Shown here: positions 1 to 64,000 of the stretch, in pieces | Position numbering within the stretch: position 1 is the stretch's first letter | How the letters are laid out: each line of letters starts with the position of its first letter | Source of the DNA: Pollenia angustigena | Taxonomy: Eukaryota > Arthropoda > Insecta > Diptera > Polleniidae | DNA: 64,000 nt | NCBI GenBank assembly: GCA_930367215.1 | Contig: OV884059.1 | Location: 33,409,882 to 33,473,881, forward strand | Direction of reading: 5' to 3' | Translations under genes and position numbers: made by a program | The notes under the pieces: generated by a model | Told to the model about the DNA's origin: nothing | Seen by the model: the letters and a program-made list of their open reading frames with translations, nothing else | The model's database searches: none

Positions 1-1246
1 TTGTATAAAAATGCTATCACCTTTAATGCACTCCGTTAAAATACACCTCTGGTGTGATGAGAATACATAAGTTTCTAAAATGGTTTAGAAAAAAACCATT
101 TACCGACCGCTTGTCAGATTTTGTATCCGTATTCTCTCTTACTCAATACATTTTGCTTTTACATGATAAGATTTTTCTCATTCTACATAATCTTTCGACA
201 TGTCGTAATACATTATATTACCGTGTAAACTGGCCTTTAGTGCTTGTTAATTTAAGTTTCGATGAATTTTTTTCTATCCCTTTTTGTTTTTGAAATTAAC
301 AAAAAAAATTGCTGAAAATCACCAGAAAAATACAAAATATTTAACTTATTTCTTTCGCGTAATCGAATATATCGGCATTTCGAGGCCCCCATGAGGTCGG
401 GGCCCTGGGCACGGGACCCGTATGCCCTTATGGTAAAGACGGAACTGCTTGTCACCAAATCTAGTTGTAGTTTTTTCAATGAGTCACTATCCACTGTTTT
501 TGTAAACACCGAGGGTGATAGGGAACGTGTTCGAGTAATTGGCTTAGCCGTTAAATAGTTTATATTCTTTTGTTTAGTTTTATTTATTTCTGCATTATTT
601 TCGTTTGCTTGAACTAAAACGTAAACGTTTCTTTCATTTTGTCTTAGTGTTGTTTCACTGTTCGTACTCATGCAAAGAGTTTATTTTGTTTTTCACCGTT
701 TTGCTTTGCTTTAATATTTTTATTATTTATTGTATTTTACAACAACAAAAAAAAAACAAGAAATTTAAATGTTTTTGTTCAGAATATGTATGCACATGTA
801 TGAACATTCATACATACCTACGTATATATTTCTACTGTTTTATTTTATTTAATTTTATCGTTTTAAATTGTTCACTATTATGTTAAATAATTTAAATAAT
901 AAAATATGTATATTATTTTTTTTTTAAGCGTCCATTCGCTGCTTATATTACAAAATCAAATGTGATTAATTAATAGTTCAAATCGTATGCGGGGCTAAAA
1001 TACACGTCTGTATCACAACAAAGCACAAACCGAAAAAATAACTAAAATTAAATTTAAAAATTTTTTCAACATTCAATAACATTTCATAAAATCAAAATAT
1101 TAAAACATTAAAAAGAGGAAACAAAAAACAATTTTAAAATATTTCCCTTTTTCGTCAAAAATTTTTTAACAAATCTAACTTAAGCCATCTAAACTTTATT
1201 TTAGAAAACAACCTAGATCTATGGTTCTATTTCCCTTTACGTCAAC
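1..1246. other. AT-rich non-coding left end
   Basis: No gene is supported here. Reading frames in this stretch are short, low-complexity and start in A/T runs. A small GC-rich patch at about 382-430 stands out from its surroundings and could be a remnant of an older mobile element, but I cannot name it. The right part (about 1000-1246) lies just 3' of the Penelope-like frame and may be its 3' untranslated region. Confidence 0.4.
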
Positions 1247-1812
1247 CTATTTATTCTTGTTCAATAAATATCTATAAATCTGAGCTAAACCTTCAGTATC
1301 TTTTTTAAAATTAATCCTTTCTTCAAATGGAACATTATTTATTTGTAACATTTCTAACATATATCTTCTTTTCTTAAAACCTTCCACGTTTAAAACGGAT
1401 GTGTTCTCGAAATCTGGATAATGATTTAAATCCCTGCAATGAGTGGATAAAGCTGTACCATGTGCTGAATTATAATTTCTATATTTTTGGTCATGTTTAT
1501 GTCCAGCTGTTCTAGTTTCCAGTTTCGTCCCAGTTGTTCCTACATATATTTTCGCACAGTGTTCATTATTGTTACCACCACAAGGTTTTTTATAAACTAA
1601 ATTTGACATATCTAACTTTTGTAATCTATCTTTCATTCTTGTGAATAGTCTACCAACATTATTATTTACCTTGTGTGCCATTCTATATTTCCCTTTGTCA
1701 TAAATATTTGAGTTCTCTAACCTTTCTGAAAATCCAGGTACATAAGTTAATGATTTATATATTTTAGGTGCTAAGATCTCACTAATATTTCGAGATTTTC
1801 TTATATTATTTA
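1247..1812 (-). pseudogene. Penelope-like retroelement fragment: end of RT plus GIY-YIG endonuclease
   Basis: An open frame of about 187 codons with no start of its own reads through to a stop at 1247. Its upstream part contains YVPGFSERLEN, the linker I associate with Penelope-like elements (PLEs) between reverse transcriptase and endonuclease. The rest resembles the PLE GIY-YIG nuclease: VYKKPCGG, then a second Cys, then KIYVGTTGTKLETR with the expected Tyr, Gly and Arg, then HKHD. The spaced Cys/His residues fit the zinc-binding insert of this nuclease type. PLEs copy themselves by target-primed reverse transcription, and the nuclease cuts the target. The RT palm is absent, so the copy is 5'-truncated. 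Immediately upstream lies a repeat with a ribozyme-like core, taken here as the element's pLTR. Confident for PLE, less so for the exact subgroup. Confidence 0.82.
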
Positions 1813-1825
1813 TATTGTCTTATTA

Positions 1826-2350
1826 ATTTGTGAATTCTTCTTGAAGTTCAAAGTACATTTTTCGTTTTCGTTTTTCATTCTTTTGTCTTTCCTTTTCCCG
1901 TTGACCTTTTCCAATACAACTTGAAGGACAAATGCAATGAAAACGAAAAATGTACTTTGAACTTCAAGAAGAATTCTTGACAAAGGTACGAAAGAACAGA
2001 GGTGAGGAAAAACATGTAAAAATAGATTAAAATGGATAATCATTCAAAAAAACAAATTTCGATCTACCAAAGGTTAAATACAATTTGGTTTAAGGATTGA
2101 TGTTTGACTATTGACGTCAGCAGTCGTCGATGGCTGCGGGTGTTAAACGACAAAGCCTCTGAGGAGATTGAGTGGTTGCAATCGGAGCGTGTAAGGGATA
2201 CCTGTCCGTAAAAACACCTGGGTTCGAGCCCGGCTTCGGTCAGGAATGGAAGATTATCAATAAGTTTTAATTAATTTCATGTTGTAGAAAATAATTTAAT
2301 GAAAATTAAATTTGGTGAACTTTAGCCTAATTAAGAATATTATGGAATAA
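1826..2350 (+). repeat. PLE pLTR-type repeat, copy 1, with inverted 5' segment
   Basis: Homologous to repeats at 32245-32765, 34838-35158, 49289-50541 and 59818-60615. This is the most divergent copy. Its first 100 bases (about 1826-1927) run in the minus direction and fold back on the following plus-strand segment: GAATTCTTCTTGAAGTTC at the left is matched by its complement at about 1953-1975. The plus part then carries the conserved dyad-rich stretch, the ribozyme-like core and an AT-rich tail. The minus part points the same way as the adjoining PLE frame, so this is best read as a pLTR junction of that element. Confidence 0.7.
2151..2215 (+). ncRNA. decayed hammerhead ribozyme motif
   Basis: CTGAGGA at 2159-2165 is followed by stem II GATTG/CAATC with the same 8-nt loop as the other copies. 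The downstream GAAA is changed to GGAG, so two core purines are altered and self-cleavage is not expected. The residues flanking the core still pair (CCT before CUGA with AGG after the cleavage triplet), although both differ from the other copies. Confidence 0.5.
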
Positions 2351-3030
2351 AAGAAATATTTAAAATAAAAGTCACCTTAAGCTCAAGCATTAATAGAAGA
2401 AAAATATTTAACTATTTGTTTACATAAAATCAACATTTGGTTATAAAAAAGTAACGTCTTCTGTCAAAAAAGTTACGTTTTTCGTCCAAAGTTAAATTTA
2501 AAAATAAAAAGTATACTTATGTAATTTGAATAAAATGAATATTTTTATTCCATATTTCAGTGATATTAACAAGGCAACAGATTCTATTATTGAGCAAAAA
2601 CAAAACTTAGAATAACTGCATGTTTTTAGAAAATAAAAACTAAATTTCATTTGCGATTTAATAATTCAATAAATTAAAAACAACCACAATTTTTCGTATT
2701 TTATTGTTTTTTTATCGTTACCTAAAATCCAAAAGACCGTAACTAACAAAAAATTCAAAATAAGTTTTTTGATTGATTATGATGAGAAAAACAAAAATAC
2801 ATCTATCCTTAAAATTTTACTTGGATATGTTAAAAAATTAGCATTTAACTAACGTAATTCAAAAGACCGTAACTATGTGCATTGTCAACAAATGCTGAAA
2901 CTAAAAAGCCATAACTTACTTTTTTTCAAATAAAACAAATGAGGAATCGGTTTTTTTTTTAATTCATGTTGTTTTCTGATATTCGCGCCTTGGGATATAA
3001 TCCTTCGGAAATAATTTATTATTATTAGAC
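2351..3030. other. AT-rich non-coding stretch
   Basis: No gene is visible. A short phrase, AAAAGACCGTAACTA, occurs at about 2730 and again at about 2862 in direct orientation, suggesting the remains of a short repeated element. Otherwise it is low-complexity A/T sequence. Confidence 0.4.
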
Positions 3031-3376
3031 AAATATGAAAGATGAATGCGTCGTTTTGTCACAACGTACACTTCACGTGACCCTGGTACCAGCCAGCATC
3101 ATCGCACTTTGGAGGTGGGCCTGGATTCTTCCTGAGAATCGTCCAAAACACACACAAAAGTTTTTGTGTAACCAAATCCTAGTTGCTATGGGTAATGGCA
3201 CCGTTTTCAGCTCTTTTATCGATGACAATTTTTTTAACGGACGCCGTAGCTGGCTGGGGAGATGCATCTTTTGGACAGGATGTTCTCATCGCCGTCCCTC
3301 TGTGCATAATGCGTACATGGGAAGCTGCTTTGTCGCATAACTTAGTCCTTCCCAACTTGGCCGCACCCGAAGCAGG
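3031..3376 (-). pseudogene. unrecognised coding-like remnant
   Basis: Base composition rises sharply to near-balanced GC here. On the minus strand a broken frame reads phrases such as NPGPPPKCDDAGWYQGHVKC, with two Cys residues and a WYQGH core that look protein-like. Stops interrupt it. The fragment ends where a short inverted-repeat element begins at 3377. I do not recognise the family. A decayed DNA-transposon protein is the most likely source because mobile DNA surrounds it. The plus-strand frame over the same bases looks like a shadow. Confidence 0.3.
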
Positions 3377-3604
3377 GTTCTAATCACCACATTCGATGCT
3401 ATCGTATCGAATAAACTATTTATTGTATTTGCATACGATAGACACTGACATATCGAATCAAAACTTGATAAATGTAATGTCGAGTTACTCGATATCGAAT
3501 GCTATTATTTCAAATTCAATACATTTCTTTCGATATCAGTTTCATGATTCAAAAATAAATAATTTCGATAAATTTTGCTCGATATCGTATGCGGTGATTA
3601 GACC
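3377..3604. mobile_element. miniature inverted-repeat element, family X, copy 1
   Basis: The ends are inverted repeats of the form (G)GTCTAATCACCRCATACGA, seen here as TTCTAATCACCACATTCGATG on the left and the complementary ATCGTATGCGGTGATTAGACC on the right. The interior is rich in CGATATCG-type palindromes. A shorter relative lies at 19083-19227. No reading frame is present. It is a non-autonomous DNA element, superfamily not determined. Confidence 0.65.
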
Positions 3605-4158
3605 ACAGGGGTTTTTTCCGTTCCTCCGACGCAAAGGGCTATTACAATTTTGGAGGAACTTTTATTAATTTATTATATATCAGAGGTCCCTCGCCGCAAT
3701 TTTTGGAGCAACCGCCTTCTGGTCGGGTTGACCTTCCGTGGTCGCCGGGACTGTAACAGCCTCCGACTGATTCGAGTTTCCATCCTTGTCCGTGCAATCG
3801 TTGTTGTTAAGTCTTTATTTTTAGAAGTATTGTTCATTTTGTTTTTTTGGTCACACAAGTGTAGCGAAGTTGGAACGTCCGCCACGTCAAAGCCCCCATT
3901 AACGTGGTAAGGGTGTGATCTAATTGCAGACCGATAGGCACGGGTCGCATGACACCTTGTTTTAGGGCTGCGATCGGCCACCTATACTATTACATTTTGC
4001 AATTGTATGCGTTGTATGAACTTTACATATGTTGTTGGTAATGTTGTAAAATTCTCTTCTATGAGTGTGCACACGTACGTAATAAAAGAGTATAAAAGAG
4101 ACTAATAGAGAGAAGAGAAAACGCGGCGCCCTGATTTTGCCGATCGCAGTTTTAGGGT
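3605..4158. other. possible LINE 5' remnant
   Basis: GC is higher than in the surroundings. On the minus strand around 3673-3830 a frame reads NNNDCTDKDGNSNQSEAV and then a Pro/Thr/Gln-rich stretch. This resembles the low-complexity start of a retroelement gag-like protein, but there are frame breaks. It is not assigned to a family. Confidence 0.25.
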
Positions 4159-4293
4159 ATGGATAACTTTTCGTTGCCAAGGCCTTTAAGTTCACTGCCT
4201 CCACCTCTGGCATCACCAGATGCTTGCGATGACCTGGGTCAAGACACGAACCACAGCCTAGACTTAAGCCAGTATACCATTTCTAGATCGTAA
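4159..4293 (+). CDS. small frame, possible retroelement ORF1 start
   Basis: ATG at 4159 opens a 44-codon frame ending TAA at 4291-4293, with a Pro/Ser/Asp-rich product (DNFSLPRPLSSLPPPLASPD at its start). It sits upstream of the LOA element and could be the start of a gag-like ORF1 from another, truncated LINE. No domain is visible, and it could be chance. Confidence 0.2.
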   Translation: MDNFSLPRPLSSLPPPLASPDACDDLGQDTNHSLDLSQYTISRS

Positions 4294-4349
4294 TCCATGA
4301 TGGCGTTGTGAAATCAACCAATTTATATTTTTTAGAATACGCATGTGAT

Positions 4350-4631
4350 ATTTGCCTTTTTATACCTGATGTGTGTAACGCCTTAAAATAGTGGTCCTAG
4401 ACGATGTCTGTCCGGCTGGCTGGCTGTCCATGTAACCTTTTGCGCAAATTACAGGTCGCAATTTTGCAGATAATTTGATAAAATTTGGGTCATAGGTTCT
4501 TATTGGCACAAGGACCAAGTCTATTGAAAATGGGCCGAATCTTAGGACCACGAGGGAAGATAGGGGGAAATTTCTTCCTCTTAGAAACTATCAAACCGAT
4601 TTTAATGAAATTTAAAACATAGATAGATCCA
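4350..4631. repeat. dispersed repeat, left half, interrupted by the LOA element
   Basis: The phrase GGACCACGAGGGAAGATAGG, followed by a 'Phe/Leu-cluster' AT stretch and ACATAGATAGATCC, recurs in degenerate form at about 8750-8880 on the other side of the LOA insertion. The two halves join across the shared octamer TAGATCCA, so this is the host repeat into which the LINE inserted. The CTGTCCGGCTGGCTGGCTGTCC-like run at about 4405-4430 is typical of repetitive fly elements. Confidence 0.5.
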
Positions 4632-4667
4632 AAAGGTGTCCGTATAGGAATCCGAGAAGGACGGATT

Positions 4668-6499
4668 GGGATTCGTTTTCGGGACTGGTGCAACGGAACC
4701 TTAGGGTTACACGGAACTGGGGGTCGACTCCGGCCGGTGTGGAGCGGCTGGTAAACACATTCACGGGGGTATTGACCAGTAGCTAGTTGAAAACTCAAAG
4801 GTCCACCGTCAGAAGGCTGTTCAATAGAGCGAAGTATACGCGCAGGGATGAAGATTGGAGTAACTTCAGGTTGACTTACGGGAGGTATAAGGGAGATATT
4901 AGAAGGGCGAAAAGGGTCTCGTGGATTAAGTTTAGCGAGTCATTTGAATCCGTGAATGAGATGTCTAGGTTCAGAAGAATTTTATCTAAGGACTCTGTAG
5001 TCCCTGGATTTATTCAGAAATCGGACGGCTCATGGGCGGAATCAGGCTCTGAATCTCTCTGTCTGCTTATGGAGACTCACTCACTGGATCCTGGGTCGGG
5101 GGAACAGGCTGTATGTGGCTCAGGCGGTGAGGAAAGAGAGACGGTGGGGGGTATGATTACCTTGGATAAAGTAACATGGGCGGTAAATACCTTTGGGTCC
5201 TACAAATCGGCGGGGCCAGATGGTATATTTCCGGCGATGTTACAGAATATCGGGAAATCATCACTCCTGTTGTTGGTGGAACTGTTTAGGGTATGTGTGC
5301 TGAACGGGTACATTCCTAGGAGGTGGAGGGAGGTTAGGGTAGTTTTTATTCTCAAGGCGGGTAGAACCGGTCACTCTAAACCCAAGGATTTTAGACCAAT
5401 CAGCTTGTCGTCTTTTCTCTTTAAGACGTTGGAAATACTGATTGATCTACATCTGAGGACGAAGATTGACGCCGGCATCGTCAACGGCGCTCAACACGCC
5501 TACCTTAAAGGTAGATCTGTTGAGAGTGCGTTGCATGATGTGGTTGGTTATGTGCAGCGGGGTTTGCGAACCAAGAAATACACCCTGGCGGCATTCCTGG
5601 ACATAGAGGGCGCCTTTAACAATTTAAGGATAGAGGCTATAAGGCAGGCACTGGTTGACCTGAGGGTTCCGTTGTTCTTGGTCGAATGGATAACTATGAT
5701 GCTTAGCAGCAGAGTTATTCACTCGGACTGGGGAAACGAACGCTTTAGGAAATCGGTGACTAGGGGGACCCCACAGGGGGGAGTTCTCTTTCCCTTATTG
5801 TGGCTCTTGGCCGTCAATGTCGTTCTGAGACGTTTTGACAGAATGGGTCAGAAGGTCGTGGCCTACGCGGATGATGTGGTGATATTGGTGTCGGGCAAGT
5901 TTCTGCCGACAATTAGCGACATCATGCAAGGGGCGCTGGGCGAACTGTCGGCATGGGCAAGTGACAAGGGACTGGGAATTAATCCGGAGAAGACGGAGTT
6001 GGTTCTTTTCACTAGGAGGAACAAGGTGGAGGAGTTTAGACTGCCGGTACTGGGAGGAGTGGAGCTTGGACTATCTGATAGTGCTAAGTATCTAGGGGCT
6101 TTTCTGGACAGCAAGCTGTCATGGGGTAGGAATACCCAGGAGAGACTCAAAAGGGGTCTCAATGCCTACTATGCTTGCAGTTCATCGATAGGTAGGAGCT
6201 GGGGACTCCGGCGGTAAGTGGTGGAATGGCTGTACACTTCGGTGGTTGGACCCATTCTTACGTATGGATGTTGTGTTTGGTGGGAGACATTGAGATTGGC
6301 AAGTCGTAGGAACCTTCTTTCTAAGGCTCAGAGGTGTGCTTCAATTGGCATGACAGGTGCCATGAGAAGTACTCCTCAGTATGTGATGGGAATGGCGGCC
6401 AGGAGCATTATTAGACTGAGGGAGTTGGGACTGACGAGGAATGACACTCAGGGTCACTCACGGATCCTGGGTGAGATTGAGGCTGGTGGCTATTGCCTG
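4668..6499 (+). pseudogene. LOA reverse transcriptase region (broken)
   Basis: This encoded target-primed reverse transcriptase. Reading starts in the endonuclease-RT linker (DWDSFSGLVQRNLRV), meets TAG at 4784, and continues as LKTQRSTVRRLFNRAK, with an apparent small deletion just before that phrase. RT blocks follow in order: SAGPDGIFPAML near 5205, KPKDFRPISLSSFLFK near 5380, motif A FLDIEGAFNN (Asp at 5600), motif B GTPQGG (5765-5782) and motif C YADD (5864-5875). A TAA at 6214 splits the thumb: the frame resumes at once with VVEWLYTSVVGPILTYG, so this is a nonsense change and not a frameshift. The catalytic Asp residues are intact. Confidence 0.85.
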
Positions 6500-7499
6500 C
6501 AGGGTTACCGTTGGAAATTTTCGAAAAGGGTCACAAAAAGGGGATTTTCCAGAAAAAAGGGTAAAAAAGGGTATTTCAATAAAAAAAAAGGGTCAAGTTT
6601 CTTATAAGCAGTATTTCCCATTTAAATGAACATAATAAGACCAAGTTTTTTTATGAGCAAACAAAAAAATAATATTTCAGGTAGGAAGAGCTCAAAAATT
6701 TTTTTTATGGAATGCTCTGTCCTGTATTTAACACCTGACAAAAATTTTATTCTTTATCATTATACATAGCTAAATTTTGAATACTTTTTATGTAATTTTC
6801 CGATTTAGCGATGTCAAAAAATTTTAGTGTTTGTTTTAAATGTTGCAATCGTTCGCGAATTGTAAAAATTTTCTCGATTAAAGCGATTTTTTCCTGTAAG
6901 TGTCAGATTTTTTAAAGCTTTTGCGATTTTTAACTTTGCTATCATACCGCTGTTACCAAATATTTGGGAATTTCCGCTAATTTAGCAATTTTTACCTCTT
7001 GTTTTCATTCCTCTTAGGGCACTCTCAACACTGTCGATTCAAAAGGAGGCGAAAAGTTCAATACTTTTTGCCATTATTAAGGGCGAATTATTTTGAATAA
7101 AACATGCTACTCTTTAAGAGAGCAAAACACCAATTTACATTTTTTTTAATAAAATGTAAAATTTTTGTTTTGAAAAGAAACCACCGTAAAAATAACAAAT
7201 ATTTATATGAGTTATGTTTGCTTTAAGGAAATTGTACTTTACTATCAAAAATCAAGGAGAGGAAAGCATGGAATTAAAGTTTATACTTTGAGTCTGTTCC
7301 ATATCAAGCAATGCTTATTTCGAAAACATTTGTTTAGCACTTCTGTTCCGCAGTGTTGACAAAAAAACAAAATGTGAGAGCTATTTCCAAAAAAGGGTCG
7401 AAAAGTGTCACAAAATAGGTGATAATGATACAAAAGTATTTAAAAAAAAGGGTCAAAAAAGTATCAAATTGATACTTTAGTATCACAACGGTAACGCTG
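6500..7499. mobile_element. hAT-type miniature element inside the LOA LINE
   Basis: Exactly 1000 bp. The ends are CAGGGTTACCGTTG at the left and its complement CAACGGTAACGCTG at the right, differing only at the fourth base. CAG-start ends plus an 8-bp duplication (ATTGCCTG at 6492-6499 and 7500-7507) are the hAT signature. The interior is AT-rich with repeated AAAAAGGGTCA-type phrases near both ends and no transposase. Removing the element plus one duplication copy leaves the LINE frame open across the junction, so it entered after the LINE. Confidence 0.9.
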
Positions 7500-7507
7500 A
7501 TTGCCTG

Positions 7508-8487
7508 GGACCGCCGGGCTCCACTGATTATGTGAGCACCAGAGTGGATTTTGGTCGGTCGCCAGAGTTAATAGTGCCCTCTAGGGAGAGCTGGTCGGGC
7601 AGGAGCAGATTATTTGGTGGATTTGCTATTTTCACTGATGGCTCGAAGATGAGGGGCACGGGTGCAGTGGTCTACATTGAGGATCTGAACATAAGAAGGT
7701 CATATAGGCTTCCTGACGACTGCAGTGTTTTTCAGGCGGAGGTTCTGGGGGTCTGGAGGGCCGTGGAACTGATGAGGGACAACATTGATAGGGGCTCGGA
7801 GGTCACTATATATGTGGACAGCCAGGCGGCTCTTATGGCCGTAAGGGGCTGTTATGTGAACTCCAGGCTGGTTGATGAGTGTAGGAGGGCTCTGAAGGGA
7901 GCCTTAGGGGAGTATTTGCTAAGGTTGTGCTGGGTGCCGGGTCATTGCGACATAGGCGGCAATGAGGTTGCTGATGAGTTGGCAAGACAGGGCTCAGAGA
8001 TGGAGGATCCTGACTGTGTGGAGGCGGTTAGGCCTCCATTGGGCTTATATTTTGGTAGAATTAAGGAGTGGATACTGGGCGCGACCAATCGGGCCTGGGG
8101 GGCCGAACGGACTGTCGGGTATCGCGGATACTGTGGCCGGTGCTTAGGAAGTCCGATTCGGTGTCGCTGCTGGGCAGGAGCAGGGTCTGCGTTAGGACCA
8201 TGATAGGAATGATCACGGGCCACTGTATGATAGGCAGGATGGCGGTGAGGATGGGATTCGACTTGTCGGATATATGCAGGTTGTGCGAGGACCCTGAGGA
8301 GTTGGAGACAGTTGAGCACTTTCTGTGCCACTGTCCCAGGTTGCAGGGTAGCAGGCTGAGGTGGCTGGGCAGTAGATTCCTGGGCGAATTGGGGGATGTC
8401 TCTAGTTGCGGACTCGAGAATCTGATAGGATTCGTAATGGGGATGTCCTGGCTGCGCGAGAGGAGACTGGGTGCTAACCGCACGTAG
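7508..8487 (+). pseudogene. LOA RNase H domain and C-terminal knuckle (frameshifted)
   Basis: This is the continuation of the LINE frame after the hAT insertion. RNase H residues are all visible: FTDGSK with Asp at 7637, QAEV with Glu at 7739, YVDSQAA with Asp at 7817, WVPGH, then NEVADELA with Asp at 7973. This domain removes the RNA template during cDNA synthesis. Around 8110-8140 the frame shifts by one. The second frame carries MIGMITGHCMIGRMA and a knuckle CRLCEDPEELETVEHFLCHC (C-x2-C-x10-H-x3-C), which normally closes LOA/I-type proteins, and it ends at 8487. Confidence 0.85.
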
Positions 8488-8706
8488 GGCGAATTTGGTT
8501 TGAGTGGGATTTCTCTCGGGGTTGGTCCTTTACCTTCTTTTACCTTCTCTATTTCCTTTCTTTTCTAGCTATCTTTTTGATCTATTGATATTTTACCTAC
8601 TTTCAACCTTCATAGCTATCTCTAATTAAGGCGTCACAATGGACCATATTGGTCTCTGGGTGAAGGTGTGAAGGAGACTTCACACCGGCCTTTCTACCTA
8701 CCTACC

Positions 8707-8940
8707 TAGATCCATATCTATAGGGACACATTAGCTATACAGTTTTTCAAAAATAGGACCACAAGGGGAGGCAGGGGGCAATTTCTGCCTCTCACAAACT
8801 TTCAAATCGATTTTCATGAAGTTTATAAACATAGATAAATCCATATTTACATGGACACATAAGCATGATGTGTTTTTAAATACTATGGTGTAGGTATCAT
8901 ATGGTCGGGCTTGACCGACTATTATTTCTTACTTGGTTTT
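8707..8940. repeat. dispersed repeat, right half
   Basis: This is the right half of the repeat split by the LOA element. It repeats the phrase AGGACCACAAGGGGAGGCAG and ACATAGATAAATCCATATTT. It ends in GTGTAGGTATCATATGGTCG followed by TTTCTTACTTGG; the complement of this ending recurs at about 39629-39690 (AAGTAAGAAAG ... ATACCCTACACCAC). So the terminal module is shared by two loci in opposite orientation. Confidence 0.5.
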
Positions 8941-10803
8941 GCTTTTTTATGTGCTTAGCCTTTCTACTTAATGCTCATCAGATCGAAGGTTCCTTCTATT
9001 TAGTACTTAATAAAAAAATTTTGCCGACTTCTCGATCGAGAAAATCACTCAATCTTAGGTTCACTCTATCCCGAGTGCACTGTACTTTTACTACCATAAT
9101 TTTTTTCTAAGCCCCCAGAGTTTATCCCCAAATTTTTAATTAAATAGTTTATACAATTTTTTTTTTAATTGTGTTTTGTAAATAGTTTTTTATTAAAATG
9201 ATTCAGTTGGTTTTTGTATCATTCGACAGTTTACATAAATTGTTGTTCTATTCATTGATAGATTTGGTGTTCTTTCACGAATTATTATTTTTATTATTAT
9301 TATTTTTATAGTAATAAAATAATTTACTCTCTCTTTTTTTTTAATATTATATTATAATAGTATCAAGTAATAGTAGTAGTAGTATTATTTTGCCTTATTT
9401 TTAAAAATATTAAATTATTTTTTTTTTTTATTTTTTTAATGTTTTTGTTTTTCTAAAAGATAATTTAAGTAAAGCAAAATAAACAATATTTATAAAATAA
9501 ACGTAATGATGACATTATGAGCAAAACTAAAAAAAAAAAAACAAATAAATAAAAATGAAAATTATATGGGCGGGTAATAATAATAATAATAATAATGTAA
9601 ATGTTATAATAAATTAATGATTAATTTAACAAAAATCATAATAAAAGTAAAAAAAAAAAACAAATAAAATATAAGTATGTATATATATAAAAAAATACAA
9701 ATAAAATAATACAAATAAAATCATAAAAATATCAAGTTAAGTATAATATTCTTATTAAAAAAAATTCATCTTTAATGAAAATGTTGAAATAAAAATATTT
9801 AGATTTTTTGTTTGTTTGTTGTGGATGTTGTTTGCGCTCCCTTTTCGCCTTTTAAACATACATACATATATTTATTCGTATATATTTTAATGTGTATAAA
9901 TTTTATATTTAAATTAAAATATTTTATTGTGATTTAATAATATTAACTAAAATTTTCTTCCTTTTTGCTTTTATGCTAAAACATTTTTGTCGTCCCACTC
10001 CACACACAGTTCCACAGTCATTTGTGATTTTCGCTTTTAATTTTCGTTTAGTAATCGGAAAAAAATAAACTCAAATCGAAAACAGAAATCCACAAGTGTT
10101 TCAATACGGCGAATTGCTGAGGAAATGGGACGCACATTAGTAGTAAATAGTATTTCATTAAATTCTCCACAAGTCGAGCTTCATCTTAAGTCCGATCTTT
10201 AGTAAAAATAAATGTGTTAATGAATTGTTAAATAAATAATAAATAGGTTGAGTTAGTTCTCTCTCTATTTTGTTGATGTTAAATTTTTTGTTGTTGTTGT
10301 TGTTGTTTAAACTCTTCCCTATAATTATTTACTTGTAGTTAAACTTATGACAGATGATTTAAGATTTGTTCGATTAATTGTGGGGAATTTAATGAGGACG
10401 TTGAATAGTAATGGTGGGTTGTTTTGGTTAATTTTGTAGTGCCTTTAAATTCATAATTGTAAATTGTTTTAAAAAACAAAAATACTTAATTTAATTGCGT
10501 AACTGTGAAAATTGGTTGGGGGTTAGTATTTAAAGAACATTTAGTTTTTGTATTCCGAAAACAAATTTAATGTAAACAAAATAAGAATTATTTGTTTTTG
10601 GGCGGGTTAGTATGAAACAAAGAAGTTATGTTGATGCTTTTTTTGCATTTTAACTTAAATATTCTAGTTGTTGAGTTTGGTCCTAAAGCCAATCGAACGG
10701 TTAGCTTGTTCGTCTATCGCGCTCACTCTGTTTTTATTTTTAGTAATTGAGCTGGTGAGTGATATAAAAATCTTTTAGGTTGTGGCACATGAGTGGATTT
10801 TGT
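8941..10803. other. AT-rich region 3' of Actn, simple repeats
   Basis: It contains trinucleotide runs (ATT/TAT near 9285-9310, AGT near 9370, AAT near 9577-9596) and long A/T tracts. The part nearest Actn (about 10100-10803) is less repetitive and probably includes the Actn 3' untranslated region. A minus-strand AATAAA lies at 10733-10738, only about 66 bases after the stop, and several others lie further on. I cannot say which poly(A) site is used. Confidence 0.45.
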
Positions 10804-10962
10804 TTACAAATCGGTTTCACCGTACAAAGCTGTACTGAATGACATGTAATCAAGGGCACCGGGTACACCGTTGGGTCCCTTGTAGGGTGGCATACGTTGA
10901 ATACAGTATTCAGCTTGATCTGGGGGCAATTCACGGCGCAATTCATCGGGCAAGATGTATGG
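10804..10962 (-). CDS. Actn: Actn last coding exon (C-terminal EF-hand end)
   Basis: The acceptor is TTTTAACAG before 10962, phase 0. It encodes 52 residues, [20 protein letters not shown] through ALYGETDL, then TAA at 10804-10806. This is the conserved end of the calmodulin-like module, which binds the neck of the opposite subunit and titin-type partners in muscle. The terminal ETDL could serve as a PDZ-binding tail. Confidence 0.95.
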
Positions 10963-11030
10963 CTGTTAAAAGGTAAAATAATACACTTAATACTGTATTA
11001 AGAATCATTAAGAAGAAATTTGGCTCTTAC

Positions 11031-12165
11031 CTTATCAGCTGCCAAAATTCTGAATGAATCAATAACTTGTTCGGCAGTATCAGTGTCTGTACTTTCGCGT
11101 GTCATGAAGTCAAGGAAGGCATCAAAGTGTACATAACCAGTGGAGTTGGGATCAACAACAGCCAAAATACGTTGGAAGTCCATATCACCTTGGCGGTCCT
11201 TGCCAATAGAGTAGCCCAATGAGACAAGGCAGGATTTGAATTCTTCGGGTGTCAAGCGGCCTGTACGATTCTTGTCAAAGTGATTGAAGCTGGAACGGAA
11301 CTCGTTCAATTGCTCTTGGCTAATGCCCTTAGAATCACGGGTGAGAATTTGGTTTTCGACCTCATTGATGTTACGGTTAATGGAGGTTAGCAATTGTTCC
11401 CAACCGACGCGAAGTGTCTCCATGGTGTAGTTGGTGTAACGGTTTTCAAAGATCATCGATTCTTGGACGGCTTGATGGATCTTCTCCAATTCTTCAATAT
11501 TGGGTTTGTATGCATACACAGCTTGTTCGTATTCCTTGAGACGATGCATTTGATCTTCCAATGAACCTTGGAGACCCATGCCGATAGCGGTAACAGCATC
11601 CATTTGACGTTCAATCCAGGGACCAACAATGTTGGCCTTTTCGGCAAATTGTCTGCGCAACATTTCGTTGTTTTGTTGTTTACGCAATTCGTTAGCCAAC
11701 GTTTGATCACGTTGTGGCACCAATTGACGAACATCACTCCACTTGCGTGTTATATCGTTGGCGGTTAGGGTGGTGTAGGGATTCTCCAAACCGCCGGGAA
11801 TTTGATGTTGCTTTACAATCGATTCAACTTCACGTACCAAGTTGACAATCAAATTGAATTCCTTGTCTGCTTCGCCCAAAGTGGCCTTAAATTGATCGTG
11901 GGCTTGAATAAGACCTTGAATTTCTTCCATGGTGTGGACAATAAACATATCAACCAGATCTTCGCGAGTACCGTCCAACCAGTTATTAAATGGAGCAGCA
12001 CGTTTGGCGAATTCAAGATGTAAGATATCGATTTTCTCCAATATGCGCTCGGCTTCATCCAAAGCAGTACGGCGACGTTGAGTCAAGGCTCCCAAACGAT
12101 CCCATTGATCGCAAATGCGTTGGCAACGTGAATTCACCGATATGCAATCGTGATATTCGAGTGTG
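11031..12165 (-). CDS. Actn: Actn exon: spectrin repeats and first EF-hands
   Basis: 1135 bp. The first base completes an Asn codon split with the previous exon, and the exon ends in phase 0 at AAG before GTAAGA. It encodes [20 protein letters not shown] and onward, helical spectrin repeats that form the rod and dimer interface. Then come EF-hands. The first loop, [12 protein letters not shown], has all the expected calcium-liganding positions. The second, [12 protein letters not shown], has Ala at position 12 instead of Glu, so it probably binds calcium poorly. It is the largest exon and was chosen from the continuous frame and strong splice sites. Confidence 0.96.
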
Positions 12166-14089
12166 CTTTATAGAAACACAAAAAAAAAAAAAACAATTAA
12201 AATACAAAAGGTGGAAAATGAAATAAATATTAAAACTTATATTGGTGATAATTGTGATCCTTATCAAACATTCACGCTCATAGTGAATAAACTATAAGGG
12301 TGAATAACAGAGGCGAGGAAAATTAATTTGAACGTTAATTATTTACACTATTTGACAAAATAAAATATGTAGAAAACTTTCAATAATATTGTGTAATATT
12401 TAACCCTTTTAGAATACAACCTTTTCAAATTTAATGTTTTTTTAGTACACTTTCAAAATCTGAAGTTATTAAAAAAAAAGCAATTTTTAGAACGTTTGGA
12501 CTTAAACTACGCCAGGTAATTGTAAAAGTGTTTTTTTCACTAGAATCCTTTTTTCGCACGCAAAGTTTATTTTCCAATATCGTTTGTACGAGAGAAGGAC
12601 AATCAGAATGGTGGAGAGTACACACTTTGCTGTATTCGCAAAGTTGCTTCGTTCACCGTTTTTACATATCGCCAGCTCATTATTGGTTTGACCTACCGAT
12701 CATTTTTTAAAAAATGAGTTAGGTATGGGTTGGCTTGCCAACCGTACTTTATAATAAAGTATTGTACGTTATTTCGAGTAATTGTACTATATACTTTATG
12801 AGAATAATAAAGTACGCGAAAATACTTTATTTCGCATGATTAGATTTATCTAGAATTCAAAATAGATTCAGGTTATATTAGTCCGGATTTTATTTATGTT
12901 GCAAAAAATTATTTTTGTTGCTAAAAAAAAAAATTATGTTATCTAAAACAACTGAGCAAGTTAGAAAAAAATTTAACGTTTTAAGGAAATTTTATTCCGG
13001 ATTTTCGTTTTTTCTTCAGTTATTTCAATAAACTGAACCGTTTTTGAACCGGTATTGGATTCAGCGTAACCGAATCAAGAAAAAAGTGTCAAATTTTAGC
13101 ACAGTGTAATGGTTTGATAAAACTCGCGAAAAGCAGTAAAAAACGTTTTTAAATATAACAATAAAAAGAAATTAATTGTACTTTATATTTATACTGTGTA
13201 CTTTTTTTTCTTAACCTTTAATAATCAATGTACTTTAATTGCAACAAAAAAAGTTGGGAGCCCTAGGTATGGAGTATACATATATTTTTTTATACTATTT
13301 GGCGATCGCACCAAAATTCTTCATACAAAAACGTACTAAATAAATTTCATTCTTGCTTTGCTTCATAACAGTAAGAAAAAAATTGGTTCTAGCAAAAGCA
13401 TTGTCGAATCAGTAGGTCTACGTAAAACGACTGCTGATTTTTTTTGTAGAATTGTGTTTTTTTGTCATGCAATTGTTTTTGATATCTTCATCATGTTATA
13501 AATAAACAAAGTGCGTGTTGTTTTTTAATTGTTGTATTTCTGCATAGACCTAATAATTGGACCATGAGCAAAAGCAGAATAAAATGACAACAAACAAAAA
13601 AAAAAATCTTATTAATGAAATTTTTTGACTCCCAAGAAAACCTTTGATAACAAATATGAAAGTGGCAGTGCAAAAAGAAAAGAACTGGCAACAATAAAAT
13701 AAAGTAATTCGTTTTATTTTTGTTTTCCCCTTACAACTACAATTACAGTTGACAAAAAATCAATCAATTGTAGTCGGGATTGTAAGAAAAGATAAACTCA
13801 CTGTTTGTTGTTAGTGTTTTGTTTACGCTTTGATATTATAACGGGCAAGACTTTTGAGTGTTTATAATTCCTATTCGCTAACAGCTTTATTTGAATAATA
13901 TCTTTAGCTTTTCTAAAATCTTTGGATGAAGTTTCCTGATGATCAGGCCTAAGCAACCAGTGAAATGCGCATAGGAATGGCTTATCCCATCAACAATAAA
14001 TTTCAGTTTATGAATAGTAAGAATTGGGAATTTAGCACATTAAAACTAAATCTTACTAATAAAAAAAAGGTTTTATAACATAATTAAAA

Positions 14090-14411
14090 CTCAAATTAGA
14101 CGTGACATAGCCATAATGCCACAGCCATAACGGCGAATTTAAGGTCCAATTAGACGTGACATAACCATACCAAAACTGTATTACCATAGCCACTGTATTA
14201 CCAAAACGACATAAACATACCATACAAACCAATTCAATTTAGGTTTCTAAAGCTCAAATTAGACGTGACATTAACATAATGCCACAGCCGTAACGGCGAA
14301 TTTAGAAACCAAAATTGAATTGGTTTGTATGGTATGTTTACGTCGTTTTGGTAATAGAGTGGCTATGGTAATACAGTTTTGGAATGGTTATGTCACGTCT
14401 AATTGGACCTT
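14090..14411. mobile_element. inverted-repeat element, family W, copy 1
   Basis: Two arms of about 110 bases are near-perfect inverted copies: TTAGACGTGACATAACCATA at the left is answered by GGTTATGTCACGTCTAATTG at the right, and ACCAATTCAATTTAGGTTTC by its complement near the centre. Short direct copies of the AGACGTGACAT end lie inside, at about 14098 and 14261, so one copy has probably inserted into or recombined with another. A second copy at 48262-51855 is split by a hAT insertion. Confidence 0.7.
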
Positions 14412-15351
14412 AACACGTGTTAATAAATAGTAAAAATATCTTAAATTTATTAAAAATATAATAAAAATAAGAGCATTTCTTAAAAAATAACATTTAAAAA
14501 AAATGTTGCCCCCCTCCCCCCTAGATTTTATCCTGGCTACGCCCATGTATTCGTGTATTGTCATCGGGAATATGTATGCCTGCAAAGTTTCATCCATTCA
14601 TTACAAGATTTGTTTTTCCGAAGTGATGCTAAAGAAAAGGTATTAAAAATGGAACTGTTTTTGTGAAATACAAACAAATGAAAGAAAAAAATTATCACTG
14701 TTGACTTTTTATTATATTGTTGATATAGAAACTTTCATTTCAGCAAGTTAGTTAATGCAAAGCAATAAGTATACATATGCAGCACAAAAAGCTACTTTTA
14801 AAAATTATTTTTAGAAAAGTGACGTATGCGGCACAATATAATATTTTTCACTTTCAATAAAATACTAGCTACTTCTAACTTCATTCATGAAAGTTGCCAA
14901 AAATTTACATTTTTGTTCAAAACATATGCCGGCAGCAGCGGAGAAAACATAAAAAAATTCTATCGTATACATTTTGAGAAATCGTCAAGTAAACCTTCTT
15001 CGCCGATTTTCTTCACTCCGACTTTTTGGCATATGCGCCAAAACAATAATGAGCTGACGATATATAGTTGTATCAGGTTGCATGTTTAATTTGACAAACA
15101 AACAATGTGCGCGTGAAGAAGTGAAATAAATTTTAAGACTTTGTCAAAGACAACTTTGCGTGTGGGAAAGCGGTCTAACACACTGTGCTTTAATTGATCT
15201 ATTGCACATTGGAAGGTTTCTGATGAAAAATTCAATTCATTTTTTTAATTTCAACGAATTTCTTTGCGAATTGACGCACAAAATCAAGCAGCTTCTAACT
15301 AGATTTTAACTAACTAGAAATTAAAGCTAATATTAAATGTGTATAGCAAAG

Positions 15352-15563
15352 TTGTGGATGATGTGGAATTTAAAAAGTTGAAAAAATTTTGCTTATCATA
15401 CGAATTTCATTTTTGTTTACGTTTTTAAAATATTGTATAATCGAAAATTTTCTTTAATTTTGCTTTATTTTATTTTTCAATAAAAATGATTTTTTATCGA
15501 ATTTTTTTTTAAACTTTTTTGCTATCTTATCACGATTTAAGATGTTTTGCAAAAATGCCACAG
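15352..15563. mobile_element. CTGTGGC-type miniature element, copy E (left end eroded)
   Basis: The right end is TTGCAAAAATGCCACAG, followed by ATAT. The interior phrases AAATTTAAAAAGTTG and AACTTTTTTGCTATCTTATC match the copies at 18882, 28756 and 53369. The left terminal repeat is degraded. Confidence 0.65.
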
Positions 15564-16478
15564 ATATGTACATAATTAAGAAACTTCAACTCGACTTTAC
15601 TGCTAATCAAATGCCATTTTTAGACAAATTAGACAAACCAAATCGTTTAAAACTTTTTCTGAAGATCGTTTACTGTGCAAAAGGTAAGTTAGTTAATATT
15701 TTTTGTATGTAAAATTGAAAAAATTTTTATTAAATAGAAAATGTGAAAACATTTACGAAAACCAAATGTGAGACAATTCTTGATGAGATTCTTTATACCA
15801 AAAAGAAAAAAAATAAGTTAAAAAATATTCCTGAGAAAAAATCGAATGTTTATTTGTATGAAAATCAACAATTAAAGTTTTCGGAATATGAACTCTTGCA
15901 CAACTGAGTAAAAAAGCTACAGCTACAGGGTGTACAAAATTAACTCATGAAAAAACATATTTACAGATTTTAAATTCTACAAATATTACTATCTATTAAA
16001 TTAATGAATAATGATGTTAGATGTACTAATAGAATGGGCGAATTTATTCCAATGATTAAATGACATGAAAATATGTGTGTTTTTATTTCAACTATTATAT
16101 GTACATTTAACTTTATAATCGAACCTCACACTTAAGACCATTTAAAAATATTTGTAAGCATGTAAAATAATAATGAATAAATAAATATAAAGGAATATCA
16201 ATAGCCATTACTAAATATATGTATATGTGACAGCGCATAGAGAAAGGGACCAGTAAGGTAAAGGGGACAGTAAAAACCAACTACACAAAACAAGTGAGAC
16301 GACCTACGCGCTTTTTCATGGTTGACCAACAAGGTTGAGATGGGTCGCTTTCAAATGAGACCAATGCCAATACGCTCAGTGATGGAACACCAAAGATACA
16401 CGTATTTAAATCTTTAAAATGTCAAAACCCTTAGGTCCCTTTCTATTTTCGCGTCACATATTTAAAAATAAATATACA

Positions 16479-16700
16479 GCCGTGTTCTGGAAATCGAAAT
16501 CACGTGCAATTGAAATCGAAGGAGATTTTCAATTAAATTTTTGTAAAAATGTAAGCAGCTTTTCCTGGTTTCGAAAGTAGTTTTGGTAAATGAAAGTGGT
16601 CCTCAAAGTATGAGGTATATAAAAAAACTTTAAACACAGGATCGTTTTCAAAATTTGTTCGATTTCATTTCACGGCGTGATTTCGATTTTCAAAACAAGG
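16479..16700. mobile_element. inverted-repeat element, family Y
   Basis: The left end is GCCGTGTTCTGGAAATCGAA and the right end is its imperfect complement ATTTCGATTTTCAAAACAAG. Both are followed inward by ATCACG. A shorter structure with the same CCTGTTCTGAAAATCAC ends sits at 19008-19083. It has no frame and is a non-autonomous DNA element. Confidence 0.55.
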
Positions 16701-16740
16701 CCGATAACTTTTGTTAAATTTCTTTTTAGAGAAAACTTAC

Positions 16741-17270
16741 TTAAGTTCTTGGGCAATAGCAGCAATTTGCTCAACGCGATCCTGGTGTGCGGCCAAATCG
16801 GATTCGAAAGCTTCGTGTTTTTTCTTTAATGCCTTTAAATCGTTCAATTTGCATTGACGGAAATCTTGCGATTGTAACATTTCTTCCTTGCCGCGAGTCC
16901 AGTCTTCGTGAGCATCGGCCTTGTGCTTGAACTTCTGAGCCAAATGCTCCAAACGTTCCAAACGCATAGTTTCAGCCAAAAGCCATTCTTCAAAAGCCTT
17001 TTCGGCGAGTTCCAAACCCTTCCAGGCATTCGAGATATCACCAACTGTTTTACCTTCAGTGGGCAAGTAGGCGGGACGATTCGAGAGGCGCAATTTTGTT
17101 TGCAAAGTGTTGAAATTAGTTTCGAGCTTAGCTTTTTGTTCAACACGTGGTGGCTTGTGTTTGCGACGGTAGGTGCGGTATTCTTCTAATTTCTTTTGCA
17201 CCCCAGCCAAAGAGTTATCGGCCTGGCGGGAATTCAACCAAGGCATAGTGCGGCGAATCCATTCCAAAAG
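16741..17270 (-). CDS. Actn: Actn exon: spectrin repeat 1 region
   Basis: 530 bp from acceptor TTTATTTAG to donor GTAAGT, entering in phase 0 and leaving after two bases of an Asn codon. It encodes [20 protein letters not shown] through [10 protein letters not shown], the first spectrin repeat and the start of the second, immediately after the neck. The sequence is helical and rich in Lys/Glu, as expected for the rod. Confidence 0.96.
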
Positions 17271-17322
17271 CTAAATAAATAGTGAAATAATGCATTAAAT
17301 AATATTTAACGGTGTTTCATTA

Positions 17323-17421
<99 letters not shown>

Positions 17422-17619
17422 CTAAATTATATTTGAAATATAAAAAAATACGCAATTAGTTTATATTGTACATTCCAAATAATACCATACATTAATACAG
17501 TATTGTAAAACGCTTCTCTTTTTTATAAGTTAAAAAACAAATAGAAATATTAACAACGAAAAACGAACAAAATTATCAGTTGCATTAGTAGCATTTGTTA
17601 ACAAGGGCATTTTAGTTAT

Positions 17620-17997
17620 TAACGGCCGTATTTAAAACCAAAATTTTGCATGAATTTAGAATGGGTATTATTTATAATGTATATCTTATCCATTTGCTAA
17701 ACTATCAATCAAATACAGCTGTTTGGTGTCAGTTTTATTTTGTAAACCAACGTGAAATTTGAGGGAAAAACTTTAACAGAAATGTCAACAAATACACTAG
17801 AGCTGATTATCAAATCAATAGTCGGCTATACACAACACTTTTCAGAGTTGATATTCAAATTATTTCTGACTGCTAAAAATTCGTTTTAAATAAACTCTTT
17901 GCTAACTCTCTGCTTAGCCTAATCGGTCTCTTAGTAGGCAGATCGTTGTATGTAATGTGTATACAGTGGCTTAATACTGGTTATAAATACGGCCGTT
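17620..17997. mobile_element. inverted-repeat element with GCCGTATTTA ends
   Basis: The left end AACGGCCGTATTTAAAACCA and the right end TGGTTATAAATACGGCCGTT are inverted. The interior is AT-rich without a frame. The GCCGTATT core links it loosely to the CTGCCGTATTCATA palindromes at 19806, 21221 and 24271. Confidence 0.55.
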
Positions 17998-18881
17998 ATT
18001 GTTTAAGGACTTTTTCCTATGAACTTGTTTTCCTTTAAATTTGAAAAATTTGTAGTTGAGAGTTAAATCAATTGTAAGAACTAAAACTTAAAAGCCTTAT
18101 TAAACAAAAAGTTTGACCCTGTATCATTTTAATAATAATTCCAACTTTTAAACGAGATTTGTTGCAGACTGATTTGCGAGGGAAGGAATTAGGTTCAGTA
18201 AAATTGTACGAGATTTATTAAAATGTTTTGATTAATTGTTATTTTACCTACAGTGTAATCTTTCAAAATGGACACCTTCCTGACCTGGTAACGGCAGCTT
18301 TTCATAAGGAATGTATTAAGTTCTTTTTAGAGGATATCCCCTTTGTACGGACACATTTTAATTGCACTTCAGTGTATGGTCACAAGAGATTCCTCTATAC
18401 ATAAACATACTAAAAAATGGAACTAACGTGAAAACATTTTTCTAGAAGATTTATTTGGGTTAAACTTTATTATGATAATGTGATTTTCGAAAGAAGGTCC
18501 TTTACGAGGATACTAATGAAATAAGAATAAAGGTAGGAAAGAGAGGTTGGTGTAGAGTTTACACTTTACACCTCTACCCAAAGACCTTTTGGGTTTATTG
18601 TGAAGACCTTCAATAACAGACGAATATGAAAGAATAAATAAAGTTAAAATAAAAACAAAACGAGAAGACTATAACAGCGCGTGTCGCCTCATACTCCTGC
18701 TTAATCAGGCTACAAATGCCCATTACGAATCCTTGCAAGTTTTTAAGAATGCAATTTGAGGCCTCGCCTACGAAGCGACTACGTAGACATTTTTGCTTAA
18801 AAATAACTCAATTTAATAGGAAATTGATTTGAATAAATTTGATTATCGGGCATGTTTATTATGGGAGATCTAAAAATATAT

Positions 18882-19334
18882 ATGTGGCATTTTGACAAAA
18901 CATCTAAAGTCAAATTTAAAAAGTTAAAAACAAATTTTGGTAATCAAAAAAAAATGTTCATTCAAAAAACATTTTTTATACGTTTTTAAAATGTTGTTTT
19001 CAGGCCTGTTCTGAAAATCACTTTCATTCAACCCCTTTGATTTTAAAAGCACGTGATTTGAAATCACGCGATTTTATGAACAGGGGTCTAATAACCACAT
19101 ACGATATCGAGCAAAATTTATCGAAATTATTTATTTTGATATCATGAAACTCGATATCGAATGAAATGTATTGAACTTGAAACAATAGCATTCGATACGG
19201 TAGTATCGAATGCGGTGATTAGACCCCAGGCGTGATTATACGAAATTTTTCTTTAATTTTGGTCTATTTTATTATTAAATAAAAATGATTTTTTCACCGA
19301 ATCTAAACTTAAGATGTTTTTTAAAATGCCACAG
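18882..19334. mobile_element. CTGTGGC-type miniature element, copy A, split by other inserts
   Basis: The left end is ATGTGGCATTTTGACAAAAC and the right end is the complementary TTTTTTAAAATGCCACAG. ATAT flanks both sides (18878-18881 and 19335-19338). The body is interrupted at about 19008-19230 by a family Y-like stretch and a family X copy, so it is the oldest of the three. Confidence 0.75.
19083..19227. mobile_element. miniature element, family X, copy 2
   Basis: The ends GGGGTCTAATAACCACATAC and TGCGGTGATTAGACCCC are inverted repeats. The interior has ATATCGAGC and CGATATCG phrases shared with 3377-3604 but is about 80 bp shorter. It is nested inside the CTGTGGC-type copy A. Confidence 0.7.
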
Positions 19335-19718
19335 ATATAAATCTGTCTAGTGTGTTACATTTTGACACAGTATAAACAATTATAAGATAATAAACATTTT
19401 TTTCATTTTTCGAATTTATTCTATGAGTTAAATTCGAAAAATGAAAAAAATGTTTATAATAATATAAAGTAACCTTCACAAGGAAATAATTCCCAATTTC
19501 CAATTATAAGATATTTAGGGCAATAAAAACTATTTTGGATAGTGGTCTTTACGTTGGTACTATAAACCGCTATTTACTATTTACTGTTGTTATTGTAAAA
19601 GCAATAACTGGTTCTACTACAGCTAACGTTGATATAAAACTAAATTATTTTAAAACTGTTCTATTTTTAAAACTATAACCTGACAAACAAATCGGACCTC
19701 AAAAAGTCCCAGGATGTA

Positions 19719-20043
19719 CAAGGCGAATTAAACTACAGGTGGTAGCGGAACTAAAACAATCCAAAAGCAAAAGAAACAACAAAGGGTTTTTTTATTGCAT
19801 TGTTACTGCCGTATTCATACAAAATTGAAATGGATTTGAAATGTATTTTAAGAAAAATTTGTATGAAAATTTTGCCTTAAAACACATTTAAAACTTATTT
19901 TAATTTTTATGAATACGGTAGTTAGTGTTTATGGCTCGCAATGTCAACTATTCCTTACAAAATATTAACAAATCAAAACAAATTATTTCTATCTCTCAAA
20001 ATCAGATGGCGTTTCGAAACCACCTGTAGTTGAATTCGCCTTG
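19719..20043. mobile_element. miniature element, family Z, with 3-bp duplication
   Basis: The ends are CAAGGCGAATTAAACTACAG and the inverted CTGTAGTTGAATTCGCCTTG, continuing inward as GTGGT/ACCAC. GTA flanks both sides (19716-19718 and 20044-20046), and a 3-bp duplication is compatible with a PIF/Harbinger-type element. Fragments of the same ends occur near 22185, 32993-33150 and 56110. A separate palindrome sits inside at 19806-19921. Confidence 0.65.
19806..19921. mobile_element. short palindromic element CTGCCGTATTCATA, copy 1
   Basis: About 115 bp, nearly all palindrome: CTGCCGTATTCATACAAAAT at the left, ATTTTTATGAATACGGTAG at the right, with ATTTTAAGAAAAAT and its mirror inside. A sister copy of almost identical length is at 21221-21336. 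A half copy is at about 20820-20890 and a degenerate copy at 24271-24388. Confidence 0.65.
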
Positions 20044-20167
20044 GTAATGTATTCGTTTTTTTTTACATTTTCATTTATATTTTTTCTTCGATTTGCAATA
20101 GCTTCCATTCTATGAACTATGTATTTATATTTGTTCTCTGATAGATAGAGTTTATAAAGGAACTAAC

Positions 20168-20253
20168 CTTTTGGGCACCACTGAAGCAATGATAATATGA
20201 TGAAACATATGTCATGACTGCCCTTTCATCTGGCAAAGCGGTATTCTGCAGGT
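20168..20253 (-). CDS. Actn: Actn alternative exon, short (non-muscle type)
   Basis: 86 bp from acceptor CTAACAG to donor GTTAGT. It takes one base from the preceding exon to complete Asp and ends in phase 0. It encodes [20 protein letters not shown] and then HCFSGAQK, the last helices of the second calponin-homology domain. It aligns residue for residue with the start of the exon at 23065-23216 (PDERA-MTYVS-YYH-F-GAQ), so the two are duplicated, mutually exclusive exons. The form that lacks the 22-residue extension matches the shorter fly protein, which I recall as the non-muscle form. It is the downstream one of the pair. Confidence 0.93.
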
Positions 20254-21220
20254 CTGTTAGAATGGCATATTGTAAAGTAGAAGAAAAAAAAGCAACAAAA
20301 CAAAACATAAAAAAAATGTTAGTTATTGTATCAAAACAAAAAAACAAAAAGCATGCATTAGCATAATAAGAATTACAACTAAATATTAACAATAAGAAAC
20401 AATGCAGGCATGCGCGGCAGTAAAATTAGTCATACATAAGTAGCATACATATTTACAATTTTACAAAGATATTTTCATTTTCAAATTTAAAGACTTGTGA
20501 TATAAAGGCTTTAATTGGGAAAATTTGTTTTATACAACTTCAAGGATTTACTTAACAACAATTTAAACATCGATTTGTTAATAAAACTTTAAAATGATAA
20601 ATAAAATTTGAATGTTTTGTAGTGAATTAAAAAGTATTTGTCGTCCATTTAAGCAGTATTGCATTTAAAAATGAGATTTTTTTTTTTAAATATTTTTATT
20701 CCTACACAATTACTGAAAAAAGAAATACAATTGGAATCATACTAGTTCTTTTATGAAAAGAGTTCGAATAAAAAATATGCTTAAGTTAGAAGTTCTTAAT
20801 ACCAAAAAGGTAAATATTAACTGCCGTATTCATAAAAACTAAATTGAATTTCAATCTACTTTAAAGACAAATTTAAGGAAATTTTAAAGCAGGACGTTTC
20901 CAAAATCTATTCCCTTTTTATTTCATTCTAATTCGATTTCCATAGCATGGCTGTTTTGTTTCTTCTTTTCCATTTAAATTTAATGCCAATAACAGAAATA
21001 AATTAGTGATGAAAAAATAAAATTCTTACGGACAATTTTCAATTCAAATAATGAACTATGTATATCCCAGCTAGCATTTGGGTGATAATATTTTGTAAAA
21101 ATCCCCTAAATCAGTCTTCTCATCACTATGATTATTAAAAACTGATTAATCACTTGAGCGATTGAAAAAGGATTCATATATGAATCATTTATATGTTTTA
21201 ATATGATTTCTAAATATTTG

Positions 21221-21336
21221 CTGCCGTATTCATAAAAAATTAAAATGGATTTGAAATGCATTTTAAGAAAAATTTTTATGAAAATTTTGTCTTAAAACAC
21301 ATTTCAAACATATTTTATTTTTTATAAATGCGGCAG
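21221..21336. mobile_element. short palindromic element CTGCCGTATTCATA, copy 2
   Basis: The ends CTGCCGTATTCATAAAAAAT and ATAAATGCGGCAG are inverted. The interior matches copy 1 at 19806-19921 closely, including ATGGATTTGAAATG and AAAACACATTT, so the two are recent relatives. Confidence 0.65.
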
Positions 21337-21824
21337 TTGGAATTTAAAACGAATTTATCACTAGAGCAATAAAAAAAGGATTCTCACATGATTCATTTAT
21401 ATGCTCAAAAGGGAATCAGCAAATTTTATTAGAAATGATTCATCGGTAGGGTACCATTTTCAAAACTAGCTGCTCATATGCGGTTATTTTGCTGTTGAAG
21501 CTGATTCCTAAAATATTTGATTATGATACAAAATGCTAGCTGGGATAGATTTGTTCGGCAATGCGTTTCCAACAGAAATAATAATAATTTCAAATTTCTA
21601 AATTATAATGAGCAGTTTTAATATCGTTTAAAAGAATATTAAATATTAATTCAGTTGACAAAAGCTTACGGTTGAACAACAGCTCGAGTGAATTTACATA
21701 TTTATTGTTTACATTTTTTGTTTTCGTTTATTTATTTTTAAATAACCCCTGAAGATGGTCAACAAAGTTGACCGAAATATTGGGGGAAAAAAATAAAATA
21801 GAATTTTTAAAACAAAATATGTTT

Positions 21825-22070
21825 CTGTGGCATTTTGACAAAACATCTTAAGTCGAGATAAGATAGCAAAAAAGTTTTTAAAAAAAACTCGGTGAAAACA
21901 TCACTTTTACCAAATAATGAAATAAACCAAAATTAAAGAAAACTTTCGTTAATAATACAAAATTTTAAAAACGTTAACAAAAAGGTTTTTTGAATTAAAA
22001 TTCGTATGATTAACAACATTTTTTTCAACATTTTAAATTTGAGTTATGATGTTTTGTCAAAATGCCACAG
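21825..22070. mobile_element. CTGTGGC-type miniature element, copy B
   Basis: 246 bp. The ends are CTGTGGCATTTTGACAAAAC and the perfect complement GTTTTGTCAAAATGCCACAG. GTTT flanks both sides (21821-21824 and 22071-22074), the clearest case for a 4-bp target duplication in this family. It is in the opposite orientation to the other copies. Confidence 0.85.
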
Positions 22071-22184
22071 GTTTATATTTTTTACTTAAAAATTTGTTTT
22101 AACTCATCATGACCTTATGCCGAACAAAATTAACAAACAATTTTAGAGAAACATCAGAATTCTAAGCAAAGTTTTTTAACGATG

Positions 22185-22515
22185 AATTCGCCTTGGTTTT
22201 AAGTTGTGTATGCAATACTCTTTTTCTTTTATTATGTTATGTTCTTTATTGAATGTCATGATTGAAAATTTGTCTTTTGGAAAATATTTTTACATTGTTA
22301 ATAACAAGGCCAATTTCTATACATATGTATGTATCAGATGGGGTCAACCGATCAGCTGGTTATGGTTGTTTGCTTGCTGATTAAACTGTCAAAATACATT
22401 TTTTCTTTACAAGTATAAACGAATTTTGACATTGTTCCACCAGCAAAACAAACAACAACTTTCCTGTGGCTGTAGGATTGTTTTCATCTGATATACATAC
22501 ATAATACATACATAT
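22185..22515. repeat. dispersed repeat shared with 56110-56280
   Basis: It opens with GAATTCGCCTTGG (a family Z end). At 22340-22490 it has the phrases CCGATCAGCTGGTTATGG, AAACTGTCAAAATACA, TTTTGACATT and GTAGGATTG in the same order as 56140-56270. It has no frame and is probably a decayed copy of one longer element. Confidence 0.45.
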
Positions 22516-23064
22516 GAATTCGGCGCCATACCATCAATAGAAATCAAATAAAAATATAAAAAATTTCTTTTCAAATTGCAATAAACATACTACATATTAA
22601 GAAAGTAAAGCGAATTTTAATTTGTGGTTTTAATTAAGCGCCTTATTAAGAAAAACAAATTCGTAAGTATATAGAAATTCATAAATCGATTTAATATTTA
22701 TGTGGCTTCTCATCAATTTCTTTCATTTCATATACTACAGATTTTCTTAAGATTTGCAAAGTAAAAGGCAATGCATAAAATGTACAACATCAATTGTTTA
22801 TAAATATTAGGGCCACAAAAATCTCTATAGAAATGATGGCAGTACATTTAAGCTTTCAAATTGTTACTTATTTATATAAAAAAAATTAAATACGCAGAAA
22901 AAGAATTTAATATTAAGAGAGAGCAAGAGCAAGAGAAAAAAGAAAAGAGATGAAAAATTATAGAATTTTCCAAAAAACAAACTGCAGTAACGAAAAAAGT
23001 TAAAATAAAAAAAAAAAAGTAATAAAGAATATGTATCAAGTTTATTGATGTGAAGTTTAGTCAC

Positions 23065-23216
23065 ATTGTAATTATTCGGGACGTAGGTGTATTGTCTTGT
23101 GGGTTCGGGTACATGCGTCACATTTCCAACCTGTTGAGCTCCCTGGAAGGCGTGGTAGTAACAAGAGACATAAGTCATGATAGCACGTTCATCCGGCTTA
23201 GGAGTGTTGATCAAAT
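23065..23216 (-). CDS. Actn: Actn alternative exon, long (muscle type)
   Basis: 152 bp from acceptor ATATAG to donor GTGACT. It completes Asp with its first two bases and ends in phase 0. It encodes [28 protein letters not shown] and a further 22 residues, [20 protein letters not shown] plus YN, that the short alternative lacks. The difference of 66 bp matches the two known fly protein lengths. The extension lengthens the neck after the actin-binding head and is expected in muscle protein. The donor GTGACT is weaker than those of neighbouring exons, which may matter for regulated use. Confidence 0.93.
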
Positions 23217-23569
23217 CTATATTTTGTTTGAATTTTTATTTGAATTTTCATTTCATTTTGATTTTTTAATTAATTAGCCATCACCAAATATTGATAAATA
23301 AATTAATTGATTTATTTTGAGGTTGATACGAAGTTTATTAAAAAAATAAAACATAAATAGAAATAAAAAAAAAAAGAAAGATAAAATGTAAAAGTGTTTG
23401 GGAAAAATAAAAGAAAGGTGCTATACTAAAACTAAATAATAGTTACTAATTTATTAAGTAAATAAAACTATATATGTATTTTTAAATAAAAAACAATTAT
23501 TATAAAAGTTTTAAAGTAATAGAAGAGCTATAAAATAAGCTAATAAATAAGTTTTATAAATGTACTCAC

Positions 23570-23723
23570 CATCAGGATCCAACATTCTAGGAATATCTAG
23601 ATATTTCTCAGCAACATCGAAGGCAGTGTTGAGATTTTCCAATGGATTGTCTTTGGAAAGTTTGGAATAGTCAATCAAGTCGGGTCTGTGGCGATGGATC
23701 AAAGCACAGAAGGCTAAACCGTC
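23570..23723 (-). CDS. Actn: Actn exon: second calponin-homology domain
   Basis: 154 bp from acceptor AAATAG to donor GTGAGT, entering in phase 0 and leaving after one base. It encodes [20 protein letters not shown] through [41 protein letters not shown] is the hallmark motif of CH2 in spectrin-type actin-binding domains. The exit phase fits both alternative exons, so either can follow without breaking the frame. Confidence 0.95.
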
Positions 23724-23785
23724 CTATTTTTTTTATGATATTAAGACGATTATTTTTGGTTTTAAATTTTATTAATTTTACTAAC

Positions 23786-24202
23786 CTTGAATGAAAGATG
23801 GAAGTTCTGTACATTGACATTCTTGTAGGGGGCGGTTTTGCGTTGGCACCACAACAACAAGCCTTCCTTGGCGGTCATCTCTTCAACAGAGATATCTTGA
23901 ATGGCAAAGCGTAAGATGATGGTCCAGATCATACCAAGTGTCATCTTTAAATTGCCATCGACAATTTCTTCGGCACCAATCGATACTAAATGGACACCTT
24001 TGGATGCAATAAAATCCAAGGCTTTATTAACATTTGCAATTTTATGGAAACGCATTTTGCCACGATCGGGCTTGGGCAAAGTTTCACCAGAGATAACTTC
24101 GAGCAACAACATCAACTTCAAACCATTGCGGAAATCATCTTCAATATTGTCGATGGAGGTACCAGCTTTACGCAAATGACTGTTGCACCAAGCTGTAAAT
24201 GT
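23786..24202 (-). CDS. Actn: Actn exon: first calponin-homology domain
   Basis: 417 bp (139 codons) from acceptor TTTTAATTCAG to donor GTTAGT, phase 0 at both ends. It encodes [50 protein letters not shown] and [14 protein letters not shown], then the start of CH2 at [20 protein letters not shown]. Actin binds across this domain. It opens directly in the CH1 helix, so an upstream exon must supply the start codon and about 38 residues. I could not find it on the minus strand up to 64000. Confidence 0.95.
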
Positions 24203-24270
24203 CTGAATTAAAAATAAACAAAATGTTTCTCTAATTAACTTGGAAATTTTATTTATTAAGTTAAACATTA

Positions 24271-24388
24271 ACGCCTGTATTTATAAAAAATTTTTAAATT
24301 TAAAAAAGATTTACAAAACAAATTTTATATGAAAATTCTCCTTAATAAACGTTTGTTAAATTTAATAATCGTTTATAAATACGGGGGT
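24271..24388. mobile_element. degenerate palindromic element, CTGCCGTATT family
   Basis: GCCTGTATTTATAAAAAATT at the left and AATCGTTTATAAATACGGGG at the right are imperfect inverted repeats over about 118 bp, spaced like the copies at 19806 and 21221 but more diverged. Confidence 0.45.
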
Positions 24389-24590
24389 AATAATCTAATT
24401 CTGTTAGACAATTACATATGTCGTCTTTTCTAAAGAAGAAAAGTAGTTGAATTTACGATTCATCTAATTTTGTTCGTCTATCTGATGTGGTTTGTGTCTA
24501 TGATTTACGGTATTGTCACGTCATATCCCTATAGGAAATTTTTGTGTTTATTGTTCTTAGAGAACTTATCCCGTGACCAGTTAACACAAT

Positions 24591-24932
24591 GGTGCATATT
24601 ATGAACTAAATTCGATTTTCGACAGCAGTCGAATTAGCTGATTGAACGAATTTTTATTTGGTATTATGGCGCGCATTCGATAAAAATTTACTATTGAGAT
24701 TTTGTTAATTCACAGTAGTACATTTTCGATCAGCTGTCACTAAAAATAAAAAAATGTTGTTCACAAATTTAAAAAATAAAATTAAAGTTAAACGTGACCA
24801 CGGCGGTATTAGTTTTCGTTGAAAATTCGATGCACAACGAAATTTTCGACAGTGCTGTCAACTCAAAATACCAAATTCGATGTTCGATAGCCAGCGAAAA
24901 TCGTTTATCGAATGCAACTCATAATAGGGGCC
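24591..24932. mobile_element. Harbinger-like miniature element, copy 1
   Basis: 342 bp. The ends GGTGCATATTATGAACTAAA and GCAACTCATAATAGGGGCC are related inverted repeats (GGNGCCTATTATGA), flanked by AAT on both sides. Inside are phrases ATTCGATTTTCGACAGCAGT, CGATCAGCTG and AAGTTAAACGTGACCACGGC shared with 42465-43087 in the opposite orientation. A 3-bp flank and GGNGCC-type ends fit PIF/Harbinger, but without a transposase this remains provisional. Confidence 0.65.
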
Positions 24933-25565
24933 AATATTCAGCCCAATTATGACTACAAATTCCCCGGGAGTTTTTTCCCTTTTCACATTTTTACAATTAA
25001 ATTTACATAGAAAAATTGGGAGAATAGAGAAAACTTTCGGGGAATTTTTATTCATAATTGGGCTGATTATAATAAAAAAAAACCGAATTGAGATTGGTAA
25101 AAACAAGACATATTACTCAGCTAAATATATAATTTGTTTAAAGTGTAGTTACTCCAGAGAAAAGGTAGTTGACACAAAACTAGTCCCATGACTGGATATT
25201 GTGCGGGTAGTGGCAGTTGTATCTAGATCCATTACCTTATTTGATGTAGTTGGTCTAGGCGATGGTAAATATTTTTGGCTATTACACTTGGTTGGTTTAA
25301 TCACCTGTTCACTCGGGAAAATATCTGCGTTAGGCATTATATTAACCGAAATTGAATGTATCAATTTATTCTATTTTAGTGACCTGATACAAAGTGTCAA
25401 AAAGGTGCCAATTAACCCCCTTCTACGACATCAACATGTTAAAGTGAGAAGTCCTCGTTATATAAAGTTTTAGAACTAGAACAGGTCCCTACCAGCATAA
25501 TACTGTCACGAGATAAGTTTCTTTTTTTTTTTTTTGGAATACAAAATTTGTTCTATTTTTTATAT

Positions 25566-26870
25566 TCTATATATATAAAAAGAAGTGTACATTTTGATTG
25601 TCACTCCATAACTCGAGAACGGCTCGACCGATAGCCATAAAATTTTTAGGGAAGGTACAGAGAGGAGTGATGATGGTTAGTTGATTTTGAAATCCAAAAT
25701 CGGGGCAGGGGAATTGGTACCCCCCATAGGATGCCAATATTTAATATCGCATATCTTAAGACCCGCTGCACGCATTTTGTTGAACTTTTGGTAGTAGGAT
25801 CTTCTAAGCCCCAAAATTTAAATAAAATAGTAGCGGGGGAAGTGGTTTCCCCCATAGGACGCCAATGTTTAATATAGCATATCTTAAGAACTGTTACAGT
25901 GAGAATGTTCAAACTTTGTAGAAGTCACTCTTATGGTATACTACTCTATTGAGAATAAAAATAAAGCGGAAGGCGCAGGGGGGAAATACCTCCCATAGGA
26001 TGCATATATTAAATATCGCTCAACTGAAGAACTATTTAAGGGACAGCCTTCAAACGTGGTTAAAGCTACTATTATGGTAAAATGAAAATTTCAATATTAA
26101 AATGGGCGGGGTTGACAGGGGGGGAGCAGTACCCCTCATAGATAGAAATATAATTAAGAGCCGCTGCATGCATTTTGTTGAACTTTTGATAGTAGGATCT
26201 TCAGAGCCCCAAAACTGAAATAAAATAGCAGCGGGGGAAGTGTTACCCCCAAAAGGACACCAATGTTTAATATCGCATATCTTAAGAACTGTTATAGTGA
26301 GAATGTTCAAACTTTGTAGAAGTCACTCTTATGGTATACTACACTATTGAAAATAAAAATAAAGCGGGTAGGCGCAGGGGGGGAAATACCTCCCATAGGA
26401 TGCATATATTAAATATCACTCAACTGAAGAACTATTAAAGGGAGAGTCTTCAAACGTGGTTAAAGCTACTATTATGGTTAACTTTAAATTTCAATATAAA
26501 AATGGGCGGGGTTGACAGAGAAGGAGCAGTACACCTCATAGATAAAAATATAATTAAGAGCCACTGCACGGATTTTGTTGAACTTTTGATAGTAGGATCT
26601 TCAGAGCCCCAAAACTGAAATTAAATAGCAGCGGGGGAAGTGTTATCCCCCCATGGGACACCAATGTTTAATATCGCATATCTTAAGAACTGTTAAGTGA
26701 GAATGTTCAAACTTTGTAAAAGTCACTCTTATGGTATGCTACACTTTTGAAAATAAAAATAATGCCGGTAGGCACAGGGGGAAATACCTCCCATAGGATG
26801 CATATATTAAGTATCTCTCAACTGAAGAAATGGTTAAAGCAGTGTAGCGAAGCGCACTGGGTTAAGCTAG
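25566..26870 (+). mobile_element. non-autonomous Helitron with internal 400-bp tandem repeats
   Basis: It begins TCTATATATATAAAAAG, the 5' start typical of insect Helitrons. It ends in a hairpin (CAGTGTAGCGAAGCGCACTG) followed ten bases later by CTAG at 26867-26870 and then a T, the Helitron 3' signature. No terminal inverted repeats or target duplication are present, as expected for rolling-circle elements. The body contains about 2.8 units of a 398-400 bp tandem repeat: the phrase TTATGGTATACTAC recurs at 25931, 26329 and 26729 (TTATGGTATGCTAC), and GATGCATATATTAA marks each unit. No Rep/helicase frame is present. Confidence 0.8.
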
Positions 26871-28169
26871 TAAATTTATATATTTTAATGGTTAGGCAAC
26901 ATTGTTGTAATAAAACTTGACAAAAAAATATGTAAATAAAAAAAACTATTTATTAATAACGACATTTTCAAGTATTGACAATAAAAATGGAAGATTTTCA
27001 TCCAAACAGCGACACTTGCTCGTCTGAGAAACGCATTCAAGAAATTTGTTTCCAAAACGGGTCTTTGGTAACTACCCAGGCAGATATTGTGACGACAATA
27101 ACACTATAAATGCAAAATTAAGACTTATGTATTTGCGTTCTAATGTCATCGATTTGTTAAGCCAACGTATTAAACTTATATTTCGGGTGTTTTAGGGACG
27201 TTGGACGCAATAATAAAAATACTGTAATTAAGTTTTAAATTTAACATTGTGGTTTCATTGGCGTTACCGTTTTAATACTGTGAATGCAATGCAATTTTCG
27301 TAAATATGGTGTGCAACTGATGTTAGTTGTACCCCTAACCCCTTCTTTTCACATGCAAGTGCAAGTTCGATTTTTAGTACGGCTTCCTCGATTTTTCTTT
27401 TATAATAAGTATACACTACTTGCAAGTAATTACTTGCATATGGAAACGTAGGGTAAACCATAATAAGAACGTTATACTAATTGTCTTTTTATGACTGAGT
27501 ACATGACGATCAACTTTAAAAATATTGTCACTTTTAGTGTTGGTTGTATTGCAGTCTGTCTAATAAAAGAAAACATTTTCAATATTGAAACATTCAATCA
27601 ACAAGACTACAAAATTGTTTTCGTCTGTTTTAATATTTAAAAACTTCCACAATAATTTAATTGAATCAAATATTTTACGTTCTTAAGTGACATTATCAAA
27701 AACAACATCCTTTATTAATTGAGGGCCCGTTCGTTGATTTCGACCGAAGACTTCGTTCGCTTAAATTACTTTTAAAACAAAAACAAATTATAAAATAGTG
27801 TTTTTGTTTAACATGTAAGATAAGCGAACGAAGTCTTCATTCAATATCGACGAACAGGCCATTAAAGAATTTAAACTGACATGTACATATACAGAAGTAG
27901 AACTTTTAATTTGGGACGCCCTTTTAAAGGACCCATAGGAACATCTAAAGTGTTTGTAAAATTAAAATTGATGCCAATTCTTAATTTCGACCTTCCCTAA
28001 AAGATCATAAGTTATAGATGTAAATTATAAAAAAAAACAATTTTGAAAATGAAAACTACGTTTTAAACTTAAACAGAGTTTAATTAATAAAAAAAATACC
28101 AAAACGTTTGAACAAACTATTTAAACTAATTCAAAAACAATTGTCCAATTCACAATCTCGTAGTCACGG
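26871..28169. other. AT-rich non-coding stretch with one small inverted-repeat element
   Basis: At 27724-27860 an element has ends GGCCCGTTCGTTGATTTC and its imperfect complement ATATCGACGAACAGGCC, with GACTTCGTTCGCTTA and its mirror inside. A relative is at about 54318-54426. Nothing else is recognised. Confidence 0.5.
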
Positions 28170-28542
28170 CCCTGCAAATAAAATTGGACCACCTGATCCA
28201 TTTTGATAAAATGGACTACTCCATGGACTGGTCCGATGTAATGCAAGCATGGACCATGTCATTGTTAAAAAATTTTTGTAGTGAGACGACATGTCTTCGG
28301 TTTTTAACGACATGCTTTCGTTTTTAAACGACCTCAAAACTAATCCTCTTGAGTATACCATGGAGTAGTTTTAAAACTTCTCCTTAGTGGTCCAAAGGTG
28401 GGTTATATGGTCCTCTCCTAGGACATCGTAATGTTAAATAGACCAGGTTTTTTCCATACGTTTGGGTTACTTTTGGACCAGTCCTGGTCCCTTGTGGACT
28501 ACTCTTTACACGCGTGTTTGGACTGGTCTTTTATTTGCAGGG
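28170..28542. mobile_element. miniature element with CCCTGCAAATAAAA ends
   Basis: The left end CCCTGCAAATAAAATTGGACC and the right end GGTCTTTTATTTGCAGGG are inverted. The interior has many TGGACC/GGTCC phrases (CATGGACTGGTCC, TGGACCAGTCCTGG). No clear target duplication was found and there is no frame. Confidence 0.6.
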
Positions 28543-28755
28543 GGTGTATTCGTTGTATATGTATTGTAGTTTTGTTGTTGGTTCTTTTCATACAAAAGTT
28601 TTCTCACATTATACAATTGATTTTTATATGTTTTGAAAAATGTTGTATTCATTCCAGGTCTGGAAATGTATGACTTATAATGATTTATAAAAATCTTTTT
28701 AGAATGTAATAATAACACCACAAATTAAATTCTTCTCAATGATAAATATACATAT

Positions 28756-28962
28756 CTGTGGCATTTTGACAAAACAAAATAAGTCAAATTTAAAAAGTTG
28801 AATAAAATGTTGTTAATCATTCGAATTTTCATTGAAAAGAAAATTTTTGTTAACGTTTTTAAAATTTTGTATTATTAACGAAATTTTTTTATTTCACCAT
28901 GTTTTTTTTAAATTTTTTTGCTATCTTATCTAGACTTAAGATGTTTTTTCAAAATGCCACAG
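28756..28962. mobile_element. CTGTGGC-type miniature element, copy C
   Basis: 207 bp. CTGTGGCATTTTGACAAAAC is at the left and TTTTCAAAATGCCACAG at the right, flanked by ATAT on both sides (28752-28755 and 28963-28966). The interior matches the copy at 53369 with small deletions. Confidence 0.8.
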
Positions 28963-29182
28963 ATATGTTTAATTAATTTTAAATTATTTTGTAAACGAAT
29001 TTTTATTAAAATTGCTTATCAATTCATATTTTATTACCATTACACAATAAATTAAAACTGCCATACCTGGGTTTATTTCATGGTATCGAATAATGTGAAT
29101 GTCAACTTTTATTAAAGAAGAAGAAAACAAAAAACGTATTTTTTTTCAACGATAAGCCATACGACAGAGCTTGTGAATTGTA

Positions 29183-30486
29183 AAGGGTGGTTAAATTGTA
29201 AGGGCCGATGTTGAATGTGAACCACACCTAAACGCCAAGTTTTTTTCCGAATTTTATTTGACATTTCTCTATTTCAGACTTACTCAATTTGAACCATGGA
29301 GAGATACACAATCCAACAACGTGTTAAAGTTATCCAGACTTATTATGAAAATGGGCGTTCAAATCAAAATGCATATCGTGCACTTCGTGATTTTTTTGGT
29401 CAATTTGATCGTCCAAATGTGCGTACAATCGCAAAAATCGTGGAAAATTTCGAGCAAACCGGGTCTGTAGAAAATGTGAGAACACCAGTGCATGCTCGTA
29501 CAGCTCGTACTGCAGAAAATATTGCTGCTGTTCGCGATAGTGTGGCTGAAGAGCCGTCCACCTCAACTCGTCGTCGTGCCCAACAATTGCACCTCTCACG
29601 CTCGTCGTTGATGAACATTATGCATAAAGACTTGCATTTACACGCTTACAAGGTGCAATTGGCTCAAGAACTAAAGCCTCTTGACCATTCCAAACGTCGT
29701 GAATGGGCAGAATGGTGGCAAGAAATGGCAACAGTGGATGATAAATTTTCGAAGAAAATCATCTTCAGTGATGAGGCACATTTTCACCTCAGTGGATTCG
29801 TCAATAAACAGAATTGCCGCATTTGGGCGAATGAGAATCCAAGAGTGATTGTCGAAAAACCAATGCACCCACAAAGAGTGACTGTTTGGTGCGGTTTATG
29901 GGCTGGCGGCATCATCGGGCCGTATTTTTTCCAAAATGAGGCCGGTCAGGCAGTTACTGTGAATGGTGTTCGCTATCGTGAGATGATAACGAACTTTTTA
30001 TGGCCCGAATTGGAAGATATGGATGCGGACGATATGTGGTTTCAGCAGGACGGTGCCACTTGCCACACAGCTAACGAAACAATGGCTCTTTTGCGCAACA
30101 AATTCAATGGCCGTGTTATCTCACGTAATGGCGATGTCAATTGGCCGCCAAGATCATGTGATTTGACACCGTTGGACTTTTTTCTTTGGGGTTATTTTAA
30201 AGAAAAGGTGTACGTCGATAAGCCAGCAACAATTCAAGAGCTAAAGGATGAGATAATTCGGCACATTAACGGCATAGAACCTCCATTATGCCTCAGGGTC
30301 ATCGAAAATTTGGACCATCGGATGGAGGTGTGCCGCCGTGGTCGCGGCGCCCATTTGGCCGATATTTTGTTCCATACATAATTGAGTAATACCAATATAT
30401 CATAATAAAATAAAATTACAATAATTTCCTAAATAGTTTGTGTTTTATTCAAAATCAACATCGGCCCTTGAAATTTAACCACCCTT
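29183..30486 (+). mobile_element. DD41D (rosa-like) mariner element, apparently intact
   Basis: 1304 bp bounded by TA on both sides (29181-29182 and 30487-30488). The terminal inverted repeats start AAGGGTGGTTAAATT and continue, after two differing bases, AAGGGCCGATGTT, so about 28-30 bp are nearly perfect. One complete transposase frame lies inside with no stop. Tc1/mariner elements move by cut and paste into TA. The near-identity of the two ends and the intact frame point to a recent insertion. It lies antisense to Actn in the presumed first intron. Confidence 0.93.
29296..30381 (+). CDS. mariner-superfamily transposase, DD41D type
   Basis: 361 residues, the full length expected for a mariner transposase. 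The N-terminal half has the paired helix-turn-helix DNA-binding region (YTIQQRVKVIQTYYENGRSN and then LSRSSLMNIMHKDLHLHAYK). Catalytic acids are Asp159 in IIFSDEAHF, Asp252 in WFQQDGATCHT and Asp294 in CDLTPLDFFLWGY. The second and third are 41 residues apart, which defines the DD41D (rosa) group and separates it from classical DD34D mariners. WVPQ-type dimer motifs are not obvious. The start at 29296 follows GAACC and precedes the first helix. The frame ends FHT, TAA, with AATAAAATAAAA soon after as a possible poly(A) signal. All catalytic residues are present, so it may be active. Confidence 0.93.
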   Translation: MERYTIQQRVKVIQTYYENGRSNQNAYRALRDFFGQFDRPNVRTIAKIVENFEQTGSVENVRTPVHARTARTAENIAAVRDSVAEEPSTSTRRRAQQLHLSRSSLMNIMHKDLHLHAYKVQLAQELKPLDHSKRREWAEWWQEMATVDDKFSKKIIFSDEAHFHLSGFVNKQNCRIWANENPRVIVEKPMHPQRVTVWCGLWAGGIIGPYFFQNEAGQAVTVNGVRYREMITNFLWPELEDMDADDMWFQQDGATCHTANETMALLRNKFNGRVISRNGDVNWPPRSCDLTPLDFFLWGYFKEKVYVDKPATIQELKDEIIRHINGIEPPLCLRVIENLDHRMEVCRRGRGAHLADILFHT

Positions 30487-30488
30487 TA

Positions 30489-31332
30489 CAATTGTAAATC
30501 GAATAATCAGTTTTTGCTGTTGGGTCGTTTATCGCTTTGCAAATCATCATTTCTAAAGCGAGAAGAGCAAATTTGTGTAAAATCATAAGCTTTTTTATAA
30601 TTATTAGAACAATATTGTTTTACACTAAATCAAATAAATTATAAACTGATTAACATGATTCACACTCGTATAATTTATTCCCACAGACGTTGTAATTATT
30701 CCCAATAAAATAAAAAGTACACACAAAGAAAAAACAATGAATGCAATAAATGCAACTAAGGTCATACTATTACTATCACAAAATCTTTCATACATACATA
30801 TGTATGTATATGTGTTTATACTATATAGCTATTGTTAACCAGGCAATCGGCTGGTGGGTTCGTTATTTGGTTTAGTGGTTGTTGGAAGTAAGTTGCCTAT
30901 TTGGATGAATAGCTAGAAATAGTTGTTGGCAAAAAAAAAAAAAAAAAATATGGAAAAAAATATCAGACACACATTAAAACTGCAACAAAGACTCAAAACA
31001 AAGATATAAAAAGATCTTTGTACTGTGTGTGAACTGGTTTAGAAGCAGTTTTGTCCCCGTTTGGTAAATAAGCAAATAACAGCATCTAAGAAAATTATAA
31101 ACAACAACCAATGTTAGAAACTTGCCATGCTCATATCTTATTCCTTGTTCAAAAGAGAAAAAACTAGATTTGATGTCACTAATCTTTAAATAATACACTG
31201 AAAAGTTTTACAATTTTTATTTTTTTTATTTTAAATTAATTCTTAAACGATAGAATTATTACCCCAGCCGAAAACGTTTATTTTTAAAGACTTTCTTTTT
31301 AAATTTGCCTATTGCACAAGATACATATCGAC
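30489..31332. other. AT-rich non-coding stretch
   Basis: No gene is seen. It contains an A-run at about 30931-30949 and a small CATACATATGTATG palindrome at about 30789-30805. Confidence 0.4.
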
Positions 31333-31580
31333 CCCTAACAGCGAAAATAATGTAAGCGCCAAAAATCAAATTTTACAGGAGAGAGCTTTTTTGTTTTATT
31401 TCATATTAATTTTGTATGAAATTTGTCGCTTACACTAAAATTGTTTTTGCTATAAAATCGTAACGGTACATTATGTGACCGTGATATTTTAGGAGATGAT
31501 GCAAGTGTTGCCAATAAAGTCATTTATTAAAAAAAACGAAAATTGAAATCATGTCGCTTACGTTATTTTCGCTGTTAGGG
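31333..31580. mobile_element. miniature element with CCCTAACAGCGAAAATAA ends
   Basis: The left CCCTAACAGCGAAAATAATG and right CGTTATTTTCGCTGTTAGGG are inverted over about 27 bases, continuing as TAAGCG on the left and CGCTTA on the right. A second inner pair (GTCGCTTACACTAA) lies at about 31424. No frame and no clear target duplication are visible. Confidence 0.65.
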
Positions 31581-32228
31581 CTCGATATTATCCTTTGATA
31601 CAGGCCTCGACAATATTTCTAAGTCCAGATTCACACTATCAAAGTTTTCTTTCAGGAAGTCCGAGTTTATTGCTGAGAGGGGAGGAAAGAATAACAATGG
31701 CTACAGAATTTCCTGTAGTTGGAAATTTTCTTTTGTTTTTAATTCGTAAATATCAACCTGAAGTTGGACGTGATTTTAACACTTTTTCTTTTACTTTTCA
31801 TATTTTCTTTATTCAATTTTTGGCTAACTCGCTTTAACTTTTGTTTTGAAATATCAAAACAGAAATTAAACAAAGAATGAAAACAGCAAAAATATTTAAA
31901 CAGAAATTAAATTGTTAAAGAAATTATGTAAAAAATCAAATAGTATTCAAAAGAATTTCGATGTGAAGCCACTTATGAAAGAATGAATGATAATTTCAGA
32001 AAGAAAACTTTCATAACATGAACCGTGACTAAGCAATTCTAATAGAAAACAAATAGCAATGTCGCCAAGAATAATGAAAAGAAACGTTTTCTACTATAAA
32101 ACAGTGAAAAGTTGTTTAAAATAATATTTTAAAAACGAGTTTGTTGTAGGGTTTCTAATTTACTAAACTTTTTTTTTTATCACGTGGATACATGAAAAAG
32201 TATTGTGCTGATAAAAACGATTTCATTT
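31581..32228. other. AT-rich non-coding stretch
   Basis: The frame at 31595-31837 has biased, low-complexity composition and no recognisable domain. I see nothing else. Confidence 0.35.
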
Positions 32229-32244
32229 ATTATTAACTAAATAA

Positions 32245-32765
32245 TTAGTATTGTGGTTATTATATTATTATATTATAGTGTACATTTGTCCTTCAAGTTG
32301 TGCTGAAAAAGGTCAACAGAAAAGAGAAGGACAAAATGAAAAAACAAAAAATGTACTTGGACTTCAAGAAAAATTCTTGACAAAAGTACGAAAAAACAGA
32401 AGTAAGGGAAAAGCATGTAAAATCAATTGAAATGGATAATCATTCGGGAAAGCAAATTTCGATCTACCAAATGTTAGAATACAATTTGGTTTAAGGATTG
32501 ATGTTTGACTATTGACGTCAGCAGTCGTCGATGGCTGCGGGTGTAAGACAGCAAATCCATCTGAGGAGATTGAGTGGTTGCAATCGAAACATGTCATGGT
32601 AACCTGCCGGCCGGGGTTCGAGCCCCAACCTCGTCAAGAATGAAAGATTATCAATAACAATTTTGATTAATTTTCATGTTGTAAAATTCCTTTCTTCATA
32701 AAAATAATTTAATGAAAAATTAAATTTCATGAACTTAAGCCTAATTAAAAATATTAAAGATTTGG
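32245..32765 (+). repeat. PLE pLTR-type repeat, copy 2, complete with ribozyme
   Basis: It is flanked by a perfect 16-bp direct repeat ATTATTAACTAAATAA (32229-32244 and 32766-32781), a target duplication of the size made by target-primed retroelements. The first 19 bases (AATTAGTATTGTGGTTAT, 32245-32263) are the tail of the repeat in inverted orientation. Then the unit proceeds in plus sense: GTGTACATTTGTCCTTCAAG, the GACGTCAGCAGTCGTCGATG stretch, the hammerhead core, a GGTTCGAGCCC box and the AT-rich tail TAAGCCTAATTAAAAATATT. It has no coding capacity. Confidence 0.8.
32549..32609 (+). ncRNA. hammerhead ribozyme (type I), pLTR copy 2
   Basis: The order fits the consensus core: stem I strand CAGCA-AAT-CCAT, CTGAGGA (32561-32567), stem II GATTG/CAATC around an 8-nt loop, GAAA (32586-32589), C-AT-G as a minimal stem III, and GTC (32593-32595) as the cleavage triplet. 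It closes with ATGG pairing CCAT and TGC pairing GCA. Relative to the copies at 49 and 60 kb, stem II has a C-G pair replaced by T-A on both strands, so the stem is preserved by a compensatory change. Confidence 0.75.
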
Positions 32766-32781
32766 ATTATTAACTAAATAA

Positions 32782-34837
32782 AGTAAAAAATATTTCCCAA
32801 AAAGTGGCCTATACAACAAAATGAAAAAATTATCGGAGGCAAAAATAGATTAAACTTAAATTTTTTTTTCCATTTGCAATATTGGACCACTTTTTTTTCG
32901 TACATTTTTGTGTATAAAATGTTAAATCTTTAGATTCAATTTTTGTGATATACTTTTAATTTGGGAATAAAATGAAAATACTCGTTTTCAAGGCGAATTT
33001 GTGTATACGGGGGCAGCAATACTATAATAATCAAAGAACACCAGAAACAGCAGAACTTTTTTGTATTGCATTGTTAGTGTTAACGACTCAAAATATCAGC
33101 CATTTCTAAACATAAGGCAGGCTTTCGCTGCCACCTGTTGTAGTAAATTAGCCCTGCTCGTATTGTTACCAGTGTTTAAAAAACTGCAGTCGAAACCAAA
33201 AACTGTCGAACAAAAAACGAAAATGTGTGTACAACTTTTAGCTTTTTGAGTTGGTTTGTCAGCGACTGTTTAAATTTAATGAATCAGAATTAAAAGCAAC
33301 AGTTTTTTTGGCCATTGACAAATAAAGAAGTGGAAGAAATGGCAGTTTTTCTACTGGTTTTAACAACGCTAATTTTTACAAATTATATTTGCTTGCGAAT
33401 GAATTCCGTATAAAGAGAATGCATACAGAGTTTTCGTTAAGTGTATATTATAAATGTGCTTATTTTGTATGTGCATATGTGCTTTAATATTAAAGACGTC
33501 ATTGTAATTGGTGTGTGTGTGTTTTTTTATTTAATTGTCATTGTAGAGATTTCTAGTGGTAGTATAACGTGTCGGTGTCACATCTGCATATTAGGCGCAT
33601 GAGCACACGCCAGTTTTCTTTTATTCACTGTTTTTTTTTTGCTTTTAATTTTATTTTCAGTTATATATTTTTTTTTTTTTATAATACTCGTCTAATTCCC
33701 ATGCAAGTTTTTCTCTGGCGTGCAAGTCGAGTGCAACAACATTTTTGGCTTTAAGTGCAAAATTTAGACTTGCAACTATGGAAAAGAAATATTTATGTAA
33801 GTTGAAAAATAAATTAATAAGGAGCTAATTAAGAAATAAAATGGAAGAAAATGTTATTTTAGAAATGGAAACGGAATTTATTTGTATTAGATCCTTAACA
33901 GCATGTTTGGGCAAATAGGTGCAATTGTTAATGTTCAAGGCAATATTGAACTAAAATGTGTAGATATAAATCATTTTTTAAAACATCTATCAATATCAAC
34001 TTTAATTGTGGTAAGCAAAATTTAATCCCCTTATGCAAAAAAGTTAAAGTTCACATTAGTTAACCAAAACTTTAAGCCCATACACTTTTGCTGGGCTTAA
34101 CGTTTAAGTTAACTAAAAATCTTACTATTTCTTATTATTTTGTACTGCCCTTATAAGAATAACAACTAAAACTTTATGAAATTGTTCCGAAATAACTATC
34201 TGTAAGGCTGGGTGTTCGAAATCTCAATTAAACAAGGTTTGGTTAATCTGAAAACAGATTTGTGCCCCTAATACCAAGTTTGTATAAAAAATTTTCATGG
34301 AACAGCTTAGTTTTGCTAAAAATTTTGGTCTTTAATGATATAATGAAAAAAATCACACTTCGAGATTCAGACTACGTTAAACTAAGTTTATACTTAATCG
34401 ACATCTCAAAAACTCGGGCTAATTTGTTAAAAAAAGTTTTAGGGCCATTATTACAACTTGAAATTAGCTAAAGTTAAGATTAAATTGACAGATAATAATG
34501 TGTTATCTGTCAAAAAGCGTCTGTTAACTGTCGGATAACAGCTAACGCCAAGTTATAATAATGGCCCTTAAAGTTTTTTTTTTAACTGTTAACATTTTCT
34601 AAGAATAAAATCAATTATTTTATGTCTGTGCCTAAAATTTTCTTGTAATCCCCCTTTCAAATTGTATCTTAAACCCCTTTTGCAAAAAAGATAAAGTTCA
34701 CATAAGTTAACCAACACATTAATCCCAGCATAAGAGAATGGGTTTTAATGTGTTGGTTATCTAATGTAAACTTTTTTTTAGTGATTTATAAACTTTTGTC
34801 CAAAACATTGATTCCGGCGTAGAATTTTACATTTCTT
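32782..34837. other. AT-rich non-coding stretch with repeat fragments
   Basis: GGCGAATTTGTGTATACGGG at 32994 and CTGCCACCTGTTGTAGTAAA at about 33128 are degenerate family Z ends. At 34013-34125 and 34660-34790 two small related dyads (AAAGTTCACATTAGTTAACC / GGTTATCTAATGTAAACTTT) occur. A TAAC-rich inverted pair is at about 34430-34570, with AGGGCCATTATTACAACTTG against its complement near 34550. No coding exon is seen. Confidence 0.45.
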
Positions 34838-35158
34838 TTTAATCCAAATTTTTAATATTTTTAATTAGGCTTAAGTTCATGAAATTTAATTTTCATTAAA
34901 TTATTCTTATGAAGAAAGGAATTTTACAACATGAAAATTAATCAAAATTGTTATTGATAATCTTTCATTCTTGACCACTCGATCTCCTCAGATGGATTTG
35001 CCGTCTTACACTCGCAGCCATCGACGACTGCTGACGTCAATAGTCAAACATCAATCCTTAAACCAAATTGTATTTTAACATTTGGTAGATCGAAATTTGC
35101 TTTCCTGAATGCTTATCCATTTTAATTGATTTTACATGTTTTTTCCTTAATTTAGACA
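34838..35158 (-). repeat. PLE pLTR-type repeat, copy 3, ribozyme deleted
   Basis: Reading on the minus strand it matches the other copies from AACATGTAAAATCAATTAAA through GACGTCAGCAGTCGTCGATG and CTGAGGAGATCGAGTGG. It then jumps directly to TCAAGAATGAAAGATTATC. The missing stretch removes the second half of stem II, GAAA, stem III, the cleavage triplet and the GGTTCGAGCCC box, so this copy cannot self-cleave. The 5' part is also missing. Confidence 0.75.
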
Positions 35159-36014
35159 AATAGAATCTGGGAATTTATATTCCTGGAAAATATTGAAGGA
35201 ATAAGACTATTTAAGAACGAAAGCTTTATAAATTGTAATTTGACTTAGAATACACATTCGATTAATATGAAAATTTATATTTCTCAATATTTCTAAAATC
35301 CATTTACAGAAAATAGTAATTAAACAGTCTAAACAAAAAAATTACTTTTTTTTTAATTTGAAATGTTTCTTCTTGATTTTTTCAATAAATTACAAAGCAT
35401 TTAGCTTCACATTTTTTCTGACCACTTTATGAATGATGCTTTCGCATTGTCAGCCGGAATGCATTAAAATTTTCTATAAACAAATAAAGAATAAAAAAAT
35501 AATAAAAGAAACTGTAACACTGGAATAAGAAACGAACAAAACTGTAAATGTAATTTTAAAGGTGATTTTTCTTTTATGTTTTATAAAGTTTATTATGGAA
35601 ACGAATGCATAAACGACTATAATAATTTGGATACGGATTCAAGTATCAAGTGCAAACGTGGGCCAATTTAAAAGTCCCTTAGTGCGTGCTTTTCAAAATA
35701 AAATAAAAAGTTTCGTTTGGGCATTTATATTGAAACAAAAATACTGCAATTTGTTTTCGTTTTCAATATAAATTCTTAACGAAAATTTCGAGACCGGGAA
35801 CGATTCTGGAAACTTAATGATATCTGATATCCTCTGAAGCGACGCGTAATCCAGCCATGTTGTTCTGATTAAAACAAAAGAACATCAAATATAACGAGTT
35901 CCGCTATTTATCGAAAAGTTTTTTTTTATTACTAGTTTAAGATACGCACTGTCGATCTGTTTATCATCCCTAGTCACAATGCGATTTAAGAACCCGTCTT
36001 CTTATCATTTACAC
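35159..36014. other. AT-rich non-coding stretch
   Basis: No gene or named repeat is seen. A dyad of AATATAAATTTTCATATTAAT type around 35250-35285 is probably chance in A/T-rich DNA. Confidence 0.35.
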
Positions 36015-36524
36015 TAGTGTTCGAAAATAAACACTAAATATCGTTTCTTAATGTTCGCTTCGGTAGATTTGTGGAAAACACAAACGCTATTAGTGTTTGT
36101 GTAGAAAATCATTAAACAAAATAACGTTTCCCTGTTAGTCATCTTTCAAACACAAAAATATTACTGTTTTTATCAAACTCAACAAAAGATGTGAACATTT
36201 AATTCCGTTCGGTTTTTTTTTAAATCCACAAACTTCAACGTGTTCGGTTCGGCTCGTTAATGTTCGTCCCTTTTGGCTAGGAAAAAAAAACCAAACATTT
36301 TTTACAAAAACAAAATACAAGAAAAAAACATTATAGAACATTAAAATTTAATGTTTGTCTACAGTATCACTACAATTGTTCTGTTTTTTTTAACGAAGAA
36401 CCGAACATTAATTACGAACGGAATTAAGGGTTGTGTATGTCTACACAATCACTAAAAAAATAGATATCGTTCCTGGGTGTGTGAGCCGAACGTTAAATAA
36501 TGTACTGTTTATTTTCGAACACTG
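36015..36524. mobile_element. hAT-type miniature element
   Basis: 510 bp. The ends TAGTGTTCGAAAATAAAC and GTTTATTTTCGAACACTG are inverted, flanked by a perfect 8-bp duplication ATTTACAC (36007-36014 and 36525-36532). The interior holds further TTAATGTTCG / CGAACATTAA inverted phrases and no transposase. Confidence 0.88.
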
Positions 36525-36601
36525 ATTTACACAAAAATCTAACAGAATTCTGTCTGACATAAAAAATGTCTGATTAATCTGTTACAAGGCCAATTCACAC
36601 T

Positions 36602-36726
36602 AGGGTCCTGTTTCTCAAAACTACAAGTAAAACACATTTGAAAAAAAAAAAAATTGTAAACTTGTTGCTTTTTTAATGTATTTTACTTGTAGATTTGTAG
36701 CTTGTAGTTTTGAGAAACAGGACCCT
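36602..36726. mobile_element. short palindromic element with AGGGTCCTGTTTCTC ends
   Basis: 125 bp. AGGGTCCTGTTTCTCAAAAC at the left and its perfect complement GTTTTGAGAAACAGGACCCT at the right continue into TACAAGTAAAA and its mirror. The whole unit would fold into a hairpin. A MITE-type element is the likely class. Confidence 0.75.
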
Positions 36727-38048
36727 GGTGACCTTAGCTTGCTACGTAAGCAACAGCTGATAACTTACCATATGTCGAAATGGTGTACCATTCTGGTGGT
36801 TCTGGGGAATTTTTCATAAATTCTATAATTTTCAATTAGAATTATGATATTTAAAACATTCTTAAATTTTTAAAAATCAAAACATACAATTTATAATTAA
36901 AAAAAATGATTTGCTTGTGTATAATTGTAAACAAATGCAGATTTTTTCCAGTGCTGCCAGAAGTTTTTTGTGTTGCCAGAATAAATTTTTATAAAAATTG
37001 CACATTTGCACAAAAAATAAAAGTGGTTTGCTCAAGATCAATCATAATATACACTGCATATTTACAAATTTGCACAATGACCATCGTGATTACCCTCATT
37101 GAAACACAATTTGTTTCAATACCTTAATATAGCAATAATAATGGCAGTACAAACTTTGTGTTCATTGCGACTCTTCAATAAAAACAACGAATTTTCTTTG
37201 ATTTCTAATTTCAATATAAAATATCAATACAAATTGAGGTGCGAACAACTCATCCGTACAAAAGTTTTAAAGAAATGAATATTGCACGAATATGCTTGTG
37301 TGGTATGTGTTTCTAGTACGATTCAACATCGCTTGTTTGTGATTCCTCAGATATTCACCCCTATCGTGGCTGGCGTAGGCGTATTAAGCCGAAAATTTGT
37401 ACCGCTGTCGTAATTTAAAGACTTAACAGCAGTTTTTGCAAAAATGCGCCAACTACGATAATCTTTTTTGTAATAGATTTGTAAATAGTGTCGTATTTGC
37501 TGTCGTTTTTGCTAACCACGATACCATTTTTTAAAAACGTCTAACTTTCGCCACAAAACGCCAAACACGTTAGGGGTGATTATTTAGCAGTTTTCTTTTT
37601 TCTATTTTTCAAATTTAGCATGAATGTCTCACACAATTATTTCTTTAGATTCCTATCAGAATTATTTTTTTCTATAAATCTCGAAAAATGCGACCGATAG
37701 GGATGTTTCAATTCAAATTTTAAGACTTTTCTAAGCTTTTCAGTACAAAAGGATTATTAAATCAATATAAAATCAAATTCATATTTTGTGGCGTTGAACA
37801 TTTGTAGAAAGCAACAACAAAATTATAAAATATTTTTGACATTGTATTTGCTTTCAATGAACTTTTGGCGTTGTGTTGCGTTTTACACAATTTGGGCCTA
37901 ATGGTTTTTGTTTCATTTTATGTATTTTTTGTACTTTTTTATTTTTTTTCTTTGAGCATAATTGCAAAATATTTGTTTGAGTTTAGCGAATACGAAAACG
38001 AATGTCATGAAACATGCGAATATTTGTAACATCAAAAGTACGCATCGT
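36727..38048. other. AT-rich non-coding stretch
   Basis: No gene is seen. The stretch 37365-37575 is slightly GC-richer, with imperfectly repeated GTAT/TACGAT phrases (CTATCGTGGC, ACTACGATAATC, AACCACGATACC). They look like the remains of an inverted-repeat element, but the borders are not clear. Confidence 0.35.
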
Positions 38049-38414
38049 TACCTAAAACGCAAAATGCCCTATTAATCATTTTGAAAAATTTTCAATTAGA
38101 ATTTTACAGGAGATGCAAAAAAACTATTTAAAATGATAAATTGCCTTAAACTGTTTATAATTTATTTTTCTTGTAAAACCTTAAACAGTTGTTATGACAA
38201 TTGACAAAGTTGCACATTATGCAAACTGTTAGTTAGGCTTTTTAGCGCTTATTATACAATATTTTGTAGATAGGGCCGTTTGTTTTTTGTTAATAATTTT
38301 TTTTTATTCGAAAGATTGCAAAATGTTGTGTGGACATTTGTGTTACAGATCAGAATTAATGAAAAGGTCGATTTAAAATTTTTTGGTTAGTAAGGGCCTT
38401 TTGCGTTTTAGGTA
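38049..38414. mobile_element. miniature element with TACCTAAAACGCAAAA ends
   Basis: The left end TACCTAAAACGCAAAATGCC and the right end GGCCTTTTGCGTTTTAGGTA are inverted over about 20 bases. It has an AT-rich interior and no frame. No secure target duplication is seen. A similar TTACCTAAAATCC phrase occurs at 2718. Confidence 0.65.
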
Positions 38415-40226
38415 TCGATATATGTATACCTTTGCTAAAGACTAATAACATTTTACTTACATAGATTGTATAAATCTTTTATGTAAAAACTTTCAAGTCA
38501 TTTCTCGTTTTTCTGCAAAATCCGACCCATTTTGTGTGGGTTTATATTGCTTTTAAATGACTTTTAAGTCTCCTCACCCAAGACAAGACAATGAATATAA
38601 ACTTGTTTACTATTAAACTAAAACGATTTTTAGTTAACAAATTAAAATACTTCACAGTAGCAATTAAGTATGTATGTATATATTATTGTTTTTATTTGTA
38701 GTAATAATTTGGTTCTTAATTACACTCCTACTTTCACAAATCTAGATGTGTGTTTTAGTGTAAAATTAAATTTTACGTCACATTAAAGTTGTATAAAAAT
38801 ATTTATGTCTTCAATTTTATTTAACAGAATATTTAAACAAAAACAAGATTCATAAAATGTTAAACAGTTGTATATGGAAATTAAAGGAAAACAAAATTCT
38901 GGTAAAATAACAAACACGTTTAATATTAAAATGCATTATAACGGTCCACAATATCATACCACACTATTCATCTCTTTTGAATGCAAGTGAATGGTGAGTG
39001 GTGAGCTTTACACTCACGCACAATCTCTTTTAAACGTCATAAGAATGCATGTGTGTTGGAAAACAATAAAATAGAATATTTACTAAATCTCTTGAAAAGA
39101 AGAATTAGGTCCAGCGCACATTGGTTTCCAAAGAATTAAATTGGTTTATTGAAATTATTTTATATGGCTTGAAAATGCATTTCACAAAACCGTCTTAATA
39201 AGAAAAAAAAGGAGAAGAAATATGTAAAGAAAAAAAAAAAATAACAAAAGAGAACAAGTTAATGCCGTTTCATTCAACCGCTATTTTTTACCGGCAACAC
39301 TATTTTTTTTTCTTTCTTAACAATTCTATGGTATCAGTTAACTTTATAAAAAGTGACAGAATATTTAGAAAAATCTTTAAAATATTTTGGTATTGGCTTA
39401 AACAAATATTTGATATCTCTACTAAATGTTATTTTAAGTCTTTTCTTTCTTTTTATTTGATTTTCAATTTTAATCCCACACTTAAGTAAATGTGATGTGA
39501 AGTGTTTGGCTTCTAAAACCGAATTTTTTTATGTATGTATGTATTTGTCTTTATAATTTAGTTTTTTTCTCCTGTACTAAAAGTATTTAATGAACAAAGA
39601 AAATATTACAACGTGGTACAAAATTAAGCAAGTAAGAAAGTATAGAAGGTTAATCCCGACCATAGGATACCCTACACCACAGAATTTAGAGACAAAGTTT
39701 CGGGAGTGTACCCTATTTGAAATCCATGGGGAATATATAAATAATGGATCTGTCAGAACAAAATGATGTTAAATGTTAAGATTCATGTAAAAGTTCTTAG
39801 TGCCGAGCATTATTTAAATATCGTGATCTGTTTGAGATTTTTTGTCCTCGTCCATATTATGAAACATTTGCTGCAAAAACTTTCTTCAATTCTCTGTTGT
39901 AACTGCGTTCGTGTCCATAGAACAAAACATTTCTTTTGCAGAGCTTAACTATTTAAAATGCCTTCTTTCTTTCTTTCTTCTTCTTTCTCTCAATAGCAAA
40001 CTCACAAAAACTGCTTGTACACAAAACAAAGTACACTTTTCCCTTCTTCTTTTCGCTTTTATAATCGAGCTCAAATGTTTCAATATGGACGAAGAATAAT
40101 AGTTTTTAGGAAGGGGGTTTATATACGTTCTATGTTTCATTCTGGACCTACTTACACAATTTTTTGACACGACATAGTAGCAATCGTCAAAGTCACTGGC
40201 GCCAATTTATGTCAATGCCAACATTT
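38415..40226. other. AT-rich non-coding stretch with duplicated block and repeat module
   Basis: The block at about 38680-38815 (TTTTATTTGTAGTAATAATT ... CTACTTTCACAAATCTAG) recurs in the same orientation at about 40866-40998. At 39629-39760 a module AAGTAAGAAAGTATAG ... ACCATAGGATACCCTACACC matches, inverted, the end of the repeat at 8880-8935. No gene is found, and frames near 39763-40099 are not protein-like. Confidence 0.45.
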
Positions 40227-40491
40227 AGTCTGAGTTCATACGGTTCATGTCTTATTGACAAGATTCTTCCTTTTTCTTCTTTGAACATGAATTGGCGTTC
40301 AAATGATTCATGTCATGTTGACGACATGTGCTTTTTTGATATTGAAAACAATAACAAAATTAAACAACGAATGAAAAAGCAAAACGTAAAGACATTACTT
40401 GCATCTGTGTACTCGTTTCTTCTCCCCTCGTCCCTCTCGCCTATAAAATAGCAAGCATGTCAATAAGACAAGAGCCGTATGAACACAGACT
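40227..40491. mobile_element. miniature element with AGTCTGAGTTCATACGG ends
   Basis: The left AGTCTGAGTTCATACGGTTC and right GAGCCGTATGAACACAGACT are inverted and continue inward through ATGTCTTATTGACA / TGTCAATAAGACA, about 35 bases in all. Its interior repeats GAACATGAATTGGCG and ATGACATGAATCA-like phrases. It has no frame. Confidence 0.7.
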
Positions 40492-41264
40492 TATAAGGAA
40501 GTTATTGCATTTCAATAAAATTTGGTAACATTATCAAGATTGCAATAAAATAAGTTTGGACCAAAGCTAATCTTAATACCAACATAATATTATAATTTAT
40601 GGGCACAAAGACGCTATTCCAAAAAGAAGTTTGCATAGCTGCCACGTAAAATAATGCACCGATTCTTACCAATTTCAATATGCTTGGTCTTTGCGACAAT
40701 TAAAAACAATTAAAAACAAAATTGCAAATTGTTTCTTGCGCACAAGGATTACATTGTCAGCCAGCCGGCCGGACGGATGGATATCATTAGATCGATTCAA
40801 AAAGTGAAATTCCTTCAGTATATTAAAAGGTGCATCTATGATTAATATTTCAAGTATTAAGTATTGTTTTTATTTGTAGTAATAATTTGGTTTTTAATTA
40901 CACTCCTACTTTCACAAATCTAGATGTGTGTTTTAGTGTAAAATTAAATTTTGCATCACTTTAAAGTTGTATCATAATATTTATGTCTTTAATCAGCATC
41001 AGCACACTATTTCCACTATTGTGGTGTGGGTATTAAAATTTAAAAAAAGTTGTCATAATGCAAAATAATTATAGAGGATTTTCTCCATCGGGTTATATTT
41101 TCTATTATCATACTTGAAAAAATGGCTCCTCAATTATGAAGTGGTGGAGTGTGCGGTTGATGACTATTTTAAGGAGTTAGACAGTTTTTACAGCTGGAAT
41201 ATCGCTGGAAAAACTGTATCGAGCTAAAAGAAAAAGAAACGAGTTAAAAAAGAAGTTGCTAAGG
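40492..41264. other. non-coding, with a coding-like remnant split by a mobile element
   Basis: Near 41130-41264 a frame reads EKLYRAKRKRNELKKEVAK and, after skipping the large insertion, continues at 46134 as VANLIRARVFNLFNYNELKD and a stop. Frame breaks occur upstream (ECAVDDYFKELDSFYSWN is in another frame). It is a short charged, helical segment that I do not recognise. It could be the tail of a transposon protein. Confidence 0.35.
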
Positions 41265-42464
41265 ATGCCCTGGTGGCCAGTGTGACAATTTTAGCATTTT
41301 CACTGCTAAATTTAGCATTATTTATTTTGATTTTTTTCAAATTGCATTTAACATAATTTTCAGCATTTTTCTAATTTTATATTAGCATTATTTAGCATTT
41401 TTTGATCTTAATAATAAATTTTATATATTGCTATTTCACAATATAACTTAACATTTCTCTATCAGTGGATTTTGTCATTTATACGTTCATACAAATGCAT
41501 AATAATAGCAACCCTGTAAACAGCAAATAAATTTAAAAAAAATGGTCAATTTTACTACAGAAGAAATAACGGTTTTGGAACAGCAATGGCAGAAGCTGAA
41601 TGCATACGAATGGATGAACCAAAATTCAACTATTGAATTCTGGAAAGGTGTTTATGAGTTTTCAAGTTAGCTTCTTTTGTCATGAAGTTTTTGGTTAACA
41701 TCACTGGATTCAGCTTGCCACAATTAGGTGCAAACGCCAGGTGGCCGGCTTTTCTGTTTTTTGCAACTAGCACAGTGCACTTATTGATCAAAATTACAAT
41801 AATATAATTATCTTTAAAAAGAAAAAAAAAAACACCTCCTTCAAAGTTTCAGGATTTTTAAAGAACAGTTTGAGGTATTATATAAAAAACCCGGACAAAT
41901 AAAAAAGTGTTTTTGACTTAGTCCGTTTTTAAAATTAAATATTATGCAGATATTACATTTTCAAAAAAAAATATTTTTTTACATGACATAAAAATCATCT
42001 TCATATGTAAACAGGGTTGTTAGATGTGACGAATTTTCGTAATTTTGACGATTTTTTTTTTGGGAAATACAGTAAAATGACGATTGACGATTTTTTTAAT
42101 AAAAGTAATAGTGTTATGACGATTTTCTGGCATCAATAAAACACTTACAAGAAATATTTACAATTATATTGGGAACAGTCCAACACGTAAAAATCAATTT
42201 TTCGAAATACAAAAATTTTTCGGAAATAAACAAAAAAATAATTATTCCCCCATCACAAGCCTGGTGGCTTTCATTAGAAGCATTAGTAATTCGAATTCTA
42301 CAATTATATGAATGCCATCGATACTTCAAAAAATATACACTAGAGCCCCGATTTGCGTTGGTCCTATTTGCGTCGCTTTAAAAAAATTGGTTAAATTCGC
42401 TTTGCGTTTTTATGATTTTGATTTGCGTCGCTACATACGATTGGATTTTTTGACTGAAGTCATA

Positions 42465-43087
42465 GGCCCCTATTATGAGGTTCATTCGATAAACGATTTT
42501 CGCTGGCTATCGAACATCGACTATCGAATGTTAATTTGGTATTATGAGTTGGCAGCACTATCGAAAATTTCGTTGTGCATCGAATTTTTCAACGAAAACA
42601 AATTTGCTTTCGACGGTTCAAATAAATGTAAAAAACTTGTTGAAAATTTAACTATTTGTAAATTTTTTTGTCTTCGTTTACCAAATACCATTCTTTATCA
42701 GTTTTGTTCATTTTATGCAAGTCCAACGTCGTAAACAGCAATTGGAAACACTCATATTCCTTTTGGAACAAAATTCTTTTTTGACCAAATGATTCGCAGC
42801 AAAGTTCAGCATGTATAAAAGTGGGATGAAACCCCACTGAAGCTAAATTATTTGAAAACAATTATAATTCCGCCGTGGTCACGTTTAACTTTAATTTAAT
42901 TTTTTTTTAATTTGTAAACAAAAATTGTTTATTTTAAGCGACAGCTGATCGAAAATGTACTACTGTGAATTAACAAAATCACAATAGTAAATTTTTATCG
43001 AATGCGGGCCATAATACCAAATGAAAATTCATTCGATCAGCTAATTCGACTGCTGTCGAAAATCGAATTTAGTTTATAATAGGCACC
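42465..43087. mobile_element. Harbinger-like miniature element, copy 2
   Basis: GGCCCCTATTATGAGGTTCA at the left and TTTAGTTTATAATAGGCACC at the right match the ends of 24591-24932 in reverse orientation. ATA flanks both sides. It is 280 bp longer than copy 1. The extra stretch at 42620-42850 includes a frame MQVQRRKQQLETLIFLLEQN, possibly a leftover of the autonomous element's protein. Confidence 0.65.
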
Positions 43088-43256
43088 ATAATCACATGTG
43101 AAGAATTTTTCTATTTGCGTGTAAAAAGACGAATTCCGATTTAATTCTGTTAGGTAAGTTATTCTATGTAAAGTTGCGTCTCAGGAAGTAAGAAGCTAGT
43201 TCTTAATAAGAAGTTGTGTAGAAAAATTAGTGCAAAGAGAAGAATATGCATTAGTT

Positions 43257-45380
43257 TGGAACTAAAATTCCTAATCTATTTCTTATCATTCTAAATGACC
43301 TCCTTTGTCAAACTTCCAACCCTGTCTACTCTTTTGCAGATGACAGCAACCTTTGCCATTCGTACTCATTCGAGTGCAGACCAAGCGTATCCGATGTCGT
43401 TGCTATGAGGCAGAATATGAATGATACGCTTGGTCTCGGAATGGGGTCGTGCAAATAGGGTCGATTTTAATGCCCGAAAAACCCAATGTTGCGTGCTGAC
43501 GCATAAACGCGCGACAAACCAAGGTGCCTCATCTGTATACACGCAAAGAAAAAACATGGTTGTGGTAAACATATTCTAAGAGCAACATATTATGATAAGA
43601 ATTATGATTGTAGTCACCATATTAAGATTATTATTGAATCATATTGTGACTAAATATACTCGTAATATGTCATCATAATATTTTTCCCTTAATCATATTA
43701 TTATTCTGTTAAGTTAAGAAGTAATCAAATTATTGTTATGTTAATCATAATAAGCTAAGAAATTAATCATATTAATGTCATGTTAATCATAATAAGCTAA
43801 GAAGTAATCATATTATCATCATGTTAATCATAATAAATTTAGAAGCAATCATATTATGATACAGCTCCTTTCATAGCTGTCATAAAAATACAAAATAAAT
43901 TTAAATATTTTTGCATCGATTTTTTATTTTGTGGCTTTTTACAATTTTTCTTAATGTTAATAAAATAACGGAGTTCAATATAAGGCTTGCAAAAGAGCAA
44001 ATGAAAAATCTGTGGTTTTCATGGGCGACCGCGTGTGTCCATTTTTTCGATTTTAAGATGTTGATGAAATATCGTAGCACTTTTATAAAATATAACGAAA
44101 TCTCTGTGTGTTTTGTTATTGGATTTTAAAAAAAAACTATGATATTTTGCATTTGCACTATTACATCACTATAACTTGAATGAACTCCGCTAATATTTTA
44201 ATTTTTTAATTTCTTTAAACTTATTTTTTTTATGGAATTTTATCTTTTGTTTAACCGCTCACAAATAAAAATAAACGACACAACTGATTCAAAATTATTT
44301 TACAAATGGCGCTAACATAATATTATTAGAGTAAAAATAGTTTGATTGCATCTTTAACATAATAACATAAATGTATAGAAAGTTATCATGTTATGGCTGT
44401 TAAATATCATGATATGGTTGTGAGAAATATAATATGTTTAGAAAGTTATCATAATTAAGTTGTTAGAAAAATAATTATTTTTCCGTCAACAATACTCAAA
44501 TTCATAATTGCGATAAACATTGATATGTTTACAGTAACTATAATATTGTTGATATTAAATAAAAATAACAATTATTTGTTTATATTGTTATATTAAACAT
44601 AGTGTTGTTGCCGTAACCATGCCCAACCATATTTTTTCTCTGCGTGTATATGGGTGGTATAATTATTGAGGAATCAGAATCTCTTGATGTTCTGGGCATG
44701 AGGATACAATGTGATGTCCGATGGACTGAACATATATTCAAGGTGTCGAAAGAAGCATTCAAGTGCCTCGGTTTTCTAAGACGGTGTAGGATATACTTCA
44801 CTCCATCTGATCTCCTTACTATTTATACCACCTATATCCGACCGCGTATGGAATACAACTCTCATGTGTGGGCCGGTGCTTCAAAGTCTATTTTGGAGCT
44901 TCTCGACCGCGTGCAGGAGAGGTCGAGAGTTCTCATTGGTGACAGTAGGGTAACCAATTCTATTGACTCCCTTGAGCACCGTCGAAATGTGGGTTGTATT
45001 TGCATGTTTTATCGTTACTACAATGGGATGTGTTCCGACGAAATCAGGGATCTGGTTCCCGAAACCCGTACATTTGTTCGTAATACACGTTTTTCCTCAA
45101 GAGCCCATCCTTATGTGGTCGATTGGCAGATGAATCGTACAACGCATTACAGAGAGAATTCGTTTTTTTCCCGGACTGTTCGTATGTGGAATAACCTTCC
45201 TGCAGAAGTCTTCCCTCTCACTTACAACATGATTAAGTTCAAATCGAATGTTCACAAACACTACTCCCTCTATCCTCCCTCCCATAACCTATTTTCCTAG
45301 TTCCAACACAATGCAATGCATTAGTAGGGGTCATCCCCTGAGTGCTGGTCCTAACAGTAAAAAAAAAAAAAAAAAAAAAG
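43257..45380 (+). pseudogene. non-LTR retrotransposon 3' part (CR1/L2-like), interrupted
   Basis: The frame enters the RT palm: PNLFLIILNDLL, then YSFADDSNLCHS with the F-A-D-D box at 43333-43344. After one frame slip near 43435 it reads EWGRANRVDFNARKTQCCVL. The frame is then cut at 43539 by a 1107-bp insertion and resumes at 44649 as MGGIIIEESESLDVLGMRIQ through FLRRCRIYFTPSDLLTIYTT, HRRNVGCICMFYRYYNGMCS and FFSRTVRMWNNLPAEVFP, ending at 45298-45300. A poly(A) run at 45360-45379 closes the element, so it came in by retrotransposition. The thumb and C-terminal style are like CR1/L2-type LINEs. The 5' part is missing. Confidence 0.75.
43540..44646. mobile_element. TA-flanked miniature element inside the LINE
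   Basis: The ends CACGCAAAGAAAAAACATGG and CCATATTTTTTCTCTGCGTG are near-perfect inverted repeats. TA flanks both sides (43538-43539 and 44647-44648), and removing the element plus one TA restores the LINE frame (…SSVY-MGG…). This supports a Tc1/mariner-type origin. The interior contains a minisatellite of about 42 bp (AATCATAATAAGCTAAGAAG) repeated some four times at about 43690-43860, and mirrored ATCATG-type phrases near 44380-44470. Confidence 0.85.
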
Positions 45381-46140
45381 GTTCAAGTCGGCTGAAAAGG
45401 CTGTTGATATAGAGAGAACCCGTGGCTAAGCACCTTCAACAGTTAAAACAATTTGTAATAGTGATAGCGCCAAAAATTAATCATTTAAAGATAGCTCGAG
45501 TTAATAGCAAATGAGATTTTATTTTTTATTTAATGTTTTTGTTAATATGGATAAATGAAATAAATAAATTTTTGTTATTTTTTCTTATGTATTTCTTTTC
45601 AAATGATTAATATATTTCAGCCCACTTGCTGAAATAAATAGAATAAACCTTAACCATAACACTTTCTTTATCATAAATAGAATTTCTTGCTTAAAATTTA
45701 AAGTTTTCGACTAATTTATTAAATTTAAATAGTTGACGATTTGTTGACGATTTTGTTAAATGTTCGTGACGATTTTGACGAATTTTGTTAAAACGTTTGA
45801 CGATTTTTTAAGAAAAAAGCTTAACAACCCTGTATGTTAAGTAGTTTTCGAGATATGTATTGAAGAAATAAGCTTAACACATTCGGCTTATTCGGCGAAA
45901 TTATGACATTTTAAATATGACATGTAAATTTTGAAAAATTAAAAATTTTTTTTTCGTTCATACATTATGTTCCTTATAGGATAAAAGGAACCTCCTACCA
46001 AATTTCATTAAATTAATGATACAATTATTTAAGAAAATTAAGCATTTTTTTTATCATATAAAAAAAATTTTTTTTAGCATTGTTTTAAGCACCATTTAGC
46101 ATCGAATTTTTGTTAAGTTGTGGTCACACTGGTGCTAAGG

Positions 46141-48261
46141 TTGCGAATTTGATTCGCGCCAGAGTCTTTAATCTGTTTAACTACAACGAGCTGAAAGACT
46201 GAGTTACTATTGCTCGGTTATTTAAGTTATATAATTTGTAATTGTATTCGTAACTTTAATTAAAAAAAAAATAAGAATTTGAGAAATAAAGAAAATTTTC
46301 CTACTTTATTGGGTTTTTGAGACCGCTTTCTTACTATTAAATAACTGCATATAAATTTTTAATGATATCGACAAATGTTCCTATTAAATAAATTAACGCA
46401 TGCTTAGATACTTAACCTTAAACACTTGACAATAAACCGTTGAGCTATTACTACTTTTTTTTAAGTTTTCTTAGTTAAACAATTTTTTGCTGACCATAAA
46501 AGACGTAAATTCTTCTTTAAATCATGTTCTATTAAATGTAGAAAGCAAAATACGAAAATAAGAATCAAGTTTATTTAATGATGACGTTGATGGAAATACA
46601 TAATGACAACTTTATAAAATATTACAATGTTGTAAAGTGATTTTCTGCATTACCAGCGACAATTTTACTGGTGGTTTCATGAAAAACCTCAAAAACGACT
46701 AAATTGCAAAATATTTAATAGAAAAGTTTTAATTAACTCTTTGAGAGGTCATATGATAAAATGTTTATGGTCTAAAAATCGAATTTGTTGGCATTAAATT
46801 AATAAATAAATAAATTAAATAAATGGGTGACTAAAGGGTTAATATTTATAATTGTTTTATTATATAAGAGAAAGCAGTATAAAAGCGTTTTTTTTTCTTT
46901 CGTTCATAAGCATTTTAAAAATAACAACATTCTAAATAATTCGTTCAGCACACTGAGAGACAGAGAAAAGCCGGTTTCATTCAAATGTACCGTTTTCCAG
47001 CAGAAACTAGAGGTAAGTATTAATAAGAACAGATATGGAGCAGCAGGTTACAAACTGGTAACCAACCACCATATGAATACAAACACAACCGTACAATAAA
47101 AAAATCAAAATGTGTTTTTCGCTTAGAGCTGCCAGATTCGAAAAACAAATTAACAAATTGGAAAATAATTTAAAGAACAAAAGAAACAACCAATATTGGA
47201 TATTTATACAGATTAAAAATTCTACAAAAAAATGTATTTTCAATGATAAGAACTTTATAAAGCTTAGTCTAGACGATATGTTCAATCAGCAAATGTATGC
47301 TTATACTCATATGCTTAAAAATAATAACAAATGTCTCTTTCAGCATATGCAATATGCTGGGTGTCTAGACGATATGCTGAAAATACTAAATTTTTCAAAT
47401 TCATCATATGCTAGCAAATGATATTTCAACAAAAAAGTTAGCATACAATTTTTGTGTCTACACGATATGTTGAATTTCGTATGTTGTTATGTATGTTGAG
47501 TAAAGAGAACATTTGTTTAAAAATTTTAAATAAATTTGACAATTCTCTTTTTTATTATTTTAATTTTTTTTATTTAAAATTTGTTATAAATTATCGCCTT
47601 TAGTGCAAAAATTATTAGTTTTATGTATGCATATTAATACTGAATAAGTATGAAAGATATATTGGGCTGGATCAAATCCGCAAATATGTACTTAAAATAT
47701 ATGAACTGGATTGATCTAAAAATTATTTATAAAGCCTCACTCTCTCTCACAATTCTGACTATGGTACCAATGTTTTACCATAGTCAGAATTCGCATTTTA
47801 GCTTGAAAATTTAATATTATTTTGTAATGTGTTAAGACATTAAATATCTGGACAATCAAGATAATTTTAGACCATGTGGCAGCCCTTGTTTCGATCTTAG
47901 GATTACAAGTATCTCTTGATTTAATAACATACTAATTTACTTGCTCTGTTTGGTTTTGCAGTTTTTTTTATTATTAAAATTTAGCTTATTTATTTTGTTT
48001 TCATATTTATTATTAATTTTATTGAAATTCTTTAAAACACGGGGACACACAACGTTAAATTTCTTCTGTTGTTTGTCTATATAAAATAATTGTGGTTAAG
48101 TAAGAGAATGACACGTAAATAGTGGTAAATAAAACAGCTGTTTTGTGGTTATGATAAAAGCAATGCCAATAATTTAATAATAATATACTTAATTAAAGTA
48201 TTATTTAATCTTAAATACTTCTTTCTTCCTCTAAAATGTCTTAACAACACATTTTAATTAA
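46141..48261. other. AT-rich non-coding stretch with a 94-bp-spaced motif
   Basis: No gene is seen; the frame at 47110-47421 is Asn/Lys-rich and reads through repeats. The phrase TCTAGACGATATG occurs at about 47268 and 47364, with TCTACACGATATG at about 47457, so roughly 94 bp apart, with ATATGCT palindromic phrases between. A small dyad, CTCACAATTCTGACTATGG / CCATAGTCAGAATT, is at 47747-47790. Confidence 0.4.
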
Positions 48262-49427
48262 GTTTCAATTAGATGTAACATAACCACAACCATTCAAAAA
48301 AAGTTGCTTGAACCAACCTTATGGGCATCACTGTATTTAATTATTGGTGACTTGTCAAAACGCCATAAACATATCAAAACACCAATTGAATTTTGGTTTC
48401 TATGGTTATAGTTACGGCTGTAGCATTATGGTCACTGTTGCCAATTTAGAGATTTTCCCGCTAAATCTAGCGTTTTTGAACAGTCAATCGCGGGAAAAAA
48501 TACGTTTTAGCGGTAAGCGGGAAATCTAGCGGCTCGTTTTCGCTACCAAAACCTTCCTCAAATTTTAAATTTACAGATTTTATAATTTTTGTTATAACGT
48601 TTTTTGTTTTTCTGGCTAAAAACTACTTGTTAATGTTCAGGGTTTTACGTACTTTTGTAAGTTTAGTGAACTGATTATTGTGTGTGACATTTTTTTTTTC
48701 GATTTTCAGTTAGTATTTTATTAGGGCAGTATGTGACAATTCGCAACATTAAGCTTGCTTAAAATTTTAAAACAAACAAAACTTTTTTGCGTTTTTATAA
48801 AGGAATTGGTTTATCCTCCACTACAACTAGTTGTGATAAGGGTATTCTAAGTTTGTCATTCCGGGTGAAACTGTTTAATATTCATCAAGACCCCATAAAG
48901 TACATATGTATATTCTGGGTCCTTGAGTAATTCTAAGTGAATTTAGCCATGTCCTTTAGTTGAAAAAAAGAATAAATATTGGTATCAATTTGTTTCTAGT
49001 TTTCCTAAGCAGTTTGGGATTGAAATCCAGGAGGCTTATTCTGTATTGCGATGCGAAAATCAATGCGATGCGAAAATGCATAAATGCGAACAATTGTTAT
49101 TCTGTATTGCGATATTCGCAAAGGTTTTTTTTAATCGCATTTCAAATGCGAAAAGGTGACAAGTCGGTATTCTACATTGCGAAAACAAATGTCAAATTCG
49201 CAAAATTTATTCAACAACAAAATAGCATTCGCAAAGTACAAACATGTTATGAAAGATATTATTTTATTTATTTATTCATCATATATTTTTTAATTAGGCT
49301 TAAGTTCATGAAATTTAATTTTCATTAAATTATTCTTATGAAGAAAGGAATTTTACAACTTGAAAATTAATTAAAATTGTTATTGATAATCTTTCATTCT
49401 TGACGTGGCTCGGGCTCGAACCCTGGC

Positions 49428-49488
49428 CGGCAGGTTACCATGACATGTTTCGATCGCAACCACTCGATCTCCTCAGATGGATTTGCCG
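49428..49488 (-). ncRNA. hammerhead ribozyme (type I), left arm of inverted pair
   Basis: On the minus strand: CGGCA-AAT-CCAT, CTGAGGA, GATCG/CGATC stem II with loop AGTGGTTG, GAAA, C-AT-G, GTC, then ATGG-TAACC-TGCCG. All conserved core bases are present. The predicted cut lies between plus positions 49442 and 49441. Stem I has 4 + 5 pairs around an asymmetric internal loop, the usual partner for loop II in fast natural hammerheads. Confidence 0.8.
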
Positions 49489-50281
49489 TCTTACACTCGC
49501 AGCCATCGACGACTGCTGACGTCAATAGTCAAACATCAATCCTTAAACCAAATTGTATTTTAACATTTGGTAGATCGAAATTTGCTTTCCTGAATGATTA
49601 TCCATTTTAATTGATTTTACATGTTTTTTCCTTACTTCTGTTTTTTCGTACTTTTGTCAAGAATTTTTCTTGAAGTCCAAGTACATTTTTTTGTTTTTTC
49701 ATTTTGTCTTTCTCTTTTCTGTTGACCTTTTTCAGCACAACTTGAAGGACAAATGTACACATAGAGCTCGTGCCTTAGCTTTAACAATAATTAGTATTGT
49801 GGTTATTTTGTTGAACTATTTATGGTTTTTAATCCAAATTTTTAATATTTTTTAATTAGGCTTAAGTTCATGAAGTTCATGAACTTAAGCCTAATTAAAA
49901 AAAAAAAAAAAAAAAAAAAAAATATTAAAAATTTGGATTAAAAACCATAAATAGTTCAACAAAATAACCACAATACTAATTATTGTTAAAGCTAAGGCAC
50001 GAGCTCTATGTGTACATTTGTCCTTCAAGTTGTGCTGAAAAAGGTCAACAGAAAAGAGAAAGACAAAATGAAAAAACAAAAAAATGTACTTGGACTTCAA
50101 GAAAAATTCTTGACAAAAGTACGAAAAAACAGAAGTAAGGAAAAAACATGTAAAATCAATTAAAATGGATAATCATTCAGGAAAGCAAATTTCGATCTAC
50201 CAAATGTTAAAATACAATTTGGTTTAAGGATTGATGTTTGACTATTGACGTCAGCAGTCGTCGATGGCTGCGAGTGTAAGA

Positions 50282-50342
50282 CGGCAAATCCATCTGAGGA
50301 GATCGAGTGGTTGCGATCGAAACATGTCATGGTAACCTGCCG
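50282..50342 (+). ncRNA. hammerhead ribozyme (type I), right arm of inverted pair
   Basis: The same 61 bases as the left arm, in plus sense: CTGAGGA at 50294-50300, stem II GATCG/CGATC, GAAA at 50319-50322, GTC at 50326-50328, then ATGG pairing with CCAT and TGCCG with CGGCA. Stem III is only C-G plus the A-U pair of the core. ACATGT is self-complementary, so two molecules could pair there and cleave as a dimer. Confidence 0.82.
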
Positions 50343-52001
50343 GCCAGGGTTCGAGCCCGAGCCACGTCAAGAATGAAAGATTATCAATAACAATTTTAAT
50401 TAATTTTCAAGTTGTAAAATTCCTTTCTTCATAAGAATAATTTAATGAAAATTAAATTTCATGAACTTAAGCCTAATTAAAAAATATTAAAAATTTGGAT
50501 TAAAAACCATAAATAGTTCAACAAAATAACCACAATACTAATTATTCATCATATATTTATGATTTAATTCAGGGAAGCAAGCAATAAGACCACCAAACCG
50601 CGTCAATTTGAAATAATGATAGAATTTATGAATAAGCACCAAATGCACGTCAGTCGGCAAATACTTTGTGGCAAACGTTAACTGAAGAACTAAATATCAA
50701 TGGACCACCTATTAGAGAAGCTGCAGGATGGAAAAAGTATGAAATATATAAACCAGTTAAAAAATATTTGACTTCAACTTTAATTTTAATAGGTCTAAGC
50801 CGATTTTAAAGTACACACAAAACATTTTCATTTTCTTCGTCGTCGAACCACAGTGCCACAAAATCCATTTTTATTATTTTTTTTTTATTACAGAATATCA
50901 TAAATATATTTTTTAAACAATTTTCACAGCCAAACACAAACAAATTATTTAATTTGTCGTTTATTGACACTGACGTATATTTGAGCAGCGTTGCCACGAT
51001 TTGAAATAAATTGCGAATGCGATTGCCAAAGTCTAACAGAATACCAATTTTCTTTCGTATCGCATTTCATTTGCGCATCGCATTATAAAAACTAGCATAA
51101 CTAATGGCGGAATGCCTATATTGATATAAGATTTTTCACAAATATGACTTAAAATAATACTGTTAATTTTCGTGAGGATCGGTCTATAATTAACGATAGG
51201 CCTCATATAAAGTACAAACATTTTGTACGCCTAAAACGGTAACAAATATTGCTATTATAATAATTTTTGTTCTGTCAAAAATTTGTATGACTATAAATGA
51301 CACTGTCAACTTTCGTGCCGATCGTTCCATAACTTACCATTAGCCTTATATAAAGCCCACTCTCGGAAAAAGCTTAAGTACGCGTAAAACCTTTACTATC
51401 TCAATCTGTGTTCTATTCTAATAACATTTGGTCAGTCATAGTTTTATAAGACAATAAATAACCTGTTCAAATTTTGTGAAGATCGGCCTATAATTTACCA
51501 TATGTCCCATATAAAGACCACTCCAGCAATTTTCTAACTGTATGTGCAGGGTATCAAAGATTCGGCACAGCCGAATGTTTCACTATAACCTTTTTTTGGG
51601 AATAAAATAGATAGGGAAGTTGAAAACGTAATTTGAGAGTCATATACATACCTTTGCAAAAGCAACACATATCTAGATTTATATAAAACTTAAAAAAGTT
51701 TAGGTTTTGGCGGTATTTTTAAGAAAATTCCCGCTAAATTAATTATTTAGCGGTTTCTAGCGGTTTTGAAGTCCGATTTGGCGGGAAGTGTGAAAAAAAA
51801 GTTGGCAACAGTGATTATGGTTATAACACGTCTAACTGGACCTTTAAGGCCCAACCATAATGTAACAAGTTCTGAGTGCCAATGATACTCGGAGCTTCAA
51901 GGCGAGAGATTGGCGCCTTCAAATAACCAACTGCCACCAACAGCCCGCCTGGAGGCCATGCTGGCAGCCCCAGTTCCAGGATCGGATGCAGAACCCCAAT
52001 C

Positions 52002-52273
<272 letters not shown>

Positions 52274-52887
52274 TAAGTTGTGCTTAAGTTGGCTTGAGCA
52301 AATCTGCGAGTACATGTGAATAATATGAGGCAAACCATATTGAACTTAAGGAAACTTTTTGTTTAATTTTAAGAAACAGTCATTTGCTTGAGCAAAGTGT
52401 GGAACTGATCGCATATTCCGTGCGGAATCAAATGTTTTTTGAGTTGATTTTGGTTTTTTGTTTGGCATTTAATTGTCTTACTTAATTGATTATGTAAACA
52501 ACAGTCATTCCAATCAGTGTTGCCGGGAGAAGAGAAGTTCTAGAAAAAATGCAATCTTCTGAAAAGTATTATAGTTTAGAACATTTTAAGCTCAACTTTT
52601 CATTATTTTTCACCGTTTTTATGTAAATGAAGTACAAGTTAATTTTTTTTTATATATGAGAAGTGGTGTAACCCCAGCAGGGTTGCCGAACATGGTCTTT
52701 TCCGACCAAATTTGGTCGAATATTTTTGGTTTGGTCGGATGGTAGGCCAAACCTAATTTTGGTCGGTTTTAGAAAATTGGACGGATAGCAGACAATTACA
52801 AATCTCATAGCTTTTTTACCAAACACAAAAATTTTTTTTTTAATTGTTGATGAAACTATGGATATGGCATTGATATTACGTTAGGAG

Positions 52888-54111
52888 TAGGGTATTCATT
52901 TAATCGGGTTTTTGCTTTAATCGGTTAATCGATCGATTAATTAACCGAGGTTTTGGTTTAATCGGTTGATAATCGGTTAATTTTGTTTTCAATCGGTTAA
53001 CCGATTAATAATGTTTTTCTTATAAATTTAGTAATTTCATTAAATAAAAATGCAAAATTTTTTATTATTTGGAGTTTATTAGTAAAAAAAACAACAATAA
53101 CAAAACAAACATAACATTTCTTGATCTCAAACGACCAAACAAAAAAAATAATTCATAAATATGTAATATTTTTTAATTAATGCTGTGAGATCATTTTTTA
53201 TTTATTTCAATAGTTTAAGATCTTATAAAATAATCTTTTAGAAAAACAATTTGGTTTTTATGTTATGGATTTAGGCGATTCTTTTCATTTGTTTCGATTA
53301 AACTTCACTTGGAAAGCACTCTTTCATTTATCGTAGATGTTGGAGAAATCGAAAGTAACGTATAATATCTGTGGCATTTTGACAAAACATCTTAAGTCAA
53401 ATTTAAAAAGTTGAAAAAAATGTTGTTAATCATACAAATTTTCATTCAAAAAATATTTTTGCTTACGTTTTTAAAATTTTGTTTTACAAACGAAATTATT
53501 TTTTAGTTTCGGTGTATTTAATTATTTGATAAAAATCATTTTTTCACCGAGTTTGTTTTAAAAACTTTTTTGCTATCTTTTCTCTACTTAAGATGTTTTG
53601 TCAAAATGCCACAGATATAGAAAAACTAAAAATCATCCATTATGCCATTAAAGTCCTGTTTTAATTTTTTTTTAATTTTTAAAACTTCTAATGGTTTACT
53701 CTGATTCTGTTAAAAGGTTGTTTGCGTTATTATCGAAAGTCTCTTCTGTTGTTAGGTCATCATATGACTCATCCTAGCAAAGCTCAGAACAGAACATTTG
53801 GCAAAAAATTTATTTCCGAATTTCTAAGTTTCTTTTTGTACTGTACTTTAAGAATGTAGGAAATATATTGTATGAAAAAATATTTTCTAATCACATAACT
53901 TTTGTATATGAGATGAAAGAAATAATTAAAAACACAAAAAAAATATTATGATCTACAAAAAAATTCAAAATTTTGTTACATCGGTTAATCGGTTAACCGA
54001 CTGAAATTAACCGGTTTAATCGTTAATCGAAAAAAAGCCAATATTAAACTAACCGATCAGTTAATCGGGCAGTAATTAATCGGTTAACCGATTAACCGAA
54101 TGAATACCCTA
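52888..54111. mobile_element. hAT-type element nested in 52678-55645
   Basis: The ends TAGGGTATTCATTTAATCGG and TTAACCGAATGAATACCCTA are inverted, with a perfect duplication GTTAGGAG (52880-52887 and 54112-54119). Dense AATCGGTTAA / TTAACCGATT palindromes fill the first and last 120 bases, which is likely a transposase-binding array. The middle is AT-rich and carries the CTGTGGC-type copy D. Confidence 0.88.
53369..53614. mobile_element. CTGTGGC-type miniature element, copy D
   Basis: 246 bp, with CTGTGGCATTTTGACAAAAC and its perfect complement at the ends and ATAT on both sides (53365-53368 and 53615-53618). It is the third level of nesting at this site. It is the best-preserved copy together with 21825-22070. 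Confidence 0.85.
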
Positions 54112-54604
54112 GTTAGGAGCAAGTTACTTTGACGGTGTTAGTTTTATAAAGGTTATTTTTGTCATCTTATTCGAGCTTACCAAGTCAGATGCCGTTTAAA
54201 TTTTTCTTCTTATAAAAAGCTTTTTGTCAACAAATAAATTCATTTACAAAATTTGATCAGATTGGCAGCAAACGGCGCTGACGCCCTGACTGGAACTGTT
54301 GGTAAAATTACACTCTATTCATCGATGTCGAACGTAGACTTCGTTCGCTTAAATTACATGAAAAACAAAGACAATATTGTATAATTTGTTTTCGTTTTAA
54401 ATGTAAGTTAACCGAACGAAATCTGCAAGGTAGTAGGATGTATTGGAGCTCAGCCTTTGTCTAATAAAGTTTAATACTTTTTTTTTAAATTGTACAAACT
54501 TAAGTTAATAAATGTTGATTCATATTTTATTAGTGGTCTGTATATGTTATTGCATACGATCAATGAATTATTCTAGATTATAAGCGTTATTAAATGAATT
54601 TGTG

Positions 54605-55336
54605 TATGGGCATTTCCTCAGAATGGTCTACCAGGATGAAACAATAAAATGTTGATTATCATCGACTTTTATTGTTTATTATTATAAAAAAGTTTTGTTC
54701 TTATAAAAGAATGGTTTCATAGCATATCTCAGCTGTTTTACTTGAGGAAATGGGGCTGGAAAGTGGAAAATTTTAAAATTTTTCTGTATTTTCTACTTCT
54801 AAAGACATTTTTATATACTTACTTTACATGCAAGAAATATGTTGTGTTTACACTCTTTCTTCATAATCTCTCCATTACAACCAATTGTTAAAGGAGTATT
54901 AAGTTTTTTTGTTAAGGCAATTTGAAGACATTTATGGGAAAATGCGTGGTGATAATAATATCGAACCTTACGTTCGCGACCGGTAAATAAGCCAATTAAA
55001 CAAAAACCAAGAGAGATATTTAATTTTGTAAATACTGGACGGAGACCTACATTAATACACTTTTAAAATAAATTAATCACTTTTGAATATCCCGATCCAT
55101 TTCGCAGACTTTTAAATTTCACTACTGTCAGCCAAAGTTGACTTCTATTTTGCGTACGTTCGTGACCACACGTTTATAACTCTTATTATGAAAACTTAAA
55201 CTCGATAAATTCCATCTTTTGCCCTAAACATAGAGCTACCCAAATGCTATCGAATCGAAAAAAAAATGTTAGGAAAAGTTTTGTTTTCTATATTATTTGT
55301 ACATTGGTGCGTTCGTGACCCCAGGAAATGCCCATA
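54605..55336. mobile_element. miniature element with TATGGGCATTTCCT ends
   Basis: The left TATGGGCATTTCCTCAG and right CCAGGAAATGCCCATA are inverted over 14 bases. The outermost TA on each side may be the target site, as in Tc1/mariner elements. The 732-bp interior includes TTCGTGACC phrases and no intact frame. Confidence 0.6.
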
Positions 55337-55653
55337 TACATTTTGTTAAAGTTAAACGTTACCAGCAAATAAACTTTTAATAAAACTAGGGGTTAAGAGT
55401 AGGACGTTAAATATTTAATAGGTGTGCACATAGGCTTACTTTTTTGTTTTTACTATAATAACATATTACAAAAAAAATTATTTGTAGATTTTTAGCTTTA
55501 TCCAATAAAAATTATACTTTTTATCAAAAATACATGACATTTATGACGATATTATTGTTTTTAAATATTTCAAAAATTTGGTCGGTTTCAAAAGATTTTG
55601 GTAGACAATTTTGGTGGGATAAAAATTTTTCAAACGGCAACCCTGAACCCCAG

Positions 55654-56419
55654 ACTTATTATGAGATGATGAGGAGTTAACACTACTCTTGCACTATAGT
55701 ACTTGGTTGCAACGGCCCATCCAAAAACTATGTTTCTAGCGCCATCTGTTTTGGATACAAACAAGAACAGTGCAAAGAACCACTTCAGCGCTGATAGCCT
55801 CATATATTGTTGGATTTAAAAATAAAAACTGGATGGTTTTTACATATACATACATGCATATGCATTAAAAAAAACTTTTTTGTTGGCGTAATTTTTTATC
55901 CATTTTTTCTATGTGTCCTGGTTGATAGGTTCAGCCCTAATGTAACATCATAAGACCTTCAAAAGTTACAAAAAATGTAACCAATGTAACCAAACGGCAT
56001 CACTGAGTCCAATTGTTGTCATTCCAAATGTTGCAATATGGCAACATTAATTTAAAAAATTGCCACGCCCTTTTCTAGTTTTAGAAATTAATGAATTCTT
56101 GGTCTCATCAAGGCGAATTCATGTATCAGGAGGACGCGACCAATTAACTGGTTAGGATTATTTTGCTTACTGAAACTGTCAAAATACACATTTTTTTGCA
56201 TTTTGTTACGGGTTTTGACATTTTCCATCCGCAAAAGAAACAACAATAAAGCTCTTGTTGTAGGATTGCCGCTACATTAATTTGCCTTTGGACCTAGGAC
56301 GCAGCAATAAGGTAGGCGCAGACTTGAGGACACTATCATAGGTTCATCAGGGAGTTTATATTTGTGAAAGGACAAATAAGGCCTGAAGTAGTAGAATTGA
56401 CCGCCAGATATATAGAGCA
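55654..56419. other. non-coding, repeat fragments
   Basis: 56110-56280 matches the dispersed repeat at 22185-22515 (GGCGAATTCATGTATC, CTGTCAAAATACA, TTGACATTTTCC, GTAGGATTG). The rest shows no gene. Confidence 0.45.
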
Positions 56420-56770
56420 CTGTGGCCTGAGGTAGACGCCGCCAACTCCTGTTTATACCTGGAAATTTGTTAGAGCAGCCTGATGATCACAACTGGTTTC
56501 ATCACAGGATTTTGGTTAATCAGGTAAATGTTAAATAAAATGGAAAAGGACAACCCGGTCTTTTGCAGATTATGCGAAGAAGTGGAGAAACTAGGGATCA
56601 TTGGGCATATATTGCCCTAGGTACAATTGTACGCAAGTCTAAATGTATAGATATATAGCTTATTCTACGATGATATAAGGAATGTCTCAAGGGTCAAATT
56701 AAAGGACATCATCTGCTATATCATGGGAATAAGATGGCTAACCGACAGGCAATTAATAAGGGACGAGCAC
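56420..56770 (+). pseudogene. decayed LINE C-terminus (LOA/I-type)
   Basis: The frame from about 56537 reads MEKDNPVFCRLCEEVEKLGI and then IGHILP, the C-x2-C...H knuckle that ends LOA/I-type proteins; it occupies the same place as CRLCEDPEELETVEHFLCHC in the element at 8 kb. Later phrases VKLKDIICYIMGIRWLTDRQ resemble the closing ...FVMGMSWL region of that element. Several stops and frame changes are present. An older relative of the LOA element is the best reading. Confidence 0.5.
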
Positions 56771-58539
56771 TAATTTGGGACCTTTTACTTCCACCGCTTT
56801 TAACTTTAATTTCCCCTTTGATCAAACAAATTCATCAATTTCTTCTTTTCCTTCGCTGTAAAGGGATCTCTCTCTTCTTTTTCTTTACTTTAAAGGGATT
56901 GAAAAGTCTCTGAGTTAAAAGTTAAAAAGAATTATTTTAAACTGCATGATTTGGTTTTAATTTGAGTTAAGTTTGTGAAAATTTCTTAAATTAATCACCC
57001 ACATTTTTATTTAATGTAAATTTATAAATAAAATTTTATTCACAATCTAATTGTTATCGATAATATTTATACAGTTAGTTGGAAAAGTAATGGACCACAT
57101 ACAACCCACGCTGTGAAAATTGTTTGTAGAAATTAAATGGCCTAAATTTTTAAGATTTTTTGTTTTAAGTCAGAAATAAATTTTGTAAACAAAAAACTTA
57201 AATAAACTTTTTTTCCAACATTTCATCAATGAATACTGTGGTGGTACATACAGAATGTAGTATGTGGAGTAATTATGTGTATGTATGTATAAAATCAATT
57301 TAAATTTATAAATAAATATTTACTAATACAAATATAGATAAATATATACACACATATACAAAACAAAATATAGTACATTAAAAACATTTTAAATTTAAAT
57401 TCAAATTTCGTTAAGGAAGATGACTAATTCTACACAAATTTTACAATTGAACCAAAAAATTTAAAACAAATATATTTTTGATGTTGTTGTTAAAAAAAAA
57501 ACAATTTTAAGCCAATTATAAAAAGAATTAATACTTTTGCGCTTAAAACTTTTTCATGATTAACGAAAAAAACAACAAGAAAATCATGAATATAAAAAGC
57601 CCAAAGGCAAAAATACTGCAGAGAGGCAAACGTTTTAGTTGTGATAACCGAATAATGTAGTGCCAATCAAAAAATTTATTTGCTGTAATAAAACATAACA
57701 TAGAATATAAAATGCAACTAAAATATTGTTCACCCAACTAGAGAATTGCCTTGGCTTCTAAATTAACTGTGGTTTAAACCGATTTACAAAGAATTTCCCT
57801 TTTAAATAACTAGATCCCCCGCGGGTGTAGGGATCATCTTAAGGATATTTCACATTTTGGTGGTTATTTCCCCCGGGGAAACAGGTGCAGCAGTAATTCA
57901 AAATTGGCAGGTTTCTTGAGATCTTGATCTCTTGAAATCGCGGCTGACCAGTGACCACGGGAGTCAGTAGCTCCTGGTACTTCGGTAACAGACTGACTAT
58001 TTATTGATGACCCCAGGGACCAGTTATTTTGAAAAGAGGTGTCTTTGTTCTTGAGATAAATTCTGTGGTAAATAGATTTTATCTGAAATTAAAGGAAAAT
58101 GGGGGGTAAGTCTGTTTGAAAATTTCAGGTGGCGCTCCATTAAGAACGGGGAGCTAAAGTTGGATGGATAGCGGCAATTGATGGAAAAAATTAGTAGTTG
58201 TGGATTAAATGAAGTGACGAGGAAACATGGGTGAAACCGTGGTTTTTGGGAAGTGAGAAATAGTTGAGTGACCTAGGATGAAGATTTGTATGGGAGTTTT
58301 TATGGGTGTTTACAGTTCCGTTGGTAGTAGGGATGCAAACTTAGTGGTTGATGGTAGCAAAAAGTTAAGGCACCGGTGTTTATGTGGAGTCATTTGTGGA
58401 TATAGTGTGTATTGGATTTAAAGTAGACAGAGTCGTCAAGTGCCGATGATGTAGTAGGAGTATATATTTTTGGGAATCACGTGATGGCTGTGGTTAAAAT
58501 CCAAAACGCGGAAACGGAGTCATCAACTACATAAGAGAT
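56771..58539. other. non-coding stretch
   Basis: No gene is recognised. 57830-58060 and 58100-58480 are GC-richer than the surroundings (for example CCCGCGGGTGTAGGGATC and CCCCCGGGGAAACAGG) but have no frame longer than background. They may be remnants of an unidentified element. Confidence 0.35.
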
Positions 58540-58760
58540 TTCAATCGCGAAATTGAAACTGTAAGTATAGATCATTCCCAGGAGCTGCTGCTGCGAGAGT
58601 ATAGCTTTGCCGGTTTATACACTCACATTGCTACCTGTGTGCGCTGGTTGGGAGCGCACTTAGGGGCGTTTGGTAAACGCATAGCGCAGAGTACAAACAG
58701 TGATAAAAAAGTGACATGTGAAAAAGGCCTCAATCAGTTGCGAAAGCAGCTTTCGAAGTA
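58540..58760. promoter_or_regulatory. GC-balanced island, possible promoter or 5' non-coding exon
   Basis: In A/T-rich surroundings this stretch has CTGCTGCTGCGAGAGTATAG, TGTGCGCTGGTTGGGAGCGC and ACGCATAGCGCAGAGTAC, with CpG-containing and GAGAG-type words common at fly promoters. No frame of note. It lies upstream of Actn on the minus strand, so a non-coding first exon or enhancer is possible. A decayed mobile element is equally possible. Confidence 0.25.
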
Positions 58761-59817
58761 AAAGACAGAAATAGTTTTTTGGCATTGAAGTGGGAAAAAC
58801 AAAAAACACAAACCACGGTAAACAAACGTTTTTTTGTGCAAAAAAAAAAATATATATTTAGTAATACTGTTTTGTTTTGTATTAAATATTATTTACAGTT
58901 TGGAAAATAAATCTTAACTAAATAAATTTGTGTTCACTGAATTGCGGCATAAAAGATGTTACAAAGAGAAATACAAAAAGGGCAGCTTTCGATGAAAGAG
59001 ACATAAAAAAAGCAATATCTTCCGTCTCGTGTCTGCTCTGTGTATACTCTGTGCCAGCGTTGCCATGTTGGAGCCTTTCGGGTATTTTTTGGTGCTTTTT
59101 TGCTTATGCAATACCCGAAATTTTGTTAAACACCCGTTTTTGAAAAGCGGGTATTTATAGTGCTTTTAAAAATGTCTCACAGTGCTTTTAAGTGCCTTTT
59201 ACAATATTTATTTTTTGTACCATTTTTTAAAACTTCGATTATATTGAGGATGTTTAAGATGAGAATTGCTATTTGGGGTACAATTTTGGGAAGGCCTGTA
59301 AAGATTTTAAGGTTTCAAATGATAAAAAAAAGTGATAAAATAAAGTTGCATTCGTTTTACCAAAAACTTTATTTACGAGGTTAGAGCTAGGCTTCCTAGC
59401 AACTTGGAAATTTTACAAAACGTTTACTTTTTAGCGTTGACAACATATTTTTTTATTAAAATTTGGGCTGTCATTAAGTTTTATAAAGAATGGTCGGTCA
59501 CTGCAAATTTTCGGTAATTGCAACAGGCCAAATTTTTTCTAACTACGAAAATCTAGCTCGCACTTTATTACTGTTTTATGACCAATTCATACTCAGCTGA
59601 TGATGATCCAAATGATTTGGTTGATATAATTTTTATTGAAGGTAATAATAATAAATTTATAATTTATAATAAAGTCTGGTAGTGTATAAAGTCATTTCTA
59701 TAAAATTTAAAAATGTTTATATACAAATGTAACGCCTTTTTTTAAATTTTGAAGGTATATAATATTCGGCACAGCCGAATGCAACTTGTTTTGTGTTTAA
59801 TTAAATTTAAAAAATGG

Positions 59818-60615
59818 ATCGAAACATGCCATTGTAACCTGCCGGCCAGGGTTCGAGCCCGAGCCACGTCAAGAATGAAAGATTATCAATAACAATTTTA
59901 ATTAATTTTCATGTTGTAAAATTCCTTTCTTCATAAAAATAATTTAATAAAAATTAAAGTTCATGAACTTAAGCCTAATTAAAAAAAAATATTAAAAATT
60001 TGGATTAAAAACCATAAATAGTTCAACAAAATAACCACAATACTAATTATTGTTAAAGTTAAGGCACGAGCTCTATGTGTACATTTGTCCTTCAAGTTGT
60101 GCTGAAAAAGGTCAACAGAAAAGAGAAAGACAAAGTGAAAAAACAAAAAAAATGTACTTGGACTTCAAGAAAAATTCTTGACGAAAGTACGAAAAAACAG
60201 AAGTAAAGGAAAAAACATGTAAAATCAATTAAAGTGGATAATCATTCAGGAAAGCAAATTTCGATCAACCAAATGTTAAAATACAATTTGGTTTAAGGGT
60301 TGATGTTTGACTAGTGACGTCAGCAGTCGTCGATGGCTGCGAGTGTAAGACGGCAAATCCATCTGAGGAGATCGAGTGGTTGCGATCGAAACATGTCATG
60401 GTAACCTGCCGGCCAGGGTTCGAGCCCGAGCCACGTCAAGAATAAAAGATTATCAATAACAATTTTAATTAATTTTCATGTTGTAAAATTCCTTTCTTCA
60501 TAAAAATAATTTAATAAAAATTAAATTTCATGAACTTAAGCCTAATTAAAAAAATATTAAAAATTTGAATTAAAAACCATAAATAGTTCAACAAAATAAC
60601 CACAATACTAATTAA
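59818..60615 (+). repeat. PLE pLTR-type repeats, tandem partial dimer
   Basis: The first unit starts abruptly in the second strand of ribozyme stem II (GATCGAAACATG) and runs to the tail ending CAATACTAATT. The second unit follows directly (ATTGTTAAAGTTAAGGCACG) and is complete. The distance between equivalent bases (GAAAC at 59821 and 60388) is 567 bp, which gives the unit length. AATGG occurs at both outer borders, so a short target duplication is possible but not convincing. This head-to-tail layout is known for Penelope elements. Confidence 0.82.
60351..60411 (+). ncRNA. hammerhead ribozyme (type I), second unit of the tandem dimer
   Basis: Identical in all core bases to the motif at 50282-50342: CTGAGGA at 60363-60369, GATCG/CGATC, GAAA at 60388-60391, GTC at 60395-60397, then ATGG...TGCCG closing stem I. 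The partial first unit keeps only GATCGAAACATGCC and so lacks the CUGA side. A transcript across this locus would be cut once. Confidence 0.8.
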
Positions 60616-61669
60616 TGGCTTAGTGCTTTTTTACGCTTTTTTTTGTTCAAAATAGTGCTTTTTTTAAATTTTAAAGTGCTTTTTGCCCTCAAAAAGTTGG
60701 CATCACTGCTCTGTGCTCTTAGTTTGTAACACAGATGGATGAGATCTACCATGAAGTAGGACGTTAGATAGAACTCCATGTAAATCTTGTTCACACTGCC
60801 AATAGCTAAAATGAAGTTTTGAATACATTTTCAATTTGAACAACTTCTAACAAGAAGTGGGGCACAAAAAGGCTCTGATTAAAAAAGATTTTTCTAAACC
60901 GATTTGAAAGATCGTACTATACATATAACATAGCAATTAGTCAAGACCTATGAATCATCATATTCTTTCGAAAGCTGCAAATAAATTTGACCTTAAAAAT
61001 AATCTTACAGTGTGTCAGCTGTGTATACACCTGTTGGCAAAAAAGAGCGCAAACATTAGGCCAGGTAAACAAATTTCGACAAATCTCATTAATGTAAACA
61101 AATACGTATGTATGTATGTAATAATATTTTAATTCATACTCTCGTAAAATTATTAAATAATTTCAATAAAAACAAATGCAGCTACAAATTTAAGAAAACT
61201 AAAAGATAACGAAAGACATTTTTTTTTTTGGGTTTAAAAATAGACAAAATAAAATTATATAATACAACTAAAAATAATTCTGTGGTATGAATTTTTTTTT
61301 GTTGGTTGTTTTTTGTTTTGCCATTTTTATTATTTTCGTGAAGACCAACAAAATGTTATGAAATATGTATTTAAAATTAGAACAGAACAACAACAAAAAT
61401 AACTGTCAAAATAAAATGAGTGACGGCACCTGACATTCGTTTTTCTAAAAAAAACAAAAATTATTTGTATGTCTGTATATATTTAGCAAGATACACACGA
61501 TGTTTGTTTGTGCAACTGTATACAAAAAGATACATTTGAACACAACACATACCCACTCACTCCATACATTCCCCTATTAAAGATCATATCCAAGAAAACA
61601 AATTAATTTCTATTGTATATCAGAGATTGAATTCTTAAGAGCTTTTTTGTGTTAGTAGTTGACTTTTTA

Positions 61670-61681
61670 TGCGCATGCGCA
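61670..61681. promoter_or_regulatory. perfect NRF1/ewg-type palindrome
   Basis: TGCGCATGCGCA is the exact binding palindrome known for NRF1 and its fly homologue erect wing. Such a CpG-rich 12-mer is rare in DNA this AT-rich. It lies upstream of Actn, in or beyond its first intron. A functional role is inference. Confidence 0.35.
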
Positions 61682-63682
61682 AAATAATTAGAGATTGAGT
61701 AAAACATTTACCACTCCCTGCTTTCAGATTTATTTTTTATTTGTTTTTAAATCTTTCTCGCAGACAATTGCGGCAACAACAAATTGAAAACAAAATGCTG
61801 TTCGAGTGTAAAGGAGGTGTCAGGGAGATGGTGGAAGAAGAATTTTGTGTTTTTTTCATAGTTCTTAAAGCTTTTCGAAAAGCTCTGACCGGCGCACTCT
61901 AATCTTGGGCGATCCATTTTTGGCTGAATGTAATTTGATGCTGTTTTTTTTATTTGTTTTTTGTTATTTACCCATCCAACCCCCAGTCAATAAATTAAAG
62001 TTAAGGTAGAATAAGAGAGAAATCAAGAGCAAAAAAGAAAAACAAATCTAAACTAAAAAGAAAAACAAAAATATGTTCAGTTCTATTAAGTTTGACGCAG
62101 CAAACTAAACTATGACTGATGTTGCTTGTTAGTGTTGCAGAGTGACAGCCAGCCAGCCAGACAGACAGGCATCAAACAACAAATTTTATGCTCTTCGCAT
62201 GCCAACACAAAATCATGTAGCTACATTTATTTTTCTATTAAATACCTACTTTGTAAAGAAAAAAGTAATCACACAATGTTAAATATTTCATTTGTCAATA
62301 AAACTGTCAAATGTCATCAGAGAAAATTTTCTTTTTAATTTTTGGTTTTTATTTGTCATTAAATTGTTTTTATACATCCAACAAATTTGTTTTATATTTG
62401 CATATTGATCTTAATTATTGTCAAGTTGACATTTGAAGGTTCCCATTTTCTTTTAAAAAATACGATATTCAAAATAAAATTAAAAATATTTGCAACAATA
62501 TTTGATGTTTTTTATTTTAACTAATTAAAAATTAGCTGAAACATATGCACATTAGGGGTACAACCAAAATAAGGCCATATCACTACGCTGTAGCCGATGT
62601 TGTGCTGAAACCGAAAAATGTTTCCTTAGGTCATTTCGGAACAAAAACGTTCCGCGTCGAAGCCGATTTCTGAAAGCCCTTTAAGATTTTTTTTTTATTT
62701 TTTCAAAATTTTGTATTTTTACAAAATTTTTTATTTTATACTTATTTACCTATTTACATTTCTTAATGCAATCAAAATCAAAATCTAAAAACTCAAGATT
62801 GAGAGTTCGTGTTAATTTGCATTGGGGGAAAATATCTTGTACGACTTTGATGGCGCGTTCCGCACAAATGTTGCTGCGTTGTGTTTTTGGAATTCTTAAT
62901 TCATCTTTCACCCAATATCTTAGAAAGCATTTCTGAGCATTTGTTAAGCCCGATAATGACTTGTTTAAGGCTTTGAAGTCATTTTAATTGTAACAATGGT
63001 CTGAAAACCAAATCTTGTACCAAGGGCCACATATAAATTCCTATATATCATATAATTTGCTATGATATTTTGGAATTATTATGTAAGCTAGAATTGCAAG
63101 AATTGTATATAATTTTCACAAACTAGTTTATCACCATAAACAACTTATAAACTGTTTATGGTGTAGGTGTAAATTCATTATTACTGATCCCAAACTTAAT
63201 TGCATTTGATGCGGAACCTTTTTTAACGATATTGAAAATCTACAGATCCAGTTCTTATTGTTTTTTTATGCACTACATGGTATGGATAGGGCCATTTTGA
63301 TATTTTCAAAAATTGTAAAAAGTTGTTTCCCTAATGCACATACATTCGTTATATGTACATATCCTTGGTCTCATGTAGAAAGGCTCTAATTCGATTTTTT
63401 GAAATTTAGATTTTTAGTGATTGCAATATATTTCACACAAAAAACCCTGTCACAAAAATTTATTGCAGTAAGTAGTATCAAAAATAACGGGTTTGTAAAG
63501 TTGCGATTATGTGAGTAAGGACCTTTTTACATGAGACTAACGATTTGCATGTTAACGGCGGGATAGTGATGGATGGAGTAATAGGATTTAGATGCGCTAG
63601 ACCTTAAAGTTTTATGAAGTTCGGAAAAAAATGCATGAGCTTAAAATCGGGGGAGTTTAGGACAAGGGGAAGTAGGAGCTCA

Positions 63683-63787
63683 TCAAGTTTAAAGTGGGGG
63701 CAAGGAAAAAATAAACAGTTGGGATTTTTTGTACTCAAGTTTAAAGTGGGGGCAAGGAAAAAAATAAACAGTTAAGGTATTTTGTAC
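63683..63787 (+). repeat. 52-bp tandem duplication
   Basis: Two head-to-tail copies start TCAAGTTTAAAGTGGGGGCA at 63683 and 63735 and both end TTTTGTAC. They differ by a one-base A-run change and a few substitutions. A recent local duplication without a known role. Confidence 0.8.
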
Positions 63788-64000
63788 TCAAAAAAGAATC
63801 ATTCAAAGTTAAAAAAATAATATTATTTTTTTTTGAAATTTCAATCCATTTAAATGCATGAAAATGGGGTGAACTTAACCAGAAGTTGGAAACCTTTAAG
63901 CGTCGAATTTGATATGCAGCTTCAATAACACAAAAAATAGGGGGTTTTTACATGAGCTTGTGACAACAGATAATGAATAAATCTATTGTGACAATTTTAA

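Follow-up and report, generated by a model that had tools for sequence, protein, structure and literature searches.

A non-coding, hammerhead-bearing repeat in Pollenia angustigena is a likely retrozyme-like element with Penelope-type insertion ends

Hammerhead motifs in Penelope-like elements (PLEs), retrozymes of animals, and PLEs with inverted arms and a tail on one of them have each been described before. The hammerheads of PLE pLTRs (Cervera and de la Pena 2014; Lunse et al. 2017, via PMC6155905 and PMC7761336) are described as minimal forms that lack helix III; cleavage in dimeric form has been suggested for them. Metazoan non-LTR retrozymes give RNAs of about 170-400 nt, and PMC7229834 names PLEs as a strong candidate for mobilising them; there and in PMC7761336, both the mover of animal retrozymes and the purpose of PLE hammerheads are left open. 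The PLE enzyme of the anole cuts and extends both strands and has two RT start sites, and the ribozyme of that element cut only when protein was added (PMC11167929). The Penelope of Adineta vaga has inverted pLTRs, a TSD (target-site duplication), and an optional 31-bp tail on one inverted pLTR (PMC3846280). The parts – PLE hammerheads, metazoan retrozymes, and PLEs as their likely movers – are thus already known, the last from PMC7229834. A retrozyme with PLE-type ends was not encountered in the literature searched by title and abstract opening, a scope outside which most subscription papers fall.

Here, we describe a repeat of about 562 bp from the fly Pollenia angustigena, found in a stretch of 64,000 nucleotides of contig OV884059.1 (hereafter the window). 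Like the metazoan retrozymes (PMC7229834), it consists of short, non-coding, AT-rich tandem units with one type I hammerhead each and longish TSDs, but it differs from them in its 562-bp unit, its minimal stem III, its head-to-head arrays and a tail at one end. With the PLE pLTR hammerheads (PMC6155905 and PMC7761336) it has in common the type I core, an absent or minimal helix III, and a proposal of dimer cleavage, whereas its motif lies in a separate non-coding element and the resident PLE carries another. Inverted arms, short TSDs, a tail on one arm and trans-mobilisation of foreign sequence are likewise features of the EN-containing Penelope of A. vaga, although the sequences moved there are flanked by PLE pLTRs (PMC3846280) and the 562-bp unit has its own ends. 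Anolis PAc, with a hammerhead near the ORF start, a tail between two RT start sites and AT-rich targets (PMC11167929), is similar in layout to the resident PLE, and differs from the 562-bp unit, which has no ORF. We estimate a probability of roughly two in three that this non-coding repeat is a retrozyme-like parasite: its own ribozyme is predicted to cut its RNA, and a likely Penelope-like element resident in the same genome would supply the enzyme that copies it. We base this on the motif and its covariation, the arrays, the target duplications, a tail-on-one-end pattern common with the PLE, and one chimera.

The whole motif, including the two parts of stem I, lies at 50282-50342 on the plus strand and reads CGGCA/AAT/CCAT/CTGAGGA/GATCG-AGTGGTTG-CGATC/GAAA/CAT/GTC/ATGG/TAACC/TGCCG. 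A scan for core and stem II places core positions 3-9 (CTGAGGA) at 50294-50300; stem II (GATCG/CGATC, loop AGTGGTTG) follows at 50301-50318, with a fourth pair that covaries C-G/U-A between subfamily forms, and the self-complementary stem III segment ACATGT, which could form 6 bp in a dimer, at 50322-50327. In GTC^A (50326-50329) hammerhead chemistry would place the cut between 50328 and 50329. The 43-nt heart of the motif (50290-50332), used as the span for the covariation count, contains every invariant hammerhead position along with stems I (4 bp) and II (5 bp), and four copies in the window do so; the repeat motif has the type I core (CUGANGA ... GAAA ... NUH) together with stems I and II. 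Direct reading of the letters bears out the invariant bases and stems claimed for this interval by the first-pass annotation, and its four full-core copies (32549, 49428, 50282 and 60351) were all recovered, that at 49428 on the minus strand. Its description of a type I hammerhead with minimal stem III inside a dispersed repeat is supported by the sequence.

In the scan of the window the C of CTGAGGA falls at 32561, 50294 and 60363 on the plus strand and at 49476 on the minus strand. The copy at 32549-32609 (+) has stem II changed on both sides to GATTG/CAATC, that at 49428-49488 (-) is the second copy in the insertion at 49289-50541, in its antisense arm, and that at 60351-60411 (+) lies within a single-armed tandem insertion (59817-60614). 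A decayed copy with GGAG for GAAA (2155-2197, +) is part of a PLE/repeat chimera, and two further copies of the repeat are damaged: at 34941-35084 (-) a deletion runs through the motif, and the copy starting at 59817 has the 3′ part of the motif only.

A strict descriptor (core, stem II of at least 4 bp, NUH, stem I of at least 4 bp) gives four matches in the window versus two in total across 400 dinucleotide shuffles of it; since the four belong to one family they count as one independent match, with a chance of about 0.005 per window. A looser descriptor (stem I of at least 3 bp) gives seven matches in 264 kb, comprising the window and 200 kb adjacent, all of them in this repeat family. The covariance-model match that the first-pass annotation had set as its check was not obtained, Rfam 15 reporting nothing at E <= 10 in 50180-50420. 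Rfam also reports none in loci L038 and L039, which contain the hammerhead-like motif of the PLE, or in L013, which contains a copy of the repeat, so the miss weighs little for forms without stem III. A search of the genome with family RF00163 found nothing, as did the same search of 14 control genomes, and is uninformative for such forms.

For stem III, ACAUGU gives only 2 bp and a 2-nt loop in a single unit; a dimer allows 6 bp. The hammerhead fold of the monomer has an energy of -13.6 kcal/mol versus -17.3 kcal/mol for the minimum (3.7 above it), and that of the dimer -32.2 versus -39.8 kcal/mol (7.6 above it). Because ACAUGU is self-complementary, the dimer hammerhead (-32.2) is more stable than two monomer hammerheads (2 x -13.6), and the segment suggests, from its sequence, that cleavage would take place in a dimer. 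The monomer fold was dropped as support for the hammerhead, as its minimum-energy structure is a different one.

Covariation was assessed from 124 copies of the 43-nt span (28 distinct) at loci picked for the most part because they resemble the repeat, a choice that biases upward the share of intact copies (99 of 124, spread over five forms with all pairs intact). Stem I occurs as CCAT/ATGG (24 loci) versus CCCT/AGGG (three forms, at 17, 5 and 4 loci), and stem II as GATCG/CGATC versus GATTG/CAATC, so that the compensated changes are A-U/C-G in stem I and C-G/U-A in stem II. For the 27 distinct rows scored, which leave out one spanning an inversion junction (L036:26-68), 93.8% of cells are paired, and structures slid along the alignment drop to 26-53%. 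Cells changed on both sides number 20 versus 7.3 +/- 2.3 in shuffles, with none of 500 shuffles as high, and the covariation score is 0.224 versus 0.117 +/- 0.016, again with none of 500 reaching the observed value. Of the five measures taken on the whole structure, two do not exceed shuffles and so lend no support (pairs changed on both sides, 2 versus 2.0 in shuffles; pair types, 4 versus 6.0), and the signal resides in two of nine pairs, hence in few events, with related copies counted repeatedly. An older form, in L081, L084 and L087, has the first pair of stem II broken. Stem pairing appears to have been kept by compensatory change, which points to selection while the subfamily forms were active.

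A repeat search of the whole genome (1.37 Gb in 31 contigs), in which 40 of 275 candidates were scored, found at least 197 matches. The approximately 150 listed are mostly 560-564 bp apart and form arrays of up to about 14 units, arranged head-to-tail and as head-to-head pairs of arrays. There is one hammerhead motif in each unit of about 562 bp, and the unit is separate and non-coding. The tandem arrangement of such units, with a type I hammerhead in every one, agrees with the description of metazoan non-LTR retrozymes. The unit has no match to the PLE ORF, the RT plus GIY-YIG frame by which an autonomous PLE would be recognised. A complete unit is present at 49985-50546 (+). Downstream of the motif, GGTTCGAGCCC at about 50348 (about position 364 of the unit) is kept in several copies and is a possible internal promoter element. 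Elsewhere in the unit a hairpin is predicted at positions 102-138 (50086-50122, +; -11.2 kcal/mol for the folded 66-nt segment).

That complete unit belongs to the sense arm of a head-to-head insertion at 49289-50541, in which the antisense arm comes first and the sense arm second, with an exact inverted repeat of 571 nt, and which is bounded by a 17-bp TSD, TTATTCATCATATATTT (left 49272-49288, right 50542-50558). Among 17 array loci fetched whole or partly, 11 are two-armed (antisense then sense units) and six are single-armed; two insertions in the window, together with L066/L041, L043, L044 and L067, bring a further six two-armed cases. Units differ at 0-8 positions within an insertion versus a mean of 9.0 between loci, a within-insertion range that leaves out the two window units, which belong to different insertions (17 differences); this fits one template. 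Private variants are fixed in all units of an array in six cases versus present in a subset in 16, and this mixing of variants within arrays means that rolling-circle copying is not demonstrated by array homogeneity. L043 and L044 each contain exact duplicates of repeat sequence, inverted junction included, which lie 4.4 kb apart in L043 and 2.6 kb apart in L044. The flanking DNA of L044 is duplicated as well.

Both outer ends of the two-armed insertions are 3′ ends, and in all 17 examined one end lies at unit 557-562, carrying a tail of about 40-50 nt, and the other is tailless, ending at unit 503-531 in 16 and at 459 in one; four further two-armed arrays, placed by the coordinates of the genome search, have ends at 504/561, 560/522, 562/512 and 545/562, the short end of the last falling outside the usual range. 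That one end alone is tailed suggests that a first and a second priming event follow in order. Duplicated target sites measuring 11-17 bp flank 15 of the 16 two-armed insertions tested (L067, at C1:82039899, was left out as its right flank lies outside the compared sequence), whereas six of 240 mismatched flank pairs reach 10 bp, the longest 11 bp. The exception, L044, has a 4-bp duplication only, and its proper left flank lies outside the sequence compared. The signature of PLE-mobilised sequence – a TSD, two outward 3′ ends and one tail – is therefore present in the repeat.

Single-armed insertions are tailed in all seven cases with the 3′ end read (L028, L030, L031, L032, L035, L037 and 59817-60614 in the window), two of which (L028 and L037) have a duplication of at least 10 bp. 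With an eighth case added (C1:113779822, L068, which has a 23-nt inverted piece), the 5′ end falls at unit 131-144 in five of eight (L028, L030, L031, L032 and L068), that is, at the 3′ base of the hairpin predicted at 102-138. A transcription start was considered for these 5′ ends and set aside, as the hairpin accounts for them equally well. None of the inner (5′) ends read lies within 3 nt of the predicted cut (unit 344/345) and the arms run across it, so that cut linear monomers would not be the direct template.

The likely source of the copying enzyme is an element with a unit of about 2.9 kb, the long copies of which have an open frame of 833-874 aa carrying RVT_1. Its C-terminal domain of 144 aa (1250-1681, -, in the window) has no Pfam match, to an endonuclease or otherwise, and contains motifs of putative GIY-YIG type; structure prediction gave no usable fold (mean pLDDT 31.6). 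This 144-aa ORF has two relatives in protein databases (72% and 57% identity) and at least 150 scored matches in the genome, of 6617 candidates. At C1:96.66-96.71 Mb (96660598-96707516; L039 and L042) nine minus-strand and seven plus-strand domains stand head-to-head, mostly 2.93 kb apart. All sixteen score equally, and this array is apparently very recent. On the basis of the RT match, the putative endonuclease motifs and the architecture we regard the element as likely Penelope-like, no database having named it a PLE.

This resident PLE has a hammerhead-like motif of its own, starting some 160 nt before the first methionine of the ORF; it reads TATC-CTGAAGA-A-GATTTCC-AAA-GGAAATC-GAAA-TATC-GATA in one subfamily and has TTTC/GAAA as stem I in the other, and it carries one extra A before stem II. 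Of the seven PLE loci read at both ends, five are tailed at one end and not at the other; counted from the ORF stop, their ends lie at 415/374 (L040), 449/401 (L090-L091), 401/440 (L092-L093), 414/439 (L094-L095) and 445/400 (L096-L097); L041/L066 (351/258) and the window locus, which includes the chimera (218/381), depart from the pattern. Target duplications in six loci are 12-13 bp (L040, L090, L092 and L096), 9 bp (L094) and 5 bp (window locus), and none of 30 mismatched pairs exceeds 8 bp.

Repeat and PLE sequence directly adjoin in the window, L038 and L041. In the window they form a chimera at 1036-2411, ordered as antisense PLE, antisense repeat, sense repeat and sense PLE 3′-terminal piece: a PLE fragment with the 3′ region and ORF residues 689-874 (1036-1807, -), repeat pieces with PLE sequence on both sides (1832-2342; antisense 1832-1934, sense 1923-2342), and the PLE 3′-terminal piece fused in sense to the repeat (2346-2411, +). 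At the first junction ATTC is common to both partners. Most simply, each arm would record a jump of template from PLE RNA to repeat RNA; rearrangement after insertion is a possible alternative. A search with the second junction of the chimera, with 40 of 2029 candidates scored, gave no other true chimera, which leaves the window as the single locus; the one other match across this junction, L071, looked like a second chimera by its coordinates but is the 3′ terminus of the repeat itself. A common 3′ recognition sequence (a CTTAAGC block) was considered and set aside, its score being reached by 18 of 300 shuffles for PLE subfamily 2 and 118 of 300 for subfamily 1. Comparing the full unit with the PLE gave 3 of 300 (subfamily 2, at another place) and 108 of 300 (subfamily 1), and the 3′ regions of repeat and PLE have no clear similarity.

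The window contains further mobile and coding sequence. Pieces of a non-LTR retrotransposon lie at 4787-8487 (+), with an RVT_1 ORF at 4787-6217 (Pfam) and, further downstream, an ORF at 7532-8203 (+) that resembles RNase H on visual inspection, and a 361-aa open frame at 29296-30381 (+) with a DUF4817 helix-turn-helix domain presumably encodes a mariner-like transposase. A Spectrin-repeat/EF-hand exon at 10998-12137 (-) and two further ORFs at 16737-17267 and 23762-24268 (-) are probably alpha-actinin-like; the repeats may sit in introns of a conserved gene. Palindromes at 14213-14339, 24937-25067, 27722-27862 and 36578-36748 match microRNA or small-RNA models below the gathering score and are probably short inverted-repeat elements; the Rfam microRNA matches in the window fall on palindromes, with scores under the gathering threshold, and were rejected on this account.

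The first-pass annotation had proposed that the repeat is the pLTR of a fly PLE. The link to PLEs stands, through the insertion signature and the chimera, and the identity as a pLTR does not: the inter-ORF region of the full-length PLE copies read has no blastn homology to the 562-bp unit and contains a different motif, and the unit forms arrays of its own with a period of about 562 bp, so it is not the pLTR of the resident element. A broader version, in which some autonomous PLE, perhaps of a second lineage, has the repeat as its pLTR or leaves it as a solo pLTR, would explain the head-to-head arms, tails and TSDs, all of them PLE features, and the copies directly beside PLE sequence. We nevertheless think it improbable, since at L066/L041 the repeat is nested within a PLE as an insertion with its own 14-bp duplication, and no PLE lies between the widely spaced direct units of L043 and L044, where the longest stop-free frames are 176 and 97 codons (40 of 275 candidates scored).

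A reading that we consider unlikely, though less so, accepts mobilisation by the PLE and makes the hammerhead a relic: the repeat would be copied from uncut multimeric transcripts and its ribozyme would have no present role. The arms that cross the cut and the lack of any end read there fit this, as does a motif that is not the minimum-energy fold, and in the anole PLE hammerhead mutants left insertion unchanged and read ends at the cut site were not found (PMC11167929). Against it stand the compensated stem changes and the intact forms at 24, 17, 5 and 4 loci, which point to selection. That the repeat is instead a tRNA-derived SINE, with a promoter-box hairpin resembling a hammerhead by chance, is scarcely credible: GGTTCGAGCCC fits the Pol III B-box consensus, and loop II resembles a tRNA D-loop, but no tRNA was reported by ARAGORN for the window or by Rfam (E <= 10) for 50180-50420, the motif matches the whole hammerhead descriptor and has covarying stems, and the end pattern is of PLE type.

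For a retrozyme-like parasite copied by the resident enzyme, the following course may be proposed. Transcripts would read through several units, and the hammerhead would cut them, probably with two units paired into a dimer, as the self-complementary ACAUGU leads us to propose. The PLE protein would cut the target on both strands; on one side a cDNA would begin where the tail is found (unit ~557-562), on the opposite side a second would in many cases begin at the tailless site (unit ~503-531), and both would be joined in the middle. We lean slightly towards this fuller account, in which a 562-nt ribozyme-bearing RNA parasite hijacks the target-primed, two-ended reverse transcription of the PLE, giving palindromic arrays, and the enzyme can jump between PLE and parasite RNA. 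If true, it would be direct genomic evidence for PLEs moving retrozymes. The genome brings together a ribozyme repeat and a PLE with an open ORF that have the same insertion signature and different ribozyme motifs, and so defined a pair makes trans-mobilisation, the choice of tail and the need for ribozyme cutting each testable.
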